Assembly (NCBI RefSeq): GCF_023910635.1 | Contig: NZ_JAAVVZ010000002.1 | Span: forward strand, 62,001-126,000 | Source of the DNA: Sphingorhabdus sp. | GTDB lineage: Bacteria > Pseudomonadota > Alphaproteobacteria > Sphingomonadales > Sphingomonadaceae | DNA length: 64,000 nucleotides | Direction: 5' to 3' | Shown here: piece after piece, positions 1-64,000 of the stretch | Numbering within the stretch: position 1 is the stretch's first letter | How the letters are laid out: each line of letters opens with the position of its first letter | The notes under the pieces: generated by a model | What the model was told of the DNA's origin: nothing | What the model saw: only the letters and a program-made list of their open reading frames with translations | Databases searched by the model: none | Position numbers and translations under genes: made by a program

Positions 1-1
1 T

Positions 2-508
2 GTTTTGGCGGCGTTGGCCGAAGCGGAGCATGATGCTGGAAATCATGAAGTTGCAGTGCAAATTGCCGACAAGGCGCTGGCGGCTGACCCTGCATCCGTA
101 AATGCGCATGTGCAGAAAATATTTGCGCTGTCACGCCTTGCAGAAGATTCCGACGAACCGGACTCTGCGTGGACACTCGTGCGAAAGGCCGTTGCTGCCC
201 TTAATAAGGTCGAGGTCGATCACCCCATTCCATTGATCTATTATTACCGTAGCATGAGATTAGCGGGTAAGGACATTACCGAAGTTGCAGCACAGGGTCT
301 TGAGCGCGCATTGCAACTCGCGCCATATGACAAAAATGTTCGTTGGGAGCTCACGCAGCAGCTTGTCGTAGAAGAAGAATATGCGACAGCTTATCAGACA
401 TTATTGCCGCTGGCCAATGACCCGCATAATCGGGGCGATGATAACCCTGCCATCAAACTGCTCGCGCAGATTAAGCAAAAATGGGAGCAACAGCCGAAAG
501 CAGATTGA
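2..508 (+). CDS. TPR-repeat protein, C-terminal part (5' end outside window)
   Basis: The reading frame is open to the left edge, so this is the C-terminal portion of a longer protein; the first possible start codon in view (TTG at 5) is probably internal. The visible ~168 residues are alpha-helical and arranged as tetratricopeptide-like units (ALAADPASVNAHVQKIFAL, then ALQLAPYDKNVRWELTQQL), the usual signature of a protein-protein interaction scaffold. The end AIKLLAQIKQKWEQQ is a helix without a membrane anchor. No catalytic domain is visible; the missing N-terminus could carry one, for example a M48-type peptidase, which often ends in TPRs in this group. Function is unassigned. Confidence 0.7.
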   Translation, partial: VLAALAEAEHDAGNHEVAVQIADKALAADPASVNAHVQKIFALSRLAEDSDEPDSAWTLVRKAVAALNKVEVDHPIPLIYYYRSMRLAGKDITEVAAQGLERALQLAPYDKNVRWELTQQLVVEEEYATAYQTLLPLANDPHNRGDDNPAIKLLAQIKQKWEQQPKAD

Positions 509-796
509 CCGTGGCAGAATTACGGTGAGGAATTACGGGAATTGAATTGCGGTGACAGGTGCATAACCCCCGACATAACCCGTTCAGCACAAAACACCGT
601 CGCACCAGCGAAGGCTGGTGCCTATGACGTGTGTATGGGTGGGCCGACAGGCGTGATAGGCCCCAGCCTGCGCTGGGGCGACGAGGTTTTTGTAGGGATT
701 GTCGAGGGTTTAAGCGCGGTAAACCACTCTCGTCACCCTGAACTTGTTTCAGGGTCTTACTTTTCAACGTCCCAGAATCAAGATCCTGAAACAAGA
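509..796. repeat. Intergenic palindromic (REP-like) repeats
   Basis: This gene-less stretch is built of short palindromes. Hairpins lie at 603-620 (CACCAGC/GCTGGTG) and 661-678 (CCCCAGC/GCTGGGG). A REP of the CCTGAACTTGTTTCAGG type lies at 736-754, and an inverted partner at 784-795 stops abruptly after CCTGAAACAAG, where the 216-bp element at 797 begins. A motif with GGTGACAGGTGCATAACC occurs at about 551 and recurs around 36.5 kb. I see no credible gene; the open frames here are repeat translations. Confidence 0.7.
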
Positions 797-1012
797 ATTC
801 CGGTGACAATTGCCATAACCCCGAAACAGGTTTCGCTTGCAATGTAGGATTTGGTTTGAGATTCTGTGCGTCACGCCCGCAATTGTTGGGCGACCGGCTC
901 TTTGAATGTGTTGAACCCCAGCCAGACTTTCGTACCCGGAAAGCCAACGTCGCAAAGTCGAGGTAAGTTTACAGAAATGTCGCGTTTTGCATATATGTTT
1001 GTAAACTTAGAA
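797..1012 (-). repeat. 216-bp dispersed repeat, copy A (inverted copy at 36081)
   Basis: The reverse complement matches 36081-36298 almost base for base, with only scattered substitutions. The outer end holds a 10-bp inverted repeat (TAAGTTTACA at 964-973 and TGTAAACTTA at 1000-1009) around a 26-base loop. The other end carries the AATTCCGGTGACA motif that also recurs singly in the window. No reading frame is conserved between the copies, so it is non-coding. It interrupts a REP palindrome at 784-796, which indicates it arrived by insertion. Confidence 0.8.
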
Positions 1013-1114
1013 CTCCGATGACAGGCATGAGCGGACTTTTTTGAAGAAGCCGCCTATGCGCCCAGCATCTGGCGCAAGCGGGCCCGTCGCGCTTGCGTGC
1101 CAGTGATGAAAAAC

Positions 1115-1204
1115 TGGCGGAGACGGTGGGATTCGAACCCACGATAGAGTCACCCCTATACACACTTTCCAGGCGTGCGCCTTCGACCACTCGGCCACGT
1201 CTCC
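1115..1204 (-). tRNA. tRNA-Ser (anticodon GGA)
   Basis: Read on the minus strand, the 7-bp acceptor GGAGACG pairs with CGTCTCC. A long variable arm typical of class II tRNAs follows the anticodon arm, whose loop CTGGAAA gives anticodon GGA. The T arm contains GGTTCGAATCC. A CCA end is encoded (1115-1117). Confidence 0.95.
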
Positions 1205-1274
1205 GCATTCCCCTTGGGGACGCACGCCCCTAGCCGCTCCTTTGCGCTTTCGCAAGGCACAGTGATTTGCCATA

Positions 1275-2216
1275 ATGCATCTGATGAAAAGATATCTGCC
1301 TTTGGTCGCCATCGCCGCTTTATGCGCGTCCTTCCCGCTTTTGGCGCAGGAGGCCAAAACCTTCCCGGCGCCGTCGGAAATTGTCGCTGCGGCAAAGGCG
1401 GACGAATGGGTCGCCATCGCGCCGTCGGACCTGATGATCATGGACCTCGCGCCCGATTCGAAAGGCAGACCGCGCCGCGTGGTCATCCAGTTAATCCCTG
1501 AACCCTTCAGCCAAGGCTGGGTCGGCAATATCCGCAAACTGGCGGCGGCCAAATTTTGGGACGGCACGAGCATCAACCGCGTGCAGGACAATTATGTCGT
1601 GCAATGGGGCGACGCGACCGAGAAGAAGGCTTTGCCGAATGGGTTAGCGGTGGTGCCGGAGAGTGAATATGCTGGACACGGTGCGGCGCTCAACGACTGG
1701 ATGGAACAGCAGGCAGCTGGACCATTCGGCCTGACGCTTAAAGATATTTACGGGACCAGCCACCCGATGATGGGATGGCCACTAGCAAGCGCCAACAAAG
1801 AGATGTGGCCAACCCACTGCTACGGCATGGTCGGCGTTGGCCGCAACCTCTCGCCCGACACGGGCAGCGGTGCCGAACTCTACACCGTCATCGGCCATGC
1901 GCCGCGCCACCTCGACCGCAATATCGCGCTCGTTGGCCGCGTGATTGAGGGCATTGAACATATGTCGAGCCTGCCGCGCGGCACCGGCGCACTCGGCTTT
2001 TACGAGACGGAAGGGGAGCGCGTGCCGATCCTGTCCGTCCGGCTGGGTAATGACGTGAAGGACGTGCCAGCGTTCGAATATCTGAACACCGATAGCGCAA
2101 GTTTTGCGGCTTATGCCGATGCGCGCGCAAACCGACGTGACCCGTTTTTTAATGTGCCAGCGGGCGGCGCGGATATTTGCAATATTCCGGTGCCCATACA
2201 GCGCAAGGCCAAGTAA
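1275..2216 (+). CDS. Cyclophilin-type peptidyl-prolyl cis-trans isomerase, exported
   Basis: A hydrophobic signal sequence ([21 protein letters not shown]) ends at a likely AQA/AQE-type cleavage site, so the protein is probably periplasmic. The body has cyclophilin features: [20 protein letters not shown] corresponds to the strand region before the active site, and [19 protein letters not shown] and [18 protein letters not shown] match the family's core. At about 313 residues it is longer than a minimal cyclophilin, with an insertion around residues 125-180. ATG codons at 1275 and 1284 are both possible; neither has a strong ribosome binding site. It would catalyse proline isomerisation in envelope protein folding. 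The classic active-site Arg context is divergent, so activity is inferred. Confidence 0.8.
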
Positions 2217-2223
2217 AAACGGC

Positions 2224-2934
2224 TTAATCCATCATCATCATCTTCATCTTGTCGAGCGCAGCTTTCTTAATCTGGCACACCCGCGCCGCACCGACGCCCA
2301 AGGTCTCACCGATTTCATCAAGGTTCAATTCCTCGACAAAATATAGTTGGAGAATAAGCGCCTCACGCTCGGACAGTTTGGAAAGGTTTTCCACCAACGC
2401 CGCCCGCAATTGCGCCTTTTCCAGCATTGTGTCCGCCGCTTCTGACATATCGGCAAACCACATGTCATGGTCCGAATAGCTGTCTTCTATCGATTCCTGC
2501 CCCACCGGCTGCGTTGACGCGACCATGTTGTGATAGGCCGCAGGATCAAGCCCCGCCGCCGCCGCCATTTCGGCATCATTTGGCGGGCGCATATTTTCTT
2601 GTTCTAACCGCGCACGGATTCCCGCCAGATAACGGCGGTTGGCCATGCCCGCGCGGCCCATGCGCGCATCACGGCGCAACGCATCGACCATATTGCCGCG
2701 AATGCGCGTTGCCGCATAAGGTGCAAAGGCAATGCCCCGGTCTTCAAAATTCTGCGCCGCCTCAACCAGCGCGACGAGGCCGATCTGGATCAGATCTTCC
2801 ACCTCAATTGCCGACGACATGCGGCTGTGCACATGCCACGCGATCCGGCGCACCAACGCGCTATGCGCCTCAACCAGTTGCGCCGGATGCACCGTTTGCG
2901 GGGTGGCATAAGCATTTCGAGCTTCAATCAGCAT
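2224..2934 (-). CDS. fliA: Flagellar sigma-28 factor FliA
   Basis: The 236-residue protein has sigma region 2 (IEVEDLIQIGLVALVEAAQN, followed by AFAPYAATRIRGNMVDALRR), a linking region 3, and region 4 with a helix-turn-helix (LNLDEIGETLGVGAARVCQI). This is the FliA/WhiG layout. The start chosen is the ATG at 2934, which lies inside the last codons of flhA (11-bp overlap), so the two are likely translationally coupled. FliA would direct RNA polymerase to late flagellar genes and be held inactive by FlgM encoded 3.3 kb upstream. The C-terminus ends in an odd run MKMMMMD. Confidence 0.93.
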   Translation of the reverse strand: MLIEARNAYATPQTVHPAQLVEAHSALVRRIAWHVHSRMSSAIEVEDLIQIGLVALVEAAQNFEDRGIAFAPYAATRIRGNMVDALRRDARMGRAGMANRRYLAGIRARLEQENMRPPNDAEMAAAAGLDPAAYHNMVASTQPVGQESIEDSYSDHDMWFADMSEAADTMLEKAQLRAALVENLSKLSEREALILQLYFVEELNLDEIGETLGVGAARVCQIKKAALDKMKMMMMD

Positions 2935-5044
2935 AAGGTTCTCCAATTTCTTGCGGTGCATCAGGTTCGGGCAGTTGCCCGATGCCGCCAACCACGGCGA
3001 TGACTTCGACTTTTTTGGTTTCAGGGATTTCGAGGAAGGACAGAACCGCAACGTCGCTATATTGTGCGCGCAATAATCGTCCGACGGCCGCGCGGCACAA
3101 TGGTGAGGTGATGATGGCAAAGCTGCGCGCGGCGACGAGCATGGGTTGCACCGCCTCATCAATCACCGAAATGATCCGGCGTGCGAGCTCTGGTTCAAAC
3201 GGCCAGCTTGCCTGCGGGGCCGATTGGACCGACTGCACCAGAAGCGATTCCAACGCGCTGTCAAAGGTAATCGCGGGCAGCGGCATTTTGACAGGCACAA
3301 TCGTTTGGACAATCAATCCGCCAAGCCTTTGCCGGACCGCCTCGACCAACTCGTTCATCTCCAGATTGCGCGGGGCGAGGTCGACCATGGCTTCGGCAAT
3401 GCGGCGGAAATCGCGCAACGGCACCCGCTCGGCCAGCAGCGCCCGGCACAAGGTCGTAACCGCCGCCAGCGTATAAGGCATAGGTGTGAGACCAGCGGCG
3501 AGTTGCGGGTAGCTTTCCTTGAGATTGTTAATCAACGCTTGCGCATCATCCATGCCGAACAGCTCCGCCGCCGACGTGCTGACCAATTGGTTCAAATGCG
3601 TGGCAATGACGGTGGCCGGGTCCACAACGGTGTAGCCCGCCGCGACGGCATCGGTGCGGTCGCGCTCTGCGATCCAAAGGGCATCCAGGCCAAAGCTTGG
3701 GTCCTTGACCGCGCGCCCAGTTATGCCTTCGAGACAGTCGCCGGAATCGAGAGCCAATAATTCATTCGCCCAAGCCTGATCTTCGCCCACCAACACGCCC
3801 GATATGCGAATTTGATACGCGTTGCCGGGCAAGGACAAGTCATCGGCGACCTTGACCATGGGCATGACAAAGCCGAATTCGCGGGACAATTGGCGGCGGA
3901 TAGCAGTCACGCGACCCATCAAAGCTGCGCCCTTGCGTTCGTCGACCAAGCTTACAAGTCCATAGCCAAGATCAAGCGTGATGGGTGCGACGTCCGCGAC
4001 TTCATGCCATTCGATCAGGTGGCTTGGTGCCGCATCCGTGATCGGTTCGACCACACGCAATGGTGCCTTTTCCGCCTTGCGTAATGTCCAATAGATTGCG
4101 CCCGCCACCGCAGCCGCAGGAAGCACGACGAGCTGCGGCATGGCAGGAACCATACCCAGCAACATTAAGATGCCGGCAACAGGCCCCCAAGCGCGTGAGA
4201 AGCCAAATTGGCTTGATATCTGGCCTGCAAGATCAAGCGGCGACGATACGCGTGTGACAATGGCTGCTGCTGCAATGGATAACAATAACGCAGGCACCTG
4301 CGCCACCAACGCATCACCAACGGCAAGCATGATGTAAGTTTGCGCAGCCTCGCTAAAGCTCAGGCCATGGCTGACCATGCCCAAGATGAGACCGCCGAAA
4401 ATGTTGACGAATAAAATGAGCAGCCCCGCAACAGCGTCGCCTTTTACGAATTTGGACGCGCCGTCCATCGACCCGTAAAAATCGGCCTCAGTTGCGACCT
4501 CTTGACGGCGGGCCTTCGCTTCGTCTGGGGTGAGCAGGCCTGCATTCAAGTCCGCATCAATCGCCATCTGCTTGCCGGGCAAGGCATCGAGCGTGAAGCG
4601 TGCCGAAACCTCGGAAACGCGGCCGGCACCTTTCGTGATGACGACCAGATTGATAATCATAAGAACCGCGAACACGAACAGGCCAACGATATAATCGCCG
4701 CCAATCAGGAAGGCGCCAAACGCCTCAATCACATGCCCTGCCGCCGCCGGACCATTATGGCCATCGACGAGCACCACGCGCGTGGAAGCGACGTTCAACG
4801 CGAGGCGAAAAATAGTCGCCAGCAGCAACACGGTTGGAAAAGACGAAAAATCCAGCGGCTTTGCCACGTTCATCGCGACCATCAGAACGGCCAGGCTGAT
4901 CATGATATTCACGATGAAGCCAACATCCAGCAACACCGCAGGGACCGGAACGATCATCAACATGACCAGCAACAATATGGCCACGGGCAGGGCGTTGCCC
5001 TTCAGCACCGCCATCGGCACGGCGAACACAGGGTTGCGCATCAT
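2924..5044 (-). CDS. flhA: Flagellar export gate protein FlhA
   Basis: The 706-residue length is typical of the FHIPEP family. The N-terminal ~320 residues contain about eight hydrophobic segments. The cytoplasmic loop signature (RVSEVSARFTLDALPGKQM, residues ~142-160) is present, and the C-terminal ~350 residues form the soluble FlhA_C domain that docks export substrates and chaperones. It would sit in the inner membrane as part of the type III export apparatus. The start overlaps the transglycosylase stop by 4 bp (ATGA), and its 3' end overlaps fliA, so these genes are one transcript. Confidence 0.95.
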   Translation of the reverse strand: MMRNPVFAVPMAVLKGNALPVAILLLVMLMIVPVPAVLLDVGFIVNIMISLAVLMVAMNVAKPLDFSSFPTVLLLATIFRLALNVASTRVVLVDGHNGPAAAGHVIEAFGAFLIGGDYIVGLFVFAVLMIINLVVITKGAGRVSEVSARFTLDALPGKQMAIDADLNAGLLTPDEAKARRQEVATEADFYGSMDGASKFVKGDAVAGLLILFVNIFGGLILGMVSHGLSFSEAAQTYIMLAVGDALVAQVPALLLSIAAAAIVTRVSSPLDLAGQISSQFGFSRAWGPVAGILMLLGMVPAMPQLVVLPAAAVAGAIYWTLRKAEKAPLRVVEPITDAAPSHLIEWHEVADVAPITLDLGYGLVSLVDERKGAALMGRVTAIRRQLSREFGFVMPMVKVADDLSLPGNAYQIRISGVLVGEDQAWANELLALDSGDCLEGITGRAVKDPSFGLDALWIAERDRTDAVAAGYTVVDPATVIATHLNQLVSTSAAELFGMDDAQALINNLKESYPQLAAGLTPMPYTLAAVTTLCRALLAERVPLRDFRRIAEAMVDLAPRNLEMNELVEAVRQRLGGLIVQTIVPVKMPLPAITFDSALESLLVQSVQSAPQASWPFEPELARRIISVIDEAVQPMLVAARSFAIITSPLCRAAVGRLLRAQYSDVAVLSFLEIPETKKVEVIAVVGGIGQLPEPDAPQEIGEPYAD

Positions 5045-5820
5045 GCCGTGACCCCAGACAGACGCTGATACGTCCTGCGGGCAAAATCAAGATCAAGACC
5101 CTTGGGCATTTTTTCCATCTCGGCCATGGCCAAGGGCGCGCGGCGAACCGCGTGGGTTGCAAAATGCTGCTGTATGCTTGGCGACATTTGGCCATTTGAC
5201 GGGGCCGCAGCCATCTTCGCAGAAAAACCGTCGCGGATTTCGATCAGGCTGCGTTGCGCACCGTCCGGACGATAGAATATCGACCTGTTCGCCGCTGCGG
5301 CGGACGGAAACAAGGACGCAGCGGCCTGATTGGGGTCGGTCTGCATCGCCGCCAGAAAGTCGCCTGCACCTTTTGCCCCCAGAAAATGCGCAAGATAAAG
5401 GTCAACCGCTTCCGGGTTGCCGTGCATACGCGATTGCAGATAATCATTGTTATCCGACGCCAGTTCAGCGGCCATGACCGCCGCCGTTTCAGGGTGCGTG
5501 CGCAAGCCCAAGATCTGGGCCCGCATATCGGGGTCAGCTACCGTAAAGGCACCGTTGCGGTTTTGCGTGATTGCGCCCGATGCCCAATCAAGCCCATGCG
5601 CAGGGCCATGCTGTTTCAGCGTGGCAAGCCAGGTCTGGTTGGTAAACTGATACAGTCCAGTGGCGCTGGATGTCTGGGCACGGGCATCTGGCCGCATGCG
5701 GCTCTCAAGTTGTGCCTGATCCATCAGATACTCAAAGCCAACGCCCGTACGCGCCGATGCATTGGCGATCGCCGACGTCACGCGCTGCTGCGTCGCGGTT
5801 GCGGTAATGGGGCCAGTCAT
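5041..5820 (-). CDS. Lytic transglycosylase-like protein in the flagellar operon
   Basis: The N-terminal half has a goose-lysozyme/SLT fold signature: DQAQLESRMRPDARA supplies the catalytic Glu (residue ~39) and SSATGLYQFTNQTWL is the GLxQ motif. The remaining ~130 residues are Ala-rich with no recognised domain. There is no obvious signal peptide, which suits a protein exported through the flagellar apparatus. Placement between flgN-like and flhA suggests it opens peptidoglycan for the rod, the role FlgJ fills elsewhere. It overlaps flhA by 4 bp. Confidence 0.85.
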   Translation of the reverse strand: MTGPITATATQQRVTSAIANASARTGVGFEYLMDQAQLESRMRPDARAQTSSATGLYQFTNQTWLATLKQHGPAHGLDWASGAITQNRNGAFTVADPDMRAQILGLRTHPETAAVMAAELASDNNDYLQSRMHGNPEAVDLYLAHFLGAKGAGDFLAAMQTDPNQAAASLFPSAAAANRSIFYRPDGAQRSLIEIRDGFSAKMAAAPSNGQMSPSIQQHFATHAVRRAPLAMAEMEKMPKGLDLDFARRTYQRLSGVTA

Positions 5821-5893
5821 GAGGGCGTCTTTGTGTTCATGCCCTGACTACAGCAACGCTCATGCCAAATGAAAAAAACGATGCATTTGCGCG

Positions 5894-6181
5894 CTATCGC
5901 GGTCGGTCTGTGTAGGTATGCGGCGATGATTGGCCCCGTAATTCCGCCAATCGGTCAATTTTCTGGCGGTTCCATGCCGTCAGATATTTGACCCTGATAC
6001 GCGCTGCCTCTGCCTGTTTCATGCCATATGCCAACTGTCCGGGATCGACCCCATCCTCGTCCTGAGGCAACACCGCCAGCACCTCAGCCAACGCGCGCGA
6101 CGCGACAAGAACAGCGTCGGCATCAAACGCATCCAGCGCCGCGATAAGATCGGCCTGGCGAGCAATGATGCGGTCGATCAT
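5894..6181 (-). CDS. FlgN-like flagellar chaperone (tentative)
   Basis: A small, mostly helical protein (about 95 residues from ATG 6181) rich in Ala, Leu and charged residues, with a basic tail. It follows flgM with only four bases between the flgM stop and this ATG. A longer frame from ATG 6244 would overlap flgM by 59 bp and is less likely. FlgN proteins are short helical chaperones for hook-filament junction proteins and are commonly encoded right after flgM; assignment rests on size, helicity and position rather than on conserved residues. Confidence 0.55.
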   Translation of the reverse strand: MIDRIIARQADLIAALDAFDADAVLVASRALAEVLAVLPQDEDGVDPGQLAYGMKQAEAARIRVKYLTAWNRQKIDRLAELRGQSSPHTYTDRPR

Positions 6182-6185
6182 GAAA

Positions 6186-6461
6186 TCAGCCCGGGCTTTT
6201 CGATCCGAAACGGATGACGCCATCTGCAATAGCGCCCAGATCAATACGGTAGTTGCCGCTGGCGATCGCTTCTTTCAACGACGCGATCCGTGCGGCATCA
6301 AATGGGGGACCTTTTTGGGCAAGCGCGCTCGCAAGACTAATATTTTGCGCGATGGGTTGAATATTTTGTATTTTCTCTGGGCGTAACTTTGGAATGTCCG
6401 AAGCCATCTTTTGCCCAACACCAGCCAATATGGGCGGTTTTGACGTGACCGAATCAACCAT
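6186..6461 (-). CDS. flgM: Anti-sigma-28 factor FlgM
   Basis: The 91-residue protein has the disordered N-terminus and C-terminal helices of FlgM, with the family-like stretch FDAARIASLKEAIASGNYRI close to the end. It would bind and inhibit FliA in the cytoplasm until it is exported through the completed hook-basal body. It lies between flgA and the flgN-like gene and in the same operon direction as fliA, so regulator and target are made from one locus. Confidence 0.85.
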   Translation of the reverse strand: MVDSVTSKPPILAGVGQKMASDIPKLRPEKIQNIQPIAQNISLASALAQKGPPFDAARIASLKEAIASGNYRIDLGAIADGVIRFGSKSPG

Positions 6462-6543
6462 GTTTATCCCTTTCCGCTTTGCTGTCGGAAATCTGACAGC
6501 AACAACGAAGGTAAAAACGGCAGATTGTTCATTCTCTTTAATA

Positions 6544-6975
6544 TTAAAATATGGCCAGCCCGCGCGCTTTGGCCGTGGCGGTCATCGGCGTGGGCGATGT
6601 CAGCGATTTGACACGCAAGGATTGGCCAATTCTGGCATCATCCAACGCGATCATTTGTGCAGATACGGCAAAGCCCGGCCCAGTTGTAATACATTCAATT
6701 ACATCGCCTTTGCGGATAATGATGGCAGCGCCTTCATCCATCGCATTGGGCGCACGCACTGGCACACGCAACCGCCAGCCAATGGCCGGACACCGCACCA
6801 CAACAACCCCGTCAACTGCTGGCATGATGATCGGTGCATCGGAACATTTTGCGAGCTTCAACCTTTTGTCCACTGGCTCTGCATTGGCATGCATTTGAAT
6901 ATTCTTGTCGAGAAGCGCTAGGTCTTCAAATTGGACTGGCGCGGCAGCGGACATTATCAACAATAGGCTAAGCAT
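6544..6975 (-). CDS. flgA: Flagellar P-ring assembly chaperone FlgA
   Basis: A short signal sequence (LSLLLIMSAAAPVQ) is followed by a ~130-residue SAF-type domain (VPVRAPNAMDEGAAIIIRKG; DARIGQSLRVKS), as in FlgA. ATG 6975 is preferred over ATG 6981 because the Shine-Dalgarno GAGGGA lies 6 bases upstream of it but directly abuts the other. FlgA acts in the periplasm in P-ring assembly. The gene starts the leftward flagellar block; a palindromic element (7033-7295) lies just upstream. Confidence 0.85.
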   Translation of the reverse strand: MLSLLLIMSAAAPVQFEDLALLDKNIQMHANAEPVDKRLKLAKCSDAPIIMPAVDGVVVVRCPAIGWRLRVPVRAPNAMDEGAAIIIRKGDVIECITTGPGFAVSAQMIALDDARIGQSLRVKSLTSPTPMTATAKARGLAIF

Positions 6976-7032
6976 AAACATTCCCTCGGATTTGATAGTC
7001 CGAAGGCAGCAATCATCGTGCCAATTGCTCTA

Positions 7033-7295
7033 GGGTCAGGACCACTTAAATCCACCTTCGCGGTTTGAGGCCATGCTGTTCAGTGCCAGGCGGCAAGCGC
7101 AGGACTTAGTGGTTCTAAGTGCAAGCTTGCCAACGTGGCAATGGACAAAATGGGTCAAATCCGAAGGACGCCAAAATGCCTTCGATCTCGAAATAAAATG
7201 CCCTTGCAGGCAGAATAACTGCCTGCGGCGGACATTTTCCTTCGATATCTTTGCCATTTTGACGCCGCGAAGGTGGATTTAAGTGGTCCTGACCC
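7033..7295 (+). mobile_element. TA-flanked palindromic element, copy 1 (full length, 263 bp)
   Basis: A 31-bp perfect terminal inverted repeat begins GGGTCAGGACCACTTAAATC (7033-7063) and its complement ends at 7295. TA dinucleotides flank both ends (7031-7032, 7296-7297). Inside are module A (from TTTGAGGCCA to AAGGACG) and module B, itself a hairpin, with an inner GCAGGCAG/CTGCCTGC stem near 7207-7230. There is no coding capacity, so it is MITE-like and non-autonomous. It sits between flgA and the hem operon. Confidence 0.85.
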
Positions 7296-7399
7296 TAATC
7301 CCAAATATTCTGTGCGATGCGCCGGATAAGGTTCAGGTCAGCAATCAAACCCGGCGTTGTTTCGGTACTGGAGGAGGGCGCAAAGGGAACGGATGCGCG

Positions 7400-8248
7400 T
7401 CACGACGCTGCTGAAGCCCCGACGGCAGCCGCCTGCGCGGGTGCTGGCAGGGTTACAGGCAAGACCACAGGGCGGATCAAGGCCATTTGTTCCAAACGAT
7501 CAAGCGCCTTACGGGCATCGGCATAGCGTTTCGCGCGGATCATCCACGACTGAGCCGCAGAGGCACCCGGCATCGCGGCGACTTCCAACATGGCCGCTGA
7601 CAGATTGCCCGCCTCAACAAACGCTTGTGCGCGGATCAGGCGCTGTTCGGGGGTGCGCGTCGACCCGTCATCCCGGCGCAGCACAAAAAGCTGCGACAGC
7701 TCGCCTTTTACGGTTTCCCAGACGCTACTATCGCGATTACCAGAGACCAATAAAGGCGCTAGTCTGCTAAGCTCTGTCTGCAGTTTGTCGATGGTAACCG
7801 GTGCCTGCGCTGCAGATATAATAGTTGCAACCGCCTGCGGCTGCGTTGCGCCAAAGCGAAGCCGGAGCTGTTCCGCCAGATATCCCAAGGATGCGCCATT
7901 ATCGAGCGTCCGGCGCACGGCAAATGTCAGCAGCAGCCCTTCACCACGCACCGCGTCACCCGATATCGCGGGGTCCGTTACATACACCGGAACCGTTTGG
8001 CCTTGGACCTGCGCCGTTGTGCCAGCGGCAGGCAGCATTGCGGGCGTGACTTTGCCCGAAGGCAAAGGATCAGCGATGTTTTCTGCTTCCGCCGTTTCCT
8101 GTGCCGAAGGCGCGAGAATACCAAAGCTATCCGCCAGCCACCATGTCGCCGCCCCGCCGCCGGTAAAGGCGACCAGAAGCAGCAACATGAAATGCTTGAA
8201 TTTCATCCCGCCAGCCGAAGCGGGCTGTGCCGTTGGATAATCGCTCAT
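7400..8248 (-). CDS. Mitofilin-like inner-membrane protein
   Basis: One N-terminal transmembrane segment (FKHFMLLLLVAFTGGGAATWWLA, residues ~17-39 region) anchors a mostly helical periplasmic domain of about 230 residues ending in a low-complexity Pro/Ala tail. Its position directly after hemD, 1 bp from the hemD stop, matches the alphaproteobacterial arrangement in which a mitofilin-domain protein (COG4223, also HemX-like) follows hemC-hemD. Members are thought to shape membranes, but the link with haem synthesis here is only by position. Sequence identity of the family is weak. Confidence 0.65.
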   Translation of the reverse strand: MSDYPTAQPASAGGMKFKHFMLLLLVAFTGGGAATWWLADSFGILAPSAQETAEAENIADPLPSGKVTPAMLPAAGTTAQVQGQTVPVYVTDPAISGDAVRGEGLLLTFAVRRTLDNGASLGYLAEQLRLRFGATQPQAVATIISAAQAPVTIDKLQTELSRLAPLLVSGNRDSSVWETVKGELSQLFVLRRDDGSTRTPEQRLIRAQAFVEAGNLSAAMLEVAAMPGASAAQSWMIRAKRYADARKALDRLEQMALIRPVVLPVTLPAPAQAAAVGASAAS

Positions 8249-8249
8249 A

Positions 8250-8969
8250 TCAGTCCTTAATAGCCGCGCCGCGTTCGTCTTTGCAATGCGTGGGTGTAAA
8301 CTGTCCTTGGATCGCTTTCAACAATGCAGCATCATTGGGCGCGTCCGCTATGATCATCGCCCCCCAATTCTCCCCAGACGCCTTGGCAATAGCGTTCGAA
8401 AATGCCGCGAGCGTGACGTCGGCGCGCGGCACGCCCATGATAGCACACAGATCTGCAAAATGCCGGGCAGCGCGCGACGAATGCAGGATCACGGCATCGC
8501 TATCGGTTACTTGACGCACAAAGTCATCTGGCGTGCTGACGGTGGCGCTTCTGTAAACGATTTCAATGTCGATACTGACACCATGGATATGCGGAATGGG
8601 GCTATGATCTTCGCCTGCCAGCCATAACAGGCGTTGATGGCCGTCGGCGACGGCGCGCCGCACCAGCGTGTCAACGCCTTCAGACCCGGTTTTAGCAACT
8701 GGCACGGACAAGCTGTGCAGTGCGCTGGCGGTTGCGCTGCCCACGGCATAAACCGGCTTGGCATGGTCATGGGTCAGAAATTCTAATGCGGCGCGCGCGG
8801 CGTTTCCGCTGGTCAACAATATCGCGTCATAACCATCTGCCGAGATGCGCTGCACGGGCAGATGCTCGATGGAAAACAACGGCATGAGAATGGGCTCGTG
8901 CCCCGCGGCGCGCAGGCGATGCGCAGTCGCATCCGCCCCAGGCTGCGGCCGGATAATCAATAGCTTCAC
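8250..8969 (-). CDS. hemD: Uroporphyrinogen-III synthase
   Basis: The 239-residue protein has the two-lobed HemD pattern: an N-terminal RPQPGADATAHRLRAAGHEP segment, a central YDAILLTSGNAARAALEF strand-helix, and DAVILHSSRAARHFADLCA in the second lobe. It closes hydroxymethylbilane to uroporphyrinogen III in the tetrapyrrole pathway. It overlaps hemC by 4 bp, so the two consecutive pathway enzymes are co-translated. Confidence 0.9.
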   Translation of the reverse strand: MKLLIIRPQPGADATAHRLRAAGHEPILMPLFSIEHLPVQRISADGYDAILLTSGNAARAALEFLTHDHAKPVYAVGSATASALHSLSVPVAKTGSEGVDTLVRRAVADGHQRLLWLAGEDHSPIPHIHGVSIDIEIVYRSATVSTPDDFVRQVTDSDAVILHSSRAARHFADLCAIMGVPRADVTLAAFSNAIAKASGENWGAMIIADAPNDAALLKAIQGQFTPTHCKDERGAAIKD

Positions 8970-9901
8970 GATGCGAAAATGCCTCTCAGCTCCGCGCTTG
9001 CTTTGCCCAATAATTGCTGCGCAAGCTGCGCGGGGCCATCGCTACCAATCGCATACAGACATTCGCCCGATTGCAGTTCGCTCCCATTTGCCGTGAAAAT
9101 CTCGGCACGCAGCCGGATCTGCGTCCCTTCAACCCGCGCCAGCGCGGCAACCGGGGAATGGCAATTGCCCCCGACAGCGGCGAGAAACGCGCGCTCGGCA
9201 TTAACGGCAACAAATGTATCGGCGTCGTTAATTGCCTGTGTGATGGGGAAAAGGTCTTCACGGCTTGCCAATCGATCAATACCGACGGCGCCTTGCGACG
9301 CGGCCGGCAAAAACGCGTCGAGCGATAGTTCAGCGCCCACTTCGGCCATACCCAAACGGTCAAGCCCTGCGGCAGCAAGCAGGGTGGCATCGGCGTCCCC
9401 TGCGTCAATATGCGCAAGACGGGTCGCGACATTGCCCCGCAGTGGCACAATCTGTAAATCAGGCCGCACCCGTTGCAGCTGCGCCGCGCGCCTGGGGCTC
9501 GACGTGCCGACACGCGCGCCTTGCTTCAAATCACCAAGCGACGCAGCCCCAATCAGCCGGTCATGAACGTCAGCGCGCGGCAACATCGCAGAAATGACAA
9601 AAATGTCTGCGCGCCATGTTTCGACGTCTTTCATCGAATGGACGGCGATATCAATCTGATCATCGATCAGCGCGCGTTCCAACTCCTTGGTCCAAAGCGC
9701 TTTCCCGCCAATATCGGCGAGCGGCCTGTCCTGAATCTTGTCGCCCGTCGCCAGCATTGGAACAAGCGTCACCGCGTCATCGGGCAGATTATGCGCCGCT
9801 TTCATAGCCGCCTTGGTCATCTTGGCCTGGGCCAAAGCCAGCGGAGAACGACGGGTTCCGATGCGTAAAGGGCGCTCGGCTGTGAATATTGGACATGTCA
9901 T
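8966..9901 (-). CDS. hemC: Porphobilinogen deaminase (hydroxymethylbilane synthase)
   Basis: The N-terminus RIGTRRSPLALAQAKM is diagnostic, as are DIAVHSMKDVETW and GTSSPRRAAQLQRVRPDLQ. The dipyrromethane cofactor would attach to Cys ~247 in VGGNCHSPVAA. The enzyme assembles four porphobilinogens into hydroxymethylbilane. It is the first gene of a hemC-hemD-mitofilin operon and is divergent from tsaD with 42 bp between starts, so the promoters are closely packed or overlapping. Confidence 0.95.
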   Translation of the reverse strand: MTCPIFTAERPLRIGTRRSPLALAQAKMTKAAMKAAHNLPDDAVTLVPMLATGDKIQDRPLADIGGKALWTKELERALIDDQIDIAVHSMKDVETWRADIFVISAMLPRADVHDRLIGAASLGDLKQGARVGTSSPRRAAQLQRVRPDLQIVPLRGNVATRLAHIDAGDADATLLAAAGLDRLGMAEVGAELSLDAFLPAASQGAVGIDRLASREDLFPITQAINDADTFVAVNAERAFLAAVGGNCHSPVAALARVEGTQIRLRAEIFTANGSELQSGECLYAIGSDGPAQLAQQLLGKASAELRGIFAS

Positions 9902-9943
9902 GCGGCTTGTTCATAGCGGCGCGTCCAACTATGGGAAAGCACA

Positions 9944-10978
9944 ATGGCAATCATTCTGGGTCTTGAATCAAGCTGTGACGAAACCGCAGCGGCAATCGTG
10001 CGGTCCGATCGCACAATCCTAAGCCATGCCTTGGCCGGGCAAGAGGACCATCACCGCGCATTTGGTGGCGTTGTTCCCGAAATCGCGGCGCGCGCGCATG
10101 CCGAGTTGATGACGCCCCTGGTCGAAACGGCATTAGCCGATGCCGGACTTACCCTAAACGACGTTGATGCCATTGCCGCGACCGCTGGCCCGGGCCTTAT
10201 TGGCGGCGTGATGGTAGGTTTAGTCACGGCAAAGGCGCTCGCGATGGCATCGGGCAAGCCGCTGATTGCCGTCAACCATCTTGAAGGCCACGCCTTGTCG
10301 CCCCGCCTTATCGATGCGGATCTGGAATTTCCCTATGTGCTGTTGCTTGTGTCGGGCGGCCATTGCCAGTTGCTGCGCGTCAACGGCGTTGGCGATTATA
10401 ACCGTCTTGCGACCACCATCGATGATGCAGTGGGCGAGGCGTTTGACAAGACCGCGAAAATCTTGGGTCTCGGCTTTCCTGGCGGGCCCGCGGTCGAACG
10501 CGCCGCCGCCATCGGCAACGCCAACAACGTGCCCCTGCCAAGGCCGCTAAAAGGCGCGGATGAACCGCATTTCTCCTTTGCCGGTTTGAAAAGCGCTGTC
10601 CTTCGCGCGCATGCATCGGGCCGGTATAGGATACAGGATATTGCCGCGTCGTTCCAATTGGCGGTCATCGACTGCCTCTATGACCGCATAACCTATACGC
10701 TGGATCGCATTGATGCGCCTGCTGCCTTGGTGGTGGCTGGCGGTGTTGCGGCCAATGTGCCAATCCGTGAGATGCTGGAAAAGCTCGCTGTGCAACGTGG
10801 GATGCGCTTTGTCGCCCCGCCCTTGTGGTTGTGTACCGACAATGGCGTTATGATCGCTTGGGCCGGTGCAGAGCGGTTTGGCATGGGCCTCACGGACGGG
10901 CTGGACTTTGTCGCGCGGCCGCGTTGGCCGCTTGACCCCCATGCCGCACCCGCTCGCGGCGCAGGCGTCAAAGCATGA
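9944..10978 (+). CDS. tsaD: tRNA N6-threonylcarbamoyladenosine transferase TsaD
   Basis: The 344-residue protein carries the Kae1/TsaD signatures [14 protein letters not shown] at the N-terminus, metal-binding NHLEGHALS (His112, His116), [11 protein letters not shown], and [13 protein letters not shown]. It transfers the threonylcarbamoyl group to A37 of ANN-decoding tRNAs. The stop overlaps the start of gpsA by 4 bp. The order hemC<>tsaD-gpsA is common in alphaproteobacteria. Confidence 0.96.
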
Positions 10979-11970
10979 GCGTGGGCAGATATCCCGTCGG
11001 CATCATCGGTGGCGGCGCATGGGGCACTGCGCTTGCGGCAGTCATGGCACAAATCCATGATGGTGTCTTGCTGTGGGCCCGCGAAGAAGATGTCGTACGC
11101 AGCGTGAACGTCCAACATGAAAACACCCTGTTCCTGCCCGGAATGCCGCTGTCGCCAAAGATTGAAGCTACAGCCGACCTTACCCATATGGCCAATTGCG
11201 ATGCGTTGCTGATCGTCACGCCGGCGCAGCATGTGCGCGCGACTTTATCCGCACTTCCCGATACGCAAGCGCCGATGATCCTGTGTGCCAAGGGTATTGA
11301 GGCCGACACACAAATGCTGGTGTCCGACGTCGCAGCGCATATGCGGCCGCAAAATGCTTTGGCTGTGCTTTCCGGCCCTACATTTGCGCATGAGGTCGCG
11401 GCTGGAAAGCCAACCGCCGTGACGCTTGCGACCGCAAGCCCAGCGCTTGGTTCGGCGCTGATGCGCAGTATCGCCACCCCCTCTTTCCGTCCCTATTGGT
11501 CCGATGACGTCGTTGGCGCGGAAATTGGAGGTGCCGTTAAAAATGTGCTCGCCATTGCCTGTGGCGTAGTCGACGGCGCTGGCCTTGGCCTGAATGCGCG
11601 CGCTGCGTTAATCGCGCGCGGCTTTGCCGAAATGCAGCGTTACGGCCTCGCGCGCGGTGCAAAAGCCGAAACGCTTGCGGGGCTGTCAGGGCTGGGCGAT
11701 CTGGTGCTGACGTGCAGTTCGGAAAACTCGCGAAACTTCTCGTTGGGCCGGGGTCTTGGACAAGGACGAACCGCGCAAAACCTGCTCGCCGACCTTAAGA
11801 CCGTGGCCGAGGGCGCGTTTACCGCACCAGTGCTTTTGAAGTCGGCCACATCTCTGTCTGTCGAAATGCCAATCGTTTCAGCCGTTTGCGCGTTACTCGC
11901 TGGCACAGCCACCGTGGAGGCTGTAGTGAAGGAGTTATTGGCCCGTCCACTCAAGTCCGAAAGCTGGTAA
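10975..11970 (+). CDS. gpsA: Glycerol-3-phosphate dehydrogenase [NAD(P)+]
   Basis: The N-terminal Rossmann motif is [13 protein letters not shown]. The family motifs [18 protein letters not shown] and [19 protein letters not shown] (with the catalytic Lys) follow, and [14 protein letters not shown] is near the C-terminus. Length (331) is standard. It makes sn-glycerol-3-phosphate for phospholipid synthesis in the cytoplasm. It is coupled to tsaD by an ATGA overlap. Confidence 0.96.
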
Positions 11971-12011
11971 CTTCGGCCTGAATCCGCTAGTTCACGCACA
12001 AAGGACCGCAT

Positions 12012-13508
12012 TTGACCACAGCCAGAACCGATGAAGAAGACATTCAAGCGCTCGCCAAGGGCGGTCGTACAAATGTCTTTGGATTCGTGCTGCGGCTGGC
12101 GGCGCGTATCCCATTCTTGTTCATCGCAGGACGGCTGTATGGTCCCGAGGCACTTGGCCGCTTTGCTTATGCGATTTTGATCGTTGAATTTGCAGCCCAG
12201 CTTGGGTCGCTTGGCCTGCGCCGGGGTCTTGCGGAGCTGCTGTCCAAGGATGATCGGCCGCATGCCCATATCATCGCGGATTGCTTACTCGCCGCGATGG
12301 TCGCTTCGGCGCTGGGCGCTGCATTTTTGATCGCGTTGCCGCAATTCATGTTTCCCAATAGCGGCATCAACGGGTTTGATCGGTTCTTGCCGCTGGCGAT
12401 TTTTGCGATTGTGGTGACGGATATATCGCTGTCTGCGCTTGCCTATAAATTTGACATCCTATCCACCGTACGCGCACGTGCAGTTGTCGAGCCTTGGACG
12501 ATCAGCATCGCTGCGGGTGTATTTTATTTCTATTCCGCCCGTGACGGCCTGATCCTGGCTTATATCGCCTCTTTAGCGGCGGCATTGGTCTTTGCGCTGT
12601 GGCCCTTATGGCGCAGCTATGGCCTTCCGCGCGGCTGGCGCCCAAGCCCGACGCGCTCGTTTGGCATTGCGCGGCGCAACCTGCCGCTCGCTGCTGCTGA
12701 TGCAGCCGAATGGGGCAGCCGGCGGCTTGACCTTGCCATATTGGGCTTGTTCGCCGCGCCAGCCGTCGTCGGAATTTATTATGTCGCGCAACAAGTCGCG
12801 AGCCTGCCGCAGAAGTTGAAAACCAGTTTCGACCCAATTTTGGGGCCAGTCATTACCCGCAATTTGCAGACGCAAAACTATGCGGAAATCGCCAAGCAAG
12901 TGGGCCAAGTCGGCTTTTGGATCATAGCGGCGCAGGCGGGGATTGCATTGGCGCTTGGTATCCCGGGCGAGGCCGTGATGGGGCTGGTGGGCCCTCAATT
13001 TGTTGGCGGCGCTATGGCGCTTGCCTTTTTGCTCGCCGCAGAGGTTACCGCCGCCACCGCCGTCGTGAGCGAATCCGCCTTGGTGTATATGGCACGCCAC
13101 CGAAATCTTTTGATCTCGCTCGGCATGCTCATGGTACAGGCATTGGTGAGTGTTGGCCTGATCATACTCGTCGACGATTTACCCATTAAGCCTGAACATG
13201 TCGGCCTATATCAGGCGGCAGCGGTGGCGTGCGGCCTGACGATCTCGCTTGGGATCGGGTCGCTTATCAAATCCCGGCTTCTGTCGCATTTGCTTGGGCA
13301 GAATATCCGTGTCTGGCGCTGGCCGCTGCTTATTGCCGTCGCCGCTGCTGCGCTGCTTGGATTCATTATCGTCAGCGTGCCCGCCCGATTTGAATGGGTC
13401 GAACTCACAATCGGTATTCCCGCAATTCTTGGTCTTTATGGCTGGATCGTCTGGCGCTGGGGCTTTGGCCCCGAAGACCGGGTCCTATTCCGCAAGAAAC
13501 GCGATTAA
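12012..13508 (+). CDS. Polysaccharide/oligosaccharide flippase-type membrane protein
   Basis: A 498-residue polytopic protein with about 12-14 hydrophobic segments in the MOP/Wzx-like order, beginning with an amphipathic N-terminus and the RIPFLFIAGRLYGPEALGRF segment seen in polysaccharide exporters. It would move a lipid-linked glycan across the inner membrane. The start is TTG 12012 with AAGGA upstream. No glycosyltransferases adjoin it, so the substrate cannot be inferred. Its last 4 bp overlap the convergent kinase gene. Confidence 0.75.
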   Translation: MTTARTDEEDIQALAKGGRTNVFGFVLRLAARIPFLFIAGRLYGPEALGRFAYAILIVEFAAQLGSLGLRRGLAELLSKDDRPHAHIIADCLLAAMVASALGAAFLIALPQFMFPNSGINGFDRFLPLAIFAIVVTDISLSALAYKFDILSTVRARAVVEPWTISIAAGVFYFYSARDGLILAYIASLAAALVFALWPLWRSYGLPRGWRPSPTRSFGIARRNLPLAAADAAEWGSRRLDLAILGLFAAPAVVGIYYVAQQVASLPQKLKTSFDPILGPVITRNLQTQNYAEIAKQVGQVGFWIIAAQAGIALALGIPGEAVMGLVGPQFVGGAMALAFLLAAEVTAATAVVSESALVYMARHRNLLISLGMLMVQALVSVGLIILVDDLPIKPEHVGLYQAAAVACGLTISLGIGSLIKSRLLSHLLGQNIRVWRWPLLIAVAAAALLGFIIVSVPARFEWVELTIGIPAILGLYGWIVWRWGFGPEDRVLFRKKRD

Positions 13509-14500
13509 CGTAAACGCTTGGCAACCAAATCCGCAATGTCTGCTTCCGGCCGCGCGCCATAATGCGAGATGATTTCCGCTGCGCACACCGCACCCATGGT
13601 CAGGCATTCCGCCATTGGGCGCCCCTGCGCAAGGCCGGCAAACACACCGGACGCAAACAGGTCGCCTGCGCCTGTGGTATCGACCAACTGCGCCACTGGT
13701 TCCGCACCGACTTCCGTCCGTACACCATTTTCGACGGCAATCGCGCCATGTGCGCCGCGCGTGCAGACCAGCAATGGAACCTTGGCGGCGATAGCGGCGA
13801 CCGAAGCTTCGAAATCATCGCTGTTGTTCAGCGCGCAGATTTCAACTTCGTTAGAGAATAAAATGTCAATACGGCCAGCGTCCATTTCGGCCAGGAAATC
13901 AGGACCATGACGCGAAATCACAAATGCGTCTGATAAGGTTAAAGCCACCTTGCGACCAGCCGCCCGCGCAACATCAATGGCGGTGCGCATGGCAGCACGT
14001 GGTTCTTCAGGGTCCCACAAATACCCTTCAAGATACAAGATCGCCGCGCTTTCGATCAGCGATTTGTCGATTACCGTTTCAGGCAGATATTGGGATGCAC
14101 CCAAAAAGGTGTTCATCGTGCGCTGCGCATCGGGCGTGACCAATATGTAGCAACGCGCTGTCGATGGCGCGCCGTCGCGGGCAGGAATGTCGAAATGAAT
14201 GCCGCCCGCGCGAATGTCATGCGCGAAAACTTCACCAAGCTGATCGGTTGCAACTTGCCCGATAAACGCCGTCTTGTGTCCAAGCCGTGCAAGGCCAGCC
14301 AAGGTGTTCGCCGCCGAACCCCCGCTAATTTCCCGGGCAGGTCCCATATGCCCGTAAAGCGCCTGTGCGCGTTCCTCGTCGATAAGCTGCATGCTGCCCT
14401 TATTGAGGCCTTCGCTTGCGATGAAAGCATCATCGGTATCGGCAATGATATCAACAATGGCATTGCCAATTGCGAGGACGTCGAAGCGGGTATCGGTCAT
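13505..14500 (-). CDS. PfkB-family kinase, adenosine kinase-like
   Basis: The 331-residue protein has both PfkB signatures: GGSAANTLAGLARLGHKTAF near residue 60 and DTTGAGDLFASGVFAGLAQG near residue 280, the latter with the catalytic Asp in GAGD. The N-terminal DVLAIGNAIVDIIADTDD is typical of the alphaproteobacterial adenosine kinase-like subgroup. It would phosphorylate a nucleoside or sugar with ATP. An AGGAACC ribosome binding site precedes ATG 14500. The gene is convergent with the flippase gene and shares 4 bp with it. Confidence 0.85.
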   Translation of the reverse strand: MTDTRFDVLAIGNAIVDIIADTDDAFIASEGLNKGSMQLIDEERAQALYGHMGPAREISGGSAANTLAGLARLGHKTAFIGQVATDQLGEVFAHDIRAGGIHFDIPARDGAPSTARCYILVTPDAQRTMNTFLGASQYLPETVIDKSLIESAAILYLEGYLWDPEEPRAAMRTAIDVARAAGRKVALTLSDAFVISRHGPDFLAEMDAGRIDILFSNEVEICALNNSDDFEASVAAIAAKVPLLVCTRGAHGAIAVENGVRTEVGAEPVAQLVDTTGAGDLFASGVFAGLAQGRPMAECLTMGAVCAAEIISHYGARPEADIADLVAKRLR

Positions 14501-14572
14501 AAAGGTTCCTATTTAAGCCAAGCGCGCCCTAGTTGGATTGGACATTTCCGGCAAGCGCTTTAGAACGGTCGC

Positions 14573-15235
14573 ATGATCCAGGCGTTGATGCTTTCGTTCC
14601 AAAGTCTGTCCGACAGGCGTATCTTTGCTGTCTTGGTCAAGGTAATCCTTCTCACCATCGTCAGCATCCTCATTCTGGGCGTTGGCCTCTGGTTCGCCCT
14701 GCAAGGGTTGTTCGGATGGTTCAATGTGAATGATGACAGCCTTTGGTCGGGCCTGCTCTCAGGTGCCATTACCGTCCTGTCCGGCTTCTTGCTGTTCCGC
14801 GTTGTCGCCGTTGCGATAACATGGGTTTTTGCCGATGACATCATCGATGCCGTCGAGGATCGGCATTATCCACGGCAAGCCGCATTCGGCAAACGGCCAA
14901 GCCTTGGCGCTGGTGTGCAGTTGGCCATGCGGTCGATAATGCGCGTGCTGGGCTATAATCTCCTCGCTTTACCGCTTTATGTGCTTCTGCTGTTTACCGG
15001 CTTTGGCACCGCCATCGCGTTCCTGTTGATCAACGCGTTGCTTTTGGGCCGGGACTTGGAGGATATGCTCATCGCACGTCATGGCGCAAAGGGCGCGATG
15101 AACAAGCTACCCCGTCTGATGCTGGGACTAATGGGAACTGCCGGAATGCTGGTGCCGCTTGTCAACCTTCTGGTGCCCATTTTGGCAACAGCCACGGCGG
15201 TCCATTGGGTCCATTCAGGAAATTCGAATTTATGA
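14573..15235 (+). CDS. EI24/CysZ-like membrane protein
   Basis: A 220-residue protein with about four to five transmembrane segments (LVKVILLTIVSILILGVGLW; YNLLALPLYVLLLFTGFGTA; MLGLMGTAGMLVPLVNLLVP) and the ADDIIDAVEDRHYP and NALLLGRDLEDMLIARH loops seen in EI24-domain proteins. CysZ members of that family have been linked to sulphate entry, but no sulphur genes adjoin it, so the substrate is open. Its stop overlaps the next ATG by 4 bp. Confidence 0.8.
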   Translation: MIQALMLSFQSLSDRRIFAVLVKVILLTIVSILILGVGLWFALQGLFGWFNVNDDSLWSGLLSGAITVLSGFLLFRVVAVAITWVFADDIIDAVEDRHYPRQAAFGKRPSLGAGVQLAMRSIMRVLGYNLLALPLYVLLLFTGFGTAIAFLLINALLLGRDLEDMLIARHGAKGAMNKLPRLMLGLMGTAGMLVPLVNLLVPILATATAVHWVHSGNSNL

Positions 15236-15624
15236 AGCATGCACTCCCCCTCACCGCAATCGCGCTGTTGCTGGCGGGCTGTGTCTCGGCGCCTGAGGCA
15301 CGTGCGCCAGCGCGTCAGCCCGCACCGGCCGAACGCACGGCGGCGTCTTTCCCGCCCCGTCCTGTTATTGTAGCGCGCGGACTTGAAGGCGTGATTGGTA
15401 AAGACGCCAATGCTATAAAACGCTTATTCGGCGAACCACGGCTGGACGTTGTCGAAGTAAATGGTCGCAAGCTGCAGTTCGTCGGTAAGCCCTGCATCCT
15501 TGATGTGTTTCTCTATCCCGAACGCAAAGGCGCGCGCGAAGTCGTCACTTATGTCGATGCACGCAGAAGCGACGGAGCGGCCGAAGACCGCGCCGCCTGC
15601 ATTGAGGCCCTGCAACGCCGCTAA
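15232..15624 (+). CDS. Small predicted lipoprotein
   Basis: From ATG 15232 (ATGA overlap with the EI24 gene) the 130-residue protein has a lipoprotein signal with lipobox LLAGC, then a Pro/Ala linker and a compact C-terminal domain (GVIGKDANAIKRLFGEPRLD; CILDVFLYPERKGAREVVTY). That domain resembles small SmpA/BamE-like or uncharacterised sphingomonad lipoproteins, without a firm match. The stop codon and the last few codons fall in sequence resembling the end of the TA-flanked element, so the 3' end of the gene may have been shaped by an insertion. Confidence 0.75.
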   Translation: MKHALPLTAIALLLAGCVSAPEARAPARQPAPAERTAASFPPRPVIVARGLEGVIGKDANAIKRLFGEPRLDVVEVNGRKLQFVGKPCILDVFLYPERKGAREVVTYVDARRSDGAAEDRAACIEALQRR

Positions 15625-15634
15625 GGTGGATTTA
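15623..15634 (+). repeat. Solo end of an older palindromic element, left half
   Basis: The 12 bases AAGGTGGATTTA, together with 15898-15912 on the far side of copy 2, rebuild an element right end (AAGGTGGATTTAAGTGGTCC and the terminal TGACCC). Copy 2 has split it exactly at a TA. Confidence 0.75.
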
Positions 15635-15897
15635 GGGTCAGGACCTATTAAATCAACCTTCGCGGTTTGAGGCCATTTTGTTCAGTGCAAGGCGGCAAGG
15701 CGCAGGCTTAGTGGTTCTAAGTCTAGCTTTGCCAACGTAGCAATGGACAAAATGGGTCAAATCCGAAGGACGTCAAAATGGCTTCGATCTCAAAGCAAAA
15801 TGCCCTTGCAGGCAGAATGACTGCCTGCGGCGGACATTTCACTTCGATATCTTTGCCATTTTGACGCCGCCAAGGTGGATTTAATAGGTCCTGACCC
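15635..15897 (+). mobile_element. TA-flanked palindromic element, copy 2 (full length, 263 bp, nested)
   Basis: The length equals copy 1 and the modules lie in the same order. Terminal arms carry CCTATT/AATAGG where copy 1 has CCACTT/AAGTGG, so two substitutions are mirrored in both arms. The element has inserted into an older element end: removing 15635-15897 and one TA restores an uninterrupted right arm. This gives direct evidence for a 2-bp TA target duplication. Module A forms a 9-bp stem CCATTTTGT/ACAAAATGG. Confidence 0.88.
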
Positions 15898-15914
15898 TAA
15901 GTGGTCCTGACCCT
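15898..15914 (+). repeat. Solo end of an older palindromic element, right half
   Basis: TAAGTGGTCCTGACCCT continues the arm interrupted by copy 2 (partner 15623-15634). Confidence 0.75.
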
Positions 15915-15932
15915 AACTGGACCGTTCATATC

Positions 15933-17081
15933 CTACGCCCCCCATTCGGCAAGAACCGACGCATCTTGCTCCGTAGCAAACAAGTCCTGCCGCCTTTGCG
16001 CAAACACCTCAGGCGACAGCCGCCCCAACGCCCAAATCGCCGCGCCGCGCACCACAGGCGAAGGATCAGCCAGCAACACCTCAATCTGCGCAATAAGCCC
16101 GGCATCCGTGCCATTGCCAGCCGCGATCAGGACATTGCGAACAAACCGGTCACGTCCGATCCGTTTTATGGGCGATCCGGAAAAAAGTTGGCGGAATGCG
16201 GCATCATCCAATGTCAATAAATCCGCAATCTGCGGCGCAACCAGTTCCGCGCGCGGCAAGAAAGCCTTATGCGCGGCGGCCGTTTCGGCAAATTTGTTCC
16301 ACGGACAAACGGCAAGACAGTCATCGCAGCCATAGATATGATTGCCCATTAATGGCCGAAGTTCCAAGTCAATCGGCCCCTTATGCTCAATCGTCAAATA
16401 AGAGATGCAGCGGCGGGCATCGAGGCGATAGGGCGCGGGAAAGGCATTGGTCGGGCAAATGTCTTGGCACAAACGGCATGATCCACAACTGTCTTCGGCA
16501 GGTAAGGCAGGCGCAAGCTCAGCGGTGGAATAAATCGCGCCCAAAAACAGCCAACTGCCATGTTCCCTGCTCACGACATTGCTATGCTTACCCTGCCAGC
16601 CAAGCCCTGCGGATTGCGCCAAGGCTTTCTCCATCACGGGCGCGGTATCCACAAAAACCTTAACGCCTGCACCTGCTTCATGGGCCAGCCAGCCCGCCAG
16701 CCGCTTGAGCGCGCCCTTCACAACATCATGATAATCGCGCCCTTGTGCGTAGACCGAAATGCGTGCGCGCGTGTCTTGGTCGGCAAGGACCATGGGATCC
16801 TGCGGCGGGGCGTAGCTCATCCCCAGCATGATGACGGATTTGACCTCGGGCCATAAGATGTCCGGATTGGCGCGCTCATCGGCGCGGCTTTCCATCCAAA
16901 GCATGTCGCCATGCAAGCCTTCGCGCAGCCATTGTCGAAGTCGCACGCCTGCCGCCGGCGCAAGACGGCCAGGCGCGATGCCAAAGGCGACAAAGCCTTC
17001 GTTTTTGGCACGATCTTGCAAGGCGTAAACTAAATCTCTATCTTGCAAGGCGTTATCTAAATTTCTATTTTCTCTCTCCAC
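15933..17081 (-). CDS. queG: Epoxyqueuosine reductase QueG
   Basis: The 382-residue protein has the cobalamin-binding N-terminal region ([40 protein letters not shown]), two 4Fe-4S motifs ([16 protein letters not shown] and CDDCLAVCP), and a C-terminal HEAT-like segment ([17 protein letters not shown]). It reduces epoxyqueuosine to queuosine in tRNA. The likely start is GTG 17081. The first 25 residues contain a 27-bp tandem duplication (NLDNALQDR / DLVYALQDR), so the N-terminus is nine residues longer than it would otherwise be. Confidence 0.93.
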
Positions 17082-17127
17082 GCGCCGACCTTATTCAACA
17101 CCCTCCCACACTCCAGGGCACATCAAA

Positions 17128-18060
17128 ATGTATGCAATAGAGGCAAAAGGCCTAGTAAAGCAATTCGACGGCTTTCGCGCGGTCGATGGTGTGGACTTGA
17201 AAATTCCCGAAGGTAGCATTTTTGGCATTTTGGGACCAAATGGCGCGGGCAAAACAACCATGCTGCGGACCTTGCTTGGCATCATTGATCCCGACGCTGG
17301 AACGCGGACCTTGCTTGGCGCCGACCGCCCCATCTTACAGTCGCGTAACGTGGGCTATTTGCCCGAAGAACGCGGGCTTTACCAATCGATGCGCGCCGTT
17401 GACACTATTGCTTTCATGGGGGCGCTACGCGGCCTTTCGCTCAAGGAAGGCACGAGAAAAGGCCGCGCCTTGCTCGAAGAAGCTGGCCTTGGTTACGCCG
17501 CAGACCGGCAAATCCGGCAGCTGTCTAAAGGTATGGCGCAGACGGTGCAGTTGATGGGCACCATCGTCCATGACCCGAAGCTGATTGTTCTCGATGAACC
17601 TTTTTCCGGGCTTGATGCCCTAAATCAAGCGAAGCTCGAAAAAATGATCCGTGCCCAGGCTGACAAAGGCGTTACCGTTATTTTCTCCACCCATGTCATC
17701 GCCCATGCCGAACGCTTGTGCGAACGCATCGCGATTATTGCAAAGGGCAAGATCAGCTTTGACGGGCTGGTGTCGGAGGCCCGTGACCGTTTGCGTCCGC
17801 AAGTGCATTTGGAAACCGAAACACTTGATGGCCCGTGGCGCTCGGCTCTGCCAGCGCGGACAAAGGCAGAAGGGCATCATTGGCACTTCACCTTGCCTGA
17901 AACAGGCGTGGAGCCCCTACTGACTGCCTTGGTCGAGGGCAAAGCGGGCATCCGGTCGCTATCCATTGAACGGCCTGGCCTGCACGATGCCTTCGTCGCG
18001 ATTGCAGGCGAAGATGTGGCCGCCGAAATGGATGGGGCCGCCATGGGAGACGCAAAATGA
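17128..18060 (+). CDS. ABC transporter ATP-binding protein (NatA-like)
   Basis: It contains Walker A GPNGAGKTT (residue ~37), Q-loop YLPEERGLYQ, signature region QLSKGMAQTVQ, Walker B LIVLDEPFSGLD and the switch His in IFSTHVIAHAE. The C-terminal ~80 residues form the accessory domain seen in NatA/CcmA-type exporters. It pairs with the permease that starts within its stop codon (4-bp overlap). Together they would form an exporter of the ABC-2 class. Confidence 0.9.
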   Translation: MYAIEAKGLVKQFDGFRAVDGVDLKIPEGSIFGILGPNGAGKTTMLRTLLGIIDPDAGTRTLLGADRPILQSRNVGYLPEERGLYQSMRAVDTIAFMGALRGLSLKEGTRKGRALLEEAGLGYAADRQIRQLSKGMAQTVQLMGTIVHDPKLIVLDEPFSGLDALNQAKLEKMIRAQADKGVTVIFSTHVIAHAERLCERIAIIAKGKISFDGLVSEARDRLRPQVHLETETLDGPWRSALPARTKAEGHHWHFTLPETGVEPLLTALVEGKAGIRSLSIERPGLHDAFVAIAGEDVAAEMDGAAMGDAK

Positions 18061-19283
18061 GCGAGACTTTCCGCGCCGCCTTCGTCATTGCCCGCCGCGA
18101 TTTTATCGCGATTGTCTATTCCAAGGCGTTCATCTTCTTTCTGCTGGGTCCCTTATTACCGGTGCTGGTCGGCTTCGCGGCAGGCAATTTGGGTGAGCAG
18201 ATGGCGCGGGACGTGTCGCGGCCCTCTGTCGCTGTCGCGCTTACTACAGCTGATGCTGACAAGCTTTTGGCCGCGCGCGCTGCGTTGTCCAAAACATTTG
18301 GCGATGGTTATTTTGCCGATATGAAAATCGTCGGCGACGGAGCCGCAGAGCAGATACGGCCCCAAGAATATCTCCGCAAAAAAGCGGATAATTTTAGCGT
18401 GGTGGTCACAGGGACGCTGGCGAAACCCATCATAACAGGAACCGCAAGCAGCATCGAACGGCAACGCGCCGACATTGAGCTTCTTGCCGGTTACGCGTCT
18501 AGCGGCGGCAGTGTACAACTGCCCACAGCCACGCCTGATATCGTTGCCGAAAGCGCCAATAATGACAAGCAACTACGAACCATCACCGGGCAAATCGGTC
18601 AGGCGCTGATATTCTTCCTCACAACATTGCTGGCGGGCATGGTGCTGTCCAATCTGGTCGAGGAAAAATCGAACAAGATTATCGAAATTTTGGCTGCGTC
18701 GATCCCGATGGAATCGGTGTTTCTGGGCAAGCTGGTTGCCATGCTCGCCATGGCATTGGTTGGCATCACCATGTGGTCCATTATTGGCTTGATTGGCTTT
18801 GTGGCCATTGATCCTAATGTGCCGAGCATTCCGACGCCAGCGGTCGGATGGCCGACATTTGTGGCGCTATGCTTCACCTATTTCATCATGGCTTATATGA
18901 TGTTTGGTGCCTTATTCCTTGGTATTGGCGCAATGGCGTCAACGGTGCGCGAGGTACAGACGATTTCGACGCCAGTCACCATGGCGCAAATGGTGAATTT
19001 TTTCTTCGCCGCCTACGCGCTGACCAAGACTGGCGAACCCATAGAAATATTTGCGGCCGTCTTTCCGTTCAGTTCGCCCTTCGCGATGATCGGGCGCGCT
19101 GCGCTTGAGCCAACATTATGGCATCATGGCGTAGCGATTATCGGCCAACTGTTATTCGCGGTGCTGCTGCTGCGCCTTGGCGTATATCTGTTCAAGAAAA
19201 ACGTCATGAAGTCCGGAAACGCTGGCCGCGCCGAGGATGGCGGCAAGCGCAAGCTTTGGGGGCTGATGAAAATTTCCCGATAA
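18057..19283 (+). CDS. ABC-2 type exporter permease (NatB-like)
   Basis: A 408-residue permease with one N-terminal membrane segment (AFIFFLLGPLLPVLVGFAAG), a large extracytoplasmic domain (~residues 45-175), and five further membrane segments in the C-terminal half. The motif NLVEEKSNKIIEILAASIPM is typical of NatB-type subunits. With the upstream ATPase it would export sodium or a small molecule; the substrate cannot be read from sequence. Confidence 0.88.
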   Translation: MSETFRAAFVIARRDFIAIVYSKAFIFFLLGPLLPVLVGFAAGNLGEQMARDVSRPSVAVALTTADADKLLAARAALSKTFGDGYFADMKIVGDGAAEQIRPQEYLRKKADNFSVVVTGTLAKPIITGTASSIERQRADIELLAGYASSGGSVQLPTATPDIVAESANNDKQLRTITGQIGQALIFFLTTLLAGMVLSNLVEEKSNKIIEILAASIPMESVFLGKLVAMLAMALVGITMWSIIGLIGFVAIDPNVPSIPTPAVGWPTFVALCFTYFIMAYMMFGALFLGIGAMASTVREVQTISTPVTMAQMVNFFFAAYALTKTGEPIEIFAAVFPFSSPFAMIGRAALEPTLWHHGVAIIGQLLFAVLLLRLGVYLFKKNVMKSGNAGRAEDGGKRKLWGLMKISR

Positions 19284-19373
19284 CACCCTACATAACAATT
19301 AAGTTGCGGTTCGAAACTGGATTGACATTTTTGTAAGTAGTGGCACTTTCCTTGGTGAGAGGAGTCGAAAAAA

Positions 19374-20654
19374 ATGGCCACTGCCCCGATATTTGAAAGC
19401 GATTCGCTACCCTATGAGATCAATCAGGCACCGCACCGTTGGGATGTAACCAAAGCCGATATTTACCTTGAGGATCGTTGGCATCCTATATTCAAGGAAA
19501 TGCGGGAAAAGGCCCCGATTAACAAAATCGAAGGCTCCGATTTCGGTAGCTATTGGAATGTCACCACGCTGAAAGCGATCCAGCATGTTGAGGCATTGCC
19601 AGATATTTACTCGTCTTCATTTGAACATGGCGGCATCACGCTGATCGACGACAACGCGCTCGCCGAACCCATTCCGGAAGACGAAAAAGTCGTCATGCCA
19701 ATGTTCATCGCGATGGACCGGCCCAAGCATACCGAGGAACGCCGCGTCATCGCGCCAGCATTTACGCCGGGCGAAATGGACCGCATGTCCGGCGACATCC
19801 GCCGCCGCACGGCGGAGTTACTGGATTCGTTACCCGTTGGCCAAACATTTGACTGGGTTGATCTGGTTTCGATCGAACTGACGACGCAAATGCTTGCCTT
19901 GCTATTCGATTTCCCTTGGGAAGACCGCCGCAAACTGACCGAATGGTCCGATTGGGCTGGTGACGTCGAATTGTTCCGCACCGAAGAAACCCGCAAAGCG
20001 CGGCTCGCCAAAATGTTCGAAATGGGCGCCTATTTCCAGAATCTCTGGAACGAGCGCAAAAATAAGGGTGAGGCCCCTGACCTAATCAGCCGGATGATCC
20101 ATTCGCCGATGAAGGACATGGCCCCGTTGGAATATATGGGTAACCTCATCTTGCTGATCGTCGGCGGTAACGACACGACACGCAATTCCATGTCGGGCTA
20201 TGTTTATGGCCTACATAGCTTCCAAGATGAACGAGAGAGACTGGAAAAGAACCCTGCCTTCATCACCAACGCCGTCAGCGAAATCATCCGCTGGCAGACG
20301 CCGCTGGCGCATATGCGGCGGACCGCGACGCAGGACCATGACCTGTTCGGAGCGCCAATCAAGGCGGGCGACAAGATCGGCATGTGGTATCTGTCTGCCA
20401 ATCGCGACGAAAGCGTGTTTGAAAATCCGAACAAGTTGATCGTTGACCGCGAAAATGCCCGGCGGCAATTGGCGTTCGGCTATGGCATCCACCGCTGCGT
20501 CGGTGCGCGGCTTGCCGAACTGCAAATCCGCATCCTACTCGAGGAAATGGCCGTGCGCCGCCTGCGGCCGAACGTGGTTGCAGAGCCAGAACGCGTCGCC
20601 GGTTGCTTTGTCCATGGCTATCGCAAGATGGATGTGGAGCTGTCGCGTTATTGA
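19374..20654 (+). CDS. Cytochrome P450, CYP153-like
   Basis: The 426-residue protein has the I-helix motif GGNDTTRNSM, the ExxR helix (AVSEIIRWQTP), and the haem-binding loop LAFGYGIHRCVGARLAELQ with Cys ~375. MFIAMDRPKHTEERRVIAPA and the general layout match CYP153, a family known for terminal hydroxylation of alkanes and fatty acids. It is soluble (no membrane anchor). No ferredoxin or ferredoxin reductase lies beside it, so its electron partners are elsewhere. An upstream TTGACA at 19321-19326 could be a -35 box; AGAGGAG precedes the ATG. Confidence 0.9.
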   Translation: MATAPIFESDSLPYEINQAPHRWDVTKADIYLEDRWHPIFKEMREKAPINKIEGSDFGSYWNVTTLKAIQHVEALPDIYSSSFEHGGITLIDDNALAEPIPEDEKVVMPMFIAMDRPKHTEERRVIAPAFTPGEMDRMSGDIRRRTAELLDSLPVGQTFDWVDLVSIELTTQMLALLFDFPWEDRRKLTEWSDWAGDVELFRTEETRKARLAKMFEMGAYFQNLWNERKNKGEAPDLISRMIHSPMKDMAPLEYMGNLILLIVGGNDTTRNSMSGYVYGLHSFQDERERLEKNPAFITNAVSEIIRWQTPLAHMRRTATQDHDLFGAPIKAGDKIGMWYLSANRDESVFENPNKLIVDRENARRQLAFGYGIHRCVGARLAELQIRILLEEMAVRRLRPNVVAEPERVAGCFVHGYRKMDVELSRY

Positions 20655-20714
20655 TATGAAACTTTTTGGGCGACCGCAGCGTATGTACTGCAAGGGCTTT
20701 TAAAGGAAAATGTC

Positions 20715-21197
20715 ATGCAACTGAGCAAGCGCCAACTTTTGTCCTTCTTGAGTGCAGGCGCGGCTGCGTTCGTCTTGGGCTGTGGCCGCGGTGCGACCGC
20801 CAAGGCGCGCTTTGCCGTCAGCTACAGCGACGCCGAGTGGAAGAAACGGCTGTCGCCAGCGGCGTATCGCATATTGCGCCAAGAGGACACCGAGCGGCCC
20901 TATAGCAGCGCGCTGAACAACGAAAAGCGCAAGGGCACTTATGTCTGTGCTGGCTGCAATAAGCGGCTGTTTTCGTCGGCCACAAAGTTCGAAAGCGGTA
21001 CAGGCTGGCCGAGCTTTTACACGCCATTGGCAGGCGGAATTGGTACAAAAACCGACTATAAAATTGGTTTGCCACGGACAGAAGTGCACTGCGCGCAATG
21101 TGGCGGGCATCTTGGGCATGTCTTTGATGACGGGCCTAAGCCCACCGGCAAACGCTATTGCATGAACGGTGCCGCCATGACGTTCGTGCCCGGCTGA
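20715..21197 (+). CDS. msrB: Peptide-methionine (R)-S-oxide reductase, exported
   Basis: The catalytic domain (residues ~35-160) has the MsrB zinc pairs CAGC and CAQC, the motifs GTGWPSFYTPL and GGHLGHVFDDGP, and the catalytic Cys ~149 in GKRYCMNGAAM. The N-terminus has a KRQLLSFLSAGAAAFVLGC stretch, a Tat-like or lipoprotein signal ending in lipobox VLGC, so the enzyme probably works in the envelope on oxidised periplasmic proteins. A cytosolic form is the usual one; the export signal is the notable difference. Confidence 0.9.
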   Translation: MQLSKRQLLSFLSAGAAAFVLGCGRGATAKARFAVSYSDAEWKKRLSPAAYRILRQEDTERPYSSALNNEKRKGTYVCAGCNKRLFSSATKFESGTGWPSFYTPLAGGIGTKTDYKIGLPRTEVHCAQCGGHLGHVFDDGPKPTGKRYCMNGAAMTFVPG

Positions 21198-21224
21198 TTC
21201 AGTCGGATGGGATCGCGAAGCGCT

Positions 21225-21890
21225 TCATTTTGGCCCTTCAATGCCCGAAAAGTCCAGTTCAGCAGGCTTTGATGCGGCATCTGCTTTGCCATGACTTTCA
21301 ATGATGGCCGCAATTTCCGACGCACGGCCATCCTGCTTGGCATAATCGCGCGCCGAATATCCGGCACGGCTGTCGGATTTATCCGGGTTGGCCCCTGCCT
21401 TTAACAAGGCCCGCACGGCGTCTATATTACGGAGTTGGACGGCCAGAATGAGCGCCGTTTCACCCGCTCGATTGCTTTGGTCGACCTGCGCTTTTCTGCG
21501 GGTAAGCACGTCTATACCCTCCACATAGCCCAGTTGCGTGGCGAGCATTAAAGGGGTCGTACCTTTTTTGTCGGCCAAGTTCGGATTGGCACCCTTTTGC
21601 AGCAAATAGCCGAGCCACGTCGAATCGCGGCGCTGGATCACGATATGCAAAGCGGTTTCACCAGACGTAATATCGCGCGTATTGATGATGACCGAGCCGG
21701 GTTCTGCCAGAAACTTTTCGGCATCCTCACCTTTGCGGTCTTTAACCGCTTTCAGGAAATTATAGCTGTCCGAAAACTGCGCCATGGCAGCTGGCGCAAC
21801 TACGCCGCTGGTTACTGGCAAGATGAGACCAGCCGCTGCGGCGAGAAAAAATGTCTTTTTCAACAGAATCTGTCCCATATTTATGTCCAT
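21225..21890 (-). CDS. Exported ankyrin-repeat protein
   Basis: A signal peptide (LKKTFFLAAAAGLILPVTSG, cleavage near APAAMA) precedes four ankyrin-like units (GETALHIVIQRRDSTWLGYL; GTTPLMLATQLGYVEGIDVL; GETALILAVQLRNIDAVRAL; and a partial YSARDYAKQDGRASEI). It is probably periplasmic and binds a protein partner. It is convergent with msrB and divergent from the SCO1 gene. ATG 21890 or ATG 21878 could be the start. Confidence 0.8.
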   Translation of the reverse strand: MDINMGQILLKKTFFLAAAAGLILPVTSGVVAPAAMAQFSDSYNFLKAVKDRKGEDAEKFLAEPGSVIINTRDITSGETALHIVIQRRDSTWLGYLLQKGANPNLADKKGTTPLMLATQLGYVEGIDVLTRRKAQVDQSNRAGETALILAVQLRNIDAVRALLKAGANPDKSDSRAGYSARDYAKQDGRASEIAAIIESHGKADAASKPAELDFSGIEGPK

Positions 21891-21934
21891 TATCCTTGTA
21901 TACTCCGCCTTAGCAGACCATGACTGGCCTCGCT

Positions 21935-22555
21935 ATGAACAAAACATCACTTTTTGCCGCATCCGCCCTTCTGCTCTTATCCGCATGTGACTCTGGCCCC
22001 GCGCAACTGCCGCTGAGCGAAGCACCGCTGGCGGGGGCCACGATCGGAGGCGATTTTCTGCTGACCGATCAGGATGGCCAAAAGCGCAGTTTTAAGGAAT
22101 TCGACGGTTCCTATCGGATCGTCTATTTCGGCTATACCTATTGCCCCGACATCTGCACGCCCGATATGCAGAACCTCATGGCTGGCCTGAAATCTTTTGA
22201 GAAAAAATACCCTGATTTGGCGGCCAAGATCCAACCGATTTTCATTACCATTGATCCCGCGCGCGATACGAGTGCGGTGCTGAAACAGTTTGTCGGTGCC
22301 TTTCATCCGCGCGCTATCGGTCTGACCGGCACAGATTCAGAAATTGCCGACGCCGCCAAGAAATTCGCCATCTACTCCAGCAAGGTCGACGGCAGCTCGC
22401 CGGAAAATTACCTGATAAGCCACAGCCAGACGCCCTATTTGATGGGGCCAAAGGGTGAACCATTAGCGATCATGCCAGCCGATGTCCCGAACACCGCCGC
22501 CAATGAAGGCGCGCCTGCCCTCGTAGAGGCGGAACTGGCCAAATGGGTCCGTTGA
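21935..22555 (+). CDS. SCO1/SenC family copper chaperone lipoprotein
   Basis: ATG 21935 gives a clean lipoprotein signal with lipobox LLSAC; an in-frame ATG at 21920 would add five residues. The thioredoxin-like domain has the copper ligands in YCPDICTPDMQNL (CxxxC) and a distal His in YLISHSQTPYLMGPKGE. Such proteins deliver copper to the CuA site of cytochrome c oxidase on the periplasmic face. No oxidase genes adjoin it. Two bases separate it from the next gene, so they form an operon. Confidence 0.9.
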   Translation: MNKTSLFAASALLLLSACDSGPAQLPLSEAPLAGATIGGDFLLTDQDGQKRSFKEFDGSYRIVYFGYTYCPDICTPDMQNLMAGLKSFEKKYPDLAAKIQPIFITIDPARDTSAVLKQFVGAFHPRAIGLTGTDSEIADAAKKFAIYSSKVDGSSPENYLISHSQTPYLMGPKGEPLAIMPADVPNTAANEGAPALVEAELAKWVR

Positions 22556-22556
22556 T

Positions 22557-22991
22557 GTGACCAAAGTTCCCTTTTGGGAGGCGCCGTTAGATAGCCTGGA
22601 TCGCGCGCAGTGGGAGGCCTTGTGCGACGGGTGCGGCAAATGTTGCCTCAACAAGGTGGAGGACGAAGATACCGGCCGCATCTATCCCACTAATGTCGCC
22701 TGCAAATTGCTTGACCTGCAAACCTGTCAATGTTCGGATTATCGCGGGCGCAGGGCCATCGTGCCGGAGTGTCTGCGGCTCACACCCAACAAAATCGATG
22801 ATTATGTCTGGCTGCCGTCAACATGCGCTTATGTGCTCCGTGCGGCAGACAAGCCTTTACCCAAATGGCATTATTTGGTCAGCGGAGATCGCCAGACGAT
22901 ACATCATGCTGGCATGTCGGTGAAAAATAGGGCTATATCGGAACTGCATGCTGGACCGCTTGAAAACCATATTGTCGAAAAGCCTCTCTGA
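22557..22991 (+). CDS. YcgN-family cysteine cluster protein (UPF0260)
   Basis: The 144-residue protein starts at GTG 22557, immediately after the SCO1 stop. It has the family's cysteine arrangement: LCDGCGKCCLNKVEDEDTG, ACKLLDLQTCQCSDY, PECLRLTP and STCAYVLRA, which suggests an iron-sulphur or zinc-binding fold. The biochemical role of the family is unknown. It overlaps the next gene by 44 bp in another frame. Confidence 0.88.
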   Translation: MTKVPFWEAPLDSLDRAQWEALCDGCGKCCLNKVEDEDTGRIYPTNVACKLLDLQTCQCSDYRGRRAIVPECLRLTPNKIDDYVWLPSTCAYVLRAADKPLPKWHYLVSGDRQTIHHAGMSVKNRAISELHAGPLENHIVEKPL

Positions 22992-23682
22992 TCCCACTGT
23001 GGTAATCGAAGGCGAGCGCCTACCCGTGCGCATCCACCGGAACAGCCGCGCAAAGCGCATTTCCATGCGTGCCGATGCCATCAAACGCGAAATCCGGATT
23101 ACGATGCCGCATTACACCCCCACCAATATCGCGCTCGATTTTGTCGATAAGAAGCGGGAGTGGATTGCCACGCGGTTGAACAGCGTGGCGCAGGCCGCCC
23201 CCATCGCCCCAGGCAGCGACATTGCGGTCGAAGGTGAGGGCCATGTCATCGAATGGCGCGAGGAATGGCCGCGCAGCGTCCAGTGTGATGAGGGCCGACT
23301 GCGTCTTGGTGGCCCGGCATCGTCGGTTGAAGCGCGCATCCTGCGTTGGTTGAAAGCCGAAGCGCGCGCCATATTTACTAAGGAAATCGCATTTTATTGC
23401 GCCAAGGCAAATGCGCCAGTCCCGCGCCTGTCGCTTGGTGATCCACGGAGCCGTTGGGGCAGTTGCTCAAGCCATGGCACTATTTCGCTTAGCTGGCGAC
23501 TGATCATGGCCCCCGTCTATGTGCGCCGCTCCGTCATCGCGCATGAAGTCGCGCACATCCGCCATATGAACCATAGCGCCGATTTTTATGCGTGGCTCGA
23601 CACGTTGTACGAAGGCAACCGCAAGGCCGCGGACCAATGGCTCAAAATGCATGGGACCGGGTTGCAGCGCGTCGGCAGATAG
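22948..23682 (+). CDS. YgjP-like (DUF45) zinc metalloprotease domain protein
   Basis: The C-terminal half has the zinc-protease motif HEVAHIRHMNHS (HExxH plus a downstream His) followed by DFYAWLDTLY, and DPRSRWGSCSSHGTISLSW just upstream, the hallmark of the YgjP/SprT-related DUF45 family. The N-terminal ~110 residues form the family's beta-rich domain. The target is unknown; it is likely cytosolic because no signal peptide is visible. The 44-bp overlap with the YcgN gene suggests coupling. Confidence 0.88.
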   Translation: MLDRLKTILSKSLSDPTVVIEGERLPVRIHRNSRAKRISMRADAIKREIRITMPHYTPTNIALDFVDKKREWIATRLNSVAQAAPIAPGSDIAVEGEGHVIEWREEWPRSVQCDEGRLRLGGPASSVEARILRWLKAEARAIFTKEIAFYCAKANAPVPRLSLGDPRSRWGSCSSHGTISLSWRLIMAPVYVRRSVIAHEVAHIRHMNHSADFYAWLDTLYEGNRKAADQWLKMHGTGLQRVGR

Positions 23683-23739
23683 GGATAGCGCGCAAGCGGT
23701 GCCGGTTACCCAGCGCGCCCGTTCCGTCGGTTTATATAT

Positions 23740-24402
23740 TCAACCCTTGGCACCACTTCCCAGCGCGCCATATTTTTGTTCAAAACCGGCAATGTCCCCT
23801 GCCGCAAGCAATTGGGCTTGGTCGATCCAGTTGTCCCGTGTGATCCGGCCAGCAAAGGCGCCAAGCTTGGCATCTATGTCCGCCACGTCAGCAGCGGTCC
23901 AGTTGGCGACCTGCGCAAAGCTGGTTACGCCAAGGCCCTTGAGCAGATTGTTGACCTTGGGGCCCAAGCCCTTGATCAGCTCAAGATTGTCAGGGATTGA
24001 TGATGTTGGAGCAAGTTTTGCGGCCTTTGCCTTTGGCGCTTTCTCCGCCTTTGCTTTTTCTACTTTCTCTGCTTTCGCTTTTGGTGCTTTCTCCGCTTTT
24101 GCCTTTTCAACAACAGGCTTGGCCGCAGCTTTTGGCGCAGCGGTTTTGGGCGCGGCTGCTTTTCTCGTTGCAGCGGTCTTCACCGGAGCCTTAGCTTTGG
24201 CAGTCTTCGCCGCTGGCAAAGCGGCCTGAACAAGCGGCGCGACTGGCGCCACTGGCGGTGCAAGAACAGCCGCAGGAGACGGCAATATGTCTTTAGGCGC
24301 GCTGTCCGTTTTCTTCTTCACGCCGCCCAGCGAAAGCAGCCACCACAATAAAATAGCAGCGATCAAAACCGCACCGATGATAATGATTAGATTGTTGGAC
24401 AA
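23740..24402 (-). CDS. Membrane-anchored protein with Lys/Ala repeats and a helix-hairpin-helix domain
   Basis: The best start is TTG 24402, with GGGAGGAAAG four bases upstream; an ATG at 24441 lacks such a site. Residues ~4-23 form one membrane segment (LIIIIGAVLIAAILLWWLLS). A ~120-residue low-complexity region rich in Ala, Lys and Pro follows, with a repeated KAEKAPKAKAEK unit. The last ~70 residues are a helix-hairpin-helix domain (LELIKGLGPKVNNLLKGLGV). The layout resembles NADH dehydrogenase subunit E C-terminal-type HHH domains; DNA or protein tethering at the membrane is possible. Function unknown. Confidence 0.75.
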   Translation of the reverse strand: MSNNLIIIIGAVLIAAILLWWLLSLGGVKKKTDSAPKDILPSPAAVLAPPVAPVAPLVQAALPAAKTAKAKAPVKTAATRKAAAPKTAAPKAAAKPVVEKAKAEKAPKAKAEKVEKAKAEKAPKAKAAKLAPTSSIPDNLELIKGLGPKVNNLLKGLGVTSFAQVANWTAADVADIDAKLGAFAGRITRDNWIDQAQLLAAGDIAGFEQKYGALGSGAKG

Positions 24403-24496
24403 TGCTTTCCTCCCTGGAATCCCAAAAAACAGGACGTTCAATTACGCAATAACATGGACGCGTGAAACCATGAAGCCGCCAAATGAATATTGCAGG

Positions 24497-25777
24497 TTAA
24501 TCCGTGCCGGATGCTGCTTCACGCGCCACTTCGCGCCAGCCAATGTCTCTGCGGCAGAAACCGCCTGGAAAATCGATGCTGTCCAATGCGGCATAGGCGA
24601 CGGCTTGCGCGTGCGTTACGGTATCGCCGGTTGCGGTAACGTTGAGCACGCGACCACCGCTGGCGACCAATTGGCCGCCGACTTCAGCCGTGCCCGCATG
24701 GAATATCTTTGCATCCTTCACATCCGCAAGGTGAATGACACCGCCTTTTTCCGGCAAAGCCGGATAGCCATTTGCCGCCATGACAATTGTTAACGCCGCT
24801 TGGCGCGAAAATGCCGGAGCCGCAGCTTGCGCAAGCGTCCCTGTCGCAACCGCCAGCATCAAAGCGGCCAGATCGCCCTCAAAACGGGTCATCAACACCT
24901 GGCATTCAGGGTCCCCAAAACGGGCATTATATTCAATAAGCTTTGGCCCCTCGTCGGTGAGCATCAGCCCTGCAAACAGGACACCCGAATAGGGCATGTC
25001 GTTCGCCGCCATATAGGCGACCGTCGGCCGAATGATACGGTCCATGACGTGCGCTTGCAGTGCATCGGTTAGCACAAAGGCGGGCGAATACGCACCCATG
25101 CCGCCGGTGTTGGGGCCCGTATCGCCATCGCCCACGCGCTTATGGTCTTGCGCGGAGCCAAAGGCGACAACATCACGGCCATCGGTCAGTGCGAAAAAGC
25201 TCGCTTCTTCGCCCGTCATAAATTCTTCGATCACGACAGATGCACCAGCATCCCCAAAACCGCCACCGAACATATCGTCGATCGCGGCCTCCGCCTCCGC
25301 CCGTGTTTCGGCAATAATCACACCTTTGCCCGCCGCCAGGCCGTCCGCTTTGATCACATAAGGCGCTTCGAACACATCTAGGCCAGCCATGGCCGATGCC
25401 TTGCTGTCATATCGGGCATAGCCAGCGGTCGGAATGCCAGCGGCGGCGCACATATCCTTGGTGAAGCCCTTTGACCCTTCCAATTGCGCGGCTTTTTGAT
25501 TGGGGCCAAAGACCGGAATGCCTGCATCGCGCAAGCTGTCGCCCAAGCCGCTGACCAACGGCGCTTCGGGTCCGACCACCACTAGGCCGATATCATGGCC
25601 CGCGCAAAAGGCGATGACCGCGGCGTGATCAGCGATATGGATATCCACCAGTTCTGCCTCTTGCGCGATCCCGGGATTGCCCGGCGCGGCAAAGAGTGTA
25701 TCGCAGTTTGGCGATTGCGCGAGCTTCCACGCCAGCGCATGTTCGCGACCGCCCGAACCGATGAGCAAGATATTCAT
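24497..25777 (-). CDS. purD: Phosphoribosylamine--glycine ligase
   Basis: From ATG 25777 the protein has 426 residues, the usual PurD length. It begins [20 protein letters not shown], and has the [20 protein letters not shown] segment, an ATP-grasp core ([20 protein letters not shown]) and the PurD signature [11 protein letters not shown]. It catalyses the second step of purine synthesis. The start codon shares two bases with the start codon of the divergent xseA. Confidence 0.96.
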
Positions 25778-27185
25778 GTCCGCAAATGACCCCTTTGAAA
25801 CTGCCGACCCACAGGTCGCTCGCCTGTTAGCCGAGGAGCGGCCCGGCGACAATGCCCAGGCGATGAGCGTGTCGGAACTGTCGCTTGCCCTGAAACGCAC
25901 CGTTGAGGACCGATTCGGCCATGTCCGCGTGCGCGGGGAGATTTCGGGGTTCAAGCGCGCGGCGTCGGGGCATATCTATTTTTGCCTGAAAGATGATAAC
26001 GCACGGCTCGACGCGGTGATGTGGAAAGGCGGCGCGGCCCGGCTGCCCTTCGCGCCGGAGGATGGGCTTGAGGTTGTCGCCACAGGCAAGCTCACCACTT
26101 ATGCGGGCCGCTCCAATTATCAGATCGTCGTCGATAGCCTTGAGGTGGCAGGCGAAGGCGCGATGATGCTTTTGTTTGAAAAGCTGAAAGCGCGCCTTGC
26201 AGCAGAAGGGCTGTTTGCGCCCGAACGTAAGAAGAAACTGCCGGCACTGCCCCGCGTTATCGGTGTGGTTACATCGCCCACGGGCGCAGTCATCCGCGAC
26301 ATCTTACACCGGCTGGCCGACCGCTTCCCAACACATGTCATCATCTGGCCCGTATTGGTGCAAGGCGAAGGATCGGCGGCACAAATATCGCGGGCAGTGA
26401 ACGGATTTTCCGCGATGCCGCAAGATGGCCCGGCCACGCGCCCCGACCTTGTGATTGTCGCGCGCGGTGGCGGGTCGATTGAGGACCTATGGGCATTTAA
26501 CGATGAAGCCGTGGTCCGCGCAGTCGCCAATTGTACGATACCGATTATCTCGGCGGTAGGGCATGAAACTGATACCACCTTGTGCGACTTCGCGGCTGAT
26601 CTGCGTGCGCCAACGCCGACGGCTGCCGCCGAAATTGCGGTGCCGGTGCGCAGCGATCTGTTACAACGCGTCGGCCAATTGGGCCTGCGCATCGCGAACA
26701 TAGTGCGCAAGCGGGTGGACCTGGCGGCGGAACGGCTTGAGGCGCAACGCCGACTGATGCCGCGTTTGTCCGACCTTGCCGCGCCGCACCAGTTACGCAC
26801 CGATGATCTTGCCGAACGCCTGCGCCAGTCGCTGCGCACGCGCGTCGGCAAGGCGGAGATCGCCTATTCCGGGCCAGCGATGATGCTGCATCCGCGCCTT
26901 TTGACCCGCCGTGTCGAACAAGGGCAGCAACGGCTGGATGCGCTGACCCGGCTTGCCGGTAGCCTGCATCCCGAAGCCCCGCTGAAGCGCGGTTTTGCCC
27001 GCGTAACCGATGCAGACGGCAAAACCATTATGTCGCGGGCCGCAGCGGTGAAGGCGGGCGACGTGACCCTGCGGTTCGTCGATGGCGAAGTCCGCAGCGT
27101 CGTCAACGGCTCTGCTCCGCCGCGATCCTCGACGCCCAAACCCAACATACCAACGGTTAATCAGGGCAATCTGTTCGACGGCTGA
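25776..27185 (+). CDS. xseA: Exodeoxyribonuclease VII large subunit
   Basis: ATG 25776 gives 469 residues; ATG 25761 is an in-frame alternative. An N-terminal OB-fold ([20 protein letters not shown]) is followed by the catalytic domain ([20 protein letters not shown]-like segment, [40 protein letters not shown]) and a coiled region. It degrades single-stranded DNA together with XseB, which is not in this window. The start lies on the purD start, so its promoter must lie within purD coding sequence. Confidence 0.95.
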
Positions 27186-27229
27186 AGCGACGCATTGCCC
27201 ATTGCGCGTCGATGCGCCATAATGCAGCC

Positions 27230-27433
27230 ATGCTGATGTCTTCCAAAAACAAAGTCGCCCGCCTGCATTATATGGCCAATAGCTTCCGTCTACTGACCGC
27301 AGGCGACCATGTCGTGTGCGCGGTGACTGGGCAGGCCATTGCGCTGGAAGAGCTGCGTTACTGGAGCGTCGTTAAGCAGGAGCCGTATGTGAGCGCAGAG
27401 GCATCCACCCGCGCGGCATTGACCAAAGGCTGA
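27230..27433 (+). CDS. DUF2093 family small protein
   Basis: A ~67-residue protein matching the DUF2093 pattern (ARLHYMANSFRLLTAGDHVV; CAVTGQAIALEELRYWSV), which is a small, probably soluble protein conserved in alphaproteobacteria with unknown role. ATG 27230, 27236 or an earlier ATG at 27212 could be used. It follows xseA by 44 bp and precedes the M23 gene by 4 bp, so it is probably in an operon with them; the xseA-DUF2093-M23 order looks like a conserved neighbourhood, which I cannot verify here. Confidence 0.8.
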   Translation: MLMSSKNKVARLHYMANSFRLLTAGDHVVCAVTGQAIALEELRYWSVVKQEPYVSAEASTRAALTKG

Positions 27434-27437
27434 ACGG

Positions 27438-28304
27438 TTGGCGGGCATAAGCCGGGTTTTGCGCGCAACCATCCCGGCTTTGATCGGTCTTGCCTTTGCG
27501 GTGGCACCAGTTTCCGCGCAGCCGCAGGTTCCTTCCCAAACAAACCCGGCCGAGTTCTGGATGTCCGGCACTGCTGTGCAAGGCGGCCTTGTCATCGGCC
27601 GCGCGCCCAAGGGGGCAAGCAGCGTATTTTTAAACGACGCGGCGGTAGAGCTTAGTCCGGACGGGTTCTTCCTGATCGGTTTTGACCGTGACGCACCGAT
27701 GGAGGCAAGGCTGGTCGCGATGCTGGCCGATGGCAGCAAGATGGAGCGCAATATCGCCGTCGCTCCGGGCAATTGGCGCATCGAACATGTTGCCGCAAAC
27801 ATCACCGGCGGCGCGACAAGCTCCGCCGAATTTCAGGCCCGGCGCAGCGCGGAGCTCGCACGGATTACGGCAGCGCGCGCCGTCCGCAGCAATAGTGCAG
27901 GCTGGCGGCAAACATTCATCCGCCCCGTATCGGGCCGCATATCGGGGCTATTTGGCGCGCAGCGCATTTATAACGGCACGCCGGGCAGCTATCATAATGG
28001 CATGGACATCGCCGCTGCCCAAGGCCAGGATTTCGTCGCGCCAGCCGACGGCGTAGTAACCCTTGCCGCTAATGATGCCTTCACTTTGGAGGGCCATTTG
28101 CTGATGATCGACCATGGCATGGGGTTGAACAGTGCATTTTTACACGCGTCCGAATTATTGGTCAAAGAAGGCGACCTTGTGCGCCAAGGCCAAGTCATTG
28201 GCCGCGTCGGCGCCACGGGCAGAGCCAGCGGGCCGCATGTGCACTGGGGCATGAGATGGAACAGCGCCCGGATTGATCCGAAGTTATTGTTGCCATCCAA
28301 TTGA
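27438..28304 (+). CDS. M23 (LytM-type) peptidase, exported
   Basis: TTG 27438, with AAAGG eight bases upstream, gives a 288-residue protein with a signal peptide (ATIPALIGLAFAVAPVSAQ). The C-terminal ~130 residues form the peptidoglycan endopeptidase fold with zinc ligands in YHNGMDIAAAQG and HVHWGMRW and a catalytic-region FLHASELLVKEGD. It would cleave peptide cross-links or activate an amidase in the periplasm. Confidence 0.9.
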   Translation: MAGISRVLRATIPALIGLAFAVAPVSAQPQVPSQTNPAEFWMSGTAVQGGLVIGRAPKGASSVFLNDAAVELSPDGFFLIGFDRDAPMEARLVAMLADGSKMERNIAVAPGNWRIEHVAANITGGATSSAEFQARRSAELARITAARAVRSNSAGWRQTFIRPVSGRISGLFGAQRIYNGTPGSYHNGMDIAAAQGQDFVAPADGVVTLAANDAFTLEGHLLMIDHGMGLNSAFLHASELLVKEGDLVRQGQVIGRVGATGRASGPHVHWGMRWNSARIDPKLLLPSN

Positions 28305-28328
28305 CGCGGCTTGATCGATGGATCGGGA

Positions 28329-28446
28329 AACAAAAGGAAACACCCCGGCGTTTAGGCCGGGGTGTTAGGTCGCTGGCCTAGAAGGGGGGGCGGCCATCTG
28401 GTCAACATTTGCTTTTACCCATTTGTTGACTTGGAAATATTGTTTC
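28329..28446 (-). ncRNA. Candidate EcfG-dependent small RNA with a C-rich loop
   Basis: Read on the minus strand, an EcfG-type promoter (28454-28479) is followed by a gene-less segment with three predicted hairpins. Hairpin 1 (28430 to 28401) has the 7-bp stem GTCAACA/TGTTGAC. Hairpin 2 (28396 to 28374) has stem TGGCC/GGCCA and a 13-nt loop carrying seven consecutive C. Hairpin 3 (28366 to 28339) is a strong 11-bp terminator stem followed by the T-rich TTTCCTTTTGTTT. A transcript of about 115 nt is expected. A C-rich loop suits pairing with Shine-Dalgarno sequences, as described for the sigma-T-dependent RNA GsrN in Caulobacter. It could alternatively be the 3' UTR of phyR. No transcript data are available. 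Confidence 0.5.
28339..28366 (-). terminator. Intrinsic terminator
   Basis: An 11-bp perfect stem AACACCCCGGC/GCCGGGGTGTT with a 6-nt loop. The T-rich tail lies on the minus-strand side only, so it ends leftward transcription (candidate sRNA or phyR) rather than the M23 gene, though the stem may also slow that transcript. Confidence 0.8.
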
Positions 28447-28453
28447 GAAAAGC

Positions 28454-28479
28454 AAACTATAGTGTCGAGACATTGTTCC
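28454..28479 (-). promoter_or_regulatory. EcfG-type promoter (sRNA candidate)
   Basis: On the minus strand GGAAC (28479-28475), a 17-bp spacer, and GTTT (28457-28454). Spacing and boxes agree with the phyR promoter in this window. No protein gene lies downstream before the terminator. Confidence 0.6.
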
Positions 28480-28486
28480 CAAAAAA

Positions 28487-29269
28487 TTATGCAGCCTTTG
28501 AACTCATGTCGACATCCCGGTGCATCAGCAACGCCTGACCAATGGTGGCGATGACAGTTTCCGGTTCAAAAGGCTTGGTGATCAGATAGGTCGGCTCGGG
28601 ACGTTCGCCGGTAAGCAGGCGTTCGGGAAAGGCTGTAATGAAGATCACAGGCACCGTCTGTTCAGACAATATGTCTTTAACGGCATCAATGCCACTTGAA
28701 CCATCGGCAAGGCTGATATCGGCCAGTATAAGCTCTGGCCGTTCGTCACGCGCCTTGGCCACAGCTTCTGCCCGGGTGCGCACAATGGCGATTGTTTCAT
28801 GGCCGAGGCTTTCTACAATCTGCTTAATGTGCAGCGCGATGATCGATTCATCTTCAATGATGAGCACGCGCGCAGACAGTGCATCTTCGATCGCACTGCG
28901 TGCCGCCTGAACATGTTGGCGCACATCGTCTTGGCTCATGCCCAAAATCACGCCCACATCGGCGAAAGTAAAACCTTCAACCGTGGCCAGCAGCAAGCTT
29001 TGTCGGCGCTTTACCGGGAATTGCGCGATCACACCGCTGCGCCCGCGCGATTCGAGTGGCGCAATCATTTCGCTGTTCCAGATCCGATGAAATGTTTTGA
29101 ACAGCTCGGTTTTGGCCGGAGCTTTTTCATCCCATTCTTCAGGAGCTTCCAATAACGCTTCCAATGTTTCGCGCACGGCCGCGTCACCCAGTGATTGTGA
29201 CCCGGTCAGTGCCCGTGCATAACGCCTAAGATATGGCAATTGTGATGCCAGTTGCTGTCTGAATGACAT
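28487..29269 (-). CDS. phyR: General stress response anti-anti-sigma regulator PhyR
   Basis: The 260-residue protein has the PhyR architecture: an N-terminal ECF sigma-like domain (regions 2 and 4; EGFTFADVGVILGMSQDDVR around residue 98-117) and a C-terminal receiver domain. The receiver has acidic residues in VLIIEDES, a phospho-acceptor Asp ~184 in ELILADISLADGSSG, and Lys ~232 in ITKPFEP. When phosphorylated, the sigma-like domain sequesters NepR and frees EcfG. AAGGGAG precedes ATG 29269. The gene is divergent from nepR-ecfG and has its own EcfG-type promoter, implying positive feedback. Confidence 0.97.
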   Translation of the reverse strand: MSFRQQLASQLPYLRRYARALTGSQSLGDAAVRETLEALLEAPEEWDEKAPAKTELFKTFHRIWNSEMIAPLESRGRSGVIAQFPVKRRQSLLLATVEGFTFADVGVILGMSQDDVRQHVQAARSAIEDALSARVLIIEDESIIALHIKQIVESLGHETIAIVRTRAEAVAKARDERPELILADISLADGSSGIDAVKDILSEQTVPVIFITAFPERLLTGERPEPTYLITKPFEPETVIATIGQALLMHRDVDMSSKAA

Positions 29270-29294
29270 AATTGCTCCCTTTGCTAGCGAAACT

Positions 29295-29322
29295 AATACG
29301 TTCGAACTGCAATTTTGTTCCC
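29295..29322 (-). promoter_or_regulatory. EcfG-type promoter of phyR
   Basis: Minus strand GGGAAC (29322-29317), 16 bp, CGTATT (29300-29295). The -35 GGAAC is arranged back to back with the GGAAC facing nepR, 8 bp away, forming GTTCC-N8-GGAAC. Confidence 0.75.
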
Positions 29323-29329
29323 GCTTGAT

Positions 29330-29355
29330 GGAACAATATCATCTTTAATTGCTTA
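29330..29355 (+). promoter_or_regulatory. EcfG-type promoter of nepR-ecfG (weaker -10)
   Basis: GGAAC at 29330-29334 followed after 16 bp by GCTT (29351-29354). The -10 is less canonical than the CGTT form. It would autoregulate the nepR-ecfG operon. Confidence 0.5.
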
Positions 29356-29479
29356 ATTGCCTATGATAAAAAATCTTCGCCTGCCCGAATTGTGGTATTG
29401 AGCCATGGGTATAACGACAGAAAATGGTCAGCCTGGGTCCGACACGTTGCCGGGCGTTTGGAATGACGGAGGGGGTCAA

Positions 29480-29659
29480 TTGGCTATCAATAAAGGCAAG
29501 CGGCAAGCGGGGGAAGCAATGGACCCGGAATTTGATTCACTCACTGCGGCGTTACGCCAGATGCATGACAGCATTGCCAATGAACCTGTCCCTGACGACT
29601 TTCTTGACCTTCTGGACCAAATCGATGCCAAAATATCGGCCTCCAAGAAAATATCGTGA
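29480..29659 (+). CDS. nepR: Anti-sigma factor NepR
   Basis: The core helices ALRQMHDSIANEPVPDDFLD and LLDQIDAKIS are the NepR signature. The start chosen is TTG 29480 because GGAGG lies seven bases upstream and the resulting 59 residues match usual NepR length. ATG 29405 (84 residues) has no ribosome binding site, and ATG 29519 would give only 46-47 residues. NepR binds EcfG and keeps it off RNA polymerase until phosphorylated PhyR removes it. The stop overlaps the ecfG start by 4 bp, tying the anti-sigma and sigma ratio through translational coupling. Confidence 0.9.
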   Translation: MAINKGKRQAGEAMDPEFDSLTAALRQMHDSIANEPVPDDFLDLLDQIDAKISASKKIS

Positions 29660-30270
29660 GCGCCTTGCCGGTGGAATCGCGTCCTATATCTGAAAAGCGC
29701 GATGCATCCGATGATTTTCGAGCGCAGATGGTCGCGCTCATCCCATCTTTGCGTGCTTTTGCACGCGGACTATGCGGCAATCGGGAACTTGCGGACGATC
29801 TTGCGCAAGAGGCTATGATGCGGGCATGGGCCGCGCATGCAAGCTTTACCCCTGGAACCAATTTCCGGGCGTGGATGTTCATGATATTGCGCAATCAGTT
29901 TTATACAACGATGCGGAAAAATTCGCGGATGACGAGTTGGGACCCCGAGGCCGCCGAACGGCTGCTGGTGGAGGCGCCGCCGCAGCAACACCACATCCAC
30001 ATGAGCGATGTTGAAAAGGCGTTACAAAAGCTGCCCGCTGAACAACGCGAGATACTGATGCTGGTAGGCGCAGGCGGTGCCAGCTACGAAGAGGCAGCGG
30101 TTATTACGGGCTGCGCCATCGGTACGGTCAAAAGCAGGCTAGCGCGCGGCCGCGTGGCATTAGCAGCGTTGATTAACGGTCCCGACGAAGCCGTCTTGAA
30201 GAAGCCCGCCAGATCAAAGCCGGTTCGGAGCACATTGCCCAAGCACCCTGACCCCATGCCGAGCATTTGA
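29656..30270 (+). CDS. ecfG: ECF15-type sigma factor EcfG
   Basis: The 204-residue protein starts at GTG 29656 within the nepR stop. Sigma region 2 (LIPSLRAFARGLCGNRELAD; FRAWMFMILRNQFYTTMRKN) and region 4 (LQKLPAEQREILMLVGAGGA; YEEAAVITGCAIGTVKSRLA) are complete. A basic ~25-residue tail follows region 4. As the general stress sigma factor of alphaproteobacteria it recognises GGAAC-N16/17-(C)GTT promoters; several such sites lie in this island. Confidence 0.96.
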   Translation: MSALPVESRPISEKRDASDDFRAQMVALIPSLRAFARGLCGNRELADDLAQEAMMRAWAAHASFTPGTNFRAWMFMILRNQFYTTMRKNSRMTSWDPEAAERLLVEAPPQQHHIHMSDVEKALQKLPAEQREILMLVGAGGASYEEAAVITGCAIGTVKSRLARGRVALAALINGPDEAVLKKPARSKPVRSTLPKHPDPMPSI

Positions 30271-30336
30271 GTGTGAAGTTACCATCCGCCCGGGATTAGG
30301 CCGTAGACACAAGAATACCACCTTCGAGGCACCAAA

Positions 30337-32028
30337 ATGGCATTTTTGCGACCAATGACCATGCGACGCGGGCTTATTCTGGTCGTGTTCGCCGCATTGC
30401 TGCCTGTGGCTGTTGCAAGCTTTATCCAAGGCATGTCGACTTTGGAAAATACGCGAAAATTGGCCTTTGATCGGTTGAAAGGAACGGCAAGCGCGGTTGC
30501 CGAACGGCAACGCGACCCGTTTGTAATTGCACAGCATCTGTTGCTCGCGCACACAACGAACAGTGATGTCATCCGCATGACCGATGATTGCGATTCTGCG
30601 TTGCGCATATCTTTAAGCAATTATCCGCCCGTTACTAATATAGCCCGAACAGCAGCAGATGGCACGGTGCGCTGCTCTGCCATGCCGCTTTCCAAGCCCG
30701 TTAATATTGCGAACGAAGGTTGGTGGCAACGCGGGGTCAGTGCGAATGGTATGACCATTACAAAGGCGCCCATTTTCGCGACCATAGCCCAAAGGAATGT
30801 CTTGTTCCTTATCCTGCCGTTGCGCACCGCCGATGGTCAATCGGACGGCACAATCACTGCGGCCATTGACGTAAAATATCTACGCGACGGGTTGCGCCAA
30901 GCCGCGCGCGGCGGCGCGGGGGCGTTAGCGATTGTGACCCGCGACGGCATGAATGTGGCCAGTGGCGACCGGCCGCTGCCCTTTTCGCCCGACGTCACAG
31001 CGCGCCAGAACCAACCCGTCGAGATCCGCGATAGCAAGGGTAGATTATGGATTTACACGCTGCATAAGCTCTACAGTTCTGACCTGTTTGTCGTCTATGC
31101 AGAACCGCGAGATACATTAATGGCAGCGGCGGTGTCGCAAGTGCGCGCCAGTATCTTGTTACCTTTGATTTCCATATTGCTTGCATCCATTGCCATCTGG
31201 GTCGGAACCAATCGTTTGGCCTTGATATGGTTGCGCGAATTGCGGATTGTTTCGAGGCGCTTCGCCCAAGGTGATTTCACAGGTGACCGCCACAAATTTG
31301 ATAGTGCGCCCCAAGAAATAGCCGCATTTAGCGCAGATTTGCACAGCATGGCCGACGTCATCGACCGCCGTAATACCGATCTGACGCAAGCGTTGGAGGC
31401 CAAAACGCTGCTGACGCGTGAAGTGCACCATCGGGTCAAAAACAACCTGCAGATCATCAACAGCCTGCTGACATTGCAATCGGGCCGTGTGCGTGAAGGC
31501 CCCGCGAAGGAGGTGTTGGCACAAACCCGTGCGCGGATAAATGCTTTGGCGCTAATCCACCGGCTTTTGTACGAAAGAGATAATGGCTATGAACGCGGCG
31601 AAGTGCCGATCAATAGCCTCCTGGCTGAACTATGCGCGCAGTTGCGCGGTGCGAGCCGGTCAATGACTCAAGTCCAGTTGATCTGCCACGCAAGCAATGT
31701 CCCGGTTCCCATCGAATATGCCGTACCATTGACTCTGTTCGTGGTTGAAGCGGTCACCAATGCCTTTCGCCATGCATTCCCCAAGGGCATGCGTGGAGCA
31801 ATCATCCTTCGCTTCGATCTGGATGGCGAGAGTGCCATTTTGGACATTTCGGACAATGGACAAGGGTATGTTGTCAGCGACGAAGCCGCACAAATGGGCA
31901 CGGAATTGATGCGCGGATTTGCCACCCAAGTAGACGGCAAGCTGTCGATATCAAGCAGCGAGGGGAACGGGACAAAAGTCGCGTTGAGTTTCCCGCTGCC
32001 AAATACGCCGGCAGCTTCGACACTTTAG
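30337..32028 (+). CDS. Membrane sensor histidine kinase, HisKA_2 type (PhyP-like)
   Basis: Residues ~11-30 and ~272-292 are membrane segments enclosing a ~240-residue periplasmic sensor domain of the Cache type. A HAMP-like linker leads to the HisKA_2 dimerisation helix with REVHHRVKNNLQIINSLLTL (His364/365). The ATPase domain has an N-box (FVVEAVTNAFRHAF) and a G-box (LDISDNGQGY). GAGG lies seven bases before ATG 30337. In Sphingomonas the adjacent kinase PhyP acts on PhyR, largely as a phosphatase; by position and class this gene is a good candidate for the same role. The sensed signal is unknown. Confidence 0.88.
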   Translation: MAFLRPMTMRRGLILVVFAALLPVAVASFIQGMSTLENTRKLAFDRLKGTASAVAERQRDPFVIAQHLLLAHTTNSDVIRMTDDCDSALRISLSNYPPVTNIARTAADGTVRCSAMPLSKPVNIANEGWWQRGVSANGMTITKAPIFATIAQRNVLFLILPLRTADGQSDGTITAAIDVKYLRDGLRQAARGGAGALAIVTRDGMNVASGDRPLPFSPDVTARQNQPVEIRDSKGRLWIYTLHKLYSSDLFVVYAEPRDTLMAAAVSQVRASILLPLISILLASIAIWVGTNRLALIWLRELRIVSRRFAQGDFTGDRHKFDSAPQEIAAFSADLHSMADVIDRRNTDLTQALEAKTLLTREVHHRVKNNLQIINSLLTLQSGRVREGPAKEVLAQTRARINALALIHRLLYERDNGYERGEVPINSLLAELCAQLRGASRSMTQVQLICHASNVPVPIEYAVPLTLFVVEAVTNAFRHAFPKGMRGAIILRFDLDGESAILDISDNGQGYVVSDEAAQMGTELMRGFATQVDGKLSISSSEGNGTKVALSFPLPNTPAASTL

Positions 32029-32035
32029 CGCCTGG

Positions 32036-32056
32036 GGTCAGGACGTAGGGTCAGCA
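32036..32056 (+). repeat. Degenerate palindromic-element end
   Basis: Two partial element starts (GGGGTCAGGAC and GGGTCA) lie just after the kinase stop codon. They match the first bases of the TA-flanked element but lack a partner arm. Confidence 0.55.
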
Positions 32057-32111
32057 TGAAAAAGGGCCCGCCGGTTACCCGACGAGCCCTGATTACGACA
32101 CGAAGAAAGGA

Positions 32112-32402
32112 CTATTTTTTGTCCTGTGCGTCTGCATTATCTTCCATGGCATCAGCCTTAGCATCGCCTTTTTCACGGACAGCTTCAGCTTTATCTTCCA
32201 TGGCGTTTTCAGCCGCCGTGTCCATGCCATCTGTCTTGTTATCCAGGGCTTCGGCCTGAACTTCCATGACGTCAGCTTGCACTTCGGCATTGTCGCGGAC
32301 GGTATCAGCCTGTTGCTCTTGTGCATTTTCCGCACCGGAATCGCAGGCTCCCAACGTCGCCAAAGACACAGAAGCGGCTAGAATCATAATGGTCTTTTTC
32401 AT
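32112..32402 (-). CDS. Small charged lipoprotein
   Basis: From ATG 32402 (GAGGGA seven bases upstream) the 96-residue protein has a lipoprotein signal with lipobox TLGAC, then a hydrophilic, helical stretch built of degenerate Ala/Asp/Glu/Lys repeats (EVQADVMEVQAEALDNKTDG; EDKAEAVREKGDAKADAMED). This resembles stress-induced, LEA-like or coiled lipoproteins. It follows the GlsB gene by 22 bp and shares its EcfG-type promoter, so it is a likely general stress protein. Exact function unknown. Confidence 0.8.
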   Translation of the reverse strand: MKKTIMILAASVSLATLGACDSGAENAQEQQADTVRDNAEVQADVMEVQAEALDNKTDGMDTAAENAMEDKAEAVREKGDAKADAMEDNADAQDKK

Positions 32403-32424
32403 AAATTTTTCCCTCTTATAATGA

Positions 32425-32694
32425 TTAGCGGACACTGCCGCGACGGAACAGATTGACGATCGCCAACAGAACGACTGCACCCAAAAATGACGCGACCAAC
32501 GAGCGGATATCGAAATTGCCGCTGGTGATTGGTGCGCCACCAATCAGGGGGGTGATGACAAAGCCAGCCAAAAAAGCACCCACAATGCCAATAACGACGT
32601 TCAAGAAAATGCCTTGTTGGCCATCGGTGCGCATGACGATGCTGGCCAGCCAGCCCAAAATGCCGCCGACGATCAGAATGATGATAATATTCAT
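32425..32694 (-). CDS. GlsB/YeaQ/YmgE-family stress membrane protein
   Basis: The 89-residue protein is nearly all membrane-embedded with three hydrophobic segments (IIIILIVGGILGWLASIVM; LNVVIGIVGAFLAGFVI; SLVASFLGAVVLLAIVNLF) and the glycine-rich pattern of the transglycosylase-associated GlsB family, common among stress-induced proteins. GAGAAATGAC precedes the ATG. An EcfG-type promoter lies 30-55 bp upstream. Confidence 0.9.
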   Translation of the reverse strand: MNIIIILIVGGILGWLASIVMRTDGQQGIFLNVVIGIVGAFLAGFVITPLIGGAPITSGNFDIRSLVASFLGAVVLLAIVNLFRRGSVR

Positions 32695-32724
32695 GTCATT
32701 TCTCCCTTTCAGAGTGCGAAGGAA

Positions 32725-32749
32725 AACATCGCTCAGGCCATTTGGTTCC
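32725..32749 (-). promoter_or_regulatory. EcfG-type promoter of glsB-lipoprotein operon
   Basis: Minus strand GGAAC (32749-32745), then 17 bp, then GTT (32727-32725). It has the same spacing as the phyR and sRNA promoters. Confidence 0.7.
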
Positions 32750-32797
32750 GATTTTGCCTAATCCCCGTTCAACTGGGTAATTTGGCGGCTGTTCAGA

Positions 32798-32823
32798 GGA
32801 ACCACGCAGCGCCTTTTGTCGTT
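32798..32823 (+). promoter_or_regulatory. EcfG-type promoter, now separated from its gene by an element
   Basis: GGAAC (32798-32802), 17 bp, CGTT (32820-32823). The next rightward gene starts at 33049, and palindromic element copy 3 (32839-33015) lies between, starting 15 bp after the -10 box. Confidence 0.65.
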
Positions 32824-32838
32824 ACCTATGCAGAGTTA

Positions 32839-33015
32839 GGGTCAGGACCACTTAAATCCACCTTGGCGGCGTCAAGACGTCCTTCGGATTTGGCCCATAC
32901 TGTCCATTGCCGCGTTGGCAAGCTTGGACTTAGAACCGCTAAGTCCTGCGCTTGCCGCCTTGCACTGAACAGTATGGCCTCAAACCGCGAAGGTGGATTT
33001 AAGTGGTCCTGACCC
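32839..33015 (-). mobile_element. TA-flanked palindromic element, copy 3 (177 bp, module A only)
   Basis: Opposite orientation to copies 1 and 2, with TA at 32837-32838 and 33016-33017. It lacks the module B segment. Module A forms the stem CCATACTGT/ACAGTATGG, where copy 2 has CCATTTTGT/ACAAAATGG, so two base pairs have changed in concert. It sits in the 5' leader of the stress gene at 33049. Confidence 0.85.
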
Positions 33016-33048
33016 TAAACTTCGAAAAATAACGAAAGTGAGAATGAC

Positions 33049-33501
33049 ATGACGCAGTCAGTAAGCCCCAAAAAAAATATGGCTAATGGAAGCCTAAAGA
33101 ATTCAAACGGATCGGCACGCGCCAATGCAAAGCCCGCCGGAAAGCCCGGCCCAAAGCCCACTCAAGCGCGCAAAGCACAACGCAGCCGCCCATCAGCATA
33201 TGCCGTGCCATCATGGCTCGGCGCATTGGCCTCTGTCATTGGCGTCGGCGTTGCCATAGGCGCAGGACTATACGCGACGCGCGATCAATGGATGCCAAAG
33301 GCCGACAAATGGAAGGATGATTTTTCTGCCGCCTTTGCCGATGATGAAACCGATCATGAGAATTTCGACCAAACCCGCCACGCCGGCAAGGATTCGATGC
33401 GCGACCCGTCGGGCGATGATTGGAACGAGGTTGATGATATGTCCGATGCGTCCTTCCCCGCAAGCGACCCGCCGTCTTTCACGCCCGCGACCGCGTCATG
33501 A
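33049..33501 (+). CDS. Single-pass membrane protein, probable general stress protein
   Basis: A 150-residue protein: a basic, Lys/Pro/Ala-rich N-terminus (~residues 1-50), one membrane segment (SWLGALASVIGVGVAIGAGL), and an acidic C-terminus ending in DDMSDASFPASDPPSFTPA. From memory, the tail motif SFPASDPP occurs at the end of several unrelated small stress-associated proteins; its role is unknown. No domain is recognised. An EcfG-type promoter lies 225 bp upstream, beyond an inserted element. Confidence 0.75.
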   Translation: MTQSVSPKKNMANGSLKNSNGSARANAKPAGKPGPKPTQARKAQRSRPSAYAVPSWLGALASVIGVGVAIGAGLYATRDQWMPKADKWKDDFSAAFADDETDHENFDQTRHAGKDSMRDPSGDDWNEVDDMSDASFPASDPPSFTPATAS

Positions 33502-33559
33502 ACGAAGGTCAGCGCGATGTTGCACCCCGATGGTGGCACCGTCGTTAATATCTGACGCA

Positions 33560-33599
33560 AAAAAGGGCTGTCCGCTTCACTGCCGACAGCCCTTTTTTA
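33560..33599 (+). terminator. Bidirectional intrinsic terminator
   Basis: A strong stem AAAAAGGGCTGTC/GACAGCCCTTTTT with A-rich and T-rich flanks, placed after the 33049 gene and before the convergent proline-rich gene, so it can end transcripts from both sides. Confidence 0.9.
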
Positions 33600-33633
33600 G
33601 GCCGTAAATACACAAAAAGAACCTGCGCGGCTT

Positions 33634-33649
33634 GGGGTCAGGACCTAAT
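33634..33649 (-). repeat. Solo palindromic-element end containing a stop codon
   Basis: GGGGTCAGGACCTAATT matches an element start. Read leftward it supplies the TAG stop of the proline-rich gene. No partner arm is present to the left. Confidence 0.55.
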
Positions 33650-33830
33650 TCAGCAATGTTGATTCCGGCTGGGGTGATTCCACCGGAGTCTCATTGGGAA
33701 TGCTCCCGGGATAATCGGTATCGCCCAAATCACCTGGCGAAACTTCGTCTGGTGTGGTGCCTGGTACTTCGTTCGGCGGGCTGTAAGGCTTGGGATCGGG
33801 ATCGACGCCATTTTGCATATTCATCATCAT
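33645..33830 (-). CDS. Small proline/aspartate-rich protein
   Basis: From ATG 33830 the 61-residue protein is almost entirely Pro, Asp, Gly, Thr and Glu with repeated PxExPGxTPDEV-like units (SPPNEVPGTTPDEVSPGDLG; DTDYPGSIPNETPVESP) and is certainly disordered. AGGAG lies just upstream, touching the end of palindromic element copy 4. Before that insertion the gene followed the cytochrome c gene by 7 bp. Similar short proline-rich proteins occur in sphingomonads; function is unknown. Confidence 0.65.
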   Translation of the reverse strand: MMMNMQNGVDPDPKPYSPPNEVPGTTPDEVSPGDLGDTDYPGSIPNETPVESPQPESTLLN

Positions 33831-33840
33831 ATTACTCCTA

Positions 33841-34022
33841 GGGTCAGGACCAATTAAATCCACTTTCGCGGTTTGAGGCCATTTTGTTCAGTGCAACGTG
33901 GCACCGGACAAAGGTAACGCCCGAAGCGCTGCTTGGTTCAACCGGCGCGGCACCAAAAATTGCAGACTGCACCAGACAAAATGGCCGCAAACCGCGAAAG
34001 TGGATTTAATTGGTCCTGACCC
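33841..34022 (+). mobile_element. TA-flanked palindromic element, copy 4 (182 bp, divergent core)
   Basis: TA flanks at 33839-33840 and 34023-34024. Terminal arms are perfect over 31 bp and include two substitutions relative to copy 1 (CCAATT; CACTTTCG) that are mirrored on the other side. The stem extends inward through GGCCATTTTGT/ACAAAATGGCC. The central ~100 bp differ from the other copies. It lies exactly between the cytochrome c stop and the ribosome binding site of the next gene. Confidence 0.85.
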
Positions 34023-34510
34023 TAGCTTGGCGTTTCAAGATACGCGATCAGGTCCGCCCGCTTTTGCGCATCTGGCAGACCAGCGAAGATCATCTTCGTC
34101 TGCGGAATGACGCGCTGTGGCTTTTCCAAATATTGGAACAACTTTTCCTTGGTCCAAACAAAGCCAGCGCCCGCATTTGCCGCAGAATAAGTATATCCTG
34201 GAACTGTTCCAGCCGTGCGTCCGATAATATTATGCAAGGATGGACCGATTTTGTTCACGCCAGCGTCGGTCACATGGCAGGTGCGGCATTGTGCGAATAC
34301 CAGCTTGCCGTTGGCGGCATTGCCGGTGACGTTGGCAAAACTGGAGCCATCAAGCGTGCTTATGTCGGTTGCGGCTAGGGGACCCGCAGGTGCGGCCGGG
34401 GCCGATGCATCTGCCTGCGTTGATGTATCCGTTTCGCCTTCCGAACCACCCGAGCATGCGGCAAGCATTGCAGATAAAGCGAGGCAAGCTATTGCTTTTG
34501 TGTTGACCAT
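34022..34510 (-). CDS. c-type cytochrome lipoprotein
   Basis: From ATG 34510 the 162-residue protein has a lipobox (MLAAC), an Ala/Ser/Thr/Pro-rich linker to residue ~55, and a class I cytochrome c domain: haem attachment CRTCH, and axial Met in IPQTKMIFAGLPD. It would carry electrons while tethered to the periplasmic side of the membrane. The final base of its TAG stop falls on the first base of element copy 4. Confidence 0.9.
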   Translation of the reverse strand: MVNTKAIACLALSAMLAACSGGSEGETDTSTQADASAPAAPAGPLAATDISTLDGSSFANVTGNAANGKLVFAQCRTCHVTDAGVNKIGPSLHNIIGRTAGTVPGYTYSAANAGAGFVWTKEKLFQYLEKPQRVIPQTKMIFAGLPDAQKRADLIAYLETPS

Positions 34511-34621
34511 AGATTCTCCTGTCGCGTCTTTATTGGCCACATAGCCGATTTCTTACATACGCCATTTCGTGGTAAGTATAGTCATCAACGACCCCCATGG
34601 AAAGGCGATGATGCAGTCATA

Positions 34622-35902
34622 TCAGTGCTTTTCTATATGCGCATTTTCCGCGCCGCTTTCCATCAGCACCTTGTGCCTGAGGCGGTTTACGAAGAGGTAA
34701 ATCAGCAACACTATGGGTAAGGTCACAGCGCCGACAAACATCTCGCTGTTCGACCCGCCTTTGGTCGCGGCCACGCCCTTTGTCATATAGGCAATGAGCC
34801 CAATGAGATAATAAGCAGCCGCAATAACCGACAACCCCTCCACCAAGGTTTGCAGGCGAAACTGAAGCTGCGTTGAGCGCTCCATCGACCGCATCAGAAC
34901 GAGGTTCTGTGCCTTTATCCGACTGTCAATGCGCACATCGAGCGTGTGCATGACGCCAGAGATACGCTCGGCAATATCGCTAAGGCGTTTCCGGAATACC
35001 GAACAGGTCCGCGATGCCGGGACCAGCCGTCGTTCCGTAAAATCGGTCAGGCTTTGGAAATTCAATATTGGCTGGACATCCAACGCGGAAAGCCTGTCCG
35101 CCGCGACTTCGGCATAAGCTGCCGTCGCACTGAGCCGGAAACCTGTGGCCGAACGAATGAGTTCAAGTTCGGACGAAATGGCAGCAAGATCATTGAGCAA
35201 GATTTCATCATCTTCATCCGCAGAGGCAACGCGCCGGGCATGGTCCGACAAACGATGCTCCAACTGGTCAAGCTGGGGGCCATATTGCTGCACCACCGGG
35301 AACCCAAGCAAGGCAAGATTCCGGTAATTACCCAGTTCCTGAACCCGCTGAATGATGCGGCCCCGCTCGCCCTCTCCAACATCACCTGCGGTAATAAGCA
35401 ATCGGCCATAGCCGTCGCCATGAATGCTGAAATCGGACCAAAGCCGAATGCCGGCGTTGATATCGCAACAGACCATTTCATCGGTCGAAATGCCAATTGC
35501 GGACAATTCAGCCGCAATATTTTCTGCGCTTGGTACGATGCGTATTTGCGTCGCGCGCACAACGCCCCCCGGCCAATTTTCCAACCATTGAATATAATTA
35601 TGACGAACGGGTTCAGGCGTTTCTGGCGGAAAAATCAGCGTTAACGTGCTGGCTTCGGTGTGGCGTTCCCACAGGAAATGAATGCCGCCGAGCGTATGCC
35701 CCGAACCATGTCGCGGCGCGAGGGCCCAGTCATCAAAATCGGGCCGCGCGTTTATCAGCCAACGATCCTCCGCATTGCGTTCATCAGCTTCGATGAGTCG
35801 GACAACCTGATACACTTCGCTATGGGCGGAAACGGGGGCGAAACGACGCAACCGCATTTCGTCAACGGCCCAGCGGCGCAGCGGATGTTCAGTAAAGCTC
35901 AT
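34622..35902 (-). CDS. DUF3422 family membrane protein
   Basis: The 426-residue protein matches the DUF3422 family (COG4949): LINARPDFDDWALAPRHGSG-type N-terminal region near residue 50, long helical middle portion (~residues 190-370), and two C-terminal membrane segments (GLSVIAAAYYLIGLIAYMTK; GAVTLPIVLLIYLFVNRLR). It is probably anchored in the inner membrane with a large cytosolic part. The family's function is unknown. No partner gene adjoins it. Confidence 0.85.
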   Translation of the reverse strand: MSFTEHPLRRWAVDEMRLRRFAPVSAHSEVYQVVRLIEADERNAEDRWLINARPDFDDWALAPRHGSGHTLGGIHFLWERHTEASTLTLIFPPETPEPVRHNYIQWLENWPGGVVRATQIRIVPSAENIAAELSAIGISTDEMVCCDINAGIRLWSDFSIHGDGYGRLLITAGDVGEGERGRIIQRVQELGNYRNLALLGFPVVQQYGPQLDQLEHRLSDHARRVASADEDDEILLNDLAAISSELELIRSATGFRLSATAAYAEVAADRLSALDVQPILNFQSLTDFTERRLVPASRTCSVFRKRLSDIAERISGVMHTLDVRIDSRIKAQNLVLMRSMERSTQLQFRLQTLVEGLSVIAAAYYLIGLIAYMTKGVAATKGGSNSEMFVGAVTLPIVLLIYLFVNRLRHKVLMESGAENAHIEKH

Positions 35903-36080
35903 AGCGGATTATTCGCACAAATTTGCCGAAAGTCCATAGGCTTGGGCCACGGTGTAAAATTATCGCCAAGCGCTGTTTCGCGCGCCGCCTTTCACCCATG
36001 CAAAAAACGTCCGCCCGCATTGCCCGTCAGCCCCGGTCCAGCAGCCGCCGCAATCGCGCGCACCACATCATTGGCCGGCA
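35903..36080. other. Gene-less stretch
   Basis: Apart from a possible 28-codon frame (about 36077 to 35994, minus strand) that looks like a chance or relic tail, I see nothing recognisable between the DUF3422 gene and the 216-bp repeat. Confidence 0.4.
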
Positions 36081-36298
36081 TTCTAAGTTTACAAACATAT
36101 ACGCAAAACGCGACATTTCTGTAAACTTACCTCGACTTTGCGACGTTGGCTTGCCGGCTACGAAAGCCGAGCTGGGGTTCAACACATTCAAAGAGCCGGT
36201 CGCGCAACAATTGCGGGCGTGAAGCACAGAATCTCAAACCAAATCCTACATTGCAAGCGAAACCTGTTTAGGGGTTATCGCAATTGTCACCGGAATTG
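36081..36298 (+). repeat. 216-bp dispersed repeat, copy B (inverted copy at 797)
   Basis: It matches the reverse complement of 797-1012 nearly throughout. The same 10-bp inverted repeat occurs at 36084-36093 and 36120-36129. The far end (CAATTGTCACCGGAATT) leads straight into the tandem repeat cluster. Confidence 0.8.
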
Positions 36299-36318
36299 AA
36301 GGCGAAATAACTCCTCCC

Positions 36319-36918
36319 CGGCACGGGGGAGCCGTAGGCGTTGCGGAGCAACAGCGGGACCATGCGAAGCATGGGGGAGGGGCACCCGCTGGTTGTCGCA
36401 ATCTCGCGGTCATGCCCGGTCGAAACGCTGCGCCAATATAATCTCACGCAGAGGCGCAGAGGCGCAAAGAAGGTGTGGCCCGATCCGTCATAATGCAAAC
36501 CTATTTCAGGGATGACGCACCTGTCACCGGAGTTCAATTCAATTCCAACGACGACTAAGCGCGTTCAGTTCTGTAATTTAGTGCACTGTCACCGTAATTC
36601 CGGCACGGGGGAGCCGTAGGCGTTGCGGAGCAACAGCGGGACCATGCGAAGCATGGGGGAGGGGCACCCGCTGGTTGTCGCAATCTCGCGGTCATGCCCG
36701 GTCGAAACGCTGCGCCAATATAATCTCACGCAGAGGCGCAGAGGCGCAAAGAAGGTGTGGCCCGATCCGTCATAATGCAAACCTATTTCAGGGATGACGC
36801 ACCTGTCACCGGAGTTCAATTCAATTCCAACGACGACTAAGCGCGTTCAGTTCTGTAATTTAGTGCACTGTCACCGTAATTCCCAGTTCTGTAATTTAGT
36901 GCACTGTCACCGTAATTC
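36319..36918. repeat. 282-bp tandem duplication plus partial third unit
   Basis: Unit 1 (36319-36600) and unit 2 (36601-36882) appear identical; a 35-bp piece of the unit end is repeated again at 36884-36918. Each unit contains a short palindrome (CACGGGGGAGCCGTAGG), a GCAGAGGCGCAGAGGCGCA direct repeat, and a GGTGACAGTGCACTAAATT motif on the minus strand. The last resembles sequences that flank REP-associated transposases. No gene is present; the identical ~76-residue frame in each unit is a repeat artefact. Confidence 0.88.
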
Positions 36919-36926
36919 TGAAAGCG

Positions 36927-37184
36927 ATGGTCGGTATACACGGTGGGCCATTTACCAAAGAGATGATCGATGCGATGGAATTACCTAATAAAGCAAGAAA
37001 AAACCTTATTTTAGCCAATGACGCGTTTGAGAAATTTTATTCAGAAAACGGCCTTCCAATTGAAATAACCTATGATTTTCCTGACGAAGTCAGGAAGGAT
37101 TTTGGGCCAGGAAAAGTTGTAATGTGGTCACCCAATCAGAAAGACTATGACCGATTTGGTATTCCTGTGTCATATTGCAAATAA
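36927..37184 (+). CDS. AT-rich orphan protein of unknown function
   Basis: An 85-residue frame whose base composition is clearly lower in G+C than the neighbours and whose codon choice differs (many AAA, GAA, TTT, ATT). The product is hydrophilic with no signal or membrane segment (FEKFYSENGLPIEITYDFPD; MWSPNQKDYDRFGIPVSYCK). There is no convincing ribosome binding site, and repeats directly abut its start, so it may be the C-terminal remnant of a transferred gene. I do not recognise the family. Confidence 0.5.
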   Translation: MVGIHGGPFTKEMIDAMELPNKARKNLILANDAFEKFYSENGLPIEITYDFPDEVRKDFGPGKVVMWSPNQKDYDRFGIPVSYCK

Positions 37185-37527
37185 TCATCCAATTACGGTG
37201 ATGTTGTGGTATTCTGGCAATTACGCCAACAGGTGCGTCTTCCCCGAAATAGCTTTGCTTTGCGGCCGCCTTTGCATTGCTGCGTAAAATAATGCGAAGC
37301 CCCCCGAACAACTGTAACGAAAACACATGCGATAAGAGCGGGTTAATGAAATTCCGATGAATGTCAATTTTGGGATTAACGCATTTGTCCCCTCATTACG
37401 GGGATGACGCACCTGTTAGTGGAATTCTCACCGGAATTCTGTCACCGGAATACCGCTTTATCGATAGACGACATCGGCCCCGGCCTGCGCCGGGGCGACG
37501 GGATGGTGTTGCGCCAAACGGCGCGGC
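37185..37527. other. Gene-less stretch with short repeats
   Basis: This 343-bp gap has AT-rich relic-like sequence at its left, TCACCGGAATT motifs at about 37429 and 37441, and a hairpin CCCCGGC/GCCGGGG at 37478-37495. The hairpin lies 33 bp after the TonB-receptor stop and could act as its terminator. Confidence 0.5.
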
Positions 37528-39540
37528 TTACTCCGTCGTAAACTTCAGTCCAATCCACAAGATGCGCGGCGTTCCAAGGTCGATGGAACTGTCGACCTTG
37601 CGGGTTACGACCGCCTCGTTGAAGATGTTTTCGACGCGGCCGGTCAAGGCGATCTGACGCGTTATCGGGACTTGCGCAAAGCCATCGAATGTCAACGCGG
37701 AGGACAAGATGTTGCTTTCCAGATCATCCTCAAACTGCGCGCCGATATAGCGGGCGGTTGCAGAGAATATTGCGCCTGCATTTGGCGTCCAACGCACATT
37801 TGCGTTGGCGGCATGACGCGGGCTTTGCGCCGGGGACAGGCCGTTGAGTGCGGACGCGCTGCCAGAGGCGCGCACTTTGCTATCGCTATATGCGTAGGAG
37901 CCCGAAAGCGCGACGTCGCCAAAAACGGCTTCACCCGACAGCTCAAGTCCCTTGGCCACGACCGCATCAACATTGCCGCGCTGACGCAGATTGGGACCAA
38001 TGGTGATATTGGCAATGGCGTTGTTCAGGCGGTTGTAAAACATTGTCGCGCCAAAGGAGATGCCATTGGCCGGACGCAGATCAAAGCCGGCCTCAACACC
38101 GCGCAGTTTTTCAACGTCTAATGCGGCGTTGGCGCGGGTGGCGACGGGGAACACAGTAAAGGGGCGGTAAAGCTCATTCAGCGTGGGCACGCGAAAGCCG
38201 GTATAGGCCGCCGCGCGCACGGCAAAGTCATCGCGCGCCGCGAAAAGCGCGCCGACACGCGCGCTTGTTTCCCAATTTGCCCGGTTGGCAAAATTGTCAT
38301 CGCGAATGACATTGCCATTTGCGCTGCGCTCGGCAAAAAAGCCGTTGTTTATTTCCCAACGGTCGGCGCGCAAGCCACCGGTCAACGTCAATGCGCCCAG
38401 CTTCCAGTCATTTTCCGCAAACACGCCAAAGGTCGCATTATTGCCACCCGCGTTGCGGCGTGCGGTCACTAATCCGGTGACTTGGCTATAGGCATCTTCA
38501 AACAATTCGCCTTCGGCCAAGCGGATATCCGCGCCAATGCGCAAGGGGTGGTCGTTGCCAACGGGCGGGCGGACTTCGATTTTGCCGCCAAGCCCCGTGG
38601 AGGGCGTATTGCGTTGGTCCAGCGTCTTGCGCAAGGACGTGGCGCTGATCACGATATTGCTGAAATTACGTGCCTGTAGATAAGCCAATGCGTCGATTTG
38701 CCAGCGGCCTTGTGACACGATGCGGATGCTGGCGTCTTGCCCTTCGGAACTGCTGTCCGCGCCGCCAAAGCGCAAGGTCCGATTGTCTTGGAAGAGCAAT
38801 CCGCGAAATTGCATTTCAACAGCATCGGCCAAGGGTGCAACCGCGCGCACGCCAGTGGACCAGCTATCATAAGCCGCGCGCACATCGCTTGGTTGTCGTG
38901 TCGCAGATGGTGCGGTGAAGAAGCCGTCGCCGCGGTCCCAGCGACCCGAAAGGCTTACAAAACCAGCTTTAAGGTCGGTCGTGAGGCCCGCCGACAATTC
39001 GCTGGCATGGTCGCTGCCGTAAAAGGCCGAAAGCGATGCATCGGGCAAGTCGTCAGGCCCGGCGCTGTTCAGTTCAATCGTGCCAGCCACTGCGCCTGCC
39101 CCAAAGGCACCATTGCCGCCGCCGCGTGTCACGCGGACGGAGGACAGGCGTTCGGGCGCAATCGCGCTAAACGGGATATAGCCGAAGAACGGGTCGGCTT
39201 GGGGCACGCCGTCCAGCAATATGAGCGTCCGGCTGGAGGCATTGCCGCCCAGCGCGCGCAAGGTTGCGCCTTGGGCAGAAGGGTTGGCGGAACGGCTGTC
39301 CGAACGGCGGAACTGCTGAAAACCTGCGACATCGGCAAGGATGTTTTCGATGCGTCCCGATGCCTCGCTGGTCAGGCGCGCGCGGTCGATTTCAACCGAG
39401 CCATAAGCGGGATCACTTTTGGTCTGATCAAGGCCCTTACCCGTTACGACAATGATGGGTTCGGCGGCGTCTTGCGCATAAGCGGCAGGTGCACCAATGG
39501 CGATTGCCACGCATGAGGTCCGGGCCAAAAGGGTAAACAT
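37528..39540 (-). CDS. TonB-dependent outer-membrane receptor
   Basis: From ATG 39540 the 670-residue protein has a signal peptide ending AAYAQ, a TonB-box-like EPIIVVTG stretch, a plug domain (LRALGGNASSRTLILLDGVP; RLSSVRVTRGGGNGAFGAGA) and a beta-barrel ending in the aromatic/charged terminal strand (RILWIGLKFTTE). It would take up a large, scarce ligand, such as a siderophore, cobalamin or a glycan. No ligand genes adjoin it and no riboswitch is visible upstream, so the ligand is unassigned. Confidence 0.9.
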   Translation of the reverse strand: MFTLLARTSCVAIAIGAPAAYAQDAAEPIIVVTGKGLDQTKSDPAYGSVEIDRARLTSEASGRIENILADVAGFQQFRRSDSRSANPSAQGATLRALGGNASSRTLILLDGVPQADPFFGYIPFSAIAPERLSSVRVTRGGGNGAFGAGAVAGTIELNSAGPDDLPDASLSAFYGSDHASELSAGLTTDLKAGFVSLSGRWDRGDGFFTAPSATRQPSDVRAAYDSWSTGVRAVAPLADAVEMQFRGLLFQDNRTLRFGGADSSSEGQDASIRIVSQGRWQIDALAYLQARNFSNIVISATSLRKTLDQRNTPSTGLGGKIEVRPPVGNDHPLRIGADIRLAEGELFEDAYSQVTGLVTARRNAGGNNATFGVFAENDWKLGALTLTGGLRADRWEINNGFFAERSANGNVIRDDNFANRANWETSARVGALFAARDDFAVRAAAYTGFRVPTLNELYRPFTVFPVATRANAALDVEKLRGVEAGFDLRPANGISFGATMFYNRLNNAIANITIGPNLRQRGNVDAVVAKGLELSGEAVFGDVALSGSYAYSDSKVRASGSASALNGLSPAQSPRHAANANVRWTPNAGAIFSATARYIGAQFEDDLESNILSSALTFDGFAQVPITRQIALTGRVENIFNEAVVTRKVDSSIDLGTPRILWIGLKFTTE

Positions 39541-39574
39541 GTGCGTTCCTGATGTGTGAAGAAGACGGATATTA

Positions 39575-39732
39575 GGGTCAGGACCTATTAAATCCACCTT
39601 CGCGGCGTCAAAATGGCTTCGATCTCAAAGCAAAATGCCCTTGCAGGCAGAATGACTGCCTGCGGCGGACATTTTACTTCGATATCTTTGCCATTTTGAC
39701 GCCGCGAAGGTGGATTTAGTAGGTCCTGACCC
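39575..39732 (+). mobile_element. TA-flanked palindromic element, copy 5 (158 bp, module B only)
   Basis: TA flanks at 39573-39574 and 39733-39734. It lacks module A, so the terminal arms run straight into the module B hairpin and give one near-continuous ~43-bp stem, broken by a single T/G wobble. It lies upstream of the TonB receptor gene and in the divergent region shared with mmsA. Confidence 0.87.
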
Positions 39733-39847
39733 TAAGCGTTGCCTTACCCATATATGCGCTGGCCGCTATTTTTGAACTGTAATACGCCATGGTTGCAATA
39801 ATGTATTGATACGCGCAAGGCACGCGGACGGAATCAGGAGAAGATAT

Positions 39848-41344
39848 ATGCGTCACATCGATCATTTCATCAGCGGTGGCACGGGCACAAGCTCGGCGCG
39901 TTTTGGCGATATTATGGACCCGAATAATGGCGGCGTTCAGGCGCGCGTGGCCTTGGGTGATGCAGATGTGCTTGAACGCGCGGTGCAAGCGGCATTGGCG
40001 GCACAGCCAGCCTGGGCGATGACCAACCCACAGCGCCGTGCGCGCGTGATGTTCGAATTCAAACGCTTGGTTGAGGCCAATATGGATGAACTGGCGCATA
40101 TGTTATCGGCTGAGCATGGCAAGGTGATTGCGGACTCAAAGGGCGACATTCAGCGCGGGTTGGAAGTCATCGAATTTTGCTGCGGCATCCCGCATGTGCT
40201 GAAGGGTGAATATAGCCAAGGCGCTGGCCCCGGCATTGATGTATATTCGATGCGTCAGCCAATCGGTATCGGCGCAGGCATTACCCCGTTTAACTTTCCC
40301 GGCATGATCCCCTTGTGGATGTGCGGTCCTGCCATAGCGACGGGCAATGCGTTCATTATCAAACCAAGCGAACGCGACCCAAGCGTGCCTGTGCGCTTTG
40401 CGGAACTGTTTATCGAAGCTGGCTTGCCAGAGGGCATTTGCCAAGTCGTGCATGGTGATAAGGAAATGGTCGATGCCATTCTTGACCATCCAGCCATCGG
40501 CGCGGTCAGCTTTGTCGGCTCGTCCGACATTGCGCATTATGTCTACAATCGCGGCGTTGCCAACGGCAAGCGTGTGCAGGCCATGGGCGGCGCGAAGAAC
40601 CATGGCATCGTCATGCCAGATGCCGACCTTGACCAAGTCGTGAATGACCTTGCAGGCGCGGCCTTTGGCTCGGCTGGTGAACGCTGCATGGCGCTGCCCG
40701 TTGTTGTCCCTGTTGGCGAAGACACAGCAGAGCGGCTTAAGGCCAAACTCATTCCCGCAATCGAAGCATTGCGCGTGGGCATCTCGACCGATGCCGAGGC
40801 GCATTACGGCCCGGTTGTCACCGCGCAGCATAAGGCAAAGGTTGAAGGCTGGATCCAGACCTGCGTTGACGAAGGCGGCGAGCTGATCATCGATGGCCGC
40901 GGGTTCAAGCTTCAGGGACATGAAGAAGGCTACTTTATTGGCCCAACCTTGTTTGACCATGTCACCACCGACATGGAAAGCTACAAGGAAGAAATCTTCG
41001 GCCCCGTGCTGCAGATCGTCCGCGCTGCAAACTTTGAAGAAGCCTTGGCGCTTCCGTCGAAGCACCAATATGGCAATGGCGTTGCGATCTTCACGCGCAA
41101 TGGCCACGCAGCCCGTGAGTTTGCGGCGCGCGTCAATGTCGGCATGGTTGGCATTAACGTGCCGATCCCCGTGCCGGTTGCCTATCACAGCTTTGGCGGC
41201 TGGAAGCGGTCTGCCTTTGGCGATACCAACCAGCACGGCATGGAAGGCGTGAAGTTCTGGACCAAGGTGAAGACAATCACCCAGCGTTGGCCAGATGGCT
41301 CGCCTGATGGCGGCAATGCCTTCGTCATTCCAACAATGGGGTAA
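39848..41344 (+). CDS. mmsA: Methylmalonate-semialdehyde dehydrogenase (CoA-acylating)
   Basis: From ATG 39848 (AGGAGAA upstream) the 498-residue aldehyde dehydrogenase has an NAD-binding region (GIGAGITPFNFPGMIPLWMC), VSFVGSSDIAHYVYNRG, and the catalytic Cys ~280 in GSAGERCMALPVVV, a form typical of the CoA-acylating subgroup. It converts methylmalonate semialdehyde to propionyl-CoA in valine breakdown. It is followed after 5 bp by mmsB. Confidence 0.95.
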   Translation: MRHIDHFISGGTGTSSARFGDIMDPNNGGVQARVALGDADVLERAVQAALAAQPAWAMTNPQRRARVMFEFKRLVEANMDELAHMLSAEHGKVIADSKGDIQRGLEVIEFCCGIPHVLKGEYSQGAGPGIDVYSMRQPIGIGAGITPFNFPGMIPLWMCGPAIATGNAFIIKPSERDPSVPVRFAELFIEAGLPEGICQVVHGDKEMVDAILDHPAIGAVSFVGSSDIAHYVYNRGVANGKRVQAMGGAKNHGIVMPDADLDQVVNDLAGAAFGSAGERCMALPVVVPVGEDTAERLKAKLIPAIEALRVGISTDAEAHYGPVVTAQHKAKVEGWIQTCVDEGGELIIDGRGFKLQGHEEGYFIGPTLFDHVTTDMESYKEEIFGPVLQIVRAANFEEALALPSKHQYGNGVAIFTRNGHAAREFAARVNVGMVGINVPIPVPVAYHSFGGWKRSAFGDTNQHGMEGVKFWTKVKTITQRWPDGSPDGGNAFVIPTMG

Positions 41345-41349
41345 CCGAC

Positions 41350-42231
41350 ATGAAAGTGACGTTTATCGGGCTTGGCAATATGGGTGGCGGCATGGCCGCA
41401 AACCTTGTCAGGGCGGGGCATGCGGTTAACGCCTTTGACCTATCGGGCGAGGCGCTATCGCGTGCGCGGGATAATGGGTGTGCGACCTTTACGTCAGTAC
41501 GCGAAGCGGTCGATGGCGTGGACGCTGTCGTATCGATGCTGCCAAACGGCAAAATCGTGGCCAGCGTATTTGAGACGGACGTCTTGGGCCACGCACCCAA
41601 AGGCGCGATATTGCTCGATTGTTCAACGATTGACGTTGGCACTGCGCGCAGTGTGACGGCGGATGCTGTCGCGGCGGGCTATGACATGGTTGATGCCCCC
41701 GTTTCAGGCGGGATAGCGGCTGCCAATGGGGGCACTTTGACCTTCATGGTGGGCGGCACGGATACCGCCTTTGCGCGCGCGGAACCGATTTTATCAGCGA
41801 TGGGCAAAGCGGTCATTCATGCTGGTGCGTCCGGCGCGGGGCAGGCGGCGAAAATCTGCAACAATATGCTGCTTGGCGCGTCGATGATTGCGACCTGTGA
41901 AACCTTTGCCATGGCCGAAAAGCTAGGGCTGGATCCGCAGACCTTTTACGACATTTCGTCGAAAGCTTCGGGTCAAAACTGGTCGATGACAAGCTATTGT
42001 CCGGTTCCGGGCGTTGGGCCGACGACACCTGCCGATAATGATTATCAGGGCGGTTTTGCCACGGCGTTGATGCTTAAGGATTTGAAATTGGCGATGGAGG
42101 CGGCGCAATCTGTAAATGCCCATGTGCCGATGGGCGAACGCGCGGCGGAACTATATGCGCAATTTGACAAGGCGGGAAATGGTGGCCTCGATTTTTCAGC
42201 AATCATCCAAACCCTGAAAGACCAAGCGTAA
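41350..42231 (+). CDS. mmsB: 3-hydroxyisobutyrate dehydrogenase
   Basis: The 293-residue protein begins with the Rossmann motif FIGLGNMGGGMAANLVRAGH. It has the substrate-binding DAPVSGGIAAANGGTLTFMV and the catalytic-Lys motif GASGAGQAAKICNNML. It oxidises 3-hydroxyisobutyrate to methylmalonate semialdehyde, the substrate of MmsA, so the pair covers two consecutive steps of valine catabolism. Confidence 0.95.
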   Translation: MKVTFIGLGNMGGGMAANLVRAGHAVNAFDLSGEALSRARDNGCATFTSVREAVDGVDAVVSMLPNGKIVASVFETDVLGHAPKGAILLDCSTIDVGTARSVTADAVAAGYDMVDAPVSGGIAAANGGTLTFMVGGTDTAFARAEPILSAMGKAVIHAGASGAGQAAKICNNMLLGASMIATCETFAMAEKLGLDPQTFYDISSKASGQNWSMTSYCPVPGVGPTTPADNDYQGGFATALMLKDLKLAMEAAQSVNAHVPMGERAAELYAQFDKAGNGGLDFSAIIQTLKDQA

Positions 42232-42362
42232 AACGCACGTCGCTGGAATGCTTGGAGCAGCAGGATTGCAAAGCCTGCAGAAAACATATTAGGACTGCCG
42301 TAAGTTTCTTCATCACTCGACAACCGGCAAACGCGCCGAACCTTAAAAATTAGGAGTTGCCC

Positions 42363-44363
42363 GTGCAATCAGTAACCACGCAGAAATTTGACGACGTCCT
42401 TGTGGTGATTGTCGACAATCCCCCCGTGAACGCATTGTCTTGGCATGTCCGTCAGGGGCTGAACGACAGTTTTGAACAGGGACTTTCGGATGATAATGTA
42501 AAGGCCCTTGTGCTGCGCTGTGCAGGATCGACCTTTATCGCAGGCGCCGACATCACAGAGTTTGGCAAAGCCCCGCAAGGTCCGGATTTCAACGCCGTGT
42601 TGAATATGATTGAAGCTGCCGGCAAACCCGTTGTGGCTGCTATTCACGGCACGGCGCTTGGTGGGGGTCTGGAAACCGCCTTGGTGTGCCATTACCGCAT
42701 CGCTGTGCCTTCCGCGCGGCTTGGGGTGCCAGAGGTCAAGCTTGGCCTTCTACCGGGCGCTGGAGGGACGCAAAGGCTGCCGCGCGTCGTGGGCGTCGAA
42801 GCTGCCGCCACCATGTGTTCGCTTGGCGAACCTTTGTCTGCGACGAAGGCGGCTTCGATTGGCTTGGTCGACCGGTTGGCTGGTGAAGACAGCCTAACCG
42901 AAGACGCGATTGCCTATGCACGCGAATTGATCGCTATCGGCCCACGGCCAACGCGTGATCGTCCGCTGGGTGGTGATATTGGGATCATTGAACAATTGAA
43001 GGCGGCCAATGCCAAGAAGTGGAAAGGCTTTGATGCGCCTTACGCCAATCTTGCCTGTGTCGAGGCGGCAACGCGGTTGCCCTTTGACGAAGGCATGCAG
43101 TTCGAACGCGCGGAGTTTGTGAAGCTGATGGGTGGATCGCAATCTGCGGCCCAGCGCCACATGTTCTTTGCCGAACGCCAGGCCGCAAAGATTGACGGGT
43201 TGGCCAAAGACATTGCGTTGCGTGATATCAAGAAAGTCGGCGTGATTGGTGCTGGCACCATGGGCGGCGGGATTTCGATGAATTTCCTGTCTAAGGGCAT
43301 CGCCGTGACCATCGTCGAAATGGTACAGGAAAATCTGGAACGCGGCGTTGGCGTCATCCGCAAAAATTATGAAAACAGCGCCGCCAAGGGACGCTTCTCG
43401 CCTGAGCATGTTGAAGAAATGATGGCCTTGCTGACGCCGTCATTGACACTCGATGATCTGGCCGACTGCGATCTTGTCATCGAAGCCGTGTACGAAAGCA
43501 TGGACGTCAAAAAAGAGGTGTTTGGAAAGCTGGACACTATTTGCAAGCCCGGCGCGATTCTCGCGTCGAATACATCCTATCTCGACATTGACGAAATTGC
43601 CGCCAGCACGTCGCGTCCGCAAGATGTCGTCGGCATGCATTTCTTCTCGCCTGCCAATGTCATGAAATTGCTGGAGGTCGTGCGCGGCGACAAAACCGCG
43701 CCCGACGTGCTGGCCACGGCCATGGCGATTGGCAAGAAAATCGGCAAGGTCGCGGTGGTTGCAGGCGTCTGCCATGGCTTTATCGGTAACCGGATGCTGT
43801 CCACGCGTCAGCAGCCAGCGATGCAATTGCTGTTGGAGGGGGCAACGCCCGCACAGATCGACAAGGTGCACACAGATTTCGGCATGCCCATGGGACCGTT
43901 TCAGATGAGCGATCTGGCTGGGCTGGATATTGGTTGGCACCGTGACCCGTCAAGGGTCGAAACCATCCGCGATGCGCTGTGTGCGGCCGGCCGTTTTGGT
44001 CAGAAGAACAGCAAGGGCTTTTACGATTATGATGAAAAACGTGTGGGCACGCCAAGTGGCGAGGCGTTGGCGATCATTGAGGAATTTCGCGCTACTTCAA
44101 ACCTGCCGAAGCGCGAAATTAGTGACCAGGAAATCGTCGAACGCACGCTCTACCCGATGGTCAATGAAGGCTGTAAAATCCTCGAAGAAGGCAAAGCCCA
44201 GCGCGCGTCCGACATCGATGTGGTCTGGATCTATGGCTATGGCTGGCCAATCTATCGCGGCGGCCCCATGTTCTGGGGCGATTTGGAAGGCGCAGGCAAA
44301 ATCGTGGAAGCGCTTGAGCGGCATGGCGTCAAGGTCGCAGAGAGCTTGAAAGCCAAAGCCTGA
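42363..44363 (+). CDS. Bifunctional enoyl-CoA hydratase / 3-hydroxyacyl-CoA dehydrogenase
   Basis: GTG 42363 is chosen because AGGAG lies six bases upstream; the TTG at 42357 is too close to it. The N-terminal crotonase domain (residues ~1-190; [36 protein letters not shown]) is fused to a NAD-binding domain ([20 protein letters not shown], residue ~292) and two C-terminal 3HCDH domains ([18 protein letters not shown]). This is the FadB/FadJ layout of about 666 residues. It performs the middle steps of fatty acid beta-oxidation. No thiolase adjoins it. A terminator follows at 44380. Confidence 0.92.
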
Positions 44364-44379
44364 TATTTGTGGTAACACG

Positions 44380-44414
44380 CCCGGCGTCAACGACGCGCCG
44401 GGTGGGGGGTTTTG
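44380..44414 (+). terminator. Intrinsic terminator
   Basis: Stem CCCGGCG/CGCCGGG with a 9-nt loop, then TGGGGGGTTTT. It is placed 17 bp after the beta-oxidation gene. Confidence 0.7.
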
Positions 44415-44635
44415 GGGTTGCGAGAGGGTCAGGCCCTGGACGACAGCAAAGCTGCGTCGGAGGCCTGCACAGCCCAATTTCTGGGTACGCGAATCGGTGC
44501 CGTCAGGAGCAGTCGAGGCAGCAAGGCCAAATCATTGCCGCGGTAAAAGAGGGTGGGTGCCTTGCCGCCTGATCATTGGAAATGAATTTTCATCGCCATT
44601 TGCGCGGATAATGGCCGTTGCGCCATTGAAAAACC
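44415..44635. other. Gene-less GC-rich stretch
   Basis: About 220 bp with several short complementary segments (for example GGCCTGC near 44460 and AAGGCC near 44525) between the terminator and tRNA-Val. I cannot match it to a known RNA family, and no open frame is convincing. Confidence 0.35.
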
Positions 44636-44711
44636 TGGTGGGCGCTAACGGGCTCGAACCGCTGACCCTCTCGGTGTAAACGAGATGCTCTACCAACTGA
44701 GCTAAGCGCCC
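44636..44711 (-). tRNA. tRNA-Val (anticodon TAC)
   Basis: On the minus strand the acceptor GGGCGCT pairs with AGCGCCC; the anticodon stem TCTCG/CGAGA encloses TTTACAC, giving anticodon TAC. The T arm has GGTTCGAGCC. The CCA end is encoded at 44636-44638. Confidence 0.95.
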
Positions 44712-44761
44712 CTCTCGGGAGACGGGCATTTGCCAAAGTGAATCACATTTGGCAAGGCCAT

Positions 44762-45694
44762 TTAAATGATTGGCGAAGAGCGCGCGCTTATCGCTGCAAA
44801 ATAATCATCCATTTTTGCCGATGTTTCGGCGGAAAGCTCAATGAATACACGCCGAGCGTCGGCCGGGTCCTGACGCCGCAACACCATACCGCTTTCGGTC
44901 ATGGCGGATATCCATCGCAATGCGGTTGTCGGCGGAACTGCGGCGGCGATACAAAGGCTAGATACCGATACGCGCTGTCCCTCTTGTGCGGCTGCTTTGA
45001 GATCAAGCAGGATATCCCATGCAGGATCCGCGAATAGGTCAGGCGGGAAAAACCGTTCGCGCAACCGGCGCAGCTTTATGATTTCGCGCAGGCTTAGCTT
45101 CGCTGCGGCATCGTTGGCGACCGAATTCTCACTCGGAAATCCTTGAAAGCCACCAAGCGGCGCGGCTCTAAAGGAGATAGATTTATCCTTTATTGTGTCC
45201 TTAAGTTCGGGATCGGCCATGCGCGCCAGCGTTCGGGCGAATTCGGCCAGTTCGTCGCTGATCCGGTGGAGCGATCGAAATTCTACTTCTTGGTCCCTAT
45301 CATACAGTCGATCCATGCTGTTCCGTCCAAATGCCCCCGCCAAAACTGGCATTGCTTCGACGTCATCTGCATCGACCAGAAAGTGACATTGGCCGTGCGG
45401 AAGCGCCGCATAAATTACTTCCAGCGACTCCATCTTGGACCAAATCAATGCAGTGCTGCGATGTGTTTGGAGATAAAGCGTTATCCGCGATACGGTATCG
45501 CTGAGCCTGTCCGTTTCGGAGGAAAGGTCGATCAGCAGAAAATCTGCGGGTTGCGTATCGTCCATTAGCAAGGGCGTATAACCGGCCAATGTTGCCAGCC
45601 GCGCAAGCTTGGCATCCCGCTCCAATGACCCACCGGCGATCATCGCAATGCGTCCATTTTGGCCCGTGGCGGGGTTAGGTGAGATGTCTGGCAT
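44762..45694 (-). CDS. Winged-helix DNA-binding regulator of a sphingomonad-type family
   Basis: A 310-residue protein. The C-terminal ~120 residues are a MarR-like winged helix (KLSLREIIKLRRLRERFFPP; VSSLCIAAAVPPTTALRWIS with recognition helix; MVLRRQDPADARRVFIELS wing). The N-terminal ~180 residues have Rossmann-like hydrophobic strands (RIAMIAGGSLERDAKLARL; DFLLIDLSSETDRLSD; CHFLVDADDVEAMPVLAGAF) without catalytic residues that I recognise, probably a signal-binding or degenerate receiver-like domain. It is divergent from the M3 peptidase gene and could control it. Target unknown. Confidence 0.75.
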   Translation of the reverse strand: MPDISPNPATGQNGRIAMIAGGSLERDAKLARLATLAGYTPLLMDDTQPADFLLIDLSSETDRLSDTVSRITLYLQTHRSTALIWSKMESLEVIYAALPHGQCHFLVDADDVEAMPVLAGAFGRNSMDRLYDRDQEVEFRSLHRISDELAEFARTLARMADPELKDTIKDKSISFRAAPLGGFQGFPSENSVANDAAAKLSLREIIKLRRLRERFFPPDLFADPAWDILLDLKAAAQEGQRVSVSSLCIAAAVPPTTALRWISAMTESGMVLRRQDPADARRVFIELSAETSAKMDDYFAAISARSSPII

Positions 45695-45891
45695 AATCTT
45701 TTGAACAAATGCCTGATAAGATTATGCTTTTGCGAACGCACGAAAAAACGACGCCGAATATGTAAAACTTACCTCCATATTGGAGGAAACAGTTTTGGCG
45801 AACAGGAGGTTTGCTTGCGCTGCGCGATGCGCTATCCCCATCTTAATGAAGCGCCAGAATAAAAGCGGCATGAGCCAGAGGAGCAAAATTA
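45695..45891. promoter_or_regulatory. Divergent control region with a CCTCCA/TGGAGG palindrome
   Basis: The 197-bp space between the regulator and the peptidase gene holds the 15-bp palindrome CCTCCATATTGGAGG at 45774-45788, a size suited to a winged-helix dimer. The site is a guess from symmetry and position. Confidence 0.35.
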
Positions 45892-48027
45892 GTGAGAAAA
45901 CAGCACATCATAATGAGCGCAGCGGCGCTTTTATTGTCAGGAGTATCAATGACAGCGGTTGCACAAGCAAAAGAAATGAATGCTGGCCAGGCTGCGAATG
46001 AACCCGCCTTGCTGCAGGAATGGACTGGCTCTTATGACGGTGTGCCACCATGGGATCAGGTTAAAGTGTCGCAATTTCCGGCTGCATTCCAAGCCGCGAT
46101 GGATGCATCAAAGGCTGAATTTGAAGCCATGCTTGCAAAGCCCGAGGCCATTAGCTTTGACAATACGATCACTGCCAGCGAGCTGTCGGGTGAAAAAATT
46201 GGCCGGTTATTCTCCATATGGGGCGTCCATTCGTCTAACTTGTCCAGCCCTGAAGTGCGCAAAATTCAGGCCGAGTGGGAGCCGAAGTTGAGTGCGTTCT
46301 TCTCCGAATTGTCGTTGGATGCGCGTTATTTCCAGCGCGTAAAATATGTATATGACCAGCGCGCCAATCTGGGTCTCGATGCACAACAGATGCGGTTGTT
46401 GGAGCGGACCTATGACGGCTTGGTCCGGAATGGCGCGATGCTTGATGCGGCACAAAAAGCGCAAGTCATCCGCATTGAGACCGACCTGTCGAGCAAGTTT
46501 TCCGCTTTTTCCGACAAGGTTCTTGCCGATGAGGAAACCTTCATTCTGATGACGCAGGAGGCCGATTTGGCTGGCCTACCGGAAAGTTTTGTCGCGTCAT
46601 TGCAGGCTGCGGCCAAGGCGAAGGGCCAAAGCGGGTGGGCCGTCGTCAACACCCGTTCAGCGGTACAGCCATTCCTTGAAAATTCAACGCGGCGCGATTT
46701 GCGCGAAAAAGTCTGGCGTGCTTTCACCAAGCGCGGCGATAATAAGAATGCCAATGACACGAACGCCACCATCGCCGAAATCCTGAAACTGCGTCAGCAG
46801 CGCGCTGAAATTTTGGGTTTTGCCACCCATGCGCATTTCCGGATGGCCGATACCATGGCGCAGGACCCGAATAAGGCGATGGAGCTGATGATGAAGGTTT
46901 GGCCCGCCGCGGCAGCGCGCGTGCGTGAAGAAGTCGAGGATATGCAGGCGATTGCCAATGCGGACAATATTACGATCGCGCCGTGGGATTATCGTTTCTA
47001 CGCCGAGAAAGTGCGCAAGGCGAAATATGACCTCGATCAAGAAGCGGTGAAGCCATATTTCCAATTGGATAATATGGTCGCCGCGATGTTTGACGCCGCA
47101 GGCAGACTGTACGGCATGAGTTTCACCGAGAACACGGGCACGGTTCCGGTGTTTGAACCCAAGGTGCGGACGTTTGAAGTAAAGCGCGATGGCAAGGTTA
47201 TTGGCCTATTCTATCTCGACAACTTCGCACGCGCAGGAAAGCGTTCGGGCGCGTGGATGACCACCTATCGCAGCCAGCATAAACTGGGCGGTAAGAACAA
47301 TATCGTGCTGGCGTCGAACAACAACAATTTCGTACCGGGTGCCGATGGCGTGCCCACGTTGATCAGCATTGATGATGCATCAACCTTGTTCCACGAATTT
47401 GGCCATGCCATCCATTATCTAAACTCCGACATCACCTGGCCGGGCCTTGGCGGGACACCGCGCGATTTTGTAGAATATCCAAGCCAAGTGAACGAAAATT
47501 GGCTGCTGACGCCGTATATTCTCAATACATATGCCAAGCATTATAAGACCGGAGAGCCCATTCCAGCCGCCTTGGTCGAGAAAATCCGGGCAAGTGACAC
47601 GTTCAACCAAGGATTCTCCACGGTTGAATATCTGTCGAGCGCAATATTGGATATGAAATTGCATAACCGAAGCGCGCCTGTGACTGATCCCGCCGCCTTT
47701 GAACGCGATACGCTTGCAGAAATCGGCATGCCAAAGGAAATGGTCATGCGGCACCGCCTGCCGCAGTTTAACCACCTGTTTTCCAGCGACAGCTATTCGG
47801 CGGGCTATTACAGCTATCTTTGGTCCGAAACGATGGATGCCGACACTTGGGCCGCCTTCACCGAAAAGGGTGATGTCTGGGACAAGGAAACGGCAGAGCG
47901 TTTCCGCTCCATGCTGATGGCGACTGGTAATGAAACCGACCGGATCGAGGCCTATCGCGCGTTCCGTGGTCGTGACCCCGACGTCAAATTTATCATGAAA
48001 AAGCGCGGATTTCCAACCGGCGAATAA
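45892..48027 (+). CDS. M3-family peptidyl-dipeptidase (Dcp-like), exported
   Basis: GTG 45892 with AGGAG eight bases upstream starts a 711-residue protein with a signal peptide (IIMSAAALLLSGVSMTAVAQA). The catalytic zinc motif FHEFGHAIHYL is at about residue 501, with the downstream Glu region (QVNENWLLTP) as in M3 metallopeptidases. It would release dipeptides from oligopeptide C-termini in the periplasm. A terminator follows at 48061. Confidence 0.92.
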   Translation: MRKQHIIMSAAALLLSGVSMTAVAQAKEMNAGQAANEPALLQEWTGSYDGVPPWDQVKVSQFPAAFQAAMDASKAEFEAMLAKPEAISFDNTITASELSGEKIGRLFSIWGVHSSNLSSPEVRKIQAEWEPKLSAFFSELSLDARYFQRVKYVYDQRANLGLDAQQMRLLERTYDGLVRNGAMLDAAQKAQVIRIETDLSSKFSAFSDKVLADEETFILMTQEADLAGLPESFVASLQAAAKAKGQSGWAVVNTRSAVQPFLENSTRRDLREKVWRAFTKRGDNKNANDTNATIAEILKLRQQRAEILGFATHAHFRMADTMAQDPNKAMELMMKVWPAAAARVREEVEDMQAIANADNITIAPWDYRFYAEKVRKAKYDLDQEAVKPYFQLDNMVAAMFDAAGRLYGMSFTENTGTVPVFEPKVRTFEVKRDGKVIGLFYLDNFARAGKRSGAWMTTYRSQHKLGGKNNIVLASNNNNFVPGADGVPTLISIDDASTLFHEFGHAIHYLNSDITWPGLGGTPRDFVEYPSQVNENWLLTPYILNTYAKHYKTGEPIPAALVEKIRASDTFNQGFSTVEYLSSAILDMKLHNRSAPVTDPAAFERDTLAEIGMPKEMVMRHRLPQFNHLFSSDSYSAGYYSYLWSETMDADTWAAFTEKGDVWDKETAERFRSMLMATGNETDRIEAYRAFRGRDPDVKFIMKKRGFPTGE

Positions 48028-48060
48028 GCCGCTGTGATGACATTAAACAGGGTCTGCGCA

Positions 48061-48087
48061 GGCGATAATCTGCGTCGCCCCTTTTTT
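48061..48087 (+). terminator. Intrinsic terminator
   Basis: Stem GGCGA/TCGCC with a 9-nt loop followed by CCTTTTTTG, placed 34 bp after the M3 peptidase stop. Confidence 0.7.
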
Positions 48088-48111
48088 GTTGATTTCCGGA
48101 GATTTTGGCGC

Positions 48112-48948
48112 TTAGCCCAAAGCCCCGTCCAACAACCGCGCCAAACGGATGCCGCCACGTTCCACCTGTTGGCGCAATGCTGCGCGCGAGGCCGCGACAT
48201 CGGCTTCGTCAATGACAACAGGAGAGGTTGGCTTTGCGCCACAAGGGTCGCCATCCATCGCGCGCGGATAGGCAATGTTTTTTGACACGGCCCAATTCTC
48301 TTCACTCCAGCCGCGCACGTCGCCTTGCACGACCGCTGCTTTTTCGGTTGGCGAAAATACGCGGACAATAAAGGGTGCGGCTGACAGCGCGCGGTCGGCC
48401 AAAAGCCCGTCCCACACCGCATGGAGATTATAGCCGGGCATCACACCATAAGTGGTCTTCAGGTCATTGCCGCCGCGATCGGCTCGGTCGCCAGCATGTA
48501 ATGGCTGATGGATGTCGCCGACAAAATGGATCAGGAAAGCAAGCGCCTCCAACCGGACATGCGCGGGCAGGGCCTTGTTCGATAGCAGCGCAAAGTTGCG
48601 GTCAATTTGCGCTGAAACGCAATTGCCGTCGGCACAGGCGCTTTTCAGGTCGAACGGCTTGCAGATGTCGACATTTTGGTAATGCCAGCTGTTGGTATAG
48701 CCCCAGCGCACACGATCGCCCTTGATGCAATCCGCCCAAACGCTGACGTCCGCGATATTGCGCATTGCACATTTCGGTGTGCCAAGCATCGGTGCCGCGC
48801 GCAACAGGCGCTGCATATGCGCGCGCGCCTTGGGCGACATATTGGCTTGGGCGACGTGCGCCACCGTTTCATGGCCATATTCCCAATAAGCCTGGGCAGG
48901 TGCCAATGGTGCGAACAAGAGGACGAGCGAAATAAGGAAGCGTTTCAT
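48112..48948 (-). CDS. S1/P1-type nuclease, exported
   Basis: The 278-residue protein has a signal peptide (RFLISLVLLFAPLAPAQAY) immediately followed by the invariant Trp-containing YWEYGHETVAHVAQ start of the mature enzyme. Later zinc ligands lie in AFLIHFVGDIHQPLHAGD and NLHAVWDGLL, the S1/P1 pattern of three clustered zinc ions. It would degrade single-stranded nucleic acids or 3'-nucleotides in the periplasm, possibly for phosphate or nucleoside scavenging. Confidence 0.9.
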   Translation of the reverse strand: MKRFLISLVLLFAPLAPAQAYWEYGHETVAHVAQANMSPKARAHMQRLLRAAPMLGTPKCAMRNIADVSVWADCIKGDRVRWGYTNSWHYQNVDICKPFDLKSACADGNCVSAQIDRNFALLSNKALPAHVRLEALAFLIHFVGDIHQPLHAGDRADRGGNDLKTTYGVMPGYNLHAVWDGLLADRALSAAPFIVRVFSPTEKAAVVQGDVRGWSEENWAVSKNIAYPRAMDGDPCGAKPTSPVVIDEADVAASRAALRQQVERGGIRLARLLDGALG

Positions 48949-49042
48949 AAATGCGCCTTAGTTTGTATCCATGCGTAAATCAAAGCAGTAGGCGCATGCA
49001 TTGCGATTTGGTGCCACTAGCGAAAACATTGGAGGGCGGGTG

Positions 49043-49966
49043 ATGGATATTGATAGACGCGGGCTCATGGCAGGTGCTGCGGCGTTGACGATTGCCGGCT
49101 GCGCTGGGCCGCGGCAAGTGCGCCCCTCCGTTTCCGCCAATGCCGCGTTGGCGGCGCTAGAGGTGCGCGCTGGCGGACGGCTAGGGGCGTTGGTGCTCGA
49201 CACGGCATCGGGGCGTATGATGGGGCATCATTATGATGACGCCTTTGCCATGTGCTCTACCTTCAAGCTCGCGCTCGCCGCAGCGGTTTTGCAACAGGCG
49301 GATCAAGGCAGGCTGAAACTGGATACGGTGTTGCCTTATTCGCAAGCGGATATGGTCCCACACGCCCCCGTCACAGGGCCGAATTTGGCAAAAGGTGCGA
49401 TGCGCATCATCGATTTGGCTGAAGCTGCGCAAAAGACCAGCGATAATGTGGCGGCCAATCTGCTGATGAAACATCTGGGCGGGCCGGCCGCCATTACCGG
49501 CATTTTCCGTAGTTGGGGCGATGACGTCACGCGGCTTGACCGGTACGAGCCGGACGTGAACAACGTCCCGCCCGGCGAGGTCCGCGATACGACTTCGCCG
49601 CGCGCATTTGCGTGGATGATGGCGCGACTTTTGACAGACGACCGAATATTGCAGCCGAGTTCGCGTGATATGTTGATCCAATGGATGGTCGATACCGCTA
49701 CGGGTATGAAGCGGATCCGAGGCGGCCTCCCCGCTTCTTGGAAAAGTGGCGATAAAACCGGAACCGCCAACAGCGCATATTTCAATAACAAGACCAATGA
49801 TGTCGCCATTTTCTGGCCGCCCGCACGGCCTCCGGTCATTGTGACGGCCTTTTATGAAGCGGACGGGAAATATGAACAGACCCGCGATTCTGATCAGGCC
49901 GTGCTTGCCGAAATAGGCAAAATTGCTGCAGCGCAAGCAGTGGCGTGGCACGGTGTTCTAGACTGA
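49043..49966 (+). CDS. bla: Class A beta-lactamase
   Basis: From ATG 49043 (GGAGGG upstream) the 307-residue protein has an RRGLMAGAAALTIAGC leader that could be a Tat or lipoprotein signal. All class A motifs are present: CSTFK (Ser72 nucleophile, Lys75), SDN (TSDNVAANLL), Glu in RYEPDVNN (the E166/N170 pair), and KTG in SGDKTGTANS. A Cys precedes the active Ser as in several carbapenemases, but the usual disulphide partner after KTG is absent (GTANS). It is likely a resident chromosomal enzyme; no mobile element or resistance gene adjoins it. Spectrum cannot be inferred. Confidence 0.93.
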   Translation: MDIDRRGLMAGAAALTIAGCAGPRQVRPSVSANAALAALEVRAGGRLGALVLDTASGRMMGHHYDDAFAMCSTFKLALAAAVLQQADQGRLKLDTVLPYSQADMVPHAPVTGPNLAKGAMRIIDLAEAAQKTSDNVAANLLMKHLGGPAAITGIFRSWGDDVTRLDRYEPDVNNVPPGEVRDTTSPRAFAWMMARLLTDDRILQPSSRDMLIQWMVDTATGMKRIRGGLPASWKSGDKTGTANSAYFNNKTNDVAIFWPPARPPVIVTAFYEADGKYEQTRDSDQAVLAEIGKIAAAQAVAWHGVLD

Positions 49967-50042
49967 TGAGCGTATCGCATTGTCCTGAAAACAGTTCAGG
50001 ATGATGATTGCGGGAAAATGCCAAGCCGCCTATATCACGTCC

Positions 50043-51182
50043 ATGTCTTCTATTCGTCCTTGGCGCGACATTGCGCGCCGTCCGTCCCGCCAGATCATGG
50101 TCGGTAAAGTCCCTGTCGGCGGCAATGCCCCGATCTCGGTGCAAACCATGACCAATACGCTAACCAGCGATGCTGCGGCCACGATCGACCAGATCCGCCG
50201 GTGTGAGGATGCAGGCGTCGATATCATTCGCGTATCCTGCCCCGATGTGGAGAGCACGGCGGCGCTGAAACAGATTGTCCGTGCGGCCAATGTACCCATC
50301 GTCGCCGACATTCATTTTCATTACAAACGCGCGCTGGAGGCGGCGGACGCTGGCGCGGCATGCTTGCGGATCAACCCCGGCAATATCGGTTCGTCCGAGC
50401 GTGTGAAGGAGGTGGTCAACGCCGCCAAAGCCAATGGCTGCGCGATCCGGATCGGCGTGAACGCAGGCAGCTTGGAAAAAGACTTGCTCGAAAAATATGG
50501 CGAGCCTTGCCCGGAGGCGCTGATTGAAAGCGCGCTTGACCATATCAAGCTGCTGCAGGACCATGACTTCCACGAATTTAAAGTCGCGGTGAAGGCATCG
50601 GACGTTTTCCTCGCGGTTGCCGCCTATATGGGCTTGGCCGACGCCGTCGACTGCCCCTTGCATTTGGGCATTACCGAAGCGGGCGGGTTGATTGGCGGCA
50701 CGGTCAAATCATCCATCGGCATGGGCAATTTGTTGTGGGCAGGGATTGGCGATACGATCCGCGTCAGCCTGTCTGCCGAACCCGAAGAAGAAGTGCGCGT
50801 TGGCTATGAAATTCTGAAGGCCTTGGGCCTGCGCACACGCGGCGTGCGCGTCGTAAGCTGCCCAAGCTGCGCCCGCCAAGGCTTTGACGTCATCCGCACG
50901 GTGCAAAAGCTTGAGGATGCGCTTGGCCATATCAAGACACCCATGTCGCTCTCGGTCCTCGGCTGCGTCGTCAATGGCCCCGGCGAAGCGCGCGAGACCG
51001 ACATCGGCATAACTGGCGGCGGCAATGGCAAGCATATGGTCTATCTGTCAGGCGTCACCGACCATCATGTCGAGGATAACGACATGATCAGCCACATCGT
51101 GCGTCTGGTCGAAGCCAAAGCCGCAGAGATTGACGCGGGAACCAGCGTGAGCATGGATACGCTGCACGGAAAAGCGGCTTGA
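50043..51182 (+). CDS. ispG: 4-hydroxy-3-methylbut-2-enyl diphosphate synthase
   Basis: From ATG 50043 the 379-residue protein has the IspG TIM-barrel start ([20 protein letters not shown]), [20 protein letters not shown], and the 4Fe-4S ligands in [14 protein letters not shown] plus [18 protein letters not shown]. It acts in the methylerythritol phosphate route to isoprenoids, here feeding carotenoids and quinones. It appears monocistronic. Confidence 0.96.
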
Positions 51183-51187
51183 GTGTT

Positions 51188-51216
51188 TTCTAGAAATATT
51201 GTATAAAATTCTAGAA
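51188..51216 (+). promoter_or_regulatory. Operator with two TTCTAGAA palindromes (VapBC promoter)
   Basis: Perfect 8-bp palindromes at 51188-51195 and 51209-51216 are 21 bp apart, two helical turns, and enclose AT-rich sequence with a TATAAA. This is suited to cooperative binding by the VapB or VapBC complex for autoregulation. Confidence 0.65.
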
Positions 51217-51226
51217 AGGGGATATC

Positions 51227-51484
51227 ATGGGCCTCAGCATAAAAAATGACGTAACCGAACAATTGGTGCGCGAGCTTGCCCGCCGCAAGGGCGTGGGTGT
51301 AACGTCCGCGGTCGATCTTGCTGTCCGCAACGAATTGGCGATTACGCCGCCGCTGAAGAAAGACCCGGCCGCGATTATGGAAGCGGTCCGGAAGATTCAG
51401 GAACGCGTGGCAAAACTTCCCATGTTGATGTCTGATGCAGATGTCGACGCGTGGATGTATGACGAGAATGGCCTGCCACATTGA
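51227..51484 (+). CDS. vapB: VapB-family antitoxin
   Basis: The 85-residue protein starts with an MGLSIKNDVTEQLVRELARR segment, a ribbon-helix-helix-like Rv0623/PSK family N-terminus, and ends with an acidic tail (MLMSDADVDAWMYDENGLPH) that would wrap the toxin. GAAAGGGG precedes the ATG. The stop overlaps the toxin start by 4 bp, which ties toxin synthesis to antitoxin translation. Confidence 0.88.
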   Translation: MGLSIKNDVTEQLVRELARRKGVGVTSAVDLAVRNELAITPPLKKDPAAIMEAVRKIQERVAKLPMLMSDADVDAWMYDENGLPH

Positions 51485-51873
51485 TTGTTGTCGATACTTC
51501 AGCGCTCGTCGCCATTCTTCTCAATGAAGACGGGTGGATGGAATATTTCACAAAAATTGTTGAGGCTGACCGCGCAATAATTGGCGCACCAACGAAGTTT
51601 GAATTTTTGATGGTGAGTAAAGGCAGGATATCTGAATCTGGCATCGCTGATGCGGACGCGTTAATATCTGCTCATCACATCAATGTGGTGGACTGGACTC
51701 CCAAATTTGCCGATGTTGCTGGTCAGGCGTTCGTGCGTTTCGGCAAAGGACAGCATAAAGCCGCTCTTAACTTTGGCGATTGCATGGCCTACGCGCTGGC
51801 AAAGTCGCTGGATGCTCCATTGTTGTTTAAGGGCAATGATTTTTCACAAACCGATGTTAAATGCGCTCTGTGA
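51481..51873 (+). CDS. vapC: VapC-family PIN-domain toxin
   Basis: The 130-residue protein starts at TTG 51481 and has the PIN-domain acids in IVVDTSALVAILL (Asp5), APTKFEFLMV (Glu), and LNFGDCMAYALAKSL (Asp), ending with LLFKGNDFSQTDV. It would be a Mg-dependent RNase inhibited by VapB. It overlaps the next gene by 13 bp. Confidence 0.92.
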   Translation: MIVVDTSALVAILLNEDGWMEYFTKIVEADRAIIGAPTKFEFLMVSKGRISESGIADADALISAHHINVVDWTPKFADVAGQAFVRFGKGQHKAALNFGDCMAYALAKSLDAPLLFKGNDFSQTDVKCAL

Positions 51874-52355
51874 CCCTATCCATCCGCTCCGCCACCGCCG
51901 AAGACATCTCGCTGATCGGGCAATTCATCCGCGACCTTGCGGAATATGAAAAGCTTGCGCATTCCGTGCGCTTTGACGAGGTGGTATTGGCGCAAAAGCT
52001 GTTTGGACCGCGCCCTTATGCCGAGGTGTTGATTGGCGAGATTGACGGCGTGGCGCAGGGCTTTGCTTTATTCTTCCACAATTTTTCGACCTTCGAAGGA
52101 CGGCCCGGAATCTATCTGGAGGATTTGTTTGTCCGTCCCGATGCGCGCGGGTCGGGGCTTGGCAAGGCGTTGCTGGGCAGGCTTGCCGCGCTGGCGGTCG
52201 AACGCGATTGTGCGCGGCTTGAATGGTCAGTGCTCGACTGGAACACGCCAGCGATTGATTTCTACAAGGCGTTGGGGGCCGTACCCATGGACGAATGGAC
52301 CGTCTACCGCGTCGATGGCGCAGCGCTCCAAACCCTTGCCATACATAGCCTGTAA
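51861..52355 (+). CDS. GNAT-family N-acetyltransferase
   Basis: The 164-residue protein has the acetyl-CoA binding loop VRPDARGSGLGKALLGRLAA and a GNAT fold (IYLEDLFV strand; LEWSVLDWNTPAIDFYKALG), closest in look to diamine acetyltransferases. The substrate is unknown. Its start lies within the 3' end of vapC, so it may be read from the same transcript although it probably was there before the toxin-antitoxin pair arrived. Confidence 0.85.
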   Translation: MRSVTLSIRSATAEDISLIGQFIRDLAEYEKLAHSVRFDEVVLAQKLFGPRPYAEVLIGEIDGVAQGFALFFHNFSTFEGRPGIYLEDLFVRPDARGSGLGKALLGRLAALAVERDCARLEWSVLDWNTPAIDFYKALGAVPMDEWTVYRVDGAALQTLAIHSL

Positions 52356-52357
52356 AT

Positions 52358-53260
52358 ATGGCTGAACTGCATCCGCGCCCGTTCATCCCGTTCATGGTGG
52401 CGGCGGCGGGCATCGCCACATTTTCGTTGATGGACGCGGCGATGAAGGATCTGGCGCTTTCGCTGGGTGCCTATAATGCCGTCATGTGGCGCAATTGCTT
52501 TGGTGCGTTTTTCATGGGGCTATTGTTTGTTGGAACGCGGCAGAAATGGCCGCCTGTACATATCCTGAAAATGCATTTGTGGCGCAGCATAATCGTGTCG
52601 GTCATGGCGGTCAGTTTTTTCTGGTCACTGACGCAACTGCCGCTGGCCGAGGCCATTGGACTTAGCTTCATCGCGCCGGTCATCGCGCTCTATCTGGCCG
52701 CCGTTATGCTGGGGGAGACGATAGGTCGTTCCGCCATCTGGGCGTCGCTGGCGGGGCTTGGCGGGGTGGTGATCATCATGGCTGGCCGGTTGAGCGGACA
52801 CTATACCAGCGGGCATCTCTGGGGCGCTGCGGCGGTGTTGTTTTCGGCGGTGGTGTTTGCGTATAATCTGATCCTCGCCCGGCGACAGGCGCAGGTCGCG
52901 GGGCCCATTGAAATCGCCTTTTTCCAGAATCTGTTTGTCGCGGCAACGCTTGGCCTTGTCGCGCCGTGGTTTTTGCAGCCGATCGGCATGTCCGATGCGC
53001 CCATGATCGGCGGTGCCGCGGCGCTGGCGGTCATTTCACTGTTGCTGATGAGCTGGGCCTATGCCCGGGCGGAGGCACAGATTTTGATTCCGGTCGAATA
53101 TACCGCCTTTGTCTGGGCGGCATTTTTCGGCTGGCTGTTCTTTGCCGAGCCGGTGACATGGCCGGTGCTTTTGGGCACGGCCTTGATCGTGGCCGGAAGC
53201 CTGATCGCGGCAAGGGCAAAGCCGGAGCCGATCAATCAGGTCGAGATTGCGACGGTTTAG
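52358..53260 (+). CDS. EamA/DMT-superfamily transporter
   Basis: The 300-residue protein has ten hydrophobic segments in two repeated EamA halves (MVAAAGIATFSLMDAAMKDL start; LAEAIGLSFIAPVIALYLAA at the end of half one; YTAFVWAAFFGWLFFAEPVT in half two). It exports or imports a small metabolite. It follows the acetyltransferase by 2 bp. Confidence 0.88.
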   Translation: MAELHPRPFIPFMVAAAGIATFSLMDAAMKDLALSLGAYNAVMWRNCFGAFFMGLLFVGTRQKWPPVHILKMHLWRSIIVSVMAVSFFWSLTQLPLAEAIGLSFIAPVIALYLAAVMLGETIGRSAIWASLAGLGGVVIIMAGRLSGHYTSGHLWGAAAVLFSAVVFAYNLILARRQAQVAGPIEIAFFQNLFVAATLGLVAPWFLQPIGMSDAPMIGGAAALAVISLLLMSWAYARAEAQILIPVEYTAFVWAAFFGWLFFAEPVTWPVLLGTALIVAGSLIAARAKPEPINQVEIATV

Positions 53261-53280
53261 GGGGGGGGCTCCCCCACTTT

Positions 53281-53348
53281 CGTCATCCTGAACTTGTTTC
53301 AGGATAGCGAACCGCCCCATGTTATCCTGAAACAAGTTCAGGATGACG
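53281..53348. repeat. Inverted pair of REP palindromes
   Basis: GTCATCCTGAACTTGTTTC at 53282-53300 and its inverse at 53324-53348 form a 25-bp stem with an 18-nt loop. It lies between convergent genes and may stop both transcripts. A variant occurs at 733-760. Confidence 0.85.
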
Positions 53349-53370
53349 AGGGATTGGTTAAGGGCGCTAC

Positions 53371-54561
53371 CTACGCCGCCAGCGCGGAATAAATCATCGT
53401 CTTGATCTCGCGGCGCACGGGGTAGGTGGTCGATGGCAGCAATTGCGTCATGAAAATCATGATGATGTCCTCAACCGGATCGACGAAAAACGCGGTGGAA
53501 TACATGCCGCCCCAATAAAAATCGCCGTTGGAACAAGGCGCAAGTGTCGCGGCACTGTCGATGGTCGTGGCAAAGCCAAGGCCAAAGCCAATGCCGGCCA
53601 TTTCGGCCTCACTGAACAAAGATTTCGACATTTGCGTCAGGTCTTGACCGCCGGGGATATGATTGGCGGTCATCAATTCTATCGTCTTGGGGCTCAAGAT
53701 TTGTGCGCCGTCAAGCGCGCCGCCGTTCAGCAGCATCCGGCAGAACCGATGATAATCCGCAACGCTCGACGCTAGGCCGCCGCCGCCGGAATTGAATGAC
53801 CAGCCCTTGGCCCACATGCTGTCGGCCCCTGCTTTGTCGATCAGCTTCATTTTCGCTTCGGGGTCAAAGCCAAAGCCTTCGGGGATTCGCGCTGCCTTGT
53901 CGGCGGGCACTTGGAAGAATGTATCGGTCATGCCCAAGGGCGCGAAAATATGCGTCTGGAAATATTCAGGCAATGACCGCCCGCTGATCCGTTCAACCAA
54001 TATGCCGACTATGTCGGTGGCAACCGAATAATTCCACTGCGTGCCTGGGTCGAATTCCAGCGGGATTTGCGCGAGTGTGTCAATCACGCTTTGCGATGTA
54101 TTTTTGGTCCAGCTTTCCAGTTCGGTCTTGCGATAGGCCGCATCGACATTGCCTTGTTCCTGAAAGCTATAGGTGAAACCGGCTGTATGCCGCAGCAAGT
54201 CAACCACCCGCATTTGGGTGGATGGTGCGCGCGTCATAAATGGCACATTGCCGCCGCCGCCCACAAACACACCCAATTTCGCAAATTCGGGGATATATTT
54301 GGCGACCGGATCGGTCAGCGCGATTTTGCCCTGTTCTACCAACTGCATGAACGCGACCGAGGTAATTGGCTTGGTCATTGATGCGATCCGGAAAATAGCA
54401 TCTTCGGCAACGCCCGAGCTCCATTGCAACGCGATATCGTCGCCACGGCCAACCAGCACCGACGCAAACGGCAATTTGCCGTTGTCGAGATAATTGGCCT
54501 GAATAAATGCGGGAATCCGCGCGAGGCGGTCGGGCAGGAAACCTAAATCTTCGGCGCTCAT
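53371..54561 (-). CDS. Serine hydrolase of the beta-lactamase/family VIII esterase fold
   Basis: The 396-residue protein has the SxxK motif [14 protein letters not shown], the second motif Tyr in [13 protein letters not shown], and a C-terminal [14 protein letters not shown]. There is no signal peptide, so it is cytosolic, unlike true class C beta-lactamases. Family VIII carboxylesterases have this form and hydrolyse esters or lactones. It is the last gene of a six-gene run with 4-bp overlaps, so a role in opening or trimming an ester substrate is plausible. Confidence 0.85.
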
Positions 54562-55370
54562 ACTGCGGTTTGCCCTGTTAATTGGCGCGTTACGGGGTGC
54601 GAGCTGGAGAGCCCGCCGTCAACAGCGATGGCTTGTCCGTTGACATAAGAGGCCTGGTCGCTGGCGAGGAACAATGCGACATTGGCCAGTTCCTCCGGCT
54701 GCGCGCCGCGGCGCAACGGGTTCAGGCGGCCGATTTTTTCAGTCACGCCCTTTTCACGGGCATAATCAAATGTCGGCTTGGTCATGCCGGTTTCGGTAAG
54801 GCCAGGGCAAATCGCGTTGCAGCGGACATTGGTGCCCGACAATTGCTGCGCACTGACCTGTGCCAGATTGATGACGCCAGCCTTTGACGCCGAATAAGGC
54901 GGCCCGCCTGCGCCCGAACGAATGCCAGCAACGCTTGCGGTCAGGATGATCGAACCGCCATTGCCTGCATCGGCCATGACCTTGCCCGCATGCTTAACCA
55001 TCAGCCATGGGCCAATGAGGTTGACGCGCAAGACGCTGGTGAAATTTTCCACGGTGTTGTCGAAAATCCCCTCCATGCCGCCGGAGATACCCGCGTTTGC
55101 AAAGGCGACATCAAGATGGCCGTGGAGCGTGATGGCCTTGGCGACCAAAGCCGCGACATCACTTTCGTCGCCTGCGTCCATTTGGACGGCGGTCGCGGCG
55201 GCACCGATCATCGCAGCGGTGTCATGTACCGATGCGGCCATGTCGCCCAAAACGACCTTCGCACCCTCTGCCGCAAAACGGATGGCGGATGCACGGCCAA
55301 TGCCTGAACCCGCGCCCGTGATAATGGCGACTTTGCCCTCTAATGCACCCTGAGCCTGCCGAAGGGTCAT
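54558..55370 (-). CDS. SDR-family oxidoreductase
   Basis: The 270-residue protein has the NAD(P) motif [21 protein letters not shown], and the YSASKAG active-site Tyr-Lys. The first nine residues (MTLRQAQGA) are encoded by a dispersed palindrome (CCCTGAGCCTGCCGAAGGG, 55349-55367), so the original start was probably different. It overlaps both neighbours by 4 bp. It would oxidise a secondary alcohol or 3-hydroxyacyl group in the operon's pathway. Confidence 0.88.
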
Positions 55371-56128
55371 ACGACTACACCCCCATCAACCACGATTGTT
55401 TGACCCGTCATAAATGTTGAAGCATCGGAGGCCAGATAGACCGCTGCCCCTGCAATCTCGCGCGGCTCGCCAATACGCCCCAATGCCGCGCCCGCGGTGG
55501 AGGCTTTCAGATTTTCGGGATTCTCCCACAGTGCCTTGGCAAAATCGGTCTTCACCAGTCCCGGCGCGATCGAGTTAATGCGCACATTGTGCGGTCCATA
55601 TTCGCGCGCGAGATTCTTGGTCATCTGGATATCCGCCGCCTTGGTAATCGCATAAGCGCCCAAGATCGGCGACCCGCGCAGGCCGCCAATGGACGACACG
55701 ATTACGATGGAGCCCGATTTGCGTTCGATCATTTCGGGTACGACCATCTGGATCAGCCAATGTTGCGAGACGATGTTGTGATCGAGCGTCTTGCGCAGTT
55801 GTTCGTCGGTGATGGTCGCCATCGGGCCATAATGCGGGTTCGACGCCGCGTTGCAGACCAAAACATCGACCTTACCAAATGCCTTGTGCGCTTCATCAAC
55901 CAGGTTTTGCAGGCTTTCCTTGGACGACAGGCTTGATGCCACCGCAATTGCCGCGCCCGTATGCTTGGCATTGATGCCAGCGGCCACCGCTTCGCAATCA
56001 TCGATATTGCGGCTGGAGATCACAACCTTTGCGCCATGCTCCGCCATTTCTTCGGCGATTGCCTGGCCGATGCCGCGCGACGACCCTGTGATGATGGCGA
56101 CCTTACCGGTCATATCGAATAAAGACAT
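55367..56128 (-). CDS. SDR-family oxidoreductase
   Basis: From ATG 56128 (GAGAGGAA upstream) the 253-residue protein has [22 protein letters not shown] at the NAG position, and [11 protein letters not shown] with the catalytic Tyr-Lys, plus [14 protein letters not shown]. It differs clearly from its neighbour SDR, so they are not a recent duplicate. A REP pair (56149-56281) separates it from the kinase gene upstream. Confidence 0.88.
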
Positions 56129-56148
56129 TTGTATTCCTCTCACTCATT

Positions 56149-56281
56149 CCTCCCTATCGACTTGCGATGGGGAGGTGGCAGCCAAAGCGGCAGCTTTGGA
56201 TGACGGAGGGGCGGCGACGTTTCATTCCCCTCCACCATCCTGCGGATGGTCCCCCTCCCCATCGCAAGTCGATGGGGAGGA
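56149..56281. repeat. REP-type inverted repeat inside the catabolic operon
   Basis: CCTCCCTATCGACTTGCGAT at 56149-56168 runs on to 56175 and is matched by the inverse at 56254-56280. Two shorter hairpins lie between. It is the only gap over 100 bp within the operon and could tune expression of the downstream genes. Confidence 0.75.
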
Positions 56282-56289
56282 ACTTATTT

Positions 56290-57372
56290 CTACGCCCCGG
56301 CCTTTTCCGCGAATTTCCATGCGGATTCCGCCAACGGGAACACGCGTTCGGCCATGGCTTGCGCATGTGACGAACTTGCGGTGCCGTCTATCACGCGTTT
56401 TTTGATGCCCTGAATAATCCCGGCGAGCCGGAAGAAATTATAGGCAAAATACCAGTTCATATCGGGCACGCCGTCACGGTTCGTGGCAGCGCAATAACGC
56501 TCTACCATCGCGTCGAGTTCGGGAATGCCTAAGCCCGCGCGGTCCAAATCCATGACGCCCGACCGGCCTTCATTCTGCGTCACCCATGCCATTGCGACAT
56601 AGGTGAAATCAGCCAGCGGGTCGCCCAAGGTCGACAATTCCCAATCCAACACCGCGACGACCTTTGCTTCTTTGGCATCGAAGATCATATTGTCGATGCG
56701 ATAGTCGCCATGGACGACGCTGGTGCGCGTCTGCTCCGGCAGCGTCTTTGGCAGCCATTCAATCAGCCGTTCCATTTCGGGCATATTGTCGGTTTCGGCG
56801 AGCCGATATTGCTTCGTCCAACGTTCGACCTGCCGCCCGAAATAATTGCCCGGTTTGCCAAAGTCGGAAAGACCGGCACCTTCAACATCCACATTGTGCA
56901 ACGCTGCCAAGGTGTCGATCATCGCCTCATAAGTGGCGCGACGTTCAGGCGGGTTTGATCCCGGCATGGAACCGTCCCAGATAGTGCGCCCTTCGACCAT
57001 ATCCATGATGTAGAACATCGAACCCGCGACACTGTCGTCGGTGCACAGGCCAAAGGGTTTGGCGACGGGAAAGCCCGTTGGGTACAAGCCCGCAATGACC
57101 TTATATTCGCGGTCAACGGCATGTGCGCTGGGCAGTAGAACGCCGAAAGGCTTGCGGCGTAGGACGTAGGAACCGCTTTTGGCGTTCAACCGGTAGGTCG
57201 GGTTTGACTGCCCACCTGCGAATTTCAGAACCTCGACCGGACCTTCAAATCCTTCTACATTATCCGACATCCATGCCGCCAATTTATCGGCATCGAGGAT
57301 GTCCGCTCCGCTTGGCGCAACGGTGCCGGTAAAGGCCGTCTGCGCGTCAATCGGGGTTGGGGCGGAACTCAT
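56290..57372 (-). CDS. APH-family phosphotransferase (ACAD10/11 kinase-domain type)
   Basis: The 360-residue protein has the kinase-like ATP-site GGQSNPTYRLNAKSGSYVLR, the catalytic loop SVVHGDYRIDNMIFD and the metal site VAVLDWELSTLGDPLADF. This is the subgroup fused to acyl-CoA dehydrogenases in animal ACAD10 and ACAD11, not an antibiotic kinase. In bacteria such kinases phosphorylate 4-hydroxyacyl-CoA (for example in the levulinate pathway of Pseudomonas putida). It overlaps the alcohol dehydrogenase gene by 4 bp and lies two genes from an ACAD11-like dehydrogenase. Confidence 0.88.
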   Translation of the reverse strand: MSSAPTPIDAQTAFTGTVAPSGADILDADKLAAWMSDNVEGFEGPVEVLKFAGGQSNPTYRLNAKSGSYVLRRKPFGVLLPSAHAVDREYKVIAGLYPTGFPVAKPFGLCTDDSVAGSMFYIMDMVEGRTIWDGSMPGSNPPERRATYEAMIDTLAALHNVDVEGAGLSDFGKPGNYFGRQVERWTKQYRLAETDNMPEMERLIEWLPKTLPEQTRTSVVHGDYRIDNMIFDAKEAKVVAVLDWELSTLGDPLADFTYVAMAWVTQNEGRSGVMDLDRAGLGIPELDAMVERYCAATNRDGVPDMNWYFAYNFFRLAGIIQGIKKRVIDGTASSSHAQAMAERVFPLAESAWKFAEKAGA

Positions 57373-58457
57373 TGGTCAAAAACGATGACCGAACGCGCCG
57401 AATCGCCGCGCTTCATCTGGTCAAAGCCCTCGTTGATCCGCTCCAGCGGAATGGTCTCCGAAATGATGGTATCGAGGTCCAAAAGGCCACGCATGTAGAA
57501 ATCCACAAGACGCGGAATATCAACAGGGAAGCGGTTGCCGCCCATGATCGCGCCTTGGAGTTTCTTGCCGGACAACAGGTCCATCGCCGACAGGCCAACC
57601 GAATGCTGTAATGGCATCATACCAAGTATGGTTGCTGTCCCGCCGCGCTTGAGCGACTTGACGGCAAGCTCACCCGACGCAGGACGACCTACAGCCTCAA
57701 TCGCATGATCGACGCCGCCCTTGGTCAACTCCTGAATCTGCTTGGCTGCGTCAGCATCCATTGGGTCGATAACATCCGTCGCACCCAGCTTCATTGCAAG
57801 CGCCCGCTTTTCCGGTATTGGATCAGCAGCAATGATGCGGCCAGCGCCAGCAATTTTCGCAGCATTGATAGTCGCAAGTCCAACGCCGCCACAGCCGATA
57901 ACGGCCACGGTTTCGCCGGGTGTGACTTTGCATGCGTTGAAAATGGTGCCAGCACCTGTGGTGACTGCGCAGCCGATAACGGACGCTTGCGGCAAAGGCA
58001 TGTCGGGGTGAATGGCCACGCAAGCATGTTCATGCACCAGCATCATTTCGGCATAAGCGGACAGGTTCAGCATCTGGTTCATGATGCTGCCATCGGGGCG
58101 TGTCAGGCGTGGTGCTTCGCCTGCTTTACGCCGTGTGTCGCCGCCAAGGCACAAAGACATCCGGCCAGTAACGCAATATTCGCAATGGCCGCAGAACGCG
58201 CTCAGGCACGTAACAACGGCATCGCCGACCTTAACCGTGCGCACTTCGCTGCCCACAGCCTCAACAATGCCCGCCGCCTCATGCCCGGGGATCGCGGGCA
58301 AAGGATGCGGATATGTGCCTTCGATAAAGTGCAGGTCGCTATGGCACAGCCCGCAGGCCGCGGTGCGGATCAGCACCTCATGCGGCCCGGGATTGGCGAT
58401 GTTGATCTGCTCGATCTGAAGCGGCTTACCCGCTTCGATCAGGACTGCTGCTCTCAC
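57369..58457 (-). CDS. Zinc-dependent alcohol dehydrogenase (MDR family)
   Basis: The 362-residue protein has the catalytic-zinc motif [15 protein letters not shown], structural zinc cysteines in [20 protein letters not shown], and the NAD motif [20 protein letters not shown]. It resembles class III-type alcohol dehydrogenases. It would oxidise a primary or secondary alcohol intermediate. It overlaps its neighbours by 4 bp on each side. Confidence 0.92.
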
Positions 58458-59737
58458 CGGGTTGCTCCCATGTCACCGCTCGATAGGCCTTCTTTGCCGC
58501 GGCCGCCATGCTTGCCAAGCTCCATACGCGCAATCGCGCGGGCATGCACTTCATCGGGACCATCGGCCAGACGTAAGGTGCGCTGATGCGCCCAAGCAGA
58601 TGCGAGACCGAAATCGTCGGACACACCGCCGCCGCCATGCGCTTGAATCGCATTATCGATGATGCTCAGCGCCATATTCGGGGCCTGCACCTTGATCATC
58701 GCGATTTCAGCCGCTGCCGCCTTGTTACCGACCTTGTCCATCATATCCGCTGCCTTCAGGCACAGCAGACGTGTCATTTCGATGTCGATCCGGGCACGGG
58801 CAATACGTTCTTCCCACACGCTATGCTCGGCAACGGTCTTGCCAAAGGCGACGCGCGATTGCAGGCGCTTGCACATTTTCTCCAGCGCCTCTTCGGCAGT
58901 TCCAATGGTGCGCATGCAATGGTGGATGCGGCCTGGTCCAAGGCGTCCTTGCGCGATTTCGAACCCGCGACCTTCGCCCAGCAACATGTTCGATGCCGGA
59001 ATGCGGACATCCTTCAATTCGATTTCCATATGACCATGCGGCGCGTCGTCATAACCGAATACAGGCAGATGGCGCAGAATGTTCACACCGGGGGAATCGA
59101 GTTCCATCAATACCATCGACTGCTGCGCATGGCGCTTGGCTTCGAAATCAGTCTTGCCCATGACAATCGCGATCTTGCAACGCGGGTCGCCTGCGCCTGA
59201 TGACCACCATTTCACGCCATTAAGGACATATTCGTCGCCTTCACGGCGGATCGAGGTTTCGATGTTGGTCGCGTCGGACGAAGCAACGGCTGGCTCCGTC
59301 ATCAAAAACGCCGAACGGATTTCGCCGTTCATCAACGGGATCATCCATTTTTCTTTTTGTGCGGCCGTGCCGTAGCGCAAGAACACTTCCATATTGCCGG
59401 TGTCTGGCGCCGAACAGTTATAGACTTCAGATGCAAAACCGATGCGGCCCATTTCTTCGGCGCACAATGCATATTCCATGTTGGTGAGGCCGGGGCCATC
59501 AAAATGCACGCTGTCGTCGACATGCACGCGGCCCGACGTTGGCGGCATGAACAAGTTCCAAAGGCCAGCGGCCTTCGCGCGCGCCTTTTCCTCTTCAACG
59601 ACTTGAAGCACTTTCCAACGGTCGCCCACTGCCTGCTCGGCATAATAATCGGCGACGCGTGGACGCAAGAAGCGTTCATTATGGTCGCGGATCCGGTCCC
59701 GCCAGTAAGTTTGCTTGTCGTTGAGATCGAAATCCAT
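58454..59737 (-). CDS. Acyl-CoA dehydrogenase, ACAD11-like
   Basis: The 427-residue flavoprotein has the FAD-binding [20 protein letters not shown], the ACAD10/11-typical [20 protein letters not shown], and the C-terminal [20 protein letters not shown]. In the ACAD10/11 scheme, a 4-phosphohydroxyacyl-CoA made by the APH kinase is processed by this class of dehydrogenase with loss of phosphate. Its presence in the same operon as such a kinase supports that reaction here. Confidence 0.9.
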
Positions 59738-59770
59738 GGCTCATTCCTCTTTTCAATTTTAATTGATCGG

Positions 59771-61186
59771 TTAACTGGCAGACTCTGCCGATGTGTTCAA
59801 GGCGCGCAAGCGTTCATTATGACTTTCGCGCGAAATCGGGAAATGCCGCAGGATCAGGATGCCGATAATGCCGAGGACCAAGACCGTGCCCATATAATAT
59901 AGCGCCAGCCCATCGAGGACGGCGACATCGACTTCGCCGGGTGCGGCATTTTGTGGGAAATTGGCAAAGCTCAGAATCATCCCGGCGGCAAAGGTGCCAA
60001 TGCCAACGGCGCATTTTTGCATGAAGAAATAGCCCGCGAAAAACAGCCCTTCAGAACGCCTGCCCGTTTCTTGCTGCGATGCCTCCACCACATCGGCCAT
60101 CATCGAGGACGTCAGCATCATCATACTCACCGCCGCGCTATTGGCTAAAGTCATTAAAGCAAACATAAACAGGATCGACGGGTTCGACGGCGCCCCGGGC
60201 ACAAGGTCGAGCATCCAGCTACCATATAATGCCGTCGTGAAGGTCAGCGAGATAATCGCAAACAGAATCGCAGCATGCTTCTTGCCCAATCGCGCGGAGA
60301 CGGGGGGGACAATGATGAAGGCAATGATGACCGTCGCAAACAGGGTCAGCGCATAATAAAGCATTTCCATCTGTTGCAGCTGCCATAGAAAGGCGAGCTG
60401 GTAATTGGTGAGCGCAAAGGTCATCCCTTGGTTGATCAGCCCGAACAGAGCCGCGAAGACGAGCCAGAGAAACGCCCGGTTAGATAATGTCGCCTTCACT
60501 TCGGCAAAAGCATGGCTAAGGCCAGCTCCGCGTGGGGCAGGGGGGGATTGCTTGGCCACATGCCGATGCTGACCAAACGCGGAGATGAGCACCGCACCGC
60601 TCATCATCAGCGCGCCCCACACCGAATAGGCGTCATACCCCGCAGGGTCGCTCACGCCCTTTTCGCCTGTGAAGAAAATGCCATAAGCGAAAATGAGCAT
60701 CAGCAAGCCGCCCGCCCAGCCAAACAGGAAACGATAGCGCATCAAACGCGTGCGCTCGTCATAATCGCCCGTTAGTTCAGGGACGAGGGCAACGGACGGC
60801 ACTTCGCACATCGCCACCAAGGTGCGCGCCAATACGGCGGTGCAGAACAGCCAAATGATCGTGCCCGTCTGGCCCATTTCGGGCGGGTGCCACAGCAATA
60901 GCCATATGATGCCAAGTGGAATGGCGGCGGCGTATAGCCAGGGCAGGCGTCTGCCCCATTTGCTTTGTGTCCGGTCGGACATCTCGCCAATAATCGGGTC
61001 GGCAAAGGCATCGAATATCAGCGCGGCCATGATGACGATACCAACGATGCCAGCGTCAATTCCCAACACCTGATTATAAAAAATCAGCAGGAATACTGAA
61101 AAGCCATTATCCTTGACGCCATAGGCGACAGAGCCAAGGCCGTGCATGACTTTTAACGATCGGGGAAGCGCGACGACTGGTGCCAT
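59771..61186 (-). CDS. GPH-type MFS symporter
   Basis: The 471-residue protein has 12 hydrophobic segments and the GPH (MelB-like) loop FADPIIGEMSDRTQSKWGRR after the second segment, with SVALVPELTGDYDERTRLMR later. It would import a sugar, glycoside or organic acid with a cation. It lies 33 bp upstream of the acyl-CoA dehydrogenase and probably opens the operon, so its substrate is likely what the operon degrades. Confidence 0.88.
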   Translation of the reverse strand: MAPVVALPRSLKVMHGLGSVAYGVKDNGFSVFLLIFYNQVLGIDAGIVGIVIMAALIFDAFADPIIGEMSDRTQSKWGRRLPWLYAAAIPLGIIWLLLWHPPEMGQTGTIIWLFCTAVLARTLVAMCEVPSVALVPELTGDYDERTRLMRYRFLFGWAGGLLMLIFAYGIFFTGEKGVSDPAGYDAYSVWGALMMSGAVLISAFGQHRHVAKQSPPAPRGAGLSHAFAEVKATLSNRAFLWLVFAALFGLINQGMTFALTNYQLAFLWQLQQMEMLYYALTLFATVIIAFIIVPPVSARLGKKHAAILFAIISLTFTTALYGSWMLDLVPGAPSNPSILFMFALMTLANSAAVSMMMLTSSMMADVVEASQQETGRRSEGLFFAGYFFMQKCAVGIGTFAAGMILSFANFPQNAAPGEVDVAVLDGLALYYMGTVLVLGIIGILILRHFPISRESHNERLRALNTSAESAS

Positions 61187-61397
61187 ATCGGATTAAATCA
61201 CAAAATGCGAAAAGGCGTGTTTTCCGGCGAATCGCACGATGTTTCTCTCCTCTATCCCGCCCTTATGCTAGGCGCACTGCCCAGCCTGTCAATCGCGATA
61301 CAAATGACGTTACGGCATGCATAACTCACCGATAAAGGCTTGCGTTTCCATGCGTGACCGCCCAAAAATTCATCAAGCAATTAAGCAGGAGAGTGTT

Positions 61398-62558
61398 ATG
61401 TCCGACCTTGATACATTCCGTGCCGAGGCGCGCGCCTGGCTGGAGGAAAACTGCCCCGCCGAAATGCGCACACCGGCCAAAGGCGACGAAGACGTCTGCT
61501 GGGGCGGACGCAATTTCGTGTTCCAATCCGAAGCCCAAAAATTGTGGCTCGAGGCTTGCGTCGCCAAAGGCTACACCGTGCCCGATTGGCCCAAGGCATA
61601 TGGCGGCGCTGGCCTTAGCCCGCAGGAAACAAAAATCCTGCGTCAGGAAATGGCAAAGCTGGGCTGCCGCTCACCGCTCAACAGCTTCGGCATCTGGATG
61701 CTTGGACCAGCCCTGCTGAAGTTCGGCACGGAAGAGCAAAAAGTGCATTATATGGGCCAGATCGCGCGAGGCGAAATCCGGTGGTGTCAGGGCTATTCCG
61801 AACCGGGCTCAGGCAGCGACCTTGTGTCGATGCAGACCTTTGGCGAGGATAAGGGAGACCATTGGGTCGTCAATGGCCAGAAAATCTGGACCTCTTATGC
61901 GGATAAGGCCGACTGGATTTTCTGTTTGGTCCGCACCGACAAGACGAACAAATATCAAGGAATCAGCTTCCTGTTGTTCGACATGGAAACGCCGGGTGTT
62001 TCGACCAAGCCGATCAAGCTGATCTCTGGCAACTCGCCTTTCTGCGAGACATTTTTCGACAATGTTGTTGTTCCCAAGCACCAGATTGTTGGCGAAATCA
62101 ATCGCGGCTGGGATGTGGCGAAATATCTGCTTGGCCATGAACGCGAAATGATTTCGGGCATGGGCGGCGATGGCGGCGTGACCTCGATCGGCGCGGCGAT
62201 GAAGGCGACCTTGTCGCAAGAACCAGTGCTGCGGGCGCAAATGGCATTGTTCGATGTCGATAACCTGACCTTCCGTGCCCATGGCGAACGTTTCATGGAC
62301 GAATGGAAAACGGGTAAGGCGCACCCGGCTTATTCCAACCTGATGAAATATGTCGGCACCGAATTGAACAAAAAACGCAATGAATTGGTCATGTCAATTG
62401 GCGGTTCTCAAGCGCTTGAGTGGGAAAGCGAACGCGCCAATGGCGGGTCGAAGGCGCGCAATTGGTTGCGGACCAAGGCGAACTCAATTGAGGGCGGCAC
62501 CAGTGAAGTGATGCTGAACGTCGTGTCGAAGCGCATCCTTGAGATGCCGGGCGGTTAA
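61398..62558 (+). CDS. Acyl-CoA dehydrogenase family protein (subunit 1)
   Basis: From ATG 61398 (AGGAG upstream) the 386-residue protein has the FAD-site stretch WCQGYSEPGSGSDLVSMQTF and GEDKGDHWVVNGQKIWTSYA, and ends with IEGGTSEVMLNVVSKRILEM. Together with the next gene it resembles the two-gene heteromeric acyl-CoA dehydrogenases used on sterol side chains and other bulky acyl-CoAs. The substrate is unknown. It is divergent from the GPH operon. Confidence 0.9.
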   Translation: MSDLDTFRAEARAWLEENCPAEMRTPAKGDEDVCWGGRNFVFQSEAQKLWLEACVAKGYTVPDWPKAYGGAGLSPQETKILRQEMAKLGCRSPLNSFGIWMLGPALLKFGTEEQKVHYMGQIARGEIRWCQGYSEPGSGSDLVSMQTFGEDKGDHWVVNGQKIWTSYADKADWIFCLVRTDKTNKYQGISFLLFDMETPGVSTKPIKLISGNSPFCETFFDNVVVPKHQIVGEINRGWDVAKYLLGHEREMISGMGGDGGVTSIGAAMKATLSQEPVLRAQMALFDVDNLTFRAHGERFMDEWKTGKAHPAYSNLMKYVGTELNKKRNELVMSIGGSQALEWESERANGGSKARNWLRTKANSIEGGTSEVMLNVVSKRILEMPGG

Positions 62559-62564
62559 CAGCAA

Positions 62565-62684
62565 CCGTCACCCCCGCGCAGGCGGGGGCCCAACTCCTGA
62601 CAGCTAAATTTACGGCGCAGGGGTTGGATTCCCGCCTGCGCGGGAATGACGAGATAAATCGTCGGAATGACGAGATAGATTTGG
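62565..62684. repeat. REP-type palindromes between the two dehydrogenase genes
   Basis: CCCCCGCGCAGGCGGGGG at 62570-62587 and CCCGCCTGCGCGGGAATGAC at about 62629-62648 form hairpins; the GGAATGACGAGATA phrase then repeats twice. They would form a stem-loop in the intercistronic RNA. Confidence 0.75.
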
Positions 62685-62696
62685 AGAGGCTTTAAC

Positions 62697-63833
62697 ATGG
62701 CAATGACCTTAAACGATGACCAGAATATGCTGCGCGACACCGCGCGGGATTTCATGGCGAGCGAAGCGCCCGTCACCCATTTCCGCAAGTTCCGCGACAT
62801 GGGGTGCAAAGACGGTTTCAGCCACGGCTTGTGGAAGCAATTTGCCGAAATGGGCTTTACTGGCATCCTCATCCCCGAAGCCGATGGTGGCATGGGCATG
62901 GGCCAGATTGAGGCTGGCATACTGCTGGAAGAAATCGGCCGTAACCTGTCACCCTCGCCATTTTTGACAACGTCAGTTGCGGCGGTTGCGGCGTTGAAGC
63001 TGGCGGACAAGGCGACGCGTGACCGCTGGTTCCCTGGCATCTTGGCTGGCGAAACCGTGATCGGCATTGCGATTGAAGAAGGCGTCAAGCACCGGCCGGA
63101 GAAAATCGCCTGCGTTGCGGAACGCAGCGGCAATGGCTTTAAGCTGACGGGGCAAAAGCAATTTGTTGTGCAAGGCGCGTCATCGGACATGCTGATCGTT
63201 GCGGCGCGCACCGCTGGTGCGGCTGGCGAAACCGATGGCCTGACCTTGTTCGCGGTGGACAAGGACGCAGCTGGCCTGTCGATGGAGGCGGCGCGGCTTG
63301 TCGATTCCGCAGTTGCTGCGCATGTGAAACTTGACGGTGTTCAGGTGGATGCCGACGCTGTGATCGGCGATGTCGATGGCGGTTGGGCTGTGCTTTCCAA
63401 GATGCTCGACGCCGGACGGGTGGGTGCCGCTGCCGAAATGGTCGGCGTTGGCACAGGCGCGATGGACATGACTTTTGAATATCTCAAGACGCGCAAGCAA
63501 TTCGACCGTGTCATTGGCGAATTTCAGGCGCTCCAACACCGCGCCGCGCATCTTTATGGCGAAATGGAAGGCGCGCGTTCGATTGTGCTGAAGGCGCAAT
63601 CCTTAATGGATGAAGGCCATGCCAAGGCCGAACTTTATGTTGCGGCGGCCAAGGCGAAAGCCGGGCTTGCGTGCAATCTTTCGGTGCGGGAGGGCGTTCA
63701 AATGCATGGCGGTATCGGCATGACTGACGAATATGACATCGGCTTGTATATGAAGCGTGACCGCAGCTTGAACGAGTTTTTCGGCGACGCTTATTACCAC
63801 GCAGACCGCGTGGCGACGATGAACGGTTATTAA
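62697..63833 (+). CDS. Acyl-CoA dehydrogenase family protein (subunit 2)
   Basis: The 378-residue protein has GFTGILIPEADGGMGMGQIE near the N-terminus and QMHGGIGMTDEYDIGLYMKR at the C-terminus. It is distinct from the preceding dehydrogenase and probably its partner subunit. It follows after a REP-bearing 138-bp gap and continues into an SDR gene 13 bp later. Confidence 0.9.
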   Translation: MAMTLNDDQNMLRDTARDFMASEAPVTHFRKFRDMGCKDGFSHGLWKQFAEMGFTGILIPEADGGMGMGQIEAGILLEEIGRNLSPSPFLTTSVAAVAALKLADKATRDRWFPGILAGETVIGIAIEEGVKHRPEKIACVAERSGNGFKLTGQKQFVVQGASSDMLIVAARTAGAAGETDGLTLFAVDKDAAGLSMEAARLVDSAVAAHVKLDGVQVDADAVIGDVDGGWAVLSKMLDAGRVGAAAEMVGVGTGAMDMTFEYLKTRKQFDRVIGEFQALQHRAAHLYGEMEGARSIVLKAQSLMDEGHAKAELYVAAAKAKAGLACNLSVREGVQMHGGIGMTDEYDIGLYMKRDRSLNEFFGDAYYHADRVATMNGY

Positions 63834-63846
63834 AAGGACACCGCAA

Positions 63847-64000
63847 ATGGACATTCAAACCTTATTCAACCTCAATGGCCGCGTTGCCCTTGTCACCGGC
63901 GGTTCGCGCGGGATCGGCAAGATGATTGTCGAGGGCTATTTAAAGGCTGGCGCGGCGCGCGTGTATATCAGCGCGCGCAAGATCGACCAGATCGAAGAAA
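63847..64000 (+). CDS. SDR-family oxidoreductase, N-terminal part (runs off the window)
   Basis: ATG 63847 opens a frame reading to the window edge (51 residues seen). It has the NAD(P) motif VALVTGGSRGIGKMIVEGYL and YISARKIDQIEE after the second strand. It is cotranscribed with the two acyl-CoA dehydrogenases and is likely a 3-hydroxyacyl or alcohol dehydrogenase. Confidence 0.88.
   Translation, partial: MDIQTLFNLNGRVALVTGGSRGIGKMIVEGYLKAGAARVYISARKIDQIEE

Follow-up and report, generated by a model that had tools for sequence, protein, structure and literature searches.

A candidate EcfG-controlled small RNA with a C-rich loop behind phyR in Sphingorhabdus

Described C-loop RNAs and the stress locus of the window

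RNAs of the GsrN kind are already known. According to the accessible parts of the original paper, a sigma-T promoter drives GsrN, whose loop of six C pairs with the katG leader, as demonstrated with reverse-swapped and compensatory mutations, and homologues of GsrN are usually located near sigT, nepR or phyR; the legend to Figure 9 names Erythrobacter litoralis as a species without an apparent gsrN-like gene (PMC5869019). A second described type, represented by SmelA075 and SmelA099 of Rhizobiales, exposes anti-Shine-Dalgarno-like sequence in hairpin loops carried on variable stems, as stated in the available excerpts of that study (PMC3927594). Among Rfam families, RF01529 (CC3552) very probably corresponds to GsrN (ccna_R0081), since the length (106 nt) and the source agree. 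CC3552 is reportedly a name from a 2008 Caulobacter screen. For ccna_R0081, the accessible text of the GsrN paper cites the 2008 Caulobacter screen (PMC5869019). In sphingomonads, work on the general stress response has addressed transcription, for example in Sphingomonas melonis Fr1 (PMC6599016), and the available portion of that work gives the EcfG motif from transcriptome data as GGAAC-N17-20-GTT. A full-text literature search, outside which most subscription journals and preprints fall, returned no description of such an RNA in sphingomonads. The small-RNA terms searched for do not occur in the main text of the S. melonis Fr1 paper (PMC6599016) and are absent from stress papers on S. melonis and Sphingopyxis granuli except for one reference entry (SuhB), while a review of ECF sigma factors, in its accessible part, mentions sRNAs but not GsrN.

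The window, a stretch of 64,000 nt, comes from a freshwater sphingomonad of the genus Sphingorhabdus (genome G000, 3.05 Mb in 89 contigs). Based on Pfam matches, it harbors the complete core general stress locus, consisting of phyR, nepR, ecfG and a histidine kinase gene. The candidate RNA element is located on the minus strand between the phyR stop and a convergent M23 peptidase gene. The features are as follows.

28487..29269, minus strand: phyR, anti-anti-sigma response regulator (Pfam PF22029, PF22233, PF00072), directly upstream of the candidate RNA gene and on the same strand
29405..29659, plus strand: nepR, anti-sigma factor (PF18557); the true start may be further downstream
29656..30270, plus strand: ecfG, general stress sigma factor (PF04542, PF08281), presumed driver of the RNA promoter
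30337..32028, plus strand: HWE/HisKA_2 sensor histidine kinase (PF07568, PF07536)
28454..28479, minus strand: EcfG-type promoter GGAAC-N17-GTTT by motif match (GGAAC at 28479-28475, GTTT at 28457-28454)
28401..28430, minus strand: 5' hairpin GTCAACA/TGTTGAC of 7 bp by folding, a variable part
28374..28396, minus strand: C-loop hairpin TGGCC-GCCCCCCCTTCTA-GGCCA with a 13-nt loop, C7 run at 28384-28390
28330..28366, minus strand: predicted intrinsic terminator, 11-bp stem at 28339-28366 and a T-rich tail on the minus strand

The preliminary description of this DNA had placed a GGAAC-N17-GTTT promoter, a 7-bp hairpin, a TGGCC/GGCCA hairpin with seven C in its 13-nt loop and an 11-bp terminator on the minus strand of a gene-free segment. 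Each of these parts was found at its claimed place, and among the ORFs listed around the site none of at least 60 aa covers positions 28340-28480. The putative promoter fits the EcfG motif of S. melonis Fr1, and transcription would start near 28447. In the predicted RNA of about 115 nt, the loop begins approximately 57 nt from the start, i.e. about mid-RNA, on a short stem of its own. The 122-nt stretch containing the element folded better than 200/200 shuffles (z = -3.63), and its terminator probably also ends the phyR transcript.

We consider it probable that the element encodes an EcfG-controlled small RNA of about 115 nt with its own promoter and intrinsic terminator, whose C-loop pairs with G-rich mRNA leaders in the manner of GsrN. 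The earlier proposal of a separate RNA, controlled by EcfG and equipped with a C-rich loop like that of GsrN, is still the best reading of the sequence, given the promoter motif, the covarying stem, the C-rich loop, the terminator and the persistence of the element beside phyR across the clade. We infer that the element is transcribed under the control of EcfG and that its loop pairs with mRNA. Transcription would proceed leftward from the EcfG promoter just behind phyR up to the intrinsic terminator. Stress would free EcfG, and the RNA would be made alongside other stress-response genes; the hairpin would offer its C-rich loop to mRNA leaders with G-rich stretches, which are probably Shine-Dalgarno regions, and the pairing would alter translation or stability of these mRNAs, as GsrN does for katG in Caulobacter.

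Conservation within the genus and alternative readings

Among 45 genomes of the genus, 20 harbor a PhyR match at E 1e-20 or better. A C-loop hairpin and a terminator are located behind phyR in 15/16 genomes with a PhyR identity of at least 72%, the exception being L012. The covariance model R1, which comprises hairpin and terminator and excludes the promoter, was trained on those 15 loci. Strong R1 matches (57-86 bits) were found in 17/45 genomes, including two beyond the training loci (G015 and G024), and the next best match reached 28 bits; at E 0.1, any R1 match was present in 31/45 genomes, those beyond the strong 17 being weak. Directly upstream, GGAAC-N16/17-GTT was detected in 15 of the 17 strong R1 genomes. 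The exceptions are G010, which reads GGGGTC in place of GGGAAC and carries an in-frame TAA in phyR, and G024, for which no phyR was found and where hairpin and terminator follow another small ORF without a promoter. Promoter and C-loop are both present in 10/11 genomes of the genus that have PhyR at 72% identity or more, no internal stop and ecfG; the remaining genome (G013, locus L012) has intact phyR and ecfG and no element behind phyR. No C-loop was found behind phyR in 4 genomes with a distant PhyR of about 62% identity (L023-L026).

Two layouts were observed. In the main one (11/15 loci), the promoter, reduced to a remnant in L017, is located about 6-7 nt after the phyR stop, and where it is intact the C-loop hairpin starts 55-58 nt after GTT. 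In the second one (L018-L021), GGAAC-N16-CGTT overlaps the phyR stop (position -21), the C-loop hairpin follows 23-25 nt after GTT and the 5' hairpin is absent, so that the predicted RNA is about 75 nt long. The promoter precedes the C-loop in both. The 7-bp 5' hairpin is thus real in the window and not a constant part of the RNA, missing as it is from L018-L021 and kept in L016 only with mismatches (read by eye). With two layouts, one of which lacks this hairpin, promoter, C-loop and terminator are the constant parts of the R1 RNA, and because no other conserved parts are visible, pairing of the loop with G-rich leaders is the simplest reading.

The stem of the C-loop, seven pairs in length, was assessed on a MAFFT alignment (A2) that was not fitted to the structure. 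In this alignment 94.3% of cells form standard pairs, and sliding the stem partners lowers the pairing to 13-45%. Three of the seven pairs changed on both sides, a number reached by 4/500 shuffles, and the covariation score of 0.234 was reached by 0/500, with the caveat that related sequences may score above their shuffles even where no structure exists. For example, columns 10-36 read T-A in 8 sequences and C-G in 7. Further pair types were not above chance level (4 in the stem, 4.2 in shuffles). The longest run of C in the loop ranges from 4 to 9 among 15 members, window included, with six or more in 13/15. Seven C is therefore a local value; of the expectation that the stems covary while the loop stays fixed, the covariation of the C-loop stem holds and the fixed loop does not. 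Together, covarying stem and variable C runs show that the stem changes while the loop remains C-rich rather than identical. In 5/15 loops CCTCC is present, which is the complement of the Shine-Dalgarno core GGAGG; this agrees with the idea of Shine-Dalgarno pairing and is no test of it. A comparison of the element with its flanks in five close relatives gave no useful contrast (mean identity 0.87 vs 0.85), the flank including coding DNA.

Several other readings have to be weighed. It is unlikely that the element amounts to no more than the phyR mRNA 3' end, with a double-hairpin terminator, an incidental GGAAC and no discrete RNA. Although phyR runs straight into the terminator with no other terminator-like site listed between, and G024 keeps both hairpins behind its small ORF without the promoter, the motif is present in 15/17 members and at two positions, compared with 63 of 6900 windows of 80 nt drawn at random from 69 other stress loci, and a plain terminator has no need of a C-rich loop hairpin with a covarying stem. 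Processing of the RNA from the phyR 3' UTR by RNase cleavage, with the same action of the C-loop, seems to us quite unlikely, as a near-consensus EcfG promoter is located exactly between phyR and the hairpin. The position directly behind phyR on the same strand would suit such processing, and induction would look alike since phyR itself is expected to be under EcfG control; both routes could also be active side by side.

The discrete EcfG-promoted RNA has further to be viewed against the state of the stress locus in the genus. An ecfG match at E 1e-20 was found in 17/45 genomes, one of which, G034, has a distant match only (38% identity). Four genomes (G002, G029, G038 and G039) have no ecfG match and a phyR without its beginning, with no nepR or ecfG adjoining it in the loci read, yet they keep promoter and hairpin. 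In G015, PhyR is reduced to its last 31 residues and the terminator stem is mutated; the promoter motif is intact and the hairpin is kept. Several of these ecfG-less or damaged genomes that carry the element are fragmented assemblies. As the element is kept in genomes without an ecfG match, either it does not strictly depend on a working EcfG and can serve without it, or the decay of the locus is recent. The stress locus was seen to erode stepwise in the genus, with phyR carrying a stop codon, truncated or not found and ecfG missing (G002, G010, G015, G024, G029, G038, G039; L017, L027, L028, L052, L053, L170, L171). We regard it as very unlikely that the element is a relic, functionless in some species, left over while the lineage loses its general stress response. 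The 28/45 genomes without an ecfG match at E 1e-20 point in this direction, as do the phyR stop and lost GGAAC of G010, the terminator mutations of G015 and the missing promoter of G024; on the other hand, the locus is complete in the window genome, and promoter decay in G010 and G024 accompanies damage to the stress system, as would be expected of a functional part. Finally, that the transcript codes for a small protein is hardly conceivable, since the 18-codon frame readable across the loop in the window is broken in relatives by loop insertions and stem changes (read by eye).

C-loop RNAs at the stress loci of other genera

The preliminary description had presented the RNA as an arm of the sphingomonad response and had proposed to look for the same arrangement of promoter, loop and terminator near phyR in sphingomonad genomes. 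The arrangement recurs within the genus; outside it, R1 matches stay below 30 bits and other genera carry a different RNA with two C-loops at the stress locus (R2, see below), so the wider claim was abandoned. In 199 genomes of the family, other genera scored at most 29.3 bits with R1 (25 candidates scored per genome, strict filters). On reading, most of 27 weak R1 loci of other genera (L143-L169) were judged ordinary terminators. At one of them, L146:1407 (G193), 32 kb from phyR, we observed an EcfG motif followed by AGCCAGCCG-CCCCCGACCCCT-TGGCTGGCT and a terminator. Its loop, GCCCCCGACCCC, holds CCCCGAC; the complementary string, GUCGGGG, is found among the target sites of GsrN in Table 1 of the accessible text (PMC5869019). 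Directly behind phyR, no C-loop was recognised in 23 loci of other genera (L029-L051).

A strict descriptor of promoter, C-loop and terminator found 2 matches (L204 and L267) in 100 stress loci of other genera, compared with a mean of 0.13 and a maximum of 1 for 60 permuted promoter motifs. The true motif is about five times commoner than the permuted ones in those loci (343 vs 71), hence around 0.65 descriptor matches are expected by chance and the two found are weak evidence. The descriptor missed R2, probably because in that RNA the second C-loop hairpin doubles as the terminator. Scanning for a promoter and a terminator without an ORF yielded four candidates (L052, L072, L119 and L124). 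The pattern GGAAC-N16-CGTT-N18..48-C7 was more effective than the strict descriptor, with matches in 38 of the 199 family genomes and one match for the reversed control pattern.

In most of the pattern matches listed, a sequence close to TCGGATAGCGACCTTTTGCCCCCCCGCTCTCGCTATCC precedes a long-stem hairpin that carries a second C-rich loop; a T-rich tail follows this second hairpin in many loci. A histidine kinase match lies ahead on the same strand in 19/30 loci fetched. The R2 alignment was built from 24 of the 30 loci (L278, L279, L280 and L285 were dropped as unlike; L286 and L290 were also left out). Both sides changed in 15/22 pairs, 97.1% of cells are paired and the covariation score is 0.352, compared with 0.163 when shuffled. 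With the resulting covariance model, matches at E 0.01 or better were found in 180/397 genomes of the family, the weakest of which may be chance. R2 reached at least 72 bits in 38/80 named phyR loci, including that of Sphingomonas melonis AS2.3 (L074), and at least 47 bits within 31/100 stress loci of other genera. In those 69 places R2 is always on the strand opposite to phyR at a median distance of 2.1 kb, and all 69 have two or more C runs of at least 5 nt. Upstream, we counted GGAAC-N16/17-GTT in 64/69 and, by hand, GGAAC-N18-GTT in the other five; the count is partly non-independent, some genomes having supplied training sequences chosen by promoter. The background in random 80-nt windows of these 69 loci is the 63/6900 given above. 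Matches to R2 were seen in L072, L074, L194, part of L274-L303 and others.

An Rfam search at E up to 1 gave no R2 match in ten loci, seven of which hold R2 (L072, L274, L281, L284, L298, L300 and L302). Order-wide, R2 was found at E 1e-6 in 65/247 genomes, all of the same family; of the genomes without a match, the listing covers the smaller part. Within the 45 genomes of the genus there was no strong R2 match and 4 weak ones (best E 0.003, 27 bits); the best score in the window was 15.5 bits (E 0.33), elsewhere than the element, and G000 gave no match. R1 and R2 were never found strong in one genome, as R2 has no strong match within the genus and R1 none outside it among 199 family genomes. 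The two resemble each other in their EcfG promoters, their place at the stress locus and the C runs in hairpin loops. Unlike the window RNA, R2 has two C-loop hairpins, the second probably also a terminator, and its place is on the strand opposite to phyR, some 2.1 kb away and in most cases behind a histidine kinase gene. R2 is best described as a second predicted RNA of the same design, unrelated to R1, at the stress locus of other Sphingomonadaceae.

Further candidates were found. For example, in a Caulobacteraceae stress locus (L119) there are an EcfG promoter, a loop of 8 C and a terminator, and the locus scores 80.4 bits against RF01529 (CC3552). At L278:1501, an EcfG promoter divergent from phyR precedes a clear hairpin with a C7 loop, and a terminator. 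In another genus, L267:7921 has much the same letters with C6, and there the best 130-nt fold pairs the C run elsewhere. In the stress locus of Alsobacter metallidurans (L124, Rhizobiales), an EcfG promoter, a GCCCCC-loop hairpin and a terminator were seen at minus-strand position 1258. Away from the stress locus, L285 (contig C12 of G074, where R2 is present too) holds a further predicted RNA behind an EcfG promoter, its two loops having 11 and 6 C. RNAs of the same design at other stress loci (L119, R2, L124, L278 and, less clearly, L267) were counted in favor of a C-loop RNA as the best explanation of the window element. It is an even question whether C-loop sRNAs are a standard output of the general stress response in Alphaproteobacteria, as an arm whose members are quickly replaced. 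At least three unrelated EcfG-promoted designs would then exist in Sphingomonadaceae (R1 behind phyR, R2 behind the histidine kinase, and L278/L267 divergent before phyR), with promoter and C loop kept and the RNA body reinvented or diverged beyond recognition.

Possible targets, significance and comparison with known systems

A screen of loop duplex energies against the starts of 65 crude gene calls, confined to the window, set no gene clear of random windows; nepR ranked fifth. Inside the nepR frame (window 29468-29520), GGAGGGGG and GCGGGGGAAG are located near possible later starts and could be a G-rich loop site, not significant in the window screen. UAGAAAGGGG precedes the start of a small gene at 51227; this gene was rejected as a target, the match coming from a palindrome ahead of it. 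A small two-gene locus with a TTCTAGAAA palindrome before its first gene is found at 51180-51873. We take this pair to resemble a VapBC toxin-antitoxin system and the gene at 51227 its antitoxin.

If our reading is correct, an EcfG-switched C-loop RNA would add a post-transcriptional arm to the stress response and could account for effects on genes that lack an EcfG promoter. The R1 and R2 RNAs are sphingomonad candidates, to be set against Erythrobacter litoralis without an apparent gsrN-like gene. R2 is present in Sphingomonas melonis AS2.3, and strain Fr1 of that species is a model for the stress response, so dependence on ecfG is directly testable in S. melonis. Overall, the retention of the element in close relatives, together with different RNAs of the same design at the control locus of related bacteria, suggests a general and largely undescribed layer of stress control.

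RNAs of the SmelA075 and SmelA099 type, which we take to be those named "cuckoo", share with the window RNA an anti-Shine-Dalgarno-like loop sequence on variable stems. As far as the available excerpts describe them, they carry the loop motif CCUCCUCCC in sets of three and four hairpins, whereas the window RNA has a single C-loop hairpin and CCUCCUCCC is absent. With regard to GsrN, the window RNA falls outside the covariance family: with E up to 10 for window positions 26000-31000 and up to 0.1 for G000, RF01529 gave no match, in a search that found only Caulobacter vibrioides among 14 control genomes and also found the genome of L119. The sole Rfam match overlapping the element in 26000-31000 was CC0196 on the terminator (E 0.84, below the gathering score), and membership was rejected. 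The C loop of GsrN, as reported in the accessible text, is in the 5' part, which is released as a stable isoform and alone is sufficient for function, whereas the predicted window loop is mid-RNA. In other respects the two are alike, GsrN being taken here as that same text presents it: both have an EcfG/sigma-T promoter (in the window a motif only), a length of around 100 nt, an exposed C-rich loop and an intrinsic terminator, and the window RNA, encoded directly behind phyR, would present seven C in a 13-nt loop where GsrN presents six.
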